NCBI GenBank assembly: GCA_020853525.1
Contig: JADYYS010000043.1
Location: 1 to 44,841 of the forward strand
Reading direction: 5' to 3'
From: Ardenticatenales bacterium
Lineage (GTDB): Bacteria > Chloroflexota > Anaerolineae > Epilineales > Epilineaceae
DNA length: 44,841 nt
Shown here: positions 1-44,841 of the stretch, one piece after another
Numbering within the stretch: the first letter of the stretch is position 1
How the letters are laid out: every line of letters starts with the position of its first letter
The notes under the pieces: generated by a model
The model's database searches: none
What the model was told of the DNA's origin: nothing
The model's input: the letters and a program-made list of their open reading frames with translations, nothing else
Translations under genes and position numbers: made by a program

Positions 1-1468
1 CCGCGTTGTCCTGCTGCGGCGCCAGCGCGCCGTCCACCGCGTTCCACGCCGGTGCGGCCTCCGTCCCGGCGTCCGCGGCGCCCTCGACCGGCGCGGCCGA
101 CATCGCCGCGAGCGACGAGGCGATGAGATGCGTCACCGTCGGATCCGTGATCTCGACGTCCGCGCCGGCGCGGACGTTCGTCAGCTGCGTGGCGCTGTTG
201 TTGACGAGTGACGGGTCGGTCGTCGCCGACGAGGTCGTGCCGGTGTTGGAGATGTTCGTGCCCGGGCTGCCCGGGCAGATCGCCGGCGAGCACGCCGTCG
301 TGCTGGGAACGTTGACGACGATGGCCACCGTCCGCGCGTTCGCGGCGCCCGTGGCCGTCGAGCCGAACCAGGTGCACGTGACGGTCCCGCCGCTGCTGCC
401 CACCGCCGGCACGACGCAGCTGCCGCCGGCGCTCGGGGTGGCGGACACGAACGTCACGGCGGCCGGCAGCGTGTCGGCGATGCGAACGTCGGTGGCCGTC
501 CCCGGACCGTTGTTCGTGCTCGTCAGGTTGTAGGTGAAGTTGTTGCCGGCGATCACCGGGTCGACGGAGTCCGTCTTCGTGAGGAACAGGTCCGCGCCGG
601 ACTGCACGGCGCAGGCGGTGACGCCCGGCGGGAAGAAGAAGATGCCGAGGCCGTTCGTGATCGGGCCGGTGCCCGTGCCGGTCGTGTTGCACGAATACGA
701 GAGGAAGTTCGTCGTGCCCGGACCGTCGATGCCGATCGTCGCCGAGTTGCCTGTCGAGCGCGGGCTCAACCCGCCCTGCACGTCCAGGTACATGAAGGCG
801 ACGATGTTGCTCGTCTCCATGAGCTGGAGCTGGTAGGTCATGCCCGGCGGCGTCGCCGTGCAGCAGAAGCCCGTGTTGTTCCATTGGACGACGAAGATGC
901 GGTTGGGCGCCACGCCGGTCGTCTGGTAGAGCATGGACGACGGGGCGAAGACGTAGCCGTCGTCCCAGAACGGGCTGACCTGCATGTCGTTCAGCGAGAT
1001 GGGCTGCGGGCAGGTGTTGCTGAACGAGCTGCTGGTCGTGTTGAACGTGATGTACCCGTTCGTCGAGACGTTGACCGTCGCGAAGACGTTGCCGTAGTAC
1101 GTGAAGTTGAAGCCGATCGGGATGCCGCTGTAGACCGAGTCATCGCCGGTACCGATCGGGATGCCCGTGGAGGCGATGTTGATGAAGTTGAAGCTGCACC
1201 CGCCGGTCACGGGGTTGGTGTCCTGGAAGCGGTAGCCGAACGCGTCCGGGCCGCCGGTGAGCTGTACGCGCTGCACCTCGTTCGGCGCCACCGCGTCCGG
1301 CGCGGCCTGCGCCGCAGCCTCGACCGGCTTGCCGGCCGCCTCGGCCTGCTTGTCGGTCGTCTGCACCGCTTGCGCCTGCACAGAGGCCGTCCCACCCAAC
1401 CAAGCACCCAGCGCCAACGCGATCGCGGCGCCGAGTGCGAACTGGATCGCGACTCGAATCTTCGTCAT
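1..1468 (-). CDS. Secreted surface protein with DUF11 repeat domain, C-terminus cut by window edge
   Basis: The reading frame is open from the ATG at 1468 to the left edge, giving about 489 residues without a stop. GGAGGT lies about 9 bases before the ATG. Residues 1 to about 33 form a signal peptide (charged start MTKIR, a long Ala/Leu core, then SVQAQA). The next ~240 residues read like a NIDO-type beta-rich surface domain, with GFNFTYYGN, STNGYITF and NRIFVVQWNN. From about residue 290 there is a DUF11-type repeat (TKTDSVDPVIAGNNFTY ... NNGPGTATDV), followed by a TFVSATPSAGGSC stretch. DUF11 modules are common in large bacterial cell-surface proteins. The protein is probably exported and surface-exposed or released. 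Its partner is unknown and the C-terminal part is outside the window. Confidence 0.85.
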   Translation of the reverse strand, partial: MTKIRVAIQFALGAAIALALGAWLGGTASVQAQAVQTTDKQAEAAGKPVEAAAQAAPDAVAPNEVQRVQLTGGPDAFGYRFQDTNPVTGGCSFNFINIASTGIPIGTGDDSVYSGIPIGFNFTYYGNVFATVNVSTNGYITFNTTSSSFSNTCPQPISLNDMQVSPFWDDGYVFAPSSMLYQTTGVAPNRIFVVQWNNTGFCCTATPPGMTYQLQLMETSNIVAFMYLDVQGGLSPRSTGNSATIGIDGPGTTNFLSYSCNTTGTGTGPITNGLGIFFFPPGVTACAVQSGADLFLTKTDSVDPVIAGNNFTYNLTSTNNGPGTATDVRIADTLPAAVTFVSATPSAGGSCVVPAVGSSGGTVTCTWFGSTATGAANARTVAIVVNVPSTTACSPAICPGSPGTNISNTGTTSSATTDPSLVNNSATQLTNVRAGADVEITDPTVTHLIASSLAAMSAAPVEGAADAGTEAAPAWNAVDGALAPQQDNA

Positions 1469-1521
1469 GGCGGACCGACCTCCATCTGCGCGTCCCGGGC
1501 AGCCCCGCGACTCAAGCTCAG

Positions 1522-1549
1522 AGCATAGAAGATGCGCAACGTGCGACAA
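1522..1549 (-). promoter_or_regulatory. Sigma70-like promoter for the DUF11 protein
   Basis: Read on the minus strand this is TTGTCG, a 16-base spacer and TATGCT. The predicted start is near 1515, giving a leader of about 47 bases before the ATG at 1468. This is a motif match by eye only. Confidence 0.45.
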
Positions 1550-1705
1550 CGCACAAACGACCACGCAGGCTGCGCGGCCTGCGGGCTGCCCTGCTTAACG
1601 CCCCATGAGCCGGCACGATACGGCCTGCGGCAACGAATCGCGCGCCCGTTTGGCCGCGCCGCGACGGGGCCGGCGTCGCTGCCGCCGTTACCTCTGCAAA
1701 CGGCC

Positions 1706-1734
1706 TTGACTCGCCCAGAGGCGATTTCTACAAT
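1706..1734 (+). promoter_or_regulatory. Sigma70-like promoter upstream of the peroxiredoxin
   Basis: TTGACT (1706-1711), a 17-base spacer and TACAAT (1729-1734) make the best sigma70 match in the window. It lies about 115 bases before the peroxiredoxin start and probably drives both the peroxiredoxin and superoxide dismutase genes. The rest of the 381-base divergent gap (1469-1849) holds no further gene that I can support. Confidence 0.6.
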
Positions 1735-1849
1735 GGCCGCCCCGCCGGGGGTGCGCTGTACTAGAATGCCCCTGCGCTCGGCGTGGCCCGATGGCGCCGG
1801 CACGTCTGCCGCGGCCGATGGCTGCACCCAGTGCCCCCAAGGAACCCTG

Positions 1850-2311
1850 ATGACGACCCTTTCCGTCACGGATCGCGCCCCTGACTTCGAACTCGTCGAC
1901 GGCGCCGGAGAGACGCACCGCCTGAGCGACTACCGCGGCCAGGTCGTCGTGCTCGCCTTCTACCCGCTCGACTTCAGCGGCGTATGCACGGAAGAGCACG
2001 CGTGCTTCGTGGACAACCTGGCCAAGTTCGAGAAGCTCGACGCCCAGATCCTCGGGATCAGCGTCGACAGCAAGCGCTGCCATGCCGCGTTCGCCAAGAA
2101 GGTGGGCATCACCTATCCACTCCTGGCGGACTTCCATCCCAAGGGTGAGGTGGGCGTCCGCTACGGCGTGTACCTCGACGACTACGGCTACCACGGCCGC
2201 GCGAACTTCGTGATCGATCCGGAAGGCCGCATCAGCTTCATCCAGGAGATGGTCCCGGATGACCTGCCCGACTTCGACGAGCTCATCGAGGCCGTCAGCG
2301 AATCGGCCTGA
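1850..2311 (+). CDS. Peroxiredoxin (AhpC/TSA family, Bcp/AhpE-like)
   Basis: This 153-residue thioredoxin-fold peroxidase reduces hydrogen peroxide and alkyl hydroperoxides in the cytoplasm. The peroxidatic cysteine is C46 in [13 protein letters not shown]; the usual Thr of the TxxC motif is a Ser here. Further cysteines at C52 and C77 could act as resolving residues, so 1-Cys versus atypical 2-Cys chemistry is open. The family stretch [12 protein letters not shown] is present. Length matches Bcp/AhpE proteins. The ATG at 1850 follows AAGGA by seven bases. An open frame extends upstream, but it would add about 100 low-complexity residues unlike the family. The next gene is superoxide dismutase, 83 bases away on the same strand, so the two probably form a superoxide-to-peroxide detoxification unit. 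Confidence 0.93.
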
Positions 2312-2394
2312 CGGCCCGCCGAAGCCCCCATGCCCCCTGTTCCCGTCTGCCAAGCCCATACCCCAAATCCCCCACCCCAATAGGAGCACCCCCG

Positions 2395-3009
2395 ATGAGC
2401 CACACCCTCCCGCCCCTGCCCTACGACCACGACGCCCTCGAGCCGCACATCGACGCGCGGACGATGGAGATTCACCACGGCAAGCATCACCAGGCCTACG
2501 TGACGAACTTGAATGCCGCGATCGAGAAGCACCCCGACCTGGCGTCGTGGTCGCTCGAGGAGCTGCTCCGGCGGATCGACGATGTGCCGGAGGACATCCG
2601 GATGGCGGTCCGCAACAACGGCGGCGGCCACCACAACCACTCGCTCTTCTGGTCGATCATGAGCCCGAACGGCGGCGGCGCTCCCTCCGGCGCCTTGGCG
2701 GCGGCGATCGACGGGGCGTTCGGCTCGTTCGACGCGCTCAAGGAGAAGATCAACGCCGGCGGCATCGGCCGCTTCGGCAGCGGCTGGACGTGGCTGGTGG
2801 CCGACGAGTCCGGCATGCTCCACCTCTATTCGACGGCCAACCAGGACAGCCCGCTCATGCAGGGCCACACGCCCCTCCTCGGCATCGACGTCTGGGAGCA
2901 CGCCTACTACCTCCACTACCAGAACCGCCGCGCCGACTACCTGACCGCGTGGTGGAACGTCGTGGATTGGGCGGCGGTCGGGGCGCGGTTCGGGGGGGTT
3001 GGGGGTTAA
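2395..3009 (+). CDS. sodA: Superoxide dismutase, Mn/Fe family (Mn-type signature)
   Basis: This 204-residue cytoplasmic enzyme dismutes superoxide to oxygen and hydrogen peroxide, which the upstream peroxiredoxin can remove. The expected metal ligands are visible: H27 (MEIHHGKHH), H82 ([10 protein letters not shown]), D165 and H169 ([12 protein letters not shown]). Gln in STANQDSPL and Gly before the second His ligand are typical of the Mn-selective form. AGGAG lies about 10 bases before the ATG. The extreme C-terminus (ARFGGVGG) is encoded by G runs of seven and five, so its length could differ between strains through slippage. Confidence 0.95.
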
Positions 3010-3047
3010 GGGGTAGCGACCGGTCGTGTCGTCCCGTTTACCGGGGA

Positions 3048-3279
3048 GGGCACGGCATGCCGTGCCCCTACGCAACCGGTAGCAGGACACGGATGCCGAG
3101 GTTAGACTCCCTCTCTGACAAGTGGACACCGACGCGCGCGACAGACCCCATGCAGGGGCACGGCATGCCGTGCCCCCAACCGGTAGCAGGACACGGATGC
3201 CGAGGCTAGACTCCCTCGCTGACAAGTGGACACCGACGCGCGCGACAGACCCCGTGTAGGGGCACGGCATGCCGTGCCC
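3048..3279. repeat. Tandem ~105-bp repeat carrying three copies of a 20-bp perfect palindrome
   Basis: The perfect palindrome GGGCACGGCATGCCGTGCCC occurs at 3048-3067, 3156-3175 and 3260-3279. The intervening ~85 bases (3068-3155 and 3176-3259) are nearly identical to each other. They include CCGGTAGCAGGACACGGATG, a TTAGACT/CTAGACT box and GACAAGTGGACACC. The array fills most of the 334-base gap between superoxide dismutase and the E2 gene, and no gene is supported there. It is a REP/BIME-like dispersed element. The same palindrome reappears inside a coding sequence at 14595-14716. Confidence 0.9.
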
Positions 3280-3343
3280 TCCGTAGGCCACCCGACCCAC
3301 CCAGACTCGACACTTGCCCGTCCACCCCGAGGAGACAGCCCCC

Positions 3344-4972
3344 ATGGCCACCGAAGTCCGGATGCCCCAACTCGGCGAGAGCGTTCACGAAGGCACCGTC
3401 GGCCGCTGGCTCAAGCAGGTCGGCGACAGCGTGGCCAAGTACGAGCCGCTGCTCGAGGTGATCACGGACAAGGTGGACACCGAGGTCACGGCCTCCGAGG
3501 CGGGCACGGTGCTCCGGATCGTCGCGGCGGAGGGCGATGTCGTGAAGGTCGGCGCGGTGCTGGCGATCATCGGTGCGGCGGGCGAGGCGACGGCGGATGC
3601 GGCGGCGCAAGCAGCGCCGGCCGCCGGGCCGGGCGAGGCGACGGCCGGCGCGGATGCGGCAGCTTCGGCGCCTGCCGGGACCGCGCCCACGACCACCCCG
3701 TCCGCGGCGACCGATCCCTCGGCCCCGGCCCGCGTATCGCCCGTCGCGGCGCGCATGGCGGCCGACCACGGCATCGACCCGGCCACGCTGAGCGGCACCG
3801 GGCCGGGCGGGCAGGTGCGGCGCGAGGACGTCGAGCGGGCGGTCGCAGGGGCCGCGGCCGCGACGGCGTCGGGGGCAGCGTCGTCGGCCGATGCGCCGGC
3901 AACGACCGCTTTCGCGGCGACGACGCCATCCGCGCCCATCGCCCCGCTCGACCTGAACCGCAACATCGGCTTCATCAGCCCCCGCGTGGCCCGCGCCGCC
4001 GCCGAGCAGGGCGTTGACCTGCGCTACGTCGCCGGCACGGGCCAGGACGGCCGGATCACGGCGCGCGATGTCGAGCGGTTCGTCGCCGCCGGCGGCATGG
4101 CGGCGGCGATGGCCGCGTCCGCTGCGGCAATGCCTGCGCCGACGCTCATCGCGGACAGTGCGCCGGCTGCGCCGACCCTGCCCACGGAACCGCCCGCGCC
4201 AACCCCGGCGACCGCCACGGCCGCGCCGGCGACATCGCCTGCGCCCGCCGCCGCGCCCGGCAGCACGAACCCGGCCGATTTCATCGGCGAGATCATGCCC
4301 CTCACGCGCATGCGTCGGCTGATCGCCGACCACATGGTGAAGAGCATCCAGACCTCGCCGCACGTCGCGACGATCCACGAGGTGGACATGAGCGCGGCGA
4401 TGGCGGCATACAAGGCGCAGAAGGACGCCGTGGCCGCTCGCGGCGGGCGGCTGACGATCACGGCGATCATCGTCGACTGCGTGGCCAAGGCGCTCGTGAA
4501 GCACCCGTTGGTAAACAGTGCCTGGACGGACGAGGGCGTGCGGATCCACCGGGACGTGAACATCGGCATGGCGGTGGCCATTCCCAACGGGCTGATCGTG
4601 CCGGTCATCAAGCAGGCCAGCGCCAAGAGCCTCGTCGGCCTGGCCGCGGACATCGACGACCTGGCCAAGCGCGCCCGCGACGGGGCCCTCAAGCCCGACG
4701 ACATCCAGGGTGGGACGTTCACGATCACGAACTACGGCACGCTCGGCAGCCTGTTCGGGACGCCGGTGATCAACCAGCCGCAGTGCGCGATCCTCGGCAC
4801 GGGCGCGATCAAGAAGCGCGTCGTCGTGGTGGAAACGAAGCACGGCGATCAGATCGCGATCCGCCCGATGATGTACCTGGCGCTGACGTTCGACCACCGG
4901 ATCCTGGACGGCGGCACGGCCGATCCCTTCATGCGCACGATCACCGAGCTGCTCGAGGGGTACAGCGCGTAG
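3344..4972 (+). CDS. 2-oxoacid dehydrogenase complex E2 (dihydrolipoamide acyltransferase) with two subunit-binding domains
   Basis: This 542-residue protein transfers acyl groups from lipoyl-lysine to CoA in a pyruvate, branched-chain or 2-oxoglutarate dehydrogenase complex. Residues 1-77 are a lipoyl domain, with the lipoylated lysine K43 in TDKVDTE. Two peripheral subunit-binding domains follow at about 131-167 (VSPVAARMAADHGID ... VRREDVERAV) and 210-247 (ISPRVARAAAEQGVD ... ITARDVERFV). They are joined by Ala/Pro-rich linkers. The catalytic domain begins near 315 and ends with H518-R-I-L-D522-G, the active-site His/Asp motif. GAGGAGA precedes the ATG by about nine bases. No E1 or E3 gene is in the window, so the substrate cannot be assigned. 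Most E2 proteins have a single binding domain; the duplication is unusual. Confidence 0.93.
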   Translation: MATEVRMPQLGESVHEGTVGRWLKQVGDSVAKYEPLLEVITDKVDTEVTASEAGTVLRIVAAEGDVVKVGAVLAIIGAAGEATADAAAQAAPAAGPGEATAGADAAASAPAGTAPTTTPSAATDPSAPARVSPVAARMAADHGIDPATLSGTGPGGQVRREDVERAVAGAAAATASGAASSADAPATTAFAATTPSAPIAPLDLNRNIGFISPRVARAAAEQGVDLRYVAGTGQDGRITARDVERFVAAGGMAAAMAASAAAMPAPTLIADSAPAAPTLPTEPPAPTPATATAAPATSPAPAAAPGSTNPADFIGEIMPLTRMRRLIADHMVKSIQTSPHVATIHEVDMSAAMAAYKAQKDAVAARGGRLTITAIIVDCVAKALVKHPLVNSAWTDEGVRIHRDVNIGMAVAIPNGLIVPVIKQASAKSLVGLAADIDDLAKRARDGALKPDDIQGGTFTITNYGTLGSLFGTPVINQPQCAILGTGAIKKRVVVVETKHGDQIAIRPMMYLALTFDHRILDGGTADPFMRTITELLEGYSA

Positions 4973-5031
4973 CGCGCGGCGAACGCGGCGGAATCGACGA
5001 ACGCGACGGAACCGATGTCGCGAACGATGTC

Positions 5032-7506
5032 ATGAAGCGCATCGCAATCGCGGCAGCACGGCCGGGCGTCCGGCGGACGCTCTTCTGGCTGACGCTCCTG
5101 GCGATCGGCCTGACCGTCGTCCCGACCGGCGCCCAGCCCGCCGACAGCGGCGAGTTCCAGCTCGTCGCGCGCGACCTCGGCGTGGCGCATCCCCCCGGCT
5201 ATCCGCTCTACACGATGGCGGCGCACCTCTTCGGCCGCGTCGTCCTGGCGATCCCGCCGCTGCGCGGCCTCGGCTGGCCGTGGGCCGTCAACGCGTTCTC
5301 GATGGTCCTCGCGGTGGCGACGCTGGCCGTCGTGGCGCGGACGGCGGCGCGGCTGGGCGGGACGTGGGTCGCCGGGGCGGTGGCGGCGACGCTGCTGGCG
5401 TTCGCGCCGACGTTTGCGGCGCAGGCGTTGGTGGCGAATATACGGATGGGGACGGGGTTGTTTACGGCGGTGGTGTTGGGTTTGACATTGTCGTGGTTGG
5501 CGGAGGGAGGGGGAGGATCACGGGTTGAGGGGGACAGGACGCTCGTCGCGTTGTGCTTCGTCGGCGCGCTGGCCGCCGGGCACCATCCGACGCTCGCCGC
5601 CCTCGCGATGCCGCTCGGCCTCGCCATCGTCGCCCGCCGCCCGGCCGTGCTGCGCGACGCGCGCCTCATCGCGCAGTGCCTCGCCGCCGCCCTCGTCGGC
5701 CTCCTCCCGCTGGCCTACCTCCCGATCCGCGCCGCCCAAGGCGCCCCGCTCGCCCCGAGCGACCTCGCGACGGCCGGCGGCGTCTGGCGCCACGTCTCCG
5801 CGGCCGGGTTCCGCGGCGACATGCTGGCGATCACCGGGGCGCAGGACCTGGGCGACCGCCTGCTCGTGCTGGCGAACATCCTCCAACTGCAGTTCACGCC
5901 GCTCGCGCTCGCACTCGTCGTCATCGGTGCGATCTGGCTCCTCGCCCGCCGCCGCGCCGAGGCCGTGGCCCTCCTCGGCACGACGCTCATCGTCGCCTGG
6001 CTCGCGATCACATACCGCGCGCCGCAGACGATGGAGTACCTCCTGCCGGTCTACGTCGCGCTTGCGATCATGGCAGGGGCAGCGGTGCGGCCCATCCCAC
6101 AGAATGGGCCCGCACTTCGCGTGGCGCGGGACGTGGTGGTCGCCTTGGCATACGCCACCATCGTGGTCCAGCTGATGTCGTTCGACGGACTTCGGCACCG
6201 TGTCCTGGATGCCGTGCCAAGGCTGGGAGACGCCCTCACCATCGCCGGCGACCCGAAGTGTCTTCCTTCGGACGCCACCGTCCTTGCCAGTTGGCACTTC
6301 GCCACGCCGCTCTGGCTCACCGGTCGCCGCGCGCCGTCGACAGCCGATACGACCGGCCCCCCGTATACCACAGCGACAGGTGCACCGATCGTCTACGTAC
6401 ACCCTGACTTCGCAACGGGTGACCCGATTGGCGTGACGTGGCGGAAGGCCGCTCAATCTGCGATCTCACGCGGGCCGGCCGTTCTGACGAACCGCACGCG
6501 CGAGCTGGACGAGGCCGATCTGCCGTTCGACCGTATCCCGCAGTCCGGTTGGTGGCGGTCGCCCGCGCCCGGTGGCGCTCCGTCCGCCTGCGTCACGGAC
6601 CGCACCTGGCCCTTCCCTCTCATCGCCGATCTCGACGACGGCGGCCGTACCTGGACGATCAGCGGCGCCTCGACGCACTACGGGGACGATCGCCGCGTGG
6701 TGGTGCTCACCGTGTCCGTTCCAGCGGACGCAACGACGAACGGAGTCGTTGCCTTCGCACAGATCGTCGGCGCTGGAGGCGTAGTCGCACAGGCGGACCG
6801 CCCGCTTGGAGCGTCGCGCGTCGCGGCCGACGGGGCACAGTCGGCGTTCGTCGAGCTCCCGCTCGCCGCGTTCCGCGGTCTGGGACATGAGGCGCACGGA
6901 GCGCTGAACCTCGGGCTGTACCGCATGATGCCGGAGGGGCCGCGACGGATGAACATCGCGCGCATCCTGGACGGCGACGCATCCGTCGCAGACGACGGGA
7001 CCGCGATCCGGGTGGCATCGTCGGCCGGGGAATTCGTCGGCTACTACTCGACGGCAACGCCGGCAGGGACCTTCGATGCCTACTCCTCAGACGCGCCGCC
7101 CGACGGCGCCGTGCCGTTCGGCAACGCGATGTCTCTCCTGAAGAGCACCATTCGCCGCAATTCCCGCGACCTCACGGTCGACCTCACCTGGCGCGCCGAC
7201 CTGTTCGCCTCCCTCTCCGACTACACCGTCAGCGTCCAAGCCGCCGCCGCCGACGCCACGTGGCGCGCCCAGCACGACGGCACCCCCGCCCTCGGCGCCA
7301 TCCCGACGCTCAAATGGCTCCCCGGGATGATCATCCGTGACCGCCACCGCATCCTGCTGCCGCCCGAGGCCGCCGGCCACGTCGGTCCGTACACCGTCAC
7401 GGTCGGCGTGTACGACGCGTTCTCGCTGGAGCCGCTGCCGGTGACGGATGGCGAGCTCGTGCGGCAGGGGCAGGGACAGCGGGCGGTGGTGTTCGAGTCG
7501 CCGTAG
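5032..7506 (+). CDS. DUF2723 family polytopic membrane protein, glycosyltransferase-like
   Basis: This is an 824-residue protein. The N-terminal half is hydrophobic with about ten membrane segments and opens with the DUF2723 signature: DSGEFQLVARDLGVAHPPGYPLY at residues 38-60, with D38 and E41 in the first external loop. The C-terminal ~400 residues are mostly soluble, probably extracytoplasmic. DUF2723 proteins are related to the GT-C fold and to O-mannosyltransferase-type enzymes, so sugar transfer from a lipid carrier is the likely role; the substrate is unknown. The start at 5032 is the first in-frame ATG after the E2 gene, but no clear ribosome site precedes it. Around 5440-5530 codon use shifts to a G-rich, T-richer pattern. 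The stop codon lies inside a palindromic repeat. Confidence 0.8.
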   Translation: MKRIAIAAARPGVRRTLFWLTLLAIGLTVVPTGAQPADSGEFQLVARDLGVAHPPGYPLYTMAAHLFGRVVLAIPPLRGLGWPWAVNAFSMVLAVATLAVVARTAARLGGTWVAGAVAATLLAFAPTFAAQALVANIRMGTGLFTAVVLGLTLSWLAEGGGGSRVEGDRTLVALCFVGALAAGHHPTLAALAMPLGLAIVARRPAVLRDARLIAQCLAAALVGLLPLAYLPIRAAQGAPLAPSDLATAGGVWRHVSAAGFRGDMLAITGAQDLGDRLLVLANILQLQFTPLALALVVIGAIWLLARRRAEAVALLGTTLIVAWLAITYRAPQTMEYLLPVYVALAIMAGAAVRPIPQNGPALRVARDVVVALAYATIVVQLMSFDGLRHRVLDAVPRLGDALTIAGDPKCLPSDATVLASWHFATPLWLTGRRAPSTADTTGPPYTTATGAPIVYVHPDFATGDPIGVTWRKAAQSAISRGPAVLTNRTRELDEADLPFDRIPQSGWWRSPAPGGAPSACVTDRTWPFPLIADLDDGGRTWTISGASTHYGDDRRVVVLTVSVPADATTNGVVAFAQIVGAGGVVAQADRPLGASRVAADGAQSAFVELPLAAFRGLGHEAHGALNLGLYRMMPEGPRRMNIARILDGDASVADDGTAIRVASSAGEFVGYYSTATPAGTFDAYSSDAPPDGAVPFGNAMSLLKSTIRRNSRDLTVDLTWRADLFASLSDYTVSVQAAAADATWRAQHDGTPALGAIPTLKWLPGMIIRDRHRILLPPEAAGHVGPYTVTVGVYDAFSLEPLPVTDGELVRQGQGQRAVVFESP

Positions 7507-7591
7507 GGGCGCTGCTTGCTGCGCCCCGATCGCCGCGCGTCCCGATCACCCCACGAATCGAAAAGACGGGCGCAGCAAGCAGCGCCCCTAC
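7503..7591. repeat. 24-bp perfect inverted repeat between convergent genes, likely bidirectional terminator
   Basis: The arms at 7503-7526 (GTAGGGGCGCTGCTTGCTGC...) and 7568-7591 are perfect reverse complements, separated by 41 bases. The left arm contains the TAG stop of the DUF2723 gene, and the right arm ends 32 bases from the stop of the VWA gene. The stem could end transcription in both directions. The GTAGGGGC outer edge resembles the edges of the other palindrome family in this window, which suggests a mobile REP-like origin. Confidence 0.8.
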
Positions 7592-7623
7592 CGGCACGGG
7601 TAAATCACCGGATTCGCCCTCCC

Positions 7624-10600
7624 CTACCGCCCCCCCCAATGCCCCCCCGCAGGACACGGGATCGCCCCCGCCACCGCGCCGTAGATGGCCGCCAGGTCGT
7701 CGGCCGTCGGTGCCCGGAAGGCGAAGGCGGGGCGCGACGCCATCCGGGCGAGCGCCTCGGCGTCCACGTCGTCGCCGAGGGCGATCGTGAAGACGACGAT
7801 CCCGCGCGCGCGGGCCGTCGCGGCGGCGGCCTCGGCCTCGGCCACGGGGCGCGGGTTCGAGCGGCCGTCCGTCAAGAGGACGAGGACGGGCGTGTGCATC
7901 GCGTCGCGCCGGGCATCGACCAGCGCGCCGATCGCGGTCTCGACGCCGCACACGATGCACGTCTGCGGGGCCACGGCCACGCGGCCGAGGGCGGCATCGA
8001 GGGCGGCGCGGTCGGCGGTCAGCGGCTGGAGGAGCGTCGCGGCGGCGTTGAAGGCGATGACGGCCGCGCGGTCCCGGTCGGCGGCGTCGTCGAGGTCCAG
8101 GCGGTCGAGGAATCCGCGGACGCCGTCCAGTGCGATGTCGAGCTTCGTGCGGCCCGACGGCGCCCGCTCGAGCATGCTCGTCGAGGCGTCGATGACGATC
8201 GCGACGTCCGCGTGGCGGGCGGACGGCTTGCAGGCGGCCTCGCGGAGGGCGATCGGCAGGTAGATGGGCCGCGGGATGGGCGTCGCGGTCGGTGTCGGGG
8301 TGGGCGTCACCGTCGGCGTCGCGGACGGCGTGGCGGTCGGGGCGCGGACGAGGACCTCCGGCACGGGGTAGGTGAAGCGGCGGACGACGCCGTCGCCGTC
8401 GAGGTAGTCGACCCAGGCGGCCGTGTTCGTCGGTACGAGGCCGGTCCGCAGCGGGCGGACCTGATAGGTCAGCGTGACCGGCGCGCCGAAATCGGCGCCG
8501 AGTCCCCAGCGCAGGCCGGCGCCGAATGCGATCTGCGGCGGCCGGTTGAACGTCGCCGGCACCAGGTCGACGTCCGGCGACAGCGTGTCGTCCAGCACGG
8601 CCGCGCCGGCGCCGGAGGCGATGAGCGTCGCGAGCTGCCGGTAGAGCGCGGGCAGGTCTTCGGGGCGCAGGTTACCGTAGTGCTGCTCCGCCCGGCCCGC
8701 GATCCGCAGCAGCAGCGTGTTCGCCGCGCCTTCGACGCCGACCGTGAAGATCCGCACGCCGCGCCGCCGGGCGGCCAGCGCGGCCGCCATCGCCTGATCG
8801 GGGTCCGAGCCGCCGTCGGAGATCAGGACGATGACCTGCCGCGCTTCGGGCCGGGCCGCCTCGGCCAGGTGCGCGTCCGCGGCGATCAACGCGGCGGCGA
8901 TGTTCGTGCCCCCGCCTGCGCCGTAGCTGGCCGGCACGTCGCGCACGACCGCCGGGTCGCTGGAAAGCGGGTGGAGCAGCCGGGCCGTGTTGCTGAACGT
9001 CACGAGGCCGATCCGGTGCCGGCTGAGGTCGATGTCCCCGACGAACGCCTCGACCGCGTCGGCCGCTGCGGTCTGCTTGACGCCGCCCATCGACCCCGAA
9101 ACGTCGACGGCGAGGACGATGTCGGCCACGCTGCTGGCGTCCGGGCAGGTGCGCCGGAGCGAGAGCGTCACCGTGACGGTCTCGCCGAGCCAGATCTCGC
9201 GCGGCGCCGCGGTCTTGCCGCCCTGGACGCGGCACGGGCCGCCGTTCGCGGGCGGCGGCGGCGGCGCGGTCGGCGGCGGGGGCGGTGCGGCCGCCGCGCC
9301 GCCGTTCAGATCGAACGTCCACAGCCGGGCCGGTTCGACGGACTTGATCGCCTCGGCGGCGACGACGAGCCGGCCGTCCGCATCGAAGGCGACGTCCTGC
9401 GGCGCGAAGGCGGCCAGATCGATCCGCGGATCGTTCTCGAGCCGCCACAGTACGGCGCCGGTCGCGTCGAGGACTCGGACGGTCGAGCTGCCGGGCGTCG
9501 CGCCGGGCGCCACGCCGGGCGCCCCGGCGGGCGGTCCGTCCGTCCAGCGACCGACGACCGCGATCAGGCCGCCCGGCCCGGCCGCAACGCGCCAGACACC
9601 GTCCGTGGACGGCAGGGCGATCGTGCGTACCGGCCGGAAAGGCGTCCGGACATCCCAGACCTGCACCTGCCGCCCGGCCCCGTCGACGGCGGTGATGCTG
9701 CCGTCCGGCGCCCGCGCGATGTCGTCCGGAAAGAAGCCCTCTTCCGCCAACAGGTCGATCCGGCCGGCCACGCTCCCGTCAGCGGCATCGAGCATCACGA
9801 CCGCCGAGTGCTCGGACTGCGCGGCGTAGACGAAGCGATCGTCGACCGCCAGGCCGGCCCCCGTGTCCGAGACCGGCGTCGACCACCGGAGCTGCCCGAC
9901 GTCGTCGAAGCGCTCGACCACACCGATCGCCAGATCGCTCGCCGCTCGGCGCCGGACGACGATGCCGCCGTCGGGCAGCTCGGCGACGTCCGCGGCCAAT
10001 GGCGGCGGCGTGAACAACGTCGTCGTGACGCCGGCGCGGTCGAAGCGGATGAGGTCGCGCCGGCGCCCGAACCGGACGACTGCCCGGCCGTCGATGACCG
10101 AGACGTTCAGCCCGAACGCATCCGTCGGGGCGCGGTTCACGTTGGGTCCGAGGTCGAGCCACCGGCGCAGCGTGCCGTCGGCGGCATGCCATGCGATCTG
10201 TACGCGCGGGCCCGCGTGGAGCACGACGGCGAACGCGCCGCCCGGTCCCATCGCCAGCAGCGGCGCGCGGGCCGAGGCGATGCGCGTGTCGATGGGGTGG
10301 ACGCCGACGAGGCTTCCGTCCGGGCGAAACGCGCGGAGCTGCCAATTGCCGGCGGTCGTCGGCTCGAGGACGCCCAAGTGGTCGCCGTCCGGGTAGCCCG
10401 CCAGCATCCCGGCGCCGGCGGCCAACCCTTCGACGGTCCAGAAGTCCGTTCGTCGGCCGTCGGGCGTCAGCTTGATCACCCCCCAGGCGGCCGTCGGGTC
10501 GAGCACGTACCGCGCACCGGCGCCGTCGACGGCGATGCTGCCCGGCAGCGCCCGCCGGTTCGGTGCACCCAACGGGACCGTCGGCCCCGATCGCTCGATG

Positions 10601-11283
10601 CCCGGCCCGAAGCCCGTCAGCCCGTCCGGGCTGAACGCGACGATCCGCCCGCCCGGCCCGGGCGCCATCGCCAGCGGCAGCCCTCGGTCGTCCCCGTCGC
10701 CGCCCGGCACGTTCCAGGTGCGCTGGGTGTAGGCGCTGCCCGCCAACGGATGCGCGGCGACGACGAGGCGGCCCGCCGTCTCGCGGAACGCGCCGACGAC
10801 GCGCTGCGTGAACGGCTCGAACGTCACGACGGACGGCACGTTCCAGCCCAGCATCCCGCCCCACACGATCCGGCCGTCCGGGTCGATCGCGCTCAACTGC
10901 GGCCGGTTGTAGCACGTCGCCACGATGTGGAGCACGCCGTTCGCCGCAAACCCGGCCCCGGGTACGCCCGTCGGCGCGCCGATGTTCGGGCAGAGGCTCG
11001 TCGCCGCCACGACCTCGGCGCCTGCCGACGGCGGGATCGGCCAGTCACCGGCCAGCGTGAACGTGGCCGCGGCGCGGGCGGCGGCGGCGCGGGCCGGCGA
11101 CGCGTCGTCGGCCGGGCGAAGGCCCCCGGTCGCGGTGCGCGGGATCGCCGCCAGCGCCATGCACAGCACGGCGACGCACCACGCGGCCACGGCCGCCGGC
11201 GCGGCGGCGCGGGCAGCGGCGCGGGAAGCGGACGGGCGATGGCGGGCGGGGGGGGTGGGTGCGGGTTGGGTGCGTGGATGCAT
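7624..11283 (-). CDS. Large secreted protein with beta-propeller-like region and two von Willebrand A domains
   Basis: The protein has 1219 residues from the ATG at 11283, chosen because it directly precedes an export signal (Ala-rich core up to AAIPRTATG). An open frame extends 65 codons further but lacks gene-like content. Residues ~75-600 contain repeats of the type 'DGRIVWGG', 'PDGGIVVRR', 'DADGRLVVAAEAI', suggesting an NHL/PQQ-like propeller. A proline-rich spacer follows. The first VWA domain has the metal site DVSGSMGG (D727). After it come a TPTVTPTPTPTATP linker and an IYLPIALR motif. The second VWA domain has DASTSML (D1032) and ends at the C-terminus. Both metal sites look intact. 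A role in surface adhesion or protein binding is inferred; no enzyme is claimed. Confidence 0.82.
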   Translation of the reverse strand: MHPRTQPAPTPPARHRPSASRAAARAAAPAAVAAWCVAVLCMALAAIPRTATGGLRPADDASPARAAAARAAATFTLAGDWPIPPSAGAEVVAATSLCPNIGAPTGVPGAGFAANGVLHIVATCYNRPQLSAIDPDGRIVWGGMLGWNVPSVVTFEPFTQRVVGAFRETAGRLVVAAHPLAGSAYTQRTWNVPGGDGDDRGLPLAMAPGPGGRIVAFSPDGLTGFGPGIERSGPTVPLGAPNRRALPGSIAVDGAGARYVLDPTAAWGVIKLTPDGRRTDFWTVEGLAAGAGMLAGYPDGDHLGVLEPTTAGNWQLRAFRPDGSLVGVHPIDTRIASARAPLLAMGPGGAFAVVLHAGPRVQIAWHAADGTLRRWLDLGPNVNRAPTDAFGLNVSVIDGRAVVRFGRRRDLIRFDRAGVTTTLFTPPPLAADVAELPDGGIVVRRRAASDLAIGVVERFDDVGQLRWSTPVSDTGAGLAVDDRFVYAAQSEHSAVVMLDAADGSVAGRIDLLAEEGFFPDDIARAPDGSITAVDGAGRQVQVWDVRTPFRPVRTIALPSTDGVWRVAAGPGGLIAVVGRWTDGPPAGAPGVAPGATPGSSTVRVLDATGAVLWRLENDPRIDLAAFAPQDVAFDADGRLVVAAEAIKSVEPARLWTFDLNGGAAAAPPPPPTAPPPPPANGGPCRVQGGKTAAPREIWLGETVTVTLSLRRTCPDASSVADIVLAVDVSGSMGGVKQTAAADAVEAFVGDIDLSRHRIGLVTFSNTARLLHPLSSDPAVVRDVPASYGAGGGTNIAAALIAADAHLAEAARPEARQVIVLISDGGSDPDQAMAAALAARRRGVRIFTVGVEGAANTLLLRIAGRAEQHYGNLRPEDLPALYRQLATLIASGAGAAVLDDTLSPDVDLVPATFNRPPQIAFGAGLRWGLGADFGAPVTLTYQVRPLRTGLVPTNTAAWVDYLDGDGVVRRFTYPVPEVLVRAPTATPSATPTVTPTPTPTATPIPRPIYLPIALREAACKPSARHADVAIVIDASTSMLERAPSGRTKLDIALDGVRGFLDRLDLDDAADRDRAAVIAFNAAATLLQPLTADRAALDAALGRVAVAPQTCIVCGVETAIGALVDARRDAMHTPVLVLLTDGRSNPRPVAEAEAAAATARARGIVVFTIALGDDVDAEALARMASRPAFAFRAPTADDLAAIYGAVAGAIPCPAGGHWGGR

Positions 11284-11337
11284 CGCTTGGGTGGCCTGGG
11301 CGCGGGAGGGAGGGTCGGCGAGCGGCGGCCGGGGCAC

Positions 11338-11366
11338 ACGATAGGCAGGACCGTAGCGCAACGCAA
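11338..11366 (-). promoter_or_regulatory. Promoter for the VWA protein
   Basis: Read on the minus strand this is TTGCGT, a 17-base spacer and TATCGT, giving a predicted leader of about 48 bases to the ATG at 11283. Confidence 0.4.
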
Positions 11367-11379
11367 CCGCGTGCGGAAC

Positions 11380-11408
11380 TTGACCCTCGTCACCGGGAAG
11401 CCAAGACT
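11380..11408 (+). promoter_or_regulatory. Possible promoter for the DinB-like gene
   Basis: TTGACC, a 17-base spacer and AAGACT precede the DinB-like start at 11463. The -10 box is weak but resembles the TAGACT box seen at 18957. Confidence 0.35.
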
Positions 11409-11462
11409 TCGCGGCGGGCGCCGATTCCCCGCGGCAAGCCGCCCTCCACCAGGAGCCCCCGC

Positions 11463-12017
11463 ATGATCGAGACCTCATACGGCCCCGTCGACCCCGCCCA
11501 CTGCCACCCCTACATCCGCGAGGAAATCGACCTCCTCGCCGGCGCCGACCCTTTCGCCACCCAACGAGCCCTGCCCGACCGCCTGTCCGCCGCGCTCGCC
11601 GGCCTGCCGGACGAGGCGATCGACTTCCGCCCCGGCCCGGCCGAGTGGACGGTGCGCGAAGTGCTGGCCCACCTCGTCCACAGCGAGCTCGTCTACGGCT
11701 ACCGCTACCGCAGCATCGTCGCCGAGCCCGAAGCGCCGATCGCCGGCTACGACCAGGAGCGCTGGACGCCCGGCACGCCGGAGCGTCGCTGGGATGTCGC
11801 GACGCTGCTCGACCACCTCCGCGCGCTGAAAGAGGTCAACGTCGCGTTCCTGGAGCAGACGACGCACGAGGAGCGCGCCCGGTGGGGCCTGCACAGCGAG
11901 CGGGGCAAGGAGAGCGTGGCGGCCTTGATCGGCGGGATCGCCGGGCACGATGTGATGCACGAGCGGCAGATCGCCGCCAACATCGCGGCGTGGCGACGGA
12001 CCGTTACCCCAACGTGA
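11463..12017 (+). CDS. DinB superfamily protein (YfiT/DUF664-like putative metal-dependent enzyme)
   Basis: This 184-residue four-helix-bundle protein carries the three histidines expected of the DinB fold: H70 in WTVREVLAHLVHSE, and H162 and H166 in GHDVMHERQI. Relatives act as thiol-dependent transferases or metal-dependent hydrolases, and many have no known reaction. The substrate cannot be read from the sequence. AGGAG stands about eight bases before the ATG. The 3' end overlaps the convergent YbjQ gene by 14 bases, so the two transcripts are antisense at their ends. Confidence 0.85.
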   Translation: MIETSYGPVDPAHCHPYIREEIDLLAGADPFATQRALPDRLSAALAGLPDEAIDFRPGPAEWTVREVLAHLVHSELVYGYRYRSIVAEPEAPIAGYDQERWTPGTPERRWDVATLLDHLRALKEVNVAFLEQTTHEERARWGLHSERGKESVAALIGGIAGHDVMHERQIAANIAAWRRTVTPT

Positions 12018-12330
12018 CCGCCGTCCCGTACGCCAACACCTCGGTCGCCCCGTTCATGAACTCCGTCGCGTCGTACCGCATGCCGATGATCGCATGCGCG
12101 CCGCGCTCGACGCCGTGGGCGACCATGAGCTCGAACGCCTCCTGACGCGCGGCCTCACAAACGCGCGTGTACTCGATGATGTTGCCCCCGAACACGCTCC
12201 TGAGCCCGCCGACGAACGCCTGGCCGATGTTGGGCGTGCGGACGACGATTCCGCGGACGACGCCGAGATAGGCGGCGATCGGGCGGTTGGCGACATCGTT
12301 GCCGGTGGTGACGATGAGTTCCGTGGACAT
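12004..12330 (-). CDS. YbjQ/UPF0145 family protein
   Basis: The protein has 108 residues. The family core is clear: LIVTTGNDVANRPIAAYLGVVRGIVVR, then EAFELMVAHGVERGAHAIIGMRYD and a C-terminal EVLAYGTAVTL. YbjQ proteins form pentameric rings; their biochemical role is unsettled, although a metal-binding role has been suggested. The ATG at 12330 is preceded by AAGGAG at nine bases. A TTG nine codons upstream (12357) is a less likely start, since it would overlap the stop of the upstream membrane protein. That gene ends 24 bases upstream on the same strand, so co-transcription is likely. Confidence 0.9.
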   Translation of the reverse strand: MSTELIVTTGNDVANRPIAAYLGVVRGIVVRTPNIGQAFVGGLRSVFGGNIIEYTRVCEAARQEAFELMVAHGVERGAHAIIGMRYDATEFMNGATEVLAYGTAVTLG

Positions 12331-12353
12331 GGGGCAGGACTCCTTCGCTGCGC

Positions 12354-15300
12354 TCAATCGGTCGATTCGTCGGTCGGTTCGTTTGCCGGTTCGTTTGCCG
12401 GTACGTCGGTCGGTTCGTCGGTCGGTTCGTCGGCCGGGTCAGGCGTCGGGGGCGGTGCCGACGGCACGGCGGCGATGACGACGCCTTCGGCGGTTCCGCT
12501 GCCGAGCTCGGCTTGGGTCCAGGCGTCGTACAGGACGACCTGGATGGCGTAATCGTCGCCGGCGGGAAGGCCGGGCGGAAGGCGGAGCCAGCGACGGTCC
12601 TCGACGGGTTGGCCGGCGGGCCAGGCGGTCGGCGGGTTGAAGCCGTAGCCCGGGATCTTGTCGTCCTGGATCGGGCTCAGGCCGTCCGCGCCGAGGACGG
12701 GCTTGCCGCGGCGCATGAGGCGCACGGATGTCTTCATATCGGTGGTGAGCGCGCGCTTGGCGCGCCACGTGAGACGCACGGTGAACGCATCGGCCGCCTG
12801 CGTCCAACGCACCTCGTCGAGCGCCACGGCGTCGGCCTCGATGACGGGACCGGCGGGAGGGGCGGCAGGGGTGCGCAGCGCGGCGCGGACATGGACCGGG
12901 CCAAGGTAGACGGCGTCCAGTGGATGGCCGCTCGCGTTCACGGCCCGCACGTTTCGGCCGTCGGCGTCGGCGACGGTCAGGCGGACGAACCAGACGCCGG
13001 CCGGCAGCTCGGCCGGCAGCGGCAGCCCGGCGGCCACGGTCCCGGTCAATGGCTCGCGCGTCGTCGACCAGTCCTCCGCGACGCCCAGCTGCGCCTCAGC
13101 CGGGCTGACGAGCGCCAGGGTCAGCGTGTCGCTCGTGGCCGGCGTCGACCATTCGAGCGACACGGCCAGCGTGCTCCCGGCGTCGATGGGTACGCCCGGA
13201 TCGTCGTTGCCTTCGAACCGCGCCGCTTCGAGCCGGCTCCGGCCGAACGGCAGGCCGCCGGGGTTGTGGTGCGGGTACGGCATCCGGGCCCAGTCGAGCG
13301 TCACCGGCCCGTACTTGCCGCCGACGGGCAGGGCGCGGGCGATCAGCACGGCGGCGCCGACGGCGATGGCCCATGCGGTGGCCCGCTGCCCAAGCCGCAG
13401 CCGCCCGGCGGACGAGAGCCACAGCGTGAGCATCAGCATGAGGGCCGCCAGCGAGATCACCTCCGACCACGCCCGAATCGGCGTCCGCTGCAGGGACACG
13501 TTCACGACGTGGCGCCCGGGCGGCACATCGACGGTCAGCCAGCCGCTGCCGTCGAGCGCACGCGTCTCGCGCGGCGGGTCGCCGTCGATCGTCGCCAGCC
13601 AGCCCGGGAACCACAGGAGCGGCAGGGCGATCGTGGCCTCGTCCGCGCCGGCGACGTCCAGCTGCCACGTCTGGCTGGCGACGCCGTCGTGGACCAGCGC
13701 CGCACCGACCTCCTCGCCGTCCATCGCTCGCGGCCCGACGCGCACGCCGGCCACGCTGTGGACGCTCGAGGCGGGCTGCGGGTTGACGGCCCACGGCAGG
13801 TACTCGGCGCGGACGGTGGAGCCGATGTTGCCGCTGAACAGCTCGAACGTGCGCAGATCGGCCACGGTCGGCTGGCCGATCGGCAGGACCTCGGGGTCGA
13901 GCGCCGCCATGCCGCCGGCGGCCAGCGCGACGGACGCGGCCAGCGCCGCCGCAAAGCGCCACCCCGCGCGCGGCGCCGGCAGCGCGCCGAGCCCGCCGGC
14001 CAGCATCGCCAGCGCGAGCGCCTGCACGTTCAGCCAACGCCACGGGAACTGCGCCCAGGCCAACGGCTCGAGCACTTCCCAGAGCGGCCATGACACGGCG
14101 GTCGTCAGGAGCGTCGCGGCCAGCGCGGCGCCGACCCAGAAGCGCACCGCACCCCGCCGTGCCGACCTACGCCAGACCGCGGCCGCGCCGAGGATCGCCA
14201 GCGCCAACAGGACGATGCCCGTCGTCGCCGGTACGCCGGCGGCAGCGTCGTAGCGGACCCACGGGCGCGGATCGAACACCGCCGGGCCGGTGACCAGCGA
14301 GCGCAGCAGCCCGCGCACCCCGCCGACATCGCCCCGCGCGCCGAGCCATGCGCTGAGGTCGACGAGCGCGAGGAAGTGGTTGCGGTAGCTGAAGTAGCCG
14401 CTCGTGTTCCCGGCCAGCTGGACGGCGTGCTGCTCGAACACGGCCGGCACCCAGAACCAGGCCGCCGCACCGGCGCCGAGCGCCCCCGCCCCGACAACCG
14501 CCCCGGCCGGCGAGGCGACGGCCCGCACGATCCGCCAGCCGCGAAGCTCGACGCCGGCCAACAACCCATCGGCCCACGCCACCCAGGCGCGCAGGGGCAC
14601 GACATGCCGTGCCCGCCGTTCGCCGACGACATCGTCGGGCACGTCCCGCGCGTCGCGCATGACCCGCACATCGCCACGTCGCGCGTTGCCGAACCAGGGC
14701 ACGGCATGCCGTGCCCCTACCGACGGGATGGTGAGGTCGACGGGTTCGGATTGGCCGGCGCCGACGGAGTCCAGTGCATCACGACCGCGCAACGCGCGCC
14801 GGCCCCACCACCGCCAGGCCGTGAACGCCGCCACGAGCGGCGCAAGCAGCAGCGCCGAGATGTTGTGGGCCAGCGGCAGCAGCGCCGTGACGAACGCCAG
14901 ACGGGCCACGGAGCGCGCCGACGGCCGCAGGAGGGCGCCGTCGATCGCCACGAGGAGCCACGGCGCGACGGCATAGGCGGCCAGCTCGGCCAGGGCGTCG
15001 CCGCGGACGTACACGTTCAGGAGGTGGTAGGGCGCAAACGTGTAGGCGGCCGCGGCCACGACGCCCGCCGCCGCCGTGCCCCACGCGCTGCGGGCCAGGC
15101 GGTAGGCGCCGAGCGCGGCCAGCACGAAGCAGAGCGCCTGCGTGAGCTTGATCGCCCCGATGACCCCGCCGCCGAGGACGGCGACGGTGCCGGCGACGCC
15201 GTAGGCGAGCGGGGCGTAGAAGTTCCAGAAGGGATAGCCGAGACCGTGCGCGGCGTCCGGCATCCAGCGCGCCGGGAAGTGCCCGCCGCGCAGCGCCACG

Positions 15301-15509
15301 GCCATCTCGAACACGCGCTGAAGAAGGAACGGGCTGTCCCCGCCGGCGCGCGTGGCCACGATACCCGGCGCCGCCAGCGCCGGTGCGACGGCCACGAGGG
15401 CCAAGGCGACGACGAGCACCCGCGGCCCGTGCGCGTCGATCGCGCCGACGACCGCAGCGAGCCGGGCTCGTCGCAGGCGCTGGAAGATCCGGGCGGCGTA
15501 CGGCGTCAC
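12354..15509 (-). CDS. PTPS-related large polytopic membrane protein (putative GT-C type glycosyltransferase)
   Basis: The protein has 1051 residues. The N-terminal two thirds are strongly hydrophobic and carry the family signature after the first helix: RGGHFPARWMPDAAHGLGYPFWNFYAPLAYG. This motif marks the membrane family labelled '6-pyruvoyl-tetrahydropterin synthase-related', which resembles GT-C/YfhO membrane proteins and not the soluble enzyme. The C-terminal third is beta-rich and extracytoplasmic-like, and ends in an acidic Pro/Thr repeat tail. The start is a GTG whose last two bases belong to the TGA of the upstream gene (GTGA), so translation is coupled; no separate ribosome site is seen. 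Residues ~265-305 are encoded by an inserted palindromic element (14595-14716). Confidence 0.75.
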   Translation of the reverse strand: MTPYAARIFQRLRRARLAAVVGAIDAHGPRVLVVALALVAVAPALAAPGIVATRAGGDSPFLLQRVFEMAVALRGGHFPARWMPDAAHGLGYPFWNFYAPLAYGVAGTVAVLGGGVIGAIKLTQALCFVLAALGAYRLARSAWGTAAAGVVAAAAYTFAPYHLLNVYVRGDALAELAAYAVAPWLLVAIDGALLRPSARSVARLAFVTALLPLAHNISALLLAPLVAAFTAWRWWGRRALRGRDALDSVGAGQSEPVDLTIPSVGARHAVPWFGNARRGDVRVMRDARDVPDDVVGERRARHVVPLRAWVAWADGLLAGVELRGWRIVRAVASPAGAVVGAGALGAGAAAWFWVPAVFEQHAVQLAGNTSGYFSYRNHFLALVDLSAWLGARGDVGGVRGLLRSLVTGPAVFDPRPWVRYDAAAGVPATTGIVLLALAILGAAAVWRRSARRGAVRFWVGAALAATLLTTAVSWPLWEVLEPLAWAQFPWRWLNVQALALAMLAGGLGALPAPRAGWRFAAALAASVALAAGGMAALDPEVLPIGQPTVADLRTFELFSGNIGSTVRAEYLPWAVNPQPASSVHSVAGVRVGPRAMDGEEVGAALVHDGVASQTWQLDVAGADEATIALPLLWFPGWLATIDGDPPRETRALDGSGWLTVDVPPGRHVVNVSLQRTPIRAWSEVISLAALMLMLTLWLSSAGRLRLGQRATAWAIAVGAAVLIARALPVGGKYGPVTLDWARMPYPHHNPGGLPFGRSRLEAARFEGNDDPGVPIDAGSTLAVSLEWSTPATSDTLTLALVSPAEAQLGVAEDWSTTREPLTGTVAAGLPLPAELPAGVWFVRLTVADADGRNVRAVNASGHPLDAVYLGPVHVRAALRTPAAPPAGPVIEADAVALDEVRWTQAADAFTVRLTWRAKRALTTDMKTSVRLMRRGKPVLGADGLSPIQDDKIPGYGFNPPTAWPAGQPVEDRRWLRLPPGLPAGDDYAIQVVLYDAWTQAELGSGTAEGVVIAAVPSAPPPTPDPADEPTDEPTDVPANEPANEPTDESTD
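12360..12434 (-). repeat. Degenerate 12-bp tandem repeat encoding an acidic Pro/Thr tail
   Basis: Units of the type CGGTTCGTCGGT and CGGTTCGTTTGC repeat about six times at the 3' end of the PTPS-related gene. They encode a C-terminal DEPT/NEPA tetrapeptide ladder just before the stop codon. The period is a multiple of three, so length changes keep the frame. Confidence 0.8.
14595..14716. repeat. Pair of 20-bp palindromes inserted in frame within the PTPS-related gene
   Basis: The palindrome GGGCACGGCATGCCGTGCCC is perfect at 14697-14716. At 14595-14614 it carries one change (GGGCACGACATGCC...). The copies are 102 bases apart, close to the 104-108-base spacing of the intergenic array at 3048-3279. 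Read on the minus strand they encode GARHAVPW and RARHVVPL within a hydrophilic, Arg/Asp-rich segment of a membrane protein. Confidence 0.85.
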
Positions 15510-16657
15510 GGACCCGTGCCGTGCAGCTTGTTCGTCCAGTTGTCCGTCCAGATGTCCGTCCAGCCGCGCAGTCCGGCCACCGCGCCGGCGACAAACGCCG
15601 CCAGCGCCAGCACGATGAGGCCGCTGTGGTCGATCAACCGCATGACCGGCGTGACGGTCACGGGCTCGTCGGCCAGCGGTGCGCCCAACGGCGTCGGGAC
15701 GGGGCGCTCCCGGCCGAGGCCGTCGGCCGAGCCGGGACCGACGAACACGCCGCTGTCCGTGATGCTCAAGCGCGCGCCGAGCGCACGTTGCGGCGCACGC
15801 GCCGTCGCCGCGGCCGCCGCGTCGACGGCCAGCGCCGTGCCGCGGAGGATCGCGACGATCGGATCGTCCGTCGGTCCGGGGCGGCGCGGGTCGGCGGTGG
15901 GCGTCGGGCGCGGCGTGGCGGGCGGCGCGGCGCGCGCGGCAAAGGCGCTGCCGGCGACCCGCAGACAGGCGCCGTCCCAGCGCGAGACCATGTGCCGCAG
16001 CTGCGCCAGCGGCTGGCCGCGCACGAAGAGCGTGACGCGCGGGCCTGGGCTGTTCACGTCGATCGCCAGCGGGACCCAGCGGTCCGTGACGGTGATGGGC
16101 TGGCTCCAGGCCACGGTAGCGGCGTGCGGGTCCGTTCCGCCCTGCGGGTCGAGGCCGAGCGTTGTGGCGTACGTGCCGGGCGGCGTCGAGACGAGCGCCT
16201 GGTCGGCGCTGCTGGCCCAGGCGTACGCCCAGATCGAGGCCTGCACCTGGACGTCGGCCGGCACGCGGACCTGCTGCCAGAGGCCGCCGACGTGCGGGCT
16301 CACGTCGCTGCCGATCTCCTGGAGCCACATCCCGAACGGGACGTCCAGCAGCGCCTCGTCGCCCCGCCGGGCCGTGAGCGACGGCGCGGTGAGCCCGCCG
16401 GTGGCCGAGACGTCATACCACGGCGACCAGCCGCGGCCGACGATCTCGTCGGGTCGGTCGCGGACGCTGAAGCCCGCCTCGAAGCCCGGGTTGACCAGCC
16501 GGTTGTCCGGGCAGTTCACGAACGGCGGACGGGCTTCCTGCGCGGCCGCGCGGCGCGACGGCACGCCGAGCCACGCGGCCGCCGCCACCGACGCGGCGAC
16601 GGCGAGGGCGAGGCGACGGCGGTCGCGCACGGGATGGATGGGCGGGGCGGGCGGCAT
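15506..16657 (-). CDS. Secreted protein with C-terminal membrane anchor, unknown function
   Basis: This 383-residue protein is not recognised at family level. Residues 1-39 are a signal peptide (Arg-rich start, Ala core, AAAQ cleavage region). The mature start NRLVNPGFEAGF ... WSPWYDV is typical of galactose-binding-like carbohydrate-binding modules. The central part (GLWQQVRVPADVQVQASIWAYAW, WVPLAIDVNSPGPRVTLFVRG) fits that beta-sandwich. A Pro/Thr linker (TPRPTPTADP) follows near residue 240. A hydrophobic helix (LIVLALAAFVAGAVAGL) near 345-362 would anchor it in the membrane. It is translationally coupled by GTGA to the downstream PTPS-related protein, which suggests a joint role at the cell surface. 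Carbohydrate binding is inference. Confidence 0.72.
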   Translation of the reverse strand: MPPAPPIHPVRDRRRLALAVAASVAAAAWLGVPSRRAAAQEARPPFVNCPDNRLVNPGFEAGFSVRDRPDEIVGRGWSPWYDVSATGGLTAPSLTARRGDEALLDVPFGMWLQEIGSDVSPHVGGLWQQVRVPADVQVQASIWAYAWASSADQALVSTPPGTYATTLGLDPQGGTDPHAATVAWSQPITVTDRWVPLAIDVNSPGPRVTLFVRGQPLAQLRHMVSRWDGACLRVAGSAFAARAAPPATPRPTPTADPRRPGPTDDPIVAILRGTALAVDAAAAATARAPQRALGARLSITDSGVFVGPGSADGLGRERPVPTPLGAPLADEPVTVTPVMRLIDHSGLIVLALAAFVAGAVAGLRGWTDIWTDNWTNKLHGTGP

Positions 16658-16661
16658 CGCC

Positions 16662-16673
16662 GGTAATATTACC
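16662..16673. promoter_or_regulatory. 12-bp AT-rich palindrome between divergent genes, symmetrical -10 or operator
   Basis: GGTAATATTACC is a perfect palindrome containing TAATAT on both strands. On the minus strand the box ends about 8 bases before the ATG at 16657, so that transcript would be nearly or fully leaderless. On the plus strand it would give a leader of about 85 bases to the TTG at 16762. It could instead bind a dimeric repressor. Confidence 0.45.
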
Positions 16674-16761
16674 TGCGGTCGGGCACGCTCTCCAGCAACC
16701 GCCCGTTTTGGCGTTCGCCCGAACCGCGATAATCCCTCCCGCCGATCGAAGGACGTGCCCC

Positions 16762-18912
16762 TTGCCCCGCCGATTCGTCCGCTTCGCCACGGCTCTCACC
16801 TTCGCCCTCGCGCTCGTCGCGCCCACCGCGCACGTCGCCCATGCGGACGGCGGGCCGAGCAACGCGCTGCTCATCGTCGACCCGACGGACCCGGACAGCC
16901 TCCATCTGGGACACGTATACGCCGCGCGGCGGTCGATCCCGGCAGGCAACGTCCTCTACCTGCCGCCCGCGGCCGCCGACTACGCGTCGTGGGCGGCATT
17001 CCAGCGGCACGCCGTGACCGGCACGCTGGCCGCACGTGGGCTGGCGCATGTGGATCACATCGTCATCGCCCCGAGCAAGCGGTTCTTCATCCCGATGCCG
17101 ACGACCCTCGTGCGCACCGGCTGCGGCGTCGTCAGCCGCATGAGCCTGTCGTCGGCCTACACCTTCCTGCCGGAGGCCGACGAGATCCTGAGCGGCAAGC
17201 TGAGCGATCAGGACCTGAACCGCTACCGCGGCGCGTGGCGGCGGCCGTCGGACGCGGTGGCATTCAACAGCCGGACCCGGTGGTACAACGGCAAGCCGGC
17301 GACGTCGGGCGGCGCGCGGCGCTACTTCGTCGGCACGCTGCTCGGCTACCTGGGCGAGCGCGGGAACACGGTCGACGAGGTGGCGGCAATGGTCGAGCGC
17401 TCGGCGGCGGTGGACGGGACGCGGCCGGACGGGACGTTCTACTTCATGACGACGCCCGACGGTCTGCGCAGCTACCGCCGCGAGGACTTCCCGGCCGTGA
17501 TCCAGGCGATCACGGACCTCGGCGGCAAGGCCGAGGCGCTCGACGGCGTCGTGCCCCTCGGCCGGCACGACGCGCTCGGCATCCTGACGGGCATCACCCA
17601 CCCGGCTGTCGTCGGCGCCGACACGACGCTCCTGCCCGGCAGCTTCGCCGACCACCTGACGAGCTTCGCGGCCATGTACGACGAGGGCGGCCAGGAGAAG
17701 ATGTCCAGCTGGATCACCGCCGGCGCCTCCGCCACGCTCGGCACCGTCGAGGAGCCGTGCACCGGCGGCAAGTTCCCGGACGCCGCGCTCCACGCGTTCT
17801 CCTTCGCCGGCCTGCCGCTGGGCGAGGCGATCTTCCGCAGTGTGCAGTGGTCCGCCTTCCAGAGCCTGTTCCTGGGCGATCCGCTGACGCGGCCGTTCAC
17901 GCACGTCCCGACGGTCGACGTCGATGGGCTGCCGGGCGATTCGACGACGGTGAATGGCGTTGTCGAGCTGACGGCGCGGGCGACGACGGCGGCGCCCGGT
18001 GGGACGATCGCGGACTACACGCTGTACGTCGACGGGATCGCGATGGGCACGACGGGCGACGGGCGGTTCGCGCTCGACACGGCGCTGTTGGCCGACGGGT
18101 GGCACGAGGTACGCATCACGGCGGTTGACGCGTCGCCGGTGCGGGCTGTCGGCGAGTGGCGGGGGGCGGTGGTCGTGGACCATCGGGGGCGGGCCGTCGA
18201 GCTGCAAGCGGAGTTCCAGCCGAACGACGACCCGCTCGGCGTGGCCCACGTGTCGTTCCGCGTCAGGACGAGCGGCGAGGCGCCCGTGGAAGTCCGCGTC
18301 CTACAGGACAGCCGCATCGTGTACGTCGGAGATGGCGCGTTCGACAGCAACGATCTGCCGGCGACGTGGCTCGGCGCCGGGCCATCTAGCCTGCGCGCGG
18401 TGGCCGAGTACGCGGACGGCGGTGCCGCTGTGTCCCGCCCGGTACGCCTCGACATCCCGCCGAGCGCGGTCGAGCTTCCGGCCGCTGTCGCGCCGAATCG
18501 CGGCGCCCCGTTTGCGCTTGGCTACACGGTCGATGTCCGGCCCGGCCGGCCGCAGCTCATCGACGTCGTGGCGTGGGACAACGCGCTCGCGCCGGACCAC
18601 ATCGTCGTCGATGCGCCGCCCAGCCAATCGGACGTGCGGCAACTCGGCAACACGCTGCTCCTCCTCCCGCATCCGAGCGCGACCGGCACCGATACGCTCG
18701 CCTTCCACGCCGCGAGCCCCGATGGAGCGAGCGGCGACCGGGCCGCGGACCGTGCCGAGATCACGATCCGTTACTGCCCCGCCGCCGCCCCGGACCGCCC
18801 GGTAGCGCCCGGCCTGCCGGACCCGTGCCGTCGGTGGCGGGCGCCGACGGACCGGACGGTGGCGTACCTGCCGTGGGCGGGGCAGGGGGCAGGCTTCCGG
18901 GGGCGGCGGTAG
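16762..18912 (+). CDS. TIGR03790 family secreted protein
   Basis: This is a 716-residue exported protein. The start is a TTG preceded by GAAGGA at nine bases. It gives a compact signal peptide (MPRRFVRFATALTFALALVAPTAH, cut near AHA). An in-frame TTG at 16708 would add 18 residues before the signal. The N-terminal domain has the family opening NALLIVDPTDPDSLHLGHVYAARRSIPAGNVLYL and a caspase/gingipain-like alpha-beta pattern, ending with QSLFLGDPLTRPF. Two or three Ig-like beta domains follow (from ~400). A YLPW motif lies about 11 residues from the end. The family is widespread in large-genome bacteria and its function is unknown. The divergent neighbour is also a surface protein. Confidence 0.8.
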   Translation: MPRRFVRFATALTFALALVAPTAHVAHADGGPSNALLIVDPTDPDSLHLGHVYAARRSIPAGNVLYLPPAAADYASWAAFQRHAVTGTLAARGLAHVDHIVIAPSKRFFIPMPTTLVRTGCGVVSRMSLSSAYTFLPEADEILSGKLSDQDLNRYRGAWRRPSDAVAFNSRTRWYNGKPATSGGARRYFVGTLLGYLGERGNTVDEVAAMVERSAAVDGTRPDGTFYFMTTPDGLRSYRREDFPAVIQAITDLGGKAEALDGVVPLGRHDALGILTGITHPAVVGADTTLLPGSFADHLTSFAAMYDEGGQEKMSSWITAGASATLGTVEEPCTGGKFPDAALHAFSFAGLPLGEAIFRSVQWSAFQSLFLGDPLTRPFTHVPTVDVDGLPGDSTTVNGVVELTARATTAAPGGTIADYTLYVDGIAMGTTGDGRFALDTALLADGWHEVRITAVDASPVRAVGEWRGAVVVDHRGRAVELQAEFQPNDDPLGVAHVSFRVRTSGEAPVEVRVLQDSRIVYVGDGAFDSNDLPATWLGAGPSSLRAVAEYADGGAAVSRPVRLDIPPSAVELPAAVAPNRGAPFALGYTVDVRPGRPQLIDVVAWDNALAPDHIVVDAPPSQSDVRQLGNTLLLLPHPSATGTDTLAFHAASPDGASGDRAADRAEITIRYCPAAAPDRPVAPGLPDPCRRWRAPTDRTVAYLPWAGQGAGFRGRR

Positions 18913-18934
18913 GGGGCCGATCGACAGAGCGCAC

Positions 18935-18962
18935 TTGCCCGCGCGGCGCACATCGTTAGACT
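18935..18962 (+). promoter_or_regulatory. Promoter for the dienelactone hydrolase-like gene
   Basis: TTGCCC, a 16-base spacer and TAGACT (18957-18962) stand about 58 bases before the GTG at 19021. The same TTAGACT box occurs inside the repeat at 3102-3108. Confidence 0.45.
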
Positions 18963-19020
18963 CCGCTGCACGAACCGAGCGCGCCGCCCAGCCGGCGCGC
19001 CACGTGCGGAGGACCCCCCT

Positions 19021-20034
19021 GTGAGCGACCGCCAAGTCCTCAAGAACTACCTCATCGAAGAGTTCTACGACGATTACCGCGAAGGCGCGATCAGCCGCCG
19101 TACGTTCGTCCGGCGCGTTGCGTTCATCACCGGCAGCATGGCCGCGGCGATTCCGGTGCTGGCCGCCGTCGGCTGCACGCCCGACGAGCTGCCGGCCGCC
19201 ACCGACCCGATCCCCGACGCCGAGCCGACCACCGTGGCCGCCGTCGCCACCGCCGCCGGCGCCGCCACGGTCCAGCCGACCTCCAAGCCGCCGACCGATC
19301 CGCAGAGTCCGCTGTCCGTGGCGGCCGACGACCCGGCGGTCTCGGCCGCGGCGGTGGCGTTCGACAGCGGCGGTACGATGATCCAGGGCTACCTTGCCCG
19401 TCCCTCCGACTCAGCCGGTGCCGGCGGCCCGTACCCGGGCGTCCTGGTCTGCCACGAGAACCGCGGCCTGACCGCGCACATCGAGGACGTCGCGCGCCGC
19501 TTCGCCAAGGCGGGCTACGTGGCGTTGGCGATCGACCTCCTGTCCCGCGAGGGCGGCACCGCGGGCGCGGACCGCGACAAGGTGCCGGCGCTGCTCACGG
19601 ACGCCGGGCCGGAGCGCCACGTCGGCGACTTCCTGGCGGGTGCGGCCTTCCTCAAGTCCCAGCCGGACGTGGACACCGGCAAGCTCGTGATGACCGGCTA
19701 CTGCTTCGGCGGCGGGATCACGTGGCGCGTGGCCACCAAGATGGCCGACCTGAAAGCGGCCGTCCCGTTCTACGGCCCTGCCCCCGACCTGGCCGAAGTG
19801 CCGAACATCAGGGCCGCCGTCCTGGGCGTGTACGCCGAGCTCGACGAGCGGATCGGCGCCGGCATCCCGGACCTCGAAGCTGCGCTGAAGGCCGCCGGTA
19901 CAACATACGAGATCAAGATCTACCCCGGCGTGAACCACGCCTTCCACAACGACACGGGCGATCGGTACGACGAGACGCAGGCGACGCAGGCGTGGAACGA
20001 CACGCTGGCATGGTTCGCGGGGCACCTGTCGTAG
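19021..20034 (+). CDS. Secreted dienelactone hydrolase family protein (Tat/lipoprotein signal)
   Basis: This 337-residue alpha/beta hydrolase has a complete catalytic triad: C228 (GYCFGGG), D275 (YAELDER) and H306 (GVNHAFHND). The dienelactone-hydrolase motif CHENRGL is at 144-150. The N-terminus carries SRRTFV (residues 25-30), a twin-arginine-like motif, before a hydrophobic stretch ending AAVGC. C52 could be a lipidated cysteine, so the enzyme is probably exported folded and membrane-tethered. A Thr/Pro-rich linker (60-95) precedes the hydrolase. The start is GTG, with GGAGG seven bases upstream. The natural substrate is unknown; family members open lactone rings or cleave esters. Confidence 0.9.
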   Translation: MSDRQVLKNYLIEEFYDDYREGAISRRTFVRRVAFITGSMAAAIPVLAAVGCTPDELPAATDPIPDAEPTTVAAVATAAGAATVQPTSKPPTDPQSPLSVAADDPAVSAAAVAFDSGGTMIQGYLARPSDSAGAGGPYPGVLVCHENRGLTAHIEDVARRFAKAGYVALAIDLLSREGGTAGADRDKVPALLTDAGPERHVGDFLAGAAFLKSQPDVDTGKLVMTGYCFGGGITWRVATKMADLKAAVPFYGPAPDLAEVPNIRAAVLGVYAELDERIGAGIPDLEAALKAAGTTYEIKIYPGVNHAFHNDTGDRYDETQATQAWNDTLAWFAGHLS

Positions 20035-20095
20035 GGTCGACGCAAACGCATCGCCCGCAGGCCGCCCGCCCCACCATGCGTTCGTTCCACGCCCC

Positions 20096-22405
20096 CTACG
20101 GCACCCGCCCGATCTCAACCGTCACGCCGTCTCCCGCCCCGTCGCCACGCCGCAGCGGCGCATCCGGGTCGCCTGCGTAGAGCCCGGCGACGATCGGCAA
20201 TCCGTGCGCGCCCGGCGGCAACCGGAGCACACGCTGGTCGACGACGACGTCGCCGGTGCGCCACCGGCCCACCGGGTAGACGCCGTGGCCCAGAGGCGCA
20301 TCGACGCTTGTGTCCACGCGGTTGCCCGCGGCGTCGCGCACGTGGATGAACAGCGTGGCGTCGCCGACGGCCGGCGGACCGTCGATGTGCCAGCGCGTCG
20401 TCACGCGGACGGCGCCCGGCGCGTCGGCCCACGGCGGCCAGGCATCGCGCGCGGCGGCCGATCCGGAGGCCGGCGGGCCGGCGCCGATGGCCACGCCGTC
20501 CAGGGAAGGGCCGTTGACAAACCGCGCGGTCGCTCCGGCGCCGGGACGCAGTTCCGGCGGGAGGCGCGGGCCGAGCGCGCGCACGGACAGCGGGCTCGCT
20601 TGCGCGGCCAGATCGCCCCGCTCGATGATCGGCTGCAGGAACGCCAGCTCGGCGCCATCGGCCGGCAGCTTGGCCCAGACCTCGTCCAGCCGCAGCCCAT
20701 AGGGCACGATGAACGCCACGCCGCCTCCGTCGCGGCCGCCGCCGTCGCCGCCGCCGTCGCCGAACAGCACCGGATCGTACGGGTCGGTCAACGTCACGCG
20801 GTCCATCGGGATCAGAAATGGTACGCTGGCCCAGCCGTCGCGCAAGCGCCGGTCCAGCCACACGTGGCGGCCCGACGCGAGCGCCGCGTTCACCTCGCGC
20901 GCCAGCGTCGTCGCCCCGCCGTCGAAGGCGTGATAGGCGCGCGGCCACACGAGGCGTGCCCGCACCGCCCGCACGCGCTCGGGCAAGCGCTCGGCCGCGG
21001 CCTCCGTCGGCAGCGCGACCGCCTCAGCGTCCGCCGGCAGCGCGAGCGCCCCGGCCCCCGTCGGAACGGTGTGCGCCTCGGCATCCGTCGCCGCCACGAC
21101 CGCCACCGTCCGCTCCGCCAGCGGGTCCGCTGCCCGGCCCGCATCCAGCGCGGCATCATAGTGGACGATGTCGCGCCCCTCGAGGGCCACCGCCAGCGCG
21201 ACGAGCGCCCACGCGGCGGTGCGGCCGGCGGTCCCCCACCGCCCGCCCGCCCAGCCGACGAGCGCCGCGCCGCCGACGGCGGCTGTCCCGACGAGCGCCG
21301 GCATCAGGCCGACGGCGCGCAGGAAGTGGGGCGCGTCCGCGGCGAGGGCGGTCGGCAGGGCGAAGGCGGCGGTGGCGGCGAGGAGGAGGGCGGCGGCGCG
21401 GCGTCGACGCGGGGTCGACGTCGGGCGCAGCCATGCGCATGCGACGACGATGCCCAGCAGCCACAGCGCCGCCGCCAGCGGCCCGAACACGGGCCGAAAT
21501 GGTATGTTATGTCGCGCGATACGGTCCCCGGCCACAAACACGAGTCCGGCCGTGCGGCCGAAGCTCGCGATCAGCGCGTCGGTCGCCACCGCCGACGATG
21601 ACGCCCCAGACCCGCCATCGCCCGTCACCGCCACCTGCGCCAGCCGCCCGACGAGCGCACCGGGCGTGCGCGCCATCGCGACGGCGAGCGGCAGCGCGAC
21701 GAGCGCGGCGGCACCGAGCCAGCGGGCGGCCGTCGCGCGCGCCGGCGCCGTGATCGCCAGCGCGACGGCCAGCGCCACCGCAACGGGCAACGCCCGCGCA
21801 GCCGTGTACGTGTACAGCGACAGCCCCGCCAAGGCCCCGCCGAACGCCACCCAGCGCCCGTCCCGCCGGTCGATGCCGCGCAGCGTCGCCGCACCCGACA
21901 GCGCCAGCACGGCCGGCAGCAGCCCGGCGCGCAGGCCCGTCCGGCCGAGAAGCGTCGCCCACGGCAGGACGGCCGTCAGCGCCGCGGCGATCACGCCCGC
22001 CCGGCGGCCGGCCAGGCGGGCGCCGAGTGCGTACATCGCCGCGACGAGCACGACGCTCGCGGCCAGCGCGGGCAGGCGGACGGCCGCGATGAGCGGCAGG
22101 CGCGCCGTCGGCGCAACGGGCCCCATCGCCCACTCGCTCAGGCCGACGAGCCAGATGAACAGCGGCTCGCGCCCGTTGTTGGCCGCGTACCACAGCCGCG
22201 GACCGTCGACGAGCGTGGCGAGGCCGTCGAGGCCGTAGTGGGCCTCGTCGCGGTAGAGGCCGGGCGGGAAGGCGTGCGTCGGGGCGCGGAGGGCGGCGGC
22301 GGAGAGAAGCGCGACGGCGACGGCGAGACGGGCGGGCCAAGGGGTGCGCCACTGGGCTCGCCAACGGGTGCGCGAAGAGGTGCGCGAATCGGGGGAGGTC
22401 CGCAT
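20096..22405 (-). CDS. GT39/ArnT-like polytopic membrane glycosyltransferase
   Basis: This 769-residue integral membrane protein has roughly 11 hydrophobic helices in the first ~430 residues and a soluble C-terminal part. The first external loop holds PPGLYRDEAHYGLDGL with D53-E54, the acidic pair of GT-C/PMT-type enzymes. A second loop has NNGREPLFIWL, also typical of this fold. Such proteins move sugars from a polyprenyl-phosphate carrier to protein or glycan on the outer face. Donor and acceptor are unknown. The ATG at 22405 is the first possible start and follows a candidate -10 box by about 15 bases. Its start region overlaps that of the divergent nnr gene. Confidence 0.8.
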   Translation of the reverse strand: MRTSPDSRTSSRTRWRAQWRTPWPARLAVAVALLSAAALRAPTHAFPPGLYRDEAHYGLDGLATLVDGPRLWYAANNGREPLFIWLVGLSEWAMGPVAPTARLPLIAAVRLPALAASVVLVAAMYALGARLAGRRAGVIAAALTAVLPWATLLGRTGLRAGLLPAVLALSGAATLRGIDRRDGRWVAFGGALAGLSLYTYTAARALPVAVALAVALAITAPARATAARWLGAAALVALPLAVAMARTPGALVGRLAQVAVTGDGGSGASSSAVATDALIASFGRTAGLVFVAGDRIARHNIPFRPVFGPLAAALWLLGIVVACAWLRPTSTPRRRRAAALLLAATAAFALPTALAADAPHFLRAVGLMPALVGTAAVGGAALVGWAGGRWGTAGRTAAWALVALAVALEGRDIVHYDAALDAGRAADPLAERTVAVVAATDAEAHTVPTGAGALALPADAEAVALPTEAAAERLPERVRAVRARLVWPRAYHAFDGGATTLAREVNAALASGRHVWLDRRLRDGWASVPFLIPMDRVTLTDPYDPVLFGDGGGDGGGRDGGGVAFIVPYGLRLDEVWAKLPADGAELAFLQPIIERGDLAAQASPLSVRALGPRLPPELRPGAGATARFVNGPSLDGVAIGAGPPASGSAAARDAWPPWADAPGAVRVTTRWHIDGPPAVGDATLFIHVRDAAGNRVDTSVDAPLGHGVYPVGRWRTGDVVVDQRVLRLPPGAHGLPIVAGLYAGDPDAPLRRGDGAGDGVTVEIGRVP

Positions 22406-24110
22406 GGGCGGGCTATCGTATCATATCGACGTGACCCCCATTGCCACCGCCGCCCAGATGCGCGCCATCGAGGCCGAGGCCGACCGGCGCGGGCATCCGT
22501 ATGCGGTCATGGTGGACCTGGCGGGGCGGGCGGTGGCTCGGGAGGTCATGGGCCTGGCGGACGAACGGGACATCGCGCATCCGACCGTCCTTGTGCTGTG
22601 CGGCCCCGGCAACAACGGCGGCGACGGCCTTGTCGCGGCCGCCGTCCTCGCCGACGCCGGCATGGCGGTGCGCGTCGTGACGTGGCGGCGTGCGCCGGAC
22701 GAGCGCGTGGCCGAGGCCCGGGCGCACGACGTGCCGATCCTGGCGCTGGACGCGCCGCACGGCGACGCCGCCGACGTCGCGCCGTCCGATCTCGAAGGGA
22801 CGGCGGCCGCCGGCTCGATCGCAGGCTGGCTGGCCGAGGCCGACATCGTCGTCGACGCGCTGCTCGGCACGGGCGCGCGCGGGCCGCTCACCGGCGCCGT
22901 CGCCGATCTCCTCGACCACGTCGCCGCCGCCCGGCCGCCGCTCGTCGTCGCCGTCGACCTCCCGACCGGGCTCGACGCGGACAGCGGCACGCTCGACGCC
23001 CACGCCCACGCCGCCGACCTGACCGTGACCTTCGGCTGTGCGAAGCCCGGCCACGTGTCGTTCCCGGGCGCGGCCGCGGTCGGGCGGCTCGTCGTGGACC
23101 GCATCGGCATCGCGGGCGATATCATCCGGGCGTGCGCCGCGCCCCCGCTCGGCATCGTCACGGACGCGGACGTCGCCGGCTGGCTCCCGCCGCGCGCACC
23201 GGACGCCCACAAGGGCACGTTCGGGCGGACGCTCGTCATCGCCGGGTCGCGGGCCTACCCCGGGGCCGCGGCGCTGGCGGCCGGCGGGGCATACCGTTCC
23301 GGCTGCGGGCTCGTGACCGTCGCCGCCACGGCCGAGGTGCGCGCCGCCGTGGCTGCCCACCTGCCCGAGGTCACCTACCTCCCGCTGCCCGAGGTGCACG
23401 GCGGGATATCGGCCGCAGCCGCCGAAGCGGTCCGCACCGCGTGGCTGGCCTACGACGCCGTCCTGATCGGCCCGGGCCTCAGCCGGGACCGGGGCGTCGC
23501 CGAGTTCGTTCGGGTGCTGCTCGACGGTCTGAGCGACCTGCTGGAGGACGCCCGGCCCGGCCGCGTCGTCGTCGACGCCGACGGCCTGAATCTGCTCGCC
23601 GACCATCCCGCCGGCCCGCGCGCGCTGCCGATCGGCGCCGTGCTCACGCCCCACCCGGGCGAGATGGCCCGCCTCACCGGCATGACCGTCGCCGCCGTGA
23701 ATGCCGACCGCTTGGCCGTGGCGCGCCGCTGGGCCGCCGCGTGGCGCCACGTCGTCGTCCTCAAGGGCGCCTACACCGTCGTCGCCGCGCCGGACGGGCG
23801 ATGCGCCATCGTCCCGATCGCCACCGCCGCCCTGGCCAAGGCCGGCACGGGCGACGTCCTCGCCGGCCTGATCGCCGGCCTGCTGGCCGCCGGCGCGCCG
23901 CAGTTCGAGGCCGCCGCCTCGGCCGTGCACGCCCACGCCCTGGCGGGCCTGCGCCTCGCCGCATCCCCTGCCGGCGACCGCGCCGCCGTCGCCGGCGACC
24001 TCCTGGCTCACATCGGCCCGGTCTGGCGCTCGCTGGAGGATGGGTCGCCCATCGCGCCGGCCCATCGAATGACGACCGGCGCCGACGCGGCGCGCCCCCC
24101 ATCGGAGTGA
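22404..24110 (+). CDS. nnr: Bifunctional NAD(P)HX epimerase / ADP-dependent NAD(P)HX dehydratase
   Basis: This two-domain repair enzyme restores hydrated NADH and NADPH. The N-terminal YjeF_N epimerase domain (TAAQMRAIEAEADRRG; CGPGNNGGDGLVAA; VDLPTGLDAD) covers about the first 230 residues. The C-terminal ribokinase-like dehydratase domain has HKGTFGRTLVIAGS, LTPHPGEMARLTG, VVLKGAYTVV and AKAGTGDVLAGLIAG. The ATG at 22404 has GGAGG five bases upstream but overlaps the start of the divergent gene. A GTG at 22431 is an alternative start that fits the family N-terminus and a -10 box just before it. The CHAD gene begins four bases after the stop, so the two form an operon. Confidence 0.92.
   Translation: MGGLSYHIDVTPIATAAQMRAIEAEADRRGHPYAVMVDLAGRAVAREVMGLADERDIAHPTVLVLCGPGNNGGDGLVAAAVLADAGMAVRVVTWRRAPDERVAEARAHDVPILALDAPHGDAADVAPSDLEGTAAAGSIAGWLAEADIVVDALLGTGARGPLTGAVADLLDHVAAARPPLVVAVDLPTGLDADSGTLDAHAHAADLTVTFGCAKPGHVSFPGAAAVGRLVVDRIGIAGDIIRACAAPPLGIVTDADVAGWLPPRAPDAHKGTFGRTLVIAGSRAYPGAAALAAGGAYRSGCGLVTVAATAEVRAAVAAHLPEVTYLPLPEVHGGISAAAAEAVRTAWLAYDAVLIGPGLSRDRGVAEFVRVLLDGLSDLLEDARPGRVVVDADGLNLLADHPAGPRALPIGAVLTPHPGEMARLTGMTVAAVNADRLAVARRWAAAWRHVVVLKGAYTVVAAPDGRCAIVPIATAALAKAGTGDVLAGLIAGLLAAGAPQFEAAASAVHAHALAGLRLAASPAGDRAAVAGDLLAHIGPVWRSLEDGSPIAPAHRMTTGADAARPPSE
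22417..22425. promoter_or_regulatory. Overlapping divergent -10 boxes
   Basis: TATCATAT-like sequence reads TATCAT (22419-22424) on the plus strand and TATGAT (22425-22420) on the minus strand. The minus box would give a leader of about 8 bases to the GT39-like gene. The plus box would start transcription about at the GTG at 22431. No convincing -35 box was found. Confidence 0.35.
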
Positions 24111-24114
24111 CCGA

Positions 24115-25926
24115 GTGACGAAAGCCCCCGCCCAGACACCGCCCGCACCCCCCACGCCGCCTGCCAACCCCATCCTCGTCGCCCTCGCCCGCACCTTCCC
24201 CGTGCCCGCCGCCCGCTACGCCGTGCCGGTTTCGGGCGGCGGCGCGGACGCCGACGGGACGATCGCCCGCATCGCGCTGGCCGTTGCCGCCCTCGACCCG
24301 CCGCTCGTCATCGCACAGCGCGGCCGGGAGAGCCGGCGCTGGCGCTACGTCGACACGTTCGACGGCCTCGTGCACCGGGCGGGCGGGACGCTGGCCGTCG
24401 TCGCCCCGGCGGGGACGTCGCGGGCCAAGGCGGGCGGCGCGTCGGGCAAGAGCGATCCGGCGACGGACGGCACCGCGGGGCGCGACGAGCGCGACGATGC
24501 GGAGGCCGGGCCGTGGCTGATGTGGCAGGCGCACGACGGCCGGATCCTCGACGCGGTTGCCTGGCCCGACGGACCGCCCCCCGCGTTCGCCCGCGACCTC
24601 CCCGCCGGCGCCTTCCGCGACGCGCTCGCCGCGATCACGGAGCCGCGCCGACTGCTCCCGCTGGTCGACGTCACGGCGGCGTACCGAACGTACGGCATCG
24701 TCGACGGCGAGGGCAAGACCGTCGTGCGGCTGCGGCTGGGCGCGGGCACCGCCGCCGTCGAGGCTTCACCCGCCGGCGGGTCCGGCCGGTCGAGCGGCGA
24801 GTTGGCGCCCTGGATCGACGTGCTCGCCGTTCGGGGCTACGACAAGGCGCTGGCCGCGGTGCGCGATGCCGTCGCCCGGCTGTCGAAGTCCGGCGGCCAG
24901 GGTGCGAAAGCGGATTCGTCGTTCGTTCCGGGCCTCGTCGTGCCGGCGCTCGCGACGGTCGGCGTGAAGCCGGGCGGCGTCAGCGGCAAGTTCGACGTAC
25001 CGCTCAGCGCCGATGCGCGGGCGGACGCCGCCTCGGCGACGATCTTCCGGGCGCTCCTGCAGGCGATCCGCACGAGCGAGCCCGGCACCCGCGCCGACGT
25101 CGACCCCGAGTTCCTCCATGACTTCCGCGTGGCGGTCCGACGCACGCGCGCCGGGCTGACGCTCTTGCAGGACGCGCTGCCGCCGGCGGTTGTCGAGCAC
25201 TTCAAGGCCGAGTTCGGCTGGATGGGCGCGGTCACCGGGCCGACGCGCGACCTCGACGTCTACCTCGAGAACATGCCGGCCTACCGCGCCGCGCTGCCGC
25301 CCGAGGTCGGCCACGATCTCGGGCCGCTGGAGGCCTACCTGCGCACCCGCCAGGCGAACGCGCACGCCGAGCTCGTCGCGGCGCTCGACAGTCCGCGCTA
25401 CGCCGCGCTGCTCGCGGACTGGTCGGCCGCACTGGACGACATCGCCGCGAACGGCGCCGACGCGCCGGCGGCCGCCGAGCCGATCGCCGAGCTCGGGGCG
25501 CGGCGGACGTGGCGGCGCTTCAAGCGCGTGCTGGACGACGGGCGCATCATCGGGCCGGACACGCCGGTCGGCGCGCTGCACCAGCTGCGGATCGAGGCCA
25601 AGAAGCTGCGCTACGCGCTCGAGTTCTTCCGCCGCCTTGTCCCGCCGGCCGAGGCGGACGCCCTGATCGGCAGCCTGAAGGGCCTCCAGGACAACCTCGG
25701 CACACTGAACGACATGGGCGTGCAGCAGGGCGCGATGCGCGCGTTCGCCGCCGACATCGGCCGGCGGCCGTCCAACAGCGCCACGCTGCTGGCGATGGGC
25801 TGGCTGACGCACGACCTCCACGCGCGCGAGCACGCCTGCCGGCTCGAGTTCGCCGCCCGGTTCGATGCGTTCGACGCGAAGGACAACCGGCAGCGCTACG
25901 AGCGACTGTTCAGGCCGCGCCGATGA
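24115..25926 (+). CDS. CHAD domain protein with divergent CYTH-like N-terminal region
   Basis: The protein has 603 residues. The C-terminal ~300 residues are a CHAD helical domain with its basic histidine motifs: H335 in EFLHDFRVAVRRTR and H489 in LHQLRIEAKKLRYALEFF. CHAD domains bind inorganic polyphosphate and can direct proteins to polyphosphate granules. The N-terminal ~300 residues contain a weakly CYTH-like pattern (RWRYVDTFDGLVHRAGG, RLLPLVDVTAAYRTYGI); CYTH domains hydrolyse or bind triphosphates. The start is GTG with GGAG seven bases upstream. The stop overlaps the ATG of the ParA-like gene (ATGA), so the two proteins are made together. Polyphosphate binding is well supported by the family, and the coupling to ParA is the unusual part. 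Confidence 0.88.
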   Translation: MTKAPAQTPPAPPTPPANPILVALARTFPVPAARYAVPVSGGGADADGTIARIALAVAALDPPLVIAQRGRESRRWRYVDTFDGLVHRAGGTLAVVAPAGTSRAKAGGASGKSDPATDGTAGRDERDDAEAGPWLMWQAHDGRILDAVAWPDGPPPAFARDLPAGAFRDALAAITEPRRLLPLVDVTAAYRTYGIVDGEGKTVVRLRLGAGTAAVEASPAGGSGRSSGELAPWIDVLAVRGYDKALAAVRDAVARLSKSGGQGAKADSSFVPGLVVPALATVGVKPGGVSGKFDVPLSADARADAASATIFRALLQAIRTSEPGTRADVDPEFLHDFRVAVRRTRAGLTLLQDALPPAVVEHFKAEFGWMGAVTGPTRDLDVYLENMPAYRAALPPEVGHDLGPLEAYLRTRQANAHAELVAALDSPRYAALLADWSAALDDIAANGADAPAAAEPIAELGARRTWRRFKRVLDDGRIIGPDTPVGALHQLRIEAKKLRYALEFFRRLVPPAEADALIGSLKGLQDNLGTLNDMGVQQGAMRAFAADIGRRPSNSATLLAMGWLTHDLHAREHACRLEFAARFDAFDAKDNRQRYERLFRPRR

Positions 25927-26684
25927 GGATCATCGCCAGCTACGCGATCAAGGGCGGCGTCGGCAAGACGGCCACGGCGGTCAACCTGGCGTGGGAGGCG
26001 TGGCGGGGCGGCGCCTCGGTCCTCGTGTGGGACATGGACCCGCAGGGGGCGGCGTCGTTCTATTTCCGGGTGGCGCCGGACGCGCACGGCGGCGCCAAGC
26101 AGCTCGTGAAGGGCGACACGGACATCGCATCGCTCGTCCGCGGCTCCGACTTCGACGGCCTCGACGTCCTGCCCGCCGACTTCACGTACCGCCACCTCGA
26201 CCTCTACCTGGACGCCGCCAAGCGGCCGACGCGCCGCCTCGTCCGCCTGCTCGCCCCCCTCGCCGAGCGCTATGACTACGCCGTGCTGGACTGCGCACCC
26301 GGCATCACGCTGACGAGTGAGAGCGTCTTCGCCCTGGCCGACGCCCTGATCGTCCCGACCGTCCCGACGACCCTCTCCCTGCGGACGCTCGACCAACTGG
26401 CGGCGCACCTCCGCACGCACGACGCCGGCGGCGCCGTGACGCGGCCGTTCCTGAGCATGGTCGACCGGCGCAAGGCCCTCCACCGCGCCCTGACGGATGC
26501 GATCCTGGACGGCGGCATGCCGACGCCGTTCCCCTTCCTGCGCACCGTCGTCCCGTACCTCAGCGCCGTCGAGCGCATGGGCACGCAGCGCGCGCCGGTG
26601 GGCGTCTTCGCGCCGGGTGATCCGGCGGCGCAGGCGTATCGGGCGTTGTGGGGCGAGGTGCGCGAGGTCGTCGGGGGGCGATAG
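25923..26684 (+). CDS. ParA/MinD-type ATPase, orphan
   Basis: This 253-residue ATPase has the deviant Walker A motif KGGVGKT (residues 10-16, signature Lys in KGGVGK), the WDMDPQG switch and Walker B AVLDCAPG. These are features of ParA-family proteins that position cargo on the nucleoid or membrane. No ParB, parS-like site or replication gene is nearby. It overlaps the CHAD gene by four bases (ATGA), which implies a stoichiometric link. The C-terminal part (VERMGTQRAPVGVFAPGDPAAQAYRALWGEV) is as in short ParA proteins. A role in placing polyphosphate bodies is a hypothesis drawn from the gene pair. A regulatory ATPase unrelated to positioning remains possible. Confidence 0.88.
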   Translation: MRIIASYAIKGGVGKTATAVNLAWEAWRGGASVLVWDMDPQGAASFYFRVAPDAHGGAKQLVKGDTDIASLVRGSDFDGLDVLPADFTYRHLDLYLDAAKRPTRRLVRLLAPLAERYDYAVLDCAPGITLTSESVFALADALIVPTVPTTLSLRTLDQLAAHLRTHDAGGAVTRPFLSMVDRRKALHRALTDAILDGGMPTPFPFLRTVVPYLSAVERMGTQRAPVGVFAPGDPAAQAYRALWGEVREVVGGR

Positions 26685-26829
26685 CGTCGGCGGGCCGGCC
26701 GATGGTCGTCGATCAGCCGGCGGCGGAAATCGCTAGAGTCCTCACTTGCACCCCCTGAATCCTCGCCGCCCTGGCGGCCGAGGGCGAGCCGACGGCGTTG
26801 CTCACGTACTTGAAGGGGTATTGATGAAC

Positions 26830-26869
26830 GTGCACGGGGCCGACTCTCGCGAGAGCCGGCCCCGTGCAC
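26830..26869. terminator. 40-bp near-perfect palindrome between convergent genes
   Basis: The arms 26830-26849 and 26850-26869 (GTGCACGGGGCCGACTCTCG / CGAGAGCCGGCCCC...) are reverse complements with one mismatch. It lies between the ParA stop (26684) and the stop of the minus-strand Cys-rich gene (26912), so it probably ends both transcripts. No T-tract follows on either strand. An AAGGGG followed by ATG at 26824 just before it is judged coincidental. The 26685-26829 stretch also has a TAGAGT box and a weaker hairpin at 26761-26787. Confidence 0.6.
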
Positions 26870-26911
26870 TTCGGGCAGGGCCCGATGCGGCGGACGATAC
26901 CGCGCGACGAT

Positions 26912-28186
26912 CTACTGGGCGGGCAACCGCATCCAGATCAGGCACCACATCGAGTTGCTCGTGTCGCCCGGCTGCGGGAACCGCCACTGCACCGTTGGCT
27001 GGCACGCAACGAGTTGTGTCTGGCACTCGTCGGCCTTGCGCATCGGTCCAAGCGCGTTCGTCAGCGAGTTCTGCACCATCACGGTGTAGGCCACGTCAAA
27101 GCCCGCGAAGTCGGGCGAGCCGGTCAGCGGCACGAGGCGCCACGTGTCGCCGCCCTGCGTATAGGCGCGCACGTACTGCAGGTCCATGGCGTAGTGGCTG
27201 TGCATCTGCGGGCCGAGCGGACACGTGTTGACGTTGTCCAGGCTGCTGCCGTTCATGCTGATCAGGCCGCTGTTGACCGGATGTCCGAGCAGGTTGCCAC
27301 AGTTCATGAACTGCCCGGTGACCGGGTTCAGCTGGCACGTGTGGACGTTCGTTTGGCCGGTGCGGTCGTTGCGATAGGTCACCGTGTACGTGACCTCCCA
27401 GCCGTGCTCGCCGGCGGCATTCAGCTTGTTGCGGTAGCGAGCGCTGACCGCGCCGTCGTGCTCCGGCCCGACGGGGCCGGACGGCGGGCACGGATTGATG
27501 AAGGGGTGCGGCGGCCACGTCAGGAAGTCCGGATCGAGGCCGGCGCGCACGGACTTCACGCCGAAGTCGGCCGTCGGCGTCGGGGCCGGCGTCTGCGTCA
27601 TCGTGGGCGCAACCGTCGGGGTGTAGGTCGGCGTCGGCATCTCCGTCGGCGTCAGCGTGGGCTCCGGCATCGACGTGGGCACGTCGGTCGGGGTGCTGGT
27701 CGCGGTCGGCGGCGGCGGGTCGCAGTCACAGCACTGCACCGTCGCGAACAGCAGGTTGATGTCCGTGCCGACGGCCTGAACCTGTCCGACCGTGCTGCCG
27801 GCGCAGAGACACGACGCATCGAACGAGAACGTTTCGTCGTCGACGTCCACGAAGGCGTTGTAGTCCAGGCCGCTGCCGGTGCAGTGGACGCGGATCTCGA
27901 CCGAGTCCTGCCGGGTGCACGTCGTCCCGCCGCCGACGACGCGGTAGCCGGCGGACGGATTGCAGTCCCACGGGACCGGCGGGCTGACCGACACGAGATG
28001 ACACGGGCTCGTCGCGCAATCGCACGTGGTGATGTCGCTCTGCGAGCAGCCGTCACTCTGCGCCATCGGCGCCGCCGACATGGTCCCCCCATCGGCGGGC
28101 CACCACGCGCCGGCCGCTCCGGCGAAGATCGCCGCGAGGGCGAGCGAGGTTCGCATCCTCATGCGTACGGACATCAAGCGGTTCAT
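26912..28186 (-). CDS. Cys-rich secreted protein with Thr/Pro linker, unknown function
   Basis: The protein has 424 residues and is not recognised at family level. The ATG at 28186 has AAGGAG six bases upstream and starts a signal peptide (RMRMRTSLALAAIFAGAAGA). Residues ~45-165 hold about 13 cysteines in short spacings (CSQSDITTCDCATSPCH ... CLCAG ... QCCDCD), suggesting a disulfide-rich module. A Thr/Pro linker (about 165-225) follows. The C-terminal ~200 residues contain ANP-type beta strands (WEVTYTVTYRNDRTGQTNVHTC, GSSLDNVNTCPLGPQMHSHYAMDLQYV, FAGFDVAYTVMVQNSLTNALG). Probably extracellular. Metal binding by the Cys module cannot be excluded, but export argues for disulfides. Confidence 0.72.
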   Translation of the reverse strand: MNRLMSVRMRMRTSLALAAIFAGAAGAWWPADGGTMSAAPMAQSDGCSQSDITTCDCATSPCHLVSVSPPVPWDCNPSAGYRVVGGGTTCTRQDSVEIRVHCTGSGLDYNAFVDVDDETFSFDASCLCAGSTVGQVQAVGTDINLLFATVQCCDCDPPPPTATSTPTDVPTSMPEPTLTPTEMPTPTYTPTVAPTMTQTPAPTPTADFGVKSVRAGLDPDFLTWPPHPFINPCPPSGPVGPEHDGAVSARYRNKLNAAGEHGWEVTYTVTYRNDRTGQTNVHTCQLNPVTGQFMNCGNLLGHPVNSGLISMNGSSLDNVNTCPLGPQMHSHYAMDLQYVRAYTQGGDTWRLVPLTGSPDFAGFDVAYTVMVQNSLTNALGPMRKADECQTQLVACQPTVQWRFPQPGDTSNSMWCLIWMRLPAQ

Positions 28187-28351
28187 CGATCGCTCCTTGT
28201 GGTTTGGGGTACGTGCCCGCCTGTGCTCGGCGGGTGCTGCCATGTGCATGGGCCACAGTGTTCGCACCCCCCGTTGCCCGGGCGTAACTGCGGCGTTACA
28301 AACCGCCCGGACGAGGGCATGGCGCCTCTTTCGACCCGACCGTTCGAGCGG

Positions 28352-28380
28352 TTGCCTCTTGAGGACCGTACCGGTATGTT
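28352..28380 (+). promoter_or_regulatory. Promoter for the cyclase/STAND regulator
   Basis: TTGCCT, a 17-base spacer and TATGTT stand 60 bases before the TTG at 28441. The 28187-28407 divergent gap also has a GTAAC-N6-GTTAC inverted repeat near 28293, a possible operator. Confidence 0.4.
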
Positions 28381-28440
28381 CCGCCTCTGTCGGACCGCCA
28401 TCGCATCGTGCGCCGATCGAGCCCGCCGGAGCCATCGCCC

Positions 28441-31400
28441 TTGAACTGCCGCTGCCCGTCGTGCGCCGCCGAGCTGCGCCAGCTCACCGTCCTGTTCTGC
28501 GACCTCGTCGGCTCCACGGCGCTCTCCGAGCAGCTCGACCCCGAGGCGCTGCGCGACGTCCTGCGCGACTACCAGTCCGTCGCCGGCCGCGTCGTGGCGC
28601 GCTACGAGGGGCACTTGGACAAGTGCATGGGCGACGGGCTGCTGGCGTACTTCGGCTATCCGAAGGCGCACGAGGACGACGCCCAGCGCGCCGTCCGGGC
28701 CGGCCTGGCGATCCTCGAGGGCCTCGATCCGCTGCGCGCACGGGTGCTGCGCGAGCACGGGGCCGAGCTGCACGCCCGGATCGGCATCCACACCGGTCCG
28801 GTCGTCGCCGGCGACATGGGCGGCGACGATGCGAACGAAGCCAAGGCCGTCGTCGGCCGGACGCCCAACCTGGCGGCGCGGCTGCAGGACCGCGCCGCGC
28901 ACGACACGGTGGTCATCAGCGCCGATACGTTCCGGCTGGTGCAGGGCTACTTCGAGACCGTGCCGCTCGGCAGCCACGCCCTCAAGGGGATCGCCGAGCC
29001 CGTCGACCTCTTCCACGTCCGCCGCGAGAGCGGCGCGCGGAACCGCCTGGAAGCGGCCGCCGAGGGCGAGCTGACGCCGATGGTCGGCCGCGAGCCCGAG
29101 ATCGGGCTGCTGGCCGGGCGCTGGGATGCGGTCCTCGACGGGCAGGGCCAGGCGGTGCTCATCGTCGGCGAGGCCGGGATCGGCAAGTCCCGCATCCTGC
29201 AGGCGATGAAGGAGCGCGTCGCGGCCGACGCCGGTGCGTGGCTGACGGAGTGCTTCTGCTCGCCGTACCACACCCAGAGCGCGCTGTACCCCGTCATCGA
29301 CCTCTTCACCCGCGTGATCCTCGGCTTCGGGCGCGGCGACGACCCAGCCGCCCGCCTGACGAAGATCGAGGGCTTCATCGCCCAGTACGGCCTGCCGCCC
29401 GAGCCGAACGTGCCGCTGCTGGCCGATCTGCTCTCCGTGCCCTACGACGGCCGCTACCCGGAGCTGGGCGTCGCGCCCGAGCGGCACAAGCAGCTCACGC
29501 TGCAGCTGATGGTCGATCTGCTCCTCCGGCGCGCCGCCGTCCAGCCGCTCCTGCTCGTGCACGAGGACCTCCACTGGGCCGACCCGACGACCCTCGAGAT
29601 GCTCGAGATGATCATCGGCGCGGCCGCCGAGTCGCGCCTCATGCTGCTCATGACGTCGCGGCCCGGCCACGACATCGCCGTCGCGCGCCGGTCCGAGGTG
29701 GCCCAGCTCACGCTCAGCCGCCTGAGCGACGGCCAGACATCGCGCGTGGCGGCCCGCGTAAGCGGCGGGCTGGAGCTGCCGCCGGAGGTCATGGCGCAGA
29801 TCGTCGCCAAGACGGACGGGGTGCCGCTGTACATCGAAGAGCTGACGAAGATGGTCATCGAGGCCGGCCTCGTCGTCGTGAAGGACGGCCGCTACGTGGC
29901 CGTCGGCCCGATCGGCGCATTGGCGATCCCGGCGACGCTCCAGGACTCCCTCGTCGCCCGCCTCGACCGCTTGTCGACCGAGAAGCTGATCGCCCAAGTG
30001 GGGGCGACGATCGGGCGCGAGTTCGGCTACGACGTCATCGCCGCCGCCGCGCCGTGCGACACGCCGACGCTGCACAGCGGCCTTGAACGCCTCGTCGCGG
30101 CGCAGCTCGTCTTCCAGCGCGGCACGCCGCCGGACGCGCGCTACGTCTTCAAGCACGCCCTCGTCCAGGACGCCGCCTACGGCTCGATGCTCACCGGCGT
30201 CCGCCGCCAGCACCACGCCCGCATCGCCGATGCCTACATCGAGCGCTTCCCCGAGGTCGCCGCGACCCAGCCCGAGCTCGTGGCGCACCACCTCACCGAG
30301 GCGGGCGATGCCGAGCACGCGATGGGCTACTGGCAGCGGGCGGGCATGCGCGCGCTGGCCAGGGCGGCGCCGCGCGAGGCCGTCGCGCACCTCTCCAAGG
30401 CGCTCGACGAGCTGGCGAGGTGGCCCGCGGGAATCGAGCACACGGGGCACGAGCTGGCGCTGCATGCCGCGCTCGGTCAAGCGCACCTGATCTTCGAGGG
30501 CTACTCGTCACCCAACGTCGAGCGCCACCTGTCCCTCGCCCGCGATCTGTGCGAGCGGCTCGGCCACCCGCCGGTGACCGGCCCGGTTACGTGGGGCCTG
30601 TGGGCGTGCTACCTGGTGCGGGGCGATTACGCCCGGACACGGCTCCTGTCCGACGAGTTCCGCGCGGCGTGCGAGCGCGTCGGCGACGACGACGGGCTCG
30701 TCGAGGCCTACATGATGTCCGGCATCGACCGCTACTACGTCGCCGAGGCCGAGGGTGCGGCCGAGTTCTTCGAGCGCTGCGCCGAAGCCTACGATCCGGC
30801 GCGCCACAGCGGGCGGATCCTGGAGTACGGCAACGACTGCGGCATGGCCGGGCGGGCCTACCACAGCCTCCTGTTGTGGTGGCAGGGCCGTCCCATCGAG
30901 GCGCTGCGGGTGTGCGAGGAAGGCCTGGCGATGGCCCGCGCCGTCGGCCATCCCTACATGATCGGCTTCAACCTCACCTTCGCCGCCCGCCTCCACCAGA
31001 TGCGCCACGACCTCCCGTCCCTCTTCGCGGCCGCCGACGAGTGCATCGCCATCGCCGTCGAGCGCGGCTTCCCGATCTGGGAGGGCTACTGCCGCATCGT
31101 CCGCGGCTGGGCGCGCGTGGTGCAAGGCGACGCCGACGCGGGCCTGGCCGAGCTGGGCGCCGGCGTCGACATCTGGCGGGCGATCGGCGCGCGTCTGTGG
31201 CTGCCGTACTTCCTCGGCCTCCTGGCCGACGCCTGCCGCATTGCCGGGCGGTTCGACGAGGGGCTCGCGGCGGTGGCTGAGGCGCAGGCGGTTGCGGAGG
31301 CCACGGGGGAGCGGATTGATGATGCACGGTTGCTGGAGTTGCGGGGGGCGTTGCGCGTGGCGAAGGGTGGGGGTGAGGGGGGGGGCGCGAGGGAGGCCAA

Positions 31401-31638
31401 GGCCGGGGAAGCAGACTTGCGCGAGGCGTTGGCCATGGCGCAGGCGATGGGGGCGGTGAGTTGGGCGCTGCAGGCGGCGCGGTCGTTGGCGGGGTGCCTC
31501 GCCGCCACGGGACGGCGCGACGAAGCCGGGGCGATCCTCGGACCCGCGCTTGACGTCTTCAGCGAGGGGGGTGACGAGGTGGATCAGGTGGAGGGGCGGG
31601 GGAAGTTGGCGGCGCTTATCGGAGTTGCGGCGGGGTAA
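28441..31638 (+). CDS. Class III adenylate/guanylate cyclase fused to AAA/STAND ATPase and TPR-like repeats
   Basis: The protein has 1065 residues from the TTG at 28441, which follows GGAG by about nine bases and gives the family-style start MNCRCPSC. A GTG at 28408 is the alternative. The cyclase domain (10-190) has both metal aspartates, D21 (LFCDLVGST) and D65 (MGDGLLAYFGYP), and the transition-state pair N143/R147 in VVGRTPNLAARLQ, so it may be active. The ATPase domain has the P-loop GEAGIGKS (243-250) and LLLVHEDLHWADPTTLEML. The rest is helical, TPR-like repeats to the end. Such proteins are cytoplasmic signal integrators; the ligand is unknown. The last ~100 codons have G-rich codon use with a run of nine G at 31377-31385. 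Confidence 0.9.
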   Translation: MNCRCPSCAAELRQLTVLFCDLVGSTALSEQLDPEALRDVLRDYQSVAGRVVARYEGHLDKCMGDGLLAYFGYPKAHEDDAQRAVRAGLAILEGLDPLRARVLREHGAELHARIGIHTGPVVAGDMGGDDANEAKAVVGRTPNLAARLQDRAAHDTVVISADTFRLVQGYFETVPLGSHALKGIAEPVDLFHVRRESGARNRLEAAAEGELTPMVGREPEIGLLAGRWDAVLDGQGQAVLIVGEAGIGKSRILQAMKERVAADAGAWLTECFCSPYHTQSALYPVIDLFTRVILGFGRGDDPAARLTKIEGFIAQYGLPPEPNVPLLADLLSVPYDGRYPELGVAPERHKQLTLQLMVDLLLRRAAVQPLLLVHEDLHWADPTTLEMLEMIIGAAAESRLMLLMTSRPGHDIAVARRSEVAQLTLSRLSDGQTSRVAARVSGGLELPPEVMAQIVAKTDGVPLYIEELTKMVIEAGLVVVKDGRYVAVGPIGALAIPATLQDSLVARLDRLSTEKLIAQVGATIGREFGYDVIAAAAPCDTPTLHSGLERLVAAQLVFQRGTPPDARYVFKHALVQDAAYGSMLTGVRRQHHARIADAYIERFPEVAATQPELVAHHLTEAGDAEHAMGYWQRAGMRALARAAPREAVAHLSKALDELARWPAGIEHTGHELALHAALGQAHLIFEGYSSPNVERHLSLARDLCERLGHPPVTGPVTWGLWACYLVRGDYARTRLLSDEFRAACERVGDDDGLVEAYMMSGIDRYYVAEAEGAAEFFERCAEAYDPARHSGRILEYGNDCGMAGRAYHSLLLWWQGRPIEALRVCEEGLAMARAVGHPYMIGFNLTFAARLHQMRHDLPSLFAAADECIAIAVERGFPIWEGYCRIVRGWARVVQGDADAGLAELGAGVDIWRAIGARLWLPYFLGLLADACRIAGRFDEGLAAVAEAQAVAEATGERIDDARLLELRGALRVAKGGGEGGGAREAKAGEADLREALAMAQAMGAVSWALQAARSLAGCLAATGRRDEAGAILGPALDVFSEGGDEVDQVEGRGKLAALIGVAAG

Positions 31639-31715
31639 TCGCGGTCGGCAGAGCCTGATGCGCGCTCTCAGTTGAAACGCACCGATTTCATCTTACACGT
31701 CAAAGGGGGTGTACT

Positions 31716-32084
31716 ATGGCCGAGACGGCCGCCATTCTGTCCTGGACGCTGGTCGCTGAGTGCCCGATTCCGGGCGACGTGAATGACCTCCTAGTCCCCG
31801 GCGAGATGGCGATTGCCGCGTACAAGACATTCCGCGATACCGCGATCTTTACCAACAAGCGTCTGATCGTGCGCGATGCTCAGGGATTCTCGGGCAAGAA
31901 GGTTGAAATCTATTCCTTGCCGTACTCTTCCATCTTGATGTGGTCGTCTGAGAATGGCCACGGCCTGCTGAACTTCAACTCGGAAATCGAGCTCTGGACG
32001 AAGGCGGGCCACATCAAGGTCAACCTGAGCAAGGGCATCGACATTCGCCGCTTGGACAAGTTGATCGCGGAGTCGCTGCTCTAG
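31716..32084 (+). CDS. Bacterial PH domain protein
   Basis: This 122-residue protein is of the bPH_1 type: TFRDTAIFTNKRLIVRDAQGFSGKKVEIYSLPYSSI, then a strand-rich half (FNSEIELWTKAGHIKVNL) and a C-terminal helix (IRRLDKLIAESLL). These domains adopt the pleckstrin fold and often form ring-like oligomers; ligand and role are mostly unknown. The start has AAGGGGG six bases upstream. A possible promoter, TTGAAA (31672) with TACACG about 16 bases on, lies just before. Codon use here is clearly less GC-rich than in flanking genes, a sign of recent transfer. Confidence 0.82.
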   Translation: MAETAAILSWTLVAECPIPGDVNDLLVPGEMAIAAYKTFRDTAIFTNKRLIVRDAQGFSGKKVEIYSLPYSSILMWSSENGHGLLNFNSEIELWTKAGHIKVNLSKGIDIRRLDKLIAESLL

Positions 32085-32247
32085 CTCCCGCCGATCCGAG
32101 TTAGCACGTGATTTGTCGCGTGTCTGCCCGACACAGTGGGGCCATATGTGTCACAAGATCGGGACGGGAGTGTGCCAGCTTGCAGATGTGGGCAGTGGGT
32201 CAGTTTGGTTAGAGAAACGTTTAGACAAGCCGGCTGGGCAGGCGTGA

Positions 32248-32253
32248 TATACT
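32248..32253 (+). promoter_or_regulatory. -10 box placing transcription start at the next start codon
   Basis: TATACT ends six bases before the ATG at 32260, and no ribosome site is visible. This is the arrangement expected for a leaderless mRNA. Confidence 0.4.
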
Positions 32254-32259
32254 GCGCTC

Positions 32260-32616
32260 ATGCAGAGACGCAGGGTGACAGCCATAGCCGGGATCTCTGG
32301 GCTGTGGCTCGCTCATGCTCTCGCAACGTTGGTGGCGCTGGCGTTGAGGGCTCTGTGCCTTTGGCAAGATGACCCACTTGATCCGCCCCTATGTCCTGAC
32401 ATTGGTCGCGTTAGCGGGGCAATCGGCGACCTGTTCATTCAGCCGCTTTGGGGGGTCCGCCCCATTCGCGACGCTCTCACGGCCCACACTGACTACGGCT
32501 TTCTCGCGGCTAACAGCCTCATTTGGGCGGTGGCCAGCTACGGGCTGCTTCTGTTGGCTGGCCGCGTTCGCACTTGCTGGCGGGCGCAGCTTGCCGAAGG
32601 TGACGAGGCGGCCTAG
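32260..32616 (+). CDS. Small membrane protein, unknown function
   Basis: The protein has 118 residues with two clear hydrophobic helices (AIAGISGLWLAHALATLVALALRALCL and FLAANSLIWAVASYGLLLLAG) separated by a Cys- and Pro-containing loop (LWQDDPLDPPLCPDIG). No family is recognised. Composition is less GC-rich than the neighbours, as in the PH gene 175 bases upstream. The start is uncertain because it rests on the leaderless pattern and not on a ribosome site. The intervening 32085-32259 holds nothing else I can support. Confidence 0.5.
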   Translation: MQRRRVTAIAGISGLWLAHALATLVALALRALCLWQDDPLDPPLCPDIGRVSGAIGDLFIQPLWGVRPIRDALTAHTDYGFLAANSLIWAVASYGLLLLAGRVRTCWRAQLAEGDEAA

Positions 32617-32698
32617 TCCGGGCGGCCAGCCGAAAGTGCGTTCATATAACAGACTGGTCAGAATCTCTAAGGATCAAACTGACCCACTATCCGGCCGA

Positions 32699-34114
32699 CT
32701 AATGCCTTGACAACGCGCCCTCCGACCCAACATACACGATCCGATAGATGTTGCCGTTCCTATCATCCGACACGAACACCTCGCCGGCGGCGCCGACGGC
32801 CACGCCCGCCGGACGGCCCCAGGCGCTGCCGCACTCCTGGGATGGGGTGTCGCGGAAGCCGGTCAGGAATGGCCGGGCCTCGACCGGCTGGCCGTCGCGT
32901 ACGACGATCTGTTGAACCCGGCAGTCGCGCGGGGTCTGGTCGGCATTCCAGGAGCCATGGTAGGCAACGAACAGGCTGTTCTGATACGCCGCCGGGAACT
33001 GGGACTTGTCATAGCGCGTCATGCCGAGCGGCGCCTGATGCGCCTCGTCGGTGAACAGGGCCGGCGTCACCTGATCGCAACTGGTGACCGGCGCGGCAAG
33101 GGCCACCCGCGTATCGCGCACCTCGCTGGTACCGGCGGGCGTGACGCCGAGGCTGGGCGTGTAGCAGAACGGCCAGCCGTAGTGCTTGCCGCGCTCGACC
33201 TGGATCACGATCTCCTCGGGCGGCGCGTCGTTGCCCAGGCCGTCGCTGCCGTTGTGGTCGGCCCACAGGCGCCCATCCGGCAGGAACAGGAAGTCCACGC
33301 TGTTGCGCAACCCCTCGGCCCAGACAGGACGGCGGGTCTCGGTCGGGTCGCCCGCGAAGGGGTTGTCCGCGGGGATCGAGCCGTCCAGGTTGAAGCGCAG
33401 GATCGTGGCGCGGCGCTTGTCGGTTTCGATGTTGTTGTTGCTGCTGGAGCCCGCGGCGACGTAGAGCTTGCCGTCCGGGCCGATGTGCACCGTGCGCGAC
33501 GTGTGCCCGCCGCCGCTGGGGATGTTGGAGGTGACGGTGACGCGCTCGCCAGCGTCGGTGAAGGAGCCATCGCCGTTCAGGTCGGTCAACTTCGAGACCT
33601 TGTCGTTCTCGGCCACATAGAACGCCCCGTCGAACCACTCCAGGTTGTGCGGCCCGTTCAGTCCGCTGGCCACGACCTGAACGTCATCAGCCAAGCCGTC
33701 GTTGTCGGCGTCCGCCAGCCGTACGATCGTCGCGCCTCTGCGTGACGCGACGTACAGCGCCCCGTCCGGCCCGGTCGTCATCAGGCGCGGCTCCCTCAGG
33801 CCGCTCGCGTACATCCGCACCGCGAAGCCATCCGGTACCTGAAGACGAGCGCTTGCCGCGTCCGGCGGCGGCACCACCGGCCCGTCGGTCCCGTGCGTGG
33901 CGGTCGCACTTGGGCTTGCGGTCGCGGAGGGGAGGGCGGTCTCCGTCGGGCTGACGCTCGCGGACGGTTTGGCCGTCGGGGGAGACATCAGTGGGACGCC
34001 AAGCTTCATCGCCATCGGAAGAAAGATCTTGCCGTCCGCCGCCTGCACCACCCCGGCTATCAGCACGGTAAGCAAGAGTGCGCTGATCAGGACAACGCGC
34101 TGGGTTCTCCGCAT
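32699..34114 (-). CDS. Secreted PQQ-type sugar (sorbosone) dehydrogenase-like beta-propeller protein
   Basis: The protein has 471 residues from the ATG at 34114, which has AAGGAG seven bases upstream. A signal peptide (MRRTQRVVLISALLLTVLIAGVVQAA) is followed at once by IFLPMAMK, a variant of the YLP motif, and a Ser/Thr/Pro linker. The propeller domain (from ~110) has VPDGFAVRMYASGLREPRLMTTGPDGALYVASR, GHTSRTVHIGPDGKLYVAAGSS, WADHNGSDGLGND, GKHYGWPFC and FVAYHGSWN, typical of glucose/sorbosone dehydrogenase-like proteins. These oxidise sugars with PQQ outside the cytoplasm and pass electrons to cytochrome c. A cytochrome c'-like lipoprotein lies upstream on the same strand. PQQ use is inferred, not shown. 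Confidence 0.87.
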   Translation of the reverse strand: MRRTQRVVLISALLLTVLIAGVVQAADGKIFLPMAMKLGVPLMSPPTAKPSASVSPTETALPSATASPSATATHGTDGPVVPPPDAASARLQVPDGFAVRMYASGLREPRLMTTGPDGALYVASRRGATIVRLADADNDGLADDVQVVASGLNGPHNLEWFDGAFYVAENDKVSKLTDLNGDGSFTDAGERVTVTSNIPSGGGHTSRTVHIGPDGKLYVAAGSSSNNNIETDKRRATILRFNLDGSIPADNPFAGDPTETRRPVWAEGLRNSVDFLFLPDGRLWADHNGSDGLGNDAPPEEIVIQVERGKHYGWPFCYTPSLGVTPAGTSEVRDTRVALAAPVTSCDQVTPALFTDEAHQAPLGMTRYDKSQFPAAYQNSLFVAYHGSWNADQTPRDCRVQQIVVRDGQPVEARPFLTGFRDTPSQECGSAWGRPAGVAVGAAGEVFVSDDRNGNIYRIVYVGSEGALSRH

Positions 34115-34160
34115 CGATCGGCTCCTTGCGTCGGGCAGCAACCCCACCCAGTCGCCGCCA

Positions 34161-34189
34161 TCGTAGCTGACAGAGTCGGGGCGGCCAAA
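34161..34189 (-). promoter_or_regulatory. Promoter for the PQQ-type dehydrogenase
   Basis: Read on the minus strand this is TTGGCC, a 17-base spacer and TACGAT, with a leader of about 40 bases to the ATG at 34114. Confidence 0.4.
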
Positions 34190-34320
34190 GTGGGAGACGA
34201 ACAGGCTTTGCACCACTGTAGGGAGCGGTCAACCAGCCATAGCAGCGAGATCCCATGGCGTGAGCCGTCGGATGCTCGGCATGTTGGGCGGGGGTGGCGG
34301 TGGGCGGGACGGGGACGGCG

Positions 34321-34347
34321 GCGATGGCTGCGATGGCTGCGATGGCG
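34321..34347. repeat. 9-bp tandem repeat x3 beside a stop codon
   Basis: Three units of GCGATGGCT (the third differs in its last base) lie 26 bases downstream of the stop of the membrane protein gene at 34374. Confidence 0.75.
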
Positions 34348-34373
34348 ACGGCTACGCGCCGGAAGACCCTCCG

Positions 34374-34757
34374 CTAGTCGCGGCCGCTACTGCCCGTGCC
34401 CGCCGCCCACATCAGCCCCAGGATCACCGCCCAGCTCACGGCGCGGATCACCATCGCCGTGATGCTCTCGCTGGCGACCGTGTCGCGCAGCGCCGTGAGG
34501 AGCGCCCCGAGCACAGCCGAGTGCGCCACGAAGGTCACCACGGCCAGCGGCATCGCCCAGGCGTGACGCCGCCAGATCAGCACGCTGGTCACCAGCAGCG
34601 ATAGAATGCCGGCACCGACGTTGTAGTACGGCAGCCATTCGATGACGGTGTAGCCCGGATCGCGGCCCAGCAACAGCACGGTGCCGCCGGCCCCGATCGC
34701 CATCGCGCCCATCAATGCCGCCAGCAGTGCGGCCCCATAGCGCAGGTAGTTCTTCAT
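34374..34757 (-). CDS. Four-helix membrane protein, unknown function
   Basis: The protein has 127 residues with four predicted helices (LLAALMGAMAIGAGGTVLLLG, YNVGAGILSLLVTSVLIW, AMPLAVVTFVAHSAVLGALL, ITAMVIRAVSWAVILGLMWAAG). No family is recognised with confidence. TAGGAG precedes the ATG by six bases. It is the last gene in a same-strand run with a small protein, a cupin and a cytochrome c'-like lipoprotein. Confidence 0.72.
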   Translation of the reverse strand: MKNYLRYGAALLAALMGAMAIGAGGTVLLLGRDPGYTVIEWLPYYNVGAGILSLLVTSVLIWRRHAWAMPLAVVTFVAHSAVLGALLTALRDTVASESITAMVIRAVSWAVILGLMWAAGTGSSGRD

Positions 34758-34857
34758 CGCCAGCTCCTAAAGTGAGGGCAAATCTCAGTCGTACGGATGC
34801 ATGCTGACAATCACATCCGCCCCCGCCGCGCACTGCGGCCGGGAGCTTCCTACGGCA

Positions 34858-34995
34858 CTACGAAAGCAGCGGCTCTTCCGCGGTCCCGTGCTCGGCCGCA
34901 GCAAGGCCCTCGCGCAGCGTCTGCCAGGTGGCCCATGCGATGGGCGCCGACGCCAGCGCCCAGAGCGTGTAAGCCGTGCCGAGGGGCGATCGCAT
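34858..34995 (-). CDS. 45-residue small protein, possibly membrane-associated
   Basis: The frame reads ATG at 34995 to TAG at 34858. AGGGAGAT stands eight bases before the ATG. Residues 6-24 (GTAYTLWALASAPIAWATW) could form one membrane helix; the tail is acidic (EHGTAEEPLLS). It sits 43 bases after the cupin stop and 100 bases before the next gene on the same strand. No family is known to me. The frame's realness rests on the ribosome site and operon position only. Confidence 0.5.
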   Translation of the reverse strand: MRSPLGTAYTLWALASAPIAWATWQTLREGLAAAEHGTAEEPLLS

Positions 34996-35038
34996 CGTGC
35001 TTATCTCCCTTGGTGCTGTACTCGCTCTTGCGGACAAC

Positions 35039-35374
35039 CTATCCGCCCGTCACCTTCGCCGCCTGCGTTCCCAGGAACGCCAGACGCGTCTCTGCGTCGA
35101 CCCCGCGCTGGGCCCCATCCGGCGCGACCACCGTCGCCCCTGGACCCACCCGGAACCGCTCGCCATCCACGGTCATCCACCCGGTGCCTTCGAGGAAGTG
35201 ATAGGCAGATGCCGGGGCAGGATGGACCGGGAGGCGCTGGCCGGCCTCCAGGCCGACGATGACCGCTCGGAACGTATCTGTCTCCAGCACCTTCTGTGGT
35301 CGTGGTCCGTCGGAAGCGAATACCACGACGTCTCTCCAGTTCGCGTACAGCGCCGCTCCCTGCATGGTGCTCAT
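35039..35374 (-). CDS. Small cupin-domain protein
   Basis: This 111-residue single-domain cupin shows DTFRAVIVGLEAGQRLPVHPAPASAYHFLEGTGWMTVDGERFRVGPGATVVAPDGAQRGVDA. The beta-barrel pattern and the H-x-x-x-x-x-Y-H-F-L-E first motif are present, but the usual second histidine motif is weak, so a metal site may be incomplete. The ATG at 35374 has GGAG about 11 bases upstream; an ATG three codons later is an alternative. The cytochrome c'-like gene ends 14 bases upstream, so co-transcription is very likely. Confidence 0.8.
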   Translation of the reverse strand: MSTMQGAALYANWRDVVVFASDGPRPQKVLETDTFRAVIVGLEAGQRLPVHPAPASAYHFLEGTGWMTVDGERFRVGPGATVVAPDGAQRGVDAETRLAFLGTQAAKVTGG

Positions 35375-35388
35375 AGCGTGGTTAGCTC

Positions 35389-35853
35389 CTATTTGTCCGC
35401 TCGATCCGCGAGACGGTCCCGAAACGCCGTGTGGCATGCCACACACTCGCGCTGCAGTTGCGCGTTCAGCGTGAGCACTTCCGGCAAGTCCTGGCCCTTG
35501 GCTGCCTCGGACAGCGCCAGCCCGGTGGCGTGCACGCGCTGATCGCCCTTGACGAATTCGGCGAAGTCGGGTCCAAGAGCCTGCTGGATCAGCGTTCGGT
35601 CCGCGTCGGAGACATTCGGATGGTTGGCGATCGAGTCAGCCGCAGCCGCAATGGCGTCGAAGTCCTCCGCCCATAGTCCGGCGTTGAGGCGACCCGACTC
35701 CTCGCCGAGCGTCACCATGATCTCCTTCAAGTCCGGCCGCGCTTCGTTCTGTGATGCGGGAGGCTGTTCATCCGTCCCTTCGGGAGCGCTGCATCCGACC
35801 AGCGCGAAGGAAACGCACATGACCAGCGCAATCTGAGCCATCCTGCAAGGCAT
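35389..35853 (-). CDS. Cytochrome c'-like lipoprotein
   Basis: The 154-residue protein has a lipoprotein signal (ALVGC, lipidated cysteine C21) and a single heme-c site near the C-terminus, C137-V-A-C140-H141. The position of the heme motif at the end of a four-helix bundle (VKGDQRVHATGLALSEAAKGQDLPEVLTLNAQLQRECVACH) fits the cytochrome c' family. Those proteins bind NO or CO, or carry electrons, in the periplasm or on the outer face of the membrane. GGAG precedes the ATG by eight bases. It heads a run of four genes and could accept electrons from the downstream PQQ-type dehydrogenase; that link is inference. Confidence 0.87.
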   Translation of the reverse strand: MPCRMAQIALVMCVSFALVGCSAPEGTDEQPPASQNEARPDLKEIMVTLGEESGRLNAGLWAEDFDAIAAAADSIANHPNVSDADRTLIQQALGPDFAEFVKGDQRVHATGLALSEAAKGQDLPEVLTLNAQLQRECVACHTAFRDRLADRADK

Positions 35854-36115
35854 GTCGTGCTCCGCTCCTCTGTTGCTTGTTGCTGAACCGGCTACCGGTA
35901 GCGCTCGGACAGCCGCTCCAACGCCAAGACGCGCTGGTGGCAGGCGATGCCGTGCTCCATCAGCGGGTGTATCATGGTTTTACGCTATGCCCTTTCGGGC
36001 CTGGGCGCAAACTCGACGGCGCCAGCGGCCGGCCATGCCAGCCAGGGCCACGGCCGAGTCCGGGCCGCTCAGATAAACAAGTGGCACCTCACACACCCCA
36101 AGAGGAGCTTGTGTC

Positions 36116-36442
36116 ATGTTATCCATCGCACTACATGACAACGTGGTTTTTCATGACAAGGATCCAAACGCTGAACCTCTTTTCGTCGACAAGACGGGCC
36201 GCATCTTGCGATTTTCACTGAAGGCCGGCCAGTCGGTGCAAGAGCACGTGTCCCCACACTCGCCAGTGTATATCGTAGTTCTTGAGGGAGTCGGGGTGTT
36301 TTCGGGTGGCGATAAGCAGGAGCAACGCAGTGGCCCTGGCACGCTGTTTGTCATCGCTGCGGGGGAAGCACACGCAATTCGGGCGGAAGATGAGGAGTTG
36401 GTCTTCCTGGCATTTCTACACGGTGTCCCTGGAGCGCGGTAA
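36116..36442 (+). CDS. Cupin-domain protein, less GC-rich than neighbours
   Basis: The 108-residue cupin has candidate metal ligands H44 and H48 in EHVSPHSPVYIVVLEG, and H86 in AAGEAHAIRA, so a metal site is plausible. AGGAG lies about eight bases before the ATG. Codon use is much richer in A and T than in surrounding genes (TTTTCGT, TTATCC), which suggests acquisition from another genome. The 262-base gap before it (35854-36115) contains no gene that I can support. Confidence 0.83.
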   Translation: MLSIALHDNVVFHDKDPNAEPLFVDKTGRILRFSLKAGQSVQEHVSPHSPVYIVVLEGVGVFSGGDKQEQRSGPGTLFVIAAGEAHAIRAEDEELVFLAFLHGVPGAR

Positions 36443-36641
36443 CACAAGGAGTTTCGCGCCCAGCCCGTGCGTGCACTCGCCGGCACTGCGTTTCGATGCG
36501 CCGTGTCTGATGCCCACCGTTGGACTGGAGTTGACCCGCTGTCGTGAGCAGGTCAGCCCGCTGCGCCGTACACCAGCAGGCGCGTGCCGACGCCCGCAGT
36601 AGCGTATGAAGCGCATCGCCATCCCCCCGGAGGAAGCACCA

Positions 36642-37283
36642 ATGCCCGTCCGTGTCGACCTGAACATCTCCCTCGACGGCTTCGCGACGACGACGGACCA
36701 GACCCCCGAGGAACCCTTTGGTCAGGACTGGGGCCGCCTCGTCGAGCACTACGCCGCCACCCGTACGATCCGGGAGCGCGTGCTGCACGACGCGTCCGGC
36801 GAGGGCACGACCGGCATCGACGACGACTACGCGGCGGCGTACTTCGCCGACGTCGGGGCGGAGATCATGGGCGCCGGCATGTTCGGGCTGCACACCTATC
36901 CCGACGATCCCGACTGGCGCGGCTGGTGGGGCGACGAGCCGCCGTTCCGGGTCCCGGTGTTCGTCCTCACCCACACCCCGCGCCCGACGATCGAGATGGC
37001 GGGCGGCACGACCTTCCACTTCCTCTCCGCAACGCCCGCCGAAGCGCTCGACAAAGCGCTGGCCGTTGCGGGAGGCAAGGACGTACGGATCGGCGGCGGG
37101 CCGACCGTGGTCCGCCAATTCCTCAAGGCCGGTCTCGTCGACCAGCTCCACGTCGCCATCGCGCCCATCCTGCTCGGCCGCGGCATCCGGCTGTGGGACG
37201 ACCTGCGCGGCCTGGAGTCCGGCTACCGGGTGACCGTAGAGGCCGCACCGAGCGGCACGACGCACCTGACGTTTCGGCGCTGA
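36642..37283 (+). CDS. Dihydrofolate reductase/RibD-C family reductase
   Basis: The protein has 213 residues. It opens with VRVDLNISLDGFATT and has the NADPH-binding C-terminal pattern GGKDVRIGGGPTVVRQFLKAGLVDQLHVAIAPILLGRGIRLWDDL typical of the RibD C-terminal domain. Members reduce pyrimidine, pterin or related substrates; the specific substrate here is unknown. GGAGGA precedes the ATG at 36642 by eight bases. An ATG at 36606 would add twelve residues and lacks a ribosome site. The gap 36443-36641 shows no other gene. A 22-bp tandem array follows the stop after 77 bases. Confidence 0.88.
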   Translation: MPVRVDLNISLDGFATTTDQTPEEPFGQDWGRLVEHYAATRTIRERVLHDASGEGTTGIDDDYAAAYFADVGAEIMGAGMFGLHTYPDDPDWRGWWGDEPPFRVPVFVLTHTPRPTIEMAGGTTFHFLSATPAEALDKALAVAGGKDVRIGGGPTVVRQFLKAGLVDQLHVAIAPILLGRGIRLWDDLRGLESGYRVTVEAAPSGTTHLTFRR

Positions 37284-37358
37284 CGCCCCGGATCGCGCCC
37301 CGGCGCGGCCGACGTCCGGACGACGACCCCGCCTTCGTCCCGCCGATACGAGCAATCG

Positions 37359-37508
37359 TTTCTTCAAGGAGCGCGGGCCCGTCCTTCAAGAGTCGGGGCG
37401 CGGTTCTTCAAGAAGCGCGACTCGTCTCTTCAAGAAACGCGGGCCCGTTCTTCAAGAAGCCCGGCACGGTTCTTCAAGAAACGCGCGAACGGCTTCTCAA
37501 GCCCGAAC
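37359..37508. repeat. 22-bp tandem array, about seven units, with palindromic TTCTTCAAGAA cores
   Basis: CTTCAAG cores start at 37362, 37384, 37406, 37428, 37450 and 37472, exactly 22 bases apart; a degenerate seventh follows at about 37494. The better units read CTTCAAGAARCGCGGGCCCG. The core TTCTTCAAGAA is a palindrome around one base. The period is not a multiple of three, and unit sequences differ outside the core, so it is not coding and not CRISPR. It lies between convergent genes ending at 37283 and 37509. Confidence 0.9.
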
Positions 37509-37865
37509 TCAGACCGCCGGCGGCATCTCCCCGCCCGCGCCGTTCGACGAACCGCCGCTCCCGCCGTTGCGCCGCCCCTCCGGCGCCGCCAGCGCCCGCC
37601 CCGCCTCGCGCTCGAGCTCGACACGGCGCTCGGCCATCGCCCGGAGCGCCGCGTCGCGGGCAGCAGCCAAGCGGCCGGCAAATCCCTGCGCCTCGCGCGC
37701 CGCGGCGGGGGCGCCGGGCGGCGGGGGCGGGAGGAGGCGCTGCGGCAGGTCGCGCCAGCCGACGCCGTTGCGCTGCATCCAGGTCGCCAGCGCGTAGCCT
37801 GCCGCCGCGCCCACCAGGAGCGTGCCGAGCCGGCTGCCGGAGCGCGCACGGGGAAGTGTTGCCAT
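37509..37865 (-). CDS. Small single-helix membrane protein, unknown function
   Basis: This 118-residue protein has one N-terminal helix (RLGTLLVGAAAGYALATWM) followed by a Pro-rich hinge and an Ala/Arg/Glu helix that may coil (GFAGRLAAARDAALRAMAERRVELEREAGRALA). The pattern resembles YtxH-like proteins, but no family can be named. AAGGG lies about 11 bases before the ATG. It follows a second single-helix protein by 29 bases and is probably in the same operon. Confidence 0.65.
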   Translation of the reverse strand: MATLPRARSGSRLGTLLVGAAAGYALATWMQRNGVGWRDLPQRLLPPPPPGAPAAAREAQGFAGRLAAARDAALRAMAERRVELEREAGRALAAPEGRRNGGSGGSSNGAGGEMPPAV

Positions 37866-37894
37866 CGTCGCCGCCCTTCGGGGGTGTGCGGCCG

Positions 37895-38236
37895 TCACCC
37901 GCGGCCGCGGAAGAAGCGTCCGATCCCAAGCCCGCGCCCGCCCGTCGCCGACGCGTCGCCCGGATTGGCGGCCGGCTTGGCCGCCGGCGACGCCGGCCGC
38001 CGGGCGGGCAGCGGCATCGAGCGAATGCGCTCGCTCATGAACGACGACGTGTCGCGCACCGTCGCCACGGTCTCGAGCGCGGAGTCCAGGACGGGCTGCG
38101 CGTCGCGCTTGAGCGCCCGGCCGAGGCGATAGAGCTGCCACGCGACGAGCGCGCCGAACACGCAGCTCAGCGTGAACGTGAGCGCCGCCAGGATGATGAG
38201 GATGTCGCGCATCACGGCATGCCAGCTGGCGTCCAT
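37895..38236 (-). CDS. Single-helix membrane protein, DUF948-like
   Basis: This 113-residue protein has an N-terminal helix (ILIILAALTFTLSCVFGALVAW), then an amphipathic segment (QLYRLGRALKRDAQPVLDSALETVATVRDTSSFM) recalling DUF948/YtxH-type cell-envelope stress proteins, and a disordered Pro/Ala/Gly tail. AGAGG stands just before the ATG at 38236. Frame extension upstream to 38305 is possible but has no ribosome site. Confidence 0.65.
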   Translation of the reverse strand: MDASWHAVMRDILIILAALTFTLSCVFGALVAWQLYRLGRALKRDAQPVLDSALETVATVRDTSSFMSERIRSMPLPARRPASPAAKPAANPGDASATGGRGLGIGRFFRGRG

Positions 38237-38314
38237 GGCCTCTTCCCTCTGCCTTCGCGGGGGCGGCGATTGTAGCACGTGGCGGACGACGGTGGCGGAA
38301 CCCAACCCCCATCC

Positions 38315-38611
38315 CTACCCCCGCTCCCCGCGCCCCCCACCCCGCCATCGCCACAACGCCATCGCCACCCACGCGCCCGCGACGCCATGGATCAAGTGCA
38401 CGCCGCCCAGCCGCCCACCGTGGCTTTCGATCAGGCGCGCGAAGAGCTCGCCGACGACAAAGCCGGCTCCCGCGATCCAGATGGCGGCCGCGAAGCCCCG
38501 CGTCGTCCGGCCGAAGAGCGTGTGGAAGAGGCTGCCGGAAAGGGCGATGACGAGCAGCGCCAGCGCTAGGCCGGGCGGCAGCCCGCGCACCGCCGCGGCC
38601 ACGTCGCTCAC
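38315..38611 (-). CDS. 98-residue membrane protein coupled to mnmA, unknown function
   Basis: Three hydrophobic helices are visible (LALALLVIALSGSLFHTLFG, AAAIWIAGAGFVVGELFARLI, LIHGVAGAWVAMALWRW). The start is a GTG at 38611 that overlaps the TGA of mnmA (GTGA), implying coupled translation. No family is recognised. The frame continues upstream inside mnmA, but that part is the shadow of mnmA. Confidence 0.65.
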   Translation of the reverse strand: MSDVAAAVRGLPPGLALALLVIALSGSLFHTLFGRTTRGFAAAIWIAGAGFVVGELFARLIESHGGRLGGVHLIHGVAGAWVAMALWRWRGGGRGERG

Positions 38612-39693
38612 GCGGCCGCCGCTATCGTGCCGCCGCCGAGCACGACGGTGTCGTCTTCCCGCCACGCCACCAGCCCTTGGCCGGGCGCCGGAGCGCGCAC
38701 GGGCGCGTCGAACCGGACGGCGGCGCCGCCGTCCGGCAGCGGCGTCAACGTGGCCGCCGCGGCCTTGGCGCGGTAGCGCACCTGGGCGGTCACGCGCACC
38801 GGACCGTCGGGCGCCGCACCGCCGCTGTAGTGCATCCCACGGACGATCACGTCGTTCGTCCCCAGCGCCTCCGCCGGCCCGACGACGAGCGCATTGCCGA
38901 CCGCATCGCGCCGGACGACGAACACGGGCTCGCCGGTGGCCACCCCAAGCCCGCGGCGCTGACCGATCGTGTAGCGCGGCAACCCGGCATGCGTGCCGAG
39001 CCGGCGGCCGGCCAGATCGACGATCGCCCCGGGCACCATCGCGGCGGCGGGCAGGTGGCGGCCGAGGAAGCCGGCCGCGCCGTCGGGCGCGGTCCAGCAC
39101 AGATCGACCGAGTCCGGGCGGTGGGCGACGAGCAGCCCGAGACGCTCCGCCGTCGCGCGGACTTCGGTCTTCCGCATCGCGCCCAGCGGGAAGCACGCCC
39201 GCGCCAGCTGCGCCTGATCAAGCGCGTGCAGCACATAGGACTGGTCCTTGGCGGCGTCGACGCCGCGGAGGAGCTCGACGGTGCCGTCCGGCGCACGGCG
39301 CGTGCGCGCATAGTGGCCCGTGGCCAGCGCGTCCGCACCGAGCGCGACCGCTTGGTCGAGCAGAAGGCCGAACCGCACCCGGCGGTTGCAGTTGAAGCAC
39401 GGGTTGGGTGTTTCGCCGGCCGCCGCGGCGGCCAGCCATGCGTCGACCACCGCCGCCTTGAACGCATCGCGGACGTCGATGACCGAGAACGGGATGCCGA
39501 TCCGATCCGCCACCGCCCGGGCGTCGTCCACGGCGCCCAGCGTGCAACAGCGGTTCGCGGCTTGCGGTGCGTCGGGCTCGGCCCACAGCCGGAGCATGAT
39601 CCCAAACACACGGTGCCCGGCCGCCGCCATGAGCGCCGCCGCCACGGAGCTGTCGACGCCGCCGCTCATGGCGACGGCGACCGTGGCGCTCAC
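38608..39693 (-). CDS. mnmA: tRNA-specific 2-thiouridylase
   Basis: This 361-residue enzyme thiolates uridine 34 of Lys, Glu and Gln tRNAs in the cytoplasm. The ATP-binding PP-loop SGGVDSS is at 10-16. The catalytic cysteines match the family: C102 in NPCFNCNRRVRF (nucleophile) and C199 in DSVDLCW (persulfide carrier). GHYAR, KDQSYVL and RYTIGQRRGL are present. The start is GTG at 39693, overlapping the TGA of the RodZ-like gene (GTGA); 14 extra codons upstream lie inside that gene. The C-terminal beta domain is complete. Confidence 0.95.
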   Translation of the reverse strand: MSATVAVAMSGGVDSSVAAALMAAAGHRVFGIMLRLWAEPDAPQAANRCCTLGAVDDARAVADRIGIPFSVIDVRDAFKAAVVDAWLAAAAAGETPNPCFNCNRRVRFGLLLDQAVALGADALATGHYARTRRAPDGTVELLRGVDAAKDQSYVLHALDQAQLARACFPLGAMRKTEVRATAERLGLLVAHRPDSVDLCWTAPDGAAGFLGRHLPAAAMVPGAIVDLAGRRLGTHAGLPRYTIGQRRGLGVATGEPVFVVRRDAVGNALVVGPAEALGTNDVIVRGMHYSGGAAPDGPVRVTAQVRYRAKAAAATLTPLPDGGAAVRFDAPVRAPAPGQGLVAWREDDTVVLGGGTIAAAA

Positions 39694-40610
39694 AACTCCT
39701 GCTGGACGATCGTCCCGTCCGCCGCGAGCCGCCACTGCAGCTCCTTGACGTCGCCCTTGTCGCCCAATGAGCCCGCGTCGCGGCCGTTGAGCGAGACCCG
39801 CGTGCCGCCGGCGTTGCCGGTGCGAAGGCGCACGAGCGACCGCGCCTCGAAACGCAGCGGCGTGGCGCCCGGCTTGAGGAAGGTGTAGAACGCGGGCTTG
39901 GCATCGTCGTCCAGGTAGACCGACAGCCAGGCATCCTCGACTGCCTCGATCTGGATGACGAGGCCGAGCGTCGTTGTCGCCGATTTCGTCGCGGCCACGG
40001 TCGGCTGCGGGACGGTGGTCCCGCCGAGGGCTGCCACCGCCGTCCCGCCGTTACCCGCTGCGGTCGGCGACGTCTCAGCGGCCGCGCCGGCAGCGCGCGT
40101 CGCCGACGTCGTCGTGCCGCCGAGCTGCCGCGTGGCGATCGGCGTTGCCGCGGCCGGTGCGGCCTCGGTGCTCGTCGGGACGACGGAGGGCGCGGCATCC
40201 CCGTCGGCAGCCAGCCGCCGGACCACCGGCCCGAGCTGCGTCACGACCATCCAGCCGAACAGGCCGGCCGCGACGAGGAACACGACGCCGGAAAGGACGG
40301 TCTCGAAGCTCAGCCTCGGCTGCCGGATCAGCGGCCGGCTCATGAGCTGCGGCTCCGGCAGGCGCGCCTCATTCGGGCGCTCCTTGGCGTACATCCGCAT
40401 AACGGTCGAGGCGCTGAGGCCGAGGGCACGCGCGTACATCTTGACCAAGCCGCGCGTGTAGACGCCCGGCGGCAAGCTGTCCCACTCGCCGAACTCGATC
40501 GCACGGAGGTACTTGGCCCGGATCCGCGTCTGGGCCTCGATGTCCGCGTAGCTGAGCCCGCTCTCTTCGCGCTGGCGCTGCAGGTAGGCCCCCAGCTCCG
40601 ACAAGCTCAT
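39690..40610 (-). CDS. RodZ-like helix-turn-helix membrane protein
   Basis: The 306-residue protein has a cytoplasmic Xre/RodZ-type helix-turn-helix (1-75: LGAYLQRQREESGLSYADIEAQTRI ... GVYTRGLVKMYARALGL), one transmembrane helix at about 105-125 and a Thr/Ala/Pro-rich linker. It ends in a C-terminal DUF4115-like beta domain (LVIQIEAVEDAWLSVYLDD ... LRFEARSLVRLRTGNAGGTRVSLNGRDAG). RodZ links MreB filaments to the elongation machinery; no mreB is in the window. AAAGGCGG precedes the ATG. It is coupled by GTGA to mnmA. Confidence 0.87.
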   Translation of the reverse strand: MSLSELGAYLQRQREESGLSYADIEAQTRIRAKYLRAIEFGEWDSLPPGVYTRGLVKMYARALGLSASTVMRMYAKERPNEARLPEPQLMSRPLIRQPRLSFETVLSGVVFLVAAGLFGWMVVTQLGPVVRRLAADGDAAPSVVPTSTEAAPAAATPIATRQLGGTTTSATRAAGAAAETSPTAAGNGGTAVAALGGTTVPQPTVAATKSATTTLGLVIQIEAVEDAWLSVYLDDDAKPAFYTFLKPGATPLRFEARSLVRLRTGNAGGTRVSLNGRDAGSLGDKGDVKELQWRLAADGTIVQQEL

Positions 40611-40736
40611 CCCGACCGCCTTTCCAAGAACTGCACCCCGGAAACGTGCCCAACGAACACCTCGGGCAGCACCCGGGTCTCGATCCCAGTATCGCCGGTG
40701 GCGGCGACGCGGTCAATCATAGGGATGCGGCCAAAG

Positions 40737-40765
40737 AAAGGGGCGGACACGAGGTCCGCCCCTTT
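40737..40765 (-). terminator. Intrinsic terminator of the rplJL operon
   Basis: Arms AAAGGGGCGGAC (40737-40748) and GTCCGCCCCTTT (40754-40765) form a 12-bp stem with a five-base loop. On the minus strand the stem is followed by CTTTGG, so with the arm end the tail reads TTTCTTT. It lies about 150 bases after the rplL stop. The remainder of 40611-40911 shows no gene. Confidence 0.85.
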
Positions 40766-40911
40766 CCGAATGGTCTTCGGAACCTTCTGCCGGAACTGCA
40801 TCCGCGCGACGGGCTTCGCCACCCGGTGCGCTCGGCACGTCCGGCCCCGGCCCGACCCGCGTGAACCTGCCGTTCGCGAGGACACGTTCCTCCGACGAAC
40901 GGAAACGCCAA

Positions 40912-41301
40912 CTACTTGACCGAGACCTTGGCCCCGGCCTCCTGCAGCGACTTCGCTCCGGCCTCCGCAGCCTCCTTGGCCACGCCCGTCATGACCGCCG
41001 TCGGGGCGGCCTCGACAACGTCCTTGGCTTCCTTCAGGCCGAGCGCCGGGTTGAGCTCGCGGACCGCCTTGATGACCTTGATCTTCTCGGCGCCGGCGTC
41101 CTCGAGGACGAGGTCGAACTCGGTCTGCTCTTCCACGGGCTCGGCCGATCCGCCGCCGCCGCCCATCGGCATCGCCGCCATCGCCATCGGCGCGGCGGCG
41201 CTCACGCCCCATGCCTCCTCGAGCTGCTTCACGAGGTCGGCGGCCTCGGACAGGGTCAGGCCGTCCAACTGTTCCTTGATCTTCGCCAGCTTATCCGACA
41301 T
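40912..41301 (-). CDS. rplL: Ribosomal protein L7/L12
   Basis: The 129-residue acidic stalk protein has the N-terminal dimerisation part ([30 protein letters not shown]), an Ala/Met/Gly hinge ([13 protein letters not shown]) and the C-terminal domain ([40 protein letters not shown]) that recruits translation factors. GAGGAG precedes the ATG at 41301 by about eight bases. It follows rplJ by 135 bases. Confidence 0.97.
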
Positions 41302-41328
41302 GTCGGTCTCTCCTCGTTTCATCGGCTG

Positions 41329-41385
41329 GGTGGCCGCGCGTGCGGCCACCGGGTTGTTGGGTGAACGGATTGTTGGGTGAACGGA
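41329..41385. repeat. Hairpin and exact 16-bp tandem duplication between rplJ and rplL
   Basis: GGTGGCCGC / GCGGCCACC (41329-41350) form a 9-bp stem with a four-base loop. Next to it TTGTTGGGTGAACGGA occurs twice in exact tandem (41354-41385). The hairpin could modulate the L10 to L7/L12 ratio or be a processing site. Confidence 0.7.
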
Positions 41386-41436
41386 CAGAACATGCGCTTG
41401 GCGATCGACCCGTGGCCGATCCGCCGTTGCGGTCGA

Positions 41437-41973
41437 TCAGGCAGCCGCTTCGTCGCCCTTGCGGACGCGCGCCTGCACCACGCCGGCGATGTCGCGCATC
41501 GGCGCGGACACGACGGTGACGAGCGAACGCGCCGGGCCGCTGATGACGCCGAGCAGCATCGAGCGCAGCTCGTTGCGCGTCGGGAGTTCGGACAGTGCCT
41601 TGACGCCGGTGGCGCCCATCTCCTGCCCTTCCATCACGACGCCGCGCATCTTCAGGATCTGGCTCTTCTTTTCGAAGTCGAGCAGCGTCTTGGCCGGCGC
41701 GGACAACGCGCCGCGCAGCACGGCCACAGCCGTCGGTCCGGTCAACAACGCCTCGGACGGGGCGCTGAGTCCGGCCGCCTCGAACGCGCGCTTGCACAGC
41801 GTGTTCTTGATGACGAAGAACGACGCATCGTCCTTGCGCAGCAACCCGCGCAGCTGGCCGAGCTGAGCGACGCTCAACCCGCGGTAGTCCGTGACGACGA
41901 TCGCCGCGGCGCCCTTCAGCTCCTCGGCCATCTTCTGGACGATGACTTCCTTGCGATCCATGGTCAATGGCAA
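41437..41973 (-). CDS. rplJ: Ribosomal protein L10, TTG start likely
   Basis: The 178-residue stalk-base protein anchors L7/L12 and represses its own operon. Family features: MAEELKGAAAIVVTDYRGLSVAQLGQLRGLLR, VIKNTLCKRAFEAAGL, LTGPTAVAVL and the C-terminal helix VQARVRKGDEAAA. The strong site AAGGAGGT (41981-41988) lies seven bases before a TTG at 41973 (LPLTMDRKE). The first ATG (41961) is 19 bases from that site, so TTG is the better start. Confidence 0.93.
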   Translation of the reverse strand: MPLTMDRKEVIVQKMAEELKGAAAIVVTDYRGLSVAQLGQLRGLLRKDDASFFVIKNTLCKRAFEAAGLSAPSEALLTGPTAVAVLRGALSAPAKTLLDFEKKSQILKMRGVVMEGQEMGATGVKALSELPTRNELRSMLLGVISGPARSLVTVVSAPMRDIAGVVQARVRKGDEAAA

Positions 41974-42057
41974 GTTCGGTACCTCCTTTCGAAGAGGTTC
42001 GCAGCAATGCTTGGGCGGACGTCGAAACCTTGCGGCACCGTCGCCGCCCCACGGAAA

Positions 42058-42215
42058 CGCCCCCGCGGCCGGAGGCACACGGGGGCGCATGTTGACCGAT
42101 CGTACGGATACGAGGGCCAGAATGAGCACATTCGTGAGCGTGCCTCGGCAGGCCCCGACCATGCGGTCGGGATTACGCGCCCCGAAGGGCGCACCTACGG
42201 TCTTCAGCCGCGATC
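42058..42215 (-). ncRNA. L10 leader with attenuator-like hairpin
   Basis: On the minus strand, GAAGACCGTAGGTGCGCC, a short hairpin, GTAATCCC, a second hairpin and CCTGCCGAGGCA (about 42207 down to 42141) match the conserved L10-binding leader upstream of rplJ in many bacteria. A GC-rich stem CGCCCCCG/CGGGGGCG follows at 42058-42087, ending in GTTTCC, and could act as an attenuator. Excess L10-L7/L12 is expected to bind and repress. Confidence 0.8.
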
Positions 42216-42303
42216 GAACAGCGAACGTGGGTCCGTCGAGCAGACCCGGATACGGTTGTCCGTCCGGCCGCGCCCCGTCCAACGGACGTCGCACGGCCCG
42301 GCG

Positions 42304-42331
42304 ATTCTATGCGCCGCGCCTGCGAATGCAA
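42304..42331 (-). promoter_or_regulatory. Promoter of the rplJL operon
   Basis: On the minus strand this is TTGCAT, a 16-base spacer and TAGAAT. Transcription would start near 42297, about 90 bases before the L10 leader core, and allow rplJL expression apart from rplKA. Confidence 0.5.
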
Positions 42332-42348
42332 GCCGCGCGTCTTTCCCT

Positions 42349-42390
42349 CGTGGCTGGCTAGACGTGGCTGGCGAGACGTGGCTGGCTAGA
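42349..42390. repeat. 14-bp tandem repeat x3 spanning the rplA stop codon
   Basis: CGTGGCTGGCTAGA occurs at 42349-42362, 42363-42376 (one change) and 42377-42390. The rplA stop (42386-42388) lies in the last unit. Confidence 0.9.
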
Positions 42391-43099
42391 CGACCATCGC
42401 CAGCGTGGCCGGCAGGTCGAGGCGAATGCCCGGCCCCATCGTCGTCGCCAGCGTGGCGTTCTTGACGTACGTTCCCTTGGCGGTCGCCGGCTTGGCGCGC
42501 ATGATCGCGTCCACCACGGCGCCCATGTTGTCGACGAGCTGATCCACATCGAAGCTCGCCTTCCCGATCGGGACGTGGATGTTGGCCGTCTTGTCGACAC
42601 GGAACTCGATCCGACCGGCCTTGAGCTCGCGGACCGCCTGCGCCACGTCCTGCGGCATGACCACCGTCCCGGCCTTCGGGCTCGGCATGAGACCGCGCGG
42701 CCCGAGGAGCGGTCCAAGGCGCCCGACAACACGCATCATCGGCTGCGAGGCGACGATGGCGTCGAACTCGAGCCAGTTCTCGGCACGGATCTTTTCGGCG
42801 AGCTCGTCGCCGCCGACGTAGTCGGCGCCAGCCTCCTCGGCCTCCTTGACGCTCTCACCCTCGGTGAAGACCAGCACGCGGACCTGCTTGCCGGTCCCGT
42901 GCGGCAGCGCCACGACGCCGCGCACCTGCTGATCGGCGTGCCGCGGGTCGACGCCGAGCCGGATGTGGAGCTCGACGGTCTCGTCGAACTTGGCGAACTT
43001 GGCCTCCTTGGCCAGCGCCAGCGCTTCCGACGGCGCATAGCGCCGACCTTCCTCGACCTTGGCGATGGCGGCCTTCTGCTGCTTGCCCATGCGTGCCAT
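42386..43099 (-). CDS. rplA: Ribosomal protein L1
   Basis: This 237-residue 50S protein of normal length binds 23S rRNA at the L1 stalk. It shows the L1 signature [22 protein letters not shown], and [24 protein letters not shown] and [18 protein letters not shown]. The start at 43099 is four bases after rplK, with AGGA just upstream, so the two are one transcript. Confidence 0.97.
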
Positions 43100-43103
43100 C
43101 GTC

Positions 43104-43532
43104 CTAACCCTCCACGATCTGGATGCCCATCGACCGCGCCGTGCCCTCGATCATCCGCATGGCCTGGTCGATCGTGTATGCGTTGAGGTCGACCATCTTC
43201 TTCTCGGCGATGTCGCGCACCTGCCGCTTCGTGAGTCGCCCGGCGCGGTCCGTCAGCGGGTTCGCCGCGCCGCGCTCGACGCCGGCGGCCTTCTTGATGA
43301 GGAAGGATGCCGGCGACGTCTTCGTGACGAAGGTGAACGACTTGTCCTGGAAGACGGTGATCTCGGCCGGGATGATCTCGCCCGGCTGATTGGCGGTGCG
43401 CGCGTTGTACTCCTTCACGAACGCCATGATGTTGACGCCGTGCGCACCCAGGGCGGGGCCCACGGGCTGACCAGGCGTTGCCTGACCGCCCTTGAGCTGC
43501 AGCTTGATGATGGCGGCCACTTTTTGGGCCAT
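43104..43532 (-). CDS. rplK: Ribosomal protein L11
   Basis: This 142-residue protein of the GTPase-associated centre has [39 protein letters not shown] and the C-terminal rRNA-binding domain ending [17 protein letters not shown] precedes the ATG at 43532 by eight bases. The open frame upstream to 43634 lacks L11 similarity. Confidence 0.97.
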
Positions 43533-43659
43533 CGTGAAACTCCTCTTGACCGTCGCGGATCGGCGCAATCGCCGGCGAGCTGGACGGCCTCTATGACGTA
43601 CGGCGGCTCGCGTTCGCCTTCGTCGACGACACAATCGGAACGGCTGATGCCGGTCCGAG

Positions 43660-43683
43660 GAACACCCTTGAGAACACCCTTGT
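43660..43683. repeat. 12-bp tandem duplication just after the nusG stop
   Basis: GAACACCCTTGA and GAACACCCTTGT stand in tandem, three bases beyond the nusG stop codon (43687-43689). Confidence 0.85.
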
Positions 43684-43686
43684 TGA

Positions 43687-44316
43687 CTAGACTTTCTCGA
43701 CCTGCAGGAAGTCGAGCTCGACGGGCGTTTCGCGGCCGAAGAAGTTCACCATCAGCCGGACCTTGCCCTTCTCCATGTCGAGCTCGTCGACCACACCGTG
43801 GAAGTCCGTGAACGGCCCGTCCACGATCCGCACGTTCTGGCCGATCCGGAACGTGACCCGCACCGTCGGCTCCTCGGCCTCCATGCGCCGCAGGATCTTG
43901 TCGACATCCGACGGCCGAAGCGGCGTCGGCCGCAGGCGGTCCTGCGGGTCGGCGCCGCCGCCGACGAAGCCCGTGACGGCCGGGGTGTTCCGTACGACGG
44001 CCCACGAATCATCCGTCAGCATCATCCGTACGAGGACATAGCCCGGAAAGATCTTGCGCTCGACGATCCGGCGCTGACCGTCCTTGATGTCCACTTCTTC
44101 CTCGACCGGGACGACGACCTGGAAGATCTGGTCGTGCATCCCCATCGATTCGATGCGGTGCTCGAGGTTCTGCTTGACCTTGTTCTCGTAGCCCGAATAC
44201 GTATGGATGACGTACCACTGGGCATCCTCGGGCACCGCCGCGGGCGCGGGTGCCTCGACCACGGGCGCAACGGCCTCGACCGGTGCCTCGTCCTCGGATT
44301 TCGCCTTCCGTGCCAT
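43687..44316 (-). CDS. nusG: Transcription termination/antitermination factor NusG
   Basis: This 209-residue protein binds RNA polymerase and links it to Rho or ribosomes. The NGN domain starts near 33 ([37 protein letters not shown]). The KOW domain is at the end ([48 protein letters not shown]). An N-terminal extension of about 30 Ala/Pro/Glu-rich residues precedes the NGN domain. The ATG at 44316 has GGAGGT four bases upstream; a GTG two codons earlier lies within that ribosome site and is rejected. Confidence 0.96.
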
Positions 44317-44401
44317 GCTCACCTCCGCGGCGCTCGTGCCGCTTGCACCAGCGCCCGGTATCGTTCGACGGACCTCGCCATGGACCCGACAGCGAACGCG
44401 A

Positions 44402-44617
44402 TCAGCCGAGGAAGAACTTGAAGAACTGCGAGAACACCGCGTCGATGCCCCACAGAATGCCCGTCATGATCAACACGACGGTCAGCACGACGATCGTCAG
44501 GTTGATCGCCTGGTCACGGGTGGGCCAGACCACCTTCTTCAGCTCGGCTCGCGTCTCCATCACGTAGGCGCTGAGCCGGCTGCGCCTGATCTCACTGTCC
44601 GTCAACTGCTCGGTCAC
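44402..44617 (-). CDS. secE: Preprotein translocase subunit SecE
   Basis: The 71-residue protein has a single C-terminal transmembrane helix (INLTIVVLTVVLIMTGILWGI) and the conserved amphipathic part ETRAELKKVVWPTRDQAI. The start is GTG at 44617, with AAGGAG seven bases upstream. It clamps SecY in the translocase. Confidence 0.95.
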   Translation of the reverse strand: MTEQLTDSEIRRSRLSAYVMETRAELKKVVWPTRDQAINLTIVVLTVVLIMTGILWGIDAVFSQFFKFFLG

Positions 44618-44654
44618 GATCAGACTCCTTGCGCACGGCGAGCCGGGAGACGGC

Positions 44655-44690
44655 GCGGCCGCCGACCACCAAACGGTGGCCGGCGGCCGC
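44655..44690 (-). terminator. Hairpin after tuf
   Basis: GCGGCCGCCGACCACC / GGTGGCCGGCGGCCGC form a 16-bp stem with one mismatch and loop AAAC, 26 bases after the tuf stop. No T-tract follows. Confidence 0.6.
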
Positions 44691-44715
44691 GATTCGGCTG
44701 CGGTCGCCGCGCTCG

Positions 44716-44841
44716 CTACGCGATGATCTTGGTGATGACGCCGGCACCGACGGTGCGGCCGCCCTCGCGGATCGCGAACCGGCTGCCCGCATCGAGCGCC
44801 ACCGGCGTGATCAGCTCCACGTTCAGGTTCACGTTGTCGCC
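44716..44841 (-). CDS. tuf: Elongation factor Tu, C-terminal 41 residues only
   Basis: The frame enters from the right edge and ends at TAG (44716-44718). It reads [20 protein letters not shown] ... [20 protein letters not shown], the domain 3 end of EF-Tu. No tRNA-Trp or rpmG lies between it and secE, unlike the order found in many bacteria. Confidence 0.97.

Follow-up and report, generated by a model that had tools for sequence, protein, structure and literature searches.

What does a ParA-type ATPase act on when its gene overlaps that of a CHAD-domain protein? ParA-type ATPases space plasmids and carboxysomes, and the original prediction for the locus described here was that the CHAD protein is a cargo adaptor and the ATPase a positioning motor for polyphosphate (polyP) granules. 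The locus lies in a 44,841 nucleotide stretch of DNA from an Ardenticatenales bacterium (contig JADYYS010000043.1 of assembly GCA_020853525.1), which is called the window below. The features concerned are as follows:

22344–24110, + strand: NAD(P)H-hydrate epimerase/dehydratase gene, ending 4 nt before the CHAD gene
24115–25926, + strand: CHAD protein, 603 aa, GTG start; proposed polyP-granule adaptor
24181–24969, + strand: N-terminal domain of the CHAD protein, predicted CYTH/TTM fold (about residues 23–285, AlphaFold2)
24979–25923, + strand: long CHAD domain (about residues 289–603)
25923–25926, + strand: ATGA overlap of the CHAD stop and ParA start, read in the sequence
25923–26684, + strand: ParA-type ATPase, 253 aa, ATG start; orphan, in a distinct CHAD-associated clade

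The GTG start of the CHAD gene is preceded by GGAG at 24104–24107, seven bases on its 5′ side. The CHAD protein matches the Pfam CHAD model (PF05235) over residues 310–540 with an E value of 1.1e-59 (202.6 bits; cut-off 25.6), and the ATPase matches AAA_31 (E 1.7e-27, 96.9 bits) and has an intact KGGVGKT motif, D39 and D123; no NCBIfam model scores above its cut-off for either protein. The claimed ATGA overlap is present, the two genes sharing bases 25923–25926, and exactly the same 4-nt overlap is found in 52 of the 75 homologous pairs with a measurable gap (a set in which two contigs each appear under two names, L025/L130 and L043/L133). The overlap is thus not a chance arrangement, and translational coupling of CHAD and ParA is probable. 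The upstream NAD(P)H-hydrate epimerase/dehydratase gene is probably co-transcribed with the CHAD gene; it is absent from the recurrent neighbours of the homologous loci and so is not a conserved partner. Downstream, the product of a 507-aa open reading frame (26912–28435, − strand) that is convergent with parA matches no Pfam model, contains a segment rich in T and P and is possibly secreted. About 1.7 kb beyond the pair, the gene at 28408–31638 (+ strand) encodes a large protein in which an adenylate/guanylate cyclase domain is combined with an ATPase domain of the AAA_16 type.

The pair had been described as lying near no ParB gene or parS site, and this description is correct. The sole ParB_N match in the genome is on another contig (C55:93698), beside a different, chromosomal-type ParA (C55:92767), and a scan of the window at up to 3 mismatches found no parS-like site. 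Since the only ParB adjoins another ParA and the window has no parS, the ATPase is an orphan in the ParABS sense, and a role in plasmid or chromosome partition was rejected on the same grounds. A role in defence was also dropped, the only PADLOC match being a weak 36-residue P-loop match.

Conservation beyond close relatives had been named beforehand as a point on which the prediction could fail, and it did not fail there. When 84,980 species genomes were scanned for this ParA, 59 of the best 80 loci proved to have a CHAD gene directly upstream: 58 are same-strand neighbours recovered by a distance filter, and one (L086) is adjacent but was missed by it. Two further loci, L061 and L120, start at a contig edge. 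The linked pairs span at least 11 phyla, Pseudomonadota, Acidobacteriota, Actinomycetota, Chloroflexota, Chlorobiota, Planctomycetota, Gemmatimonadota, Lentisphaerota, Myxococcota, Thermodesulfobacteriota and Dormibacterota, as labelled in the sequence records, many of which are metagenome bins whose single assignments may be wrong. Both genes are present in 19 of 20 Chlorobi loci examined. Within the window's own class (phylum Chloroflexota), 25 of 396 genomes match this ParA at >175 bits, while other ParAs in a 60-genome sample of the class score near or below 81 bits, and of the 26 loci in the class, with that of the window included, 18 have CHAD directly upstream. A search for a fixed third partner turned up none: apart from CHAD, which alone is nearly universal beside this ParA, each neighbour is shared by about one in eight loci at most. 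In methanotrophs (loci L062, L063, L081 and L112; L068, L083, L087 and L122), a gene for glycogen phosphorylase or for an MgtE magnesium transporter often lies 3′ of ParA, which may point to storage or to polyP counter-ions.

These ATPases form a distinct clade. A maximum-likelihood tree (128 sequences) separates all of the CHAD-type ParAs from 19 other ParAs of the window's class at a branch supported at 100/100 (bootstrap/aLRT), and none of 20 other ParA loci that were fetched has a CHAD gene. KGGVGKT is invariant in 110 of 110 clade members, and residues such as Y7, R49, R90, E133, F176, H187, E217, M219, R223 and W243 are clade-specific (at least 90% conserved within the clade and absent from other ParAs). 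The window ATPase scores 45 bits against McdA and 51 bits against Soj, and McdA structures score 45 bits compared with 200–250 bits for most of the clade. By fold the ATPase is somewhat closer to Soj: its model (pLDDT 84.9) matches the Soj/ParA structure 8ray (Z 27.9, 238 residues, rmsd 2.8) and matches Soj 2bej with Z 27.5. A quick tree, whose deep support is weak, groups the window ParA with those of Actinomycetota and Acidobacteriota and not with most of its class mates. The six nearest sequenced relatives (G001–G006) lack this ParA and the pair, which fits a horizontal gain, and from these sequence comparisons such a gain is likely. One sub-branch of the clade (L026, L032, L033, L190 (genus g41), L106, L108 and L132) has no CHAD neighbour. 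In most of its genomes CHAD is either of a different type, weak or missing, G117 excepted (this genome has one solitary and one CHAD-paired ParA copy), which counts against a ParA/adaptor pair; the sub-branch may use another adaptor.

Is the CHAD partner of these ATPases a polyP-binding protein? The structure closest to the window's CHAD domain is 6qv7 (Z 36.1, 313 residues, rmsd 1.9), the CtCHAD protein of Chlorobaculum tepidum, for which polyP binding and a crystal structure with bound polyP have been reported (PMC6537752). Mutation of CtCHAD H253, R256 and R260 weakens polyP binding, and R296 and R418/Y419 were also mutated (PMC6537752); with numbering matched by motif, these residues align with H335, R338, R342, R378, R499 and Y500 of the window protein, all of which are invariant in 50 relatives. 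In a genome with a 100% CtCHAD match (taken as C. tepidum TLS), a ParA of the clade lies 5 nt after the CHAD gene and PPK1 lies two genes upstream, so a CHAD protein whose binding of polyP is proven belongs to a pair of this kind. A green sulfur bacterium has been reported to contain as many as three polyP granules in a cell (PMC11269200), and polyP granules are visible by tomography in Chloroflexales (PMC7332563).

The N-terminal half of the CHAD protein bears on whether it might be an enzyme. In the AlphaFold2 model of the protein (pLDDT 87.3) this domain is rich in beta structure and along its entire length resembles the eight-stranded tunnel of CYTH/TTM enzymes; the structures matched by residues 14–286 all have TTM/CYTH or related folds (Z about 12, ~180 residues, rmsd ~3.7). 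The window protein lacks the ExExK catalytic metal motif that such enzymes have near the N-terminus, as do 49 of 50 relatives that are paired or of the same type; the one ExExK-like match, EEEER, is off position. A different motif, D-T-F-D-W-R-L, is conserved in its place. Because ExExK is lost in the paired proteins and is kept by several CYTH-CHAD proteins of the class that are not paired (e.g., L007, L016 and L020), the former are probably not phosphatases and their motif content points rather to an adaptor.

The two genes are also associated when they are not adjacent. Some CHAD protein is encoded in 25 of the 25 class genomes with a clade ParA and in 205 of the 371 others (55%; Fisher p = 7e-7, an optimistic value given the shared ancestry of the genomes), and a CHAD gene is present in 25 of 28 carrier genomes that have at least one unpaired ParA copy. 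In Methylococcales with split pairs, 11 of 11 keep the same long CHAD type elsewhere, sometimes beside pstS or sixA. The same CHAD type occurs without this ParA in some relatives (L005/G026), which we count against a ParA/adaptor pair, and G002 likewise has CHAD and not this ParA. CHAD therefore does not need ParA, and the dependence of ParA on CHAD is one-sided, as carriers have CHAD while CHAD occurs without ParA; such a pattern would be seen if the target of ParA were something that CHAD marks. PPK1 is present in 44 of the 46 carriers checked (a figure for carriers only, with no background rate; the two without a match, G397 and G418, count against the pair but are draft genomes) and is also encoded in the window's own genome. 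PPK1, CYTH, SixA, PstS or PPX genes lie near some pairs. A SixA-like histidine phosphatase gene adjoins CHAD or ParA at 9 of the best 80 ParA loci (e.g., L113, L123, L184, L191 and L192). Taken with the polyP-binding orthologue in the same kind of pair and the conserved contact residues, the co-occurrence with PPK1 and the nearby polyP genes give good support to the predicted link between this pair and polyP.

We think it probable that the ParA/adaptor pair positions polyP granules on the nucleoid, and we infer contact between CHAD and ParA, nucleoid binding by ParA and granule movement as its parts. The CHAD domain would coat the granule, with chains of polyP bound across its basic pore, and the CYTH-like domain, its catalysis probably lost, would act as a scaffold or contact surface. 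The partner ParA would bind ATP, dimerise and coat the nucleoid, and touching a CHAD-coated granule would trigger ATP hydrolysis and release; granules would then travel the ParA gradient, stay apart and be shared between daughter cells, as in McdAB. Inspection of the CHAD tails by eye revealed no conserved basic ParA-activating peptide, which also counts against a ParA/adaptor pair; any CHAD–ParA contact would consequently need a folded surface or a variable tail. For the broader proposal, that a dedicated ParA clade and a polyP-binding CYTH-like/CHAD adaptor constitute a widespread and ancient system for ATP-driven positioning of polyP granules, our confidence is moderate, somewhat above even.

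Not every ParA relative is a positioning protein; BcsQ and FleN/FlhG are regulatory. The ATPase here could accordingly be an ATP-dependent switch on CHAD with control over the assembly of granules, the access of PPK1 or phosphate signalling, and the Z scores of 24–25 between its model and BcsQ and FleN structures, like the location of CHAD genes beside pstS, sixA, ppx or ppk1 in several genomes, are what such a switch might lead one to find. Soj/ParA structures nevertheless score somewhat higher (Z 27–28), PPK1 is near only 7 of the best 80 loci and the pair has no regulatory-looking feature, and we regard a switch as unlikely, if the most serious competitor to positioning. A pair that merely sits together, ParA being co-transcribed with CHAD and having some other cargo with no physical contact between them, would account for the ParA sub-branch without a CHAD neighbour and for ParA genes that adjoin glycogen phosphorylase or MgtE instead, but it sits badly with pairing across 11 phyla, the frequent 4-nt overlap and the 25 of 25 co-occurrence in the class, and we consider it very improbable.

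Hardly more credible is an action on the chromosome, in which CHAD–ParA ties polyP to the nucleoid and stored polyP organises or compacts DNA in starvation. DNA binding is common among ParA relatives, and in Pseudomonas aeruginosa the nucleoid region is where polyP granules arise, and they influence exit from the cell cycle (PMC9239181); against this, Pfam finds no DNA-binding domain in the CHAD protein, and the CHAD domains described in the literature show no binding of nucleic acid (PMC6537752). Granule positioning remains our preferred reading of the pair.

If it is true, polyP granules are to be counted among the actively partitioned cargoes, beside carboxysomes, chemoreceptor clusters and plasmids, and granule placement would be explained in many phyla by a dedicated ParA and its polyP-binding partner. 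A large group of orphan ParA ATPases would gain a cargo, and the CHAD proteins paired with them a role. A 2025 review of organelle positioning names only AlgP, and no ParA, for polyP granules, describes the granule-positioning proteins of Caulobacter as unidentified and asks whether energy is spent (PMC13052382). Neither CHAD nor polyP is mentioned in a survey of multiple ParA/MinD ATPases in one bacterium (PMC10241942), and our search of the open-access literature (preprints and subscription papers lay outside it) found no paper that proposes a ParA for polyP.

Several known systems resemble the pair in part. A precedent in gene content comes from Acidithiobacillus: a 2024 paper describes folD, ppk, parA and CHAD as a group of genes conserved in the genus and regards parA as a plasmid-partition gene (PMC10892726). 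The neighbours are the same as those of the pair here, but that paper draws no positioning role and does not describe the breadth of the pairing, the clade or the loss of the CYTH motif. AlgP of P. aeruginosa also spaces polyP granules through a link to the nucleoid (PMC9239181, PMC13052382), but it is a passive histone-like DNA binder, whereas the pair here includes an ATPase. With ParABS (Soj/Spo0J) the ATPase shares the ParA fold and an intact KGGVGKT, and it differs in having neither ParB nor parS and in belonging to a separate clade. The CHAD phosins (those of R. eutropha, S. lividans PptA and CtCHAD) and YgiF share the CHAD domain, YgiF has the same TTM + CHAD layout as the window protein, and polyP binding has been shown for YgiF as it has for CtCHAD (PMC6537752); unlike these, the window protein has a TTM/CYTH domain that lacks ExExK, and its gene is coupled to a ParA gene. 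McdAB likewise consists of a ParA-type ATPase and a dedicated non-ParB partner that space a body on the nucleoid, as we propose for this pair; no carboxysome gene was found among the ORFs scanned near the pair, the proposed adaptor is CYTH-like + CHAD rather than McdB, and the cargo would be polyP.
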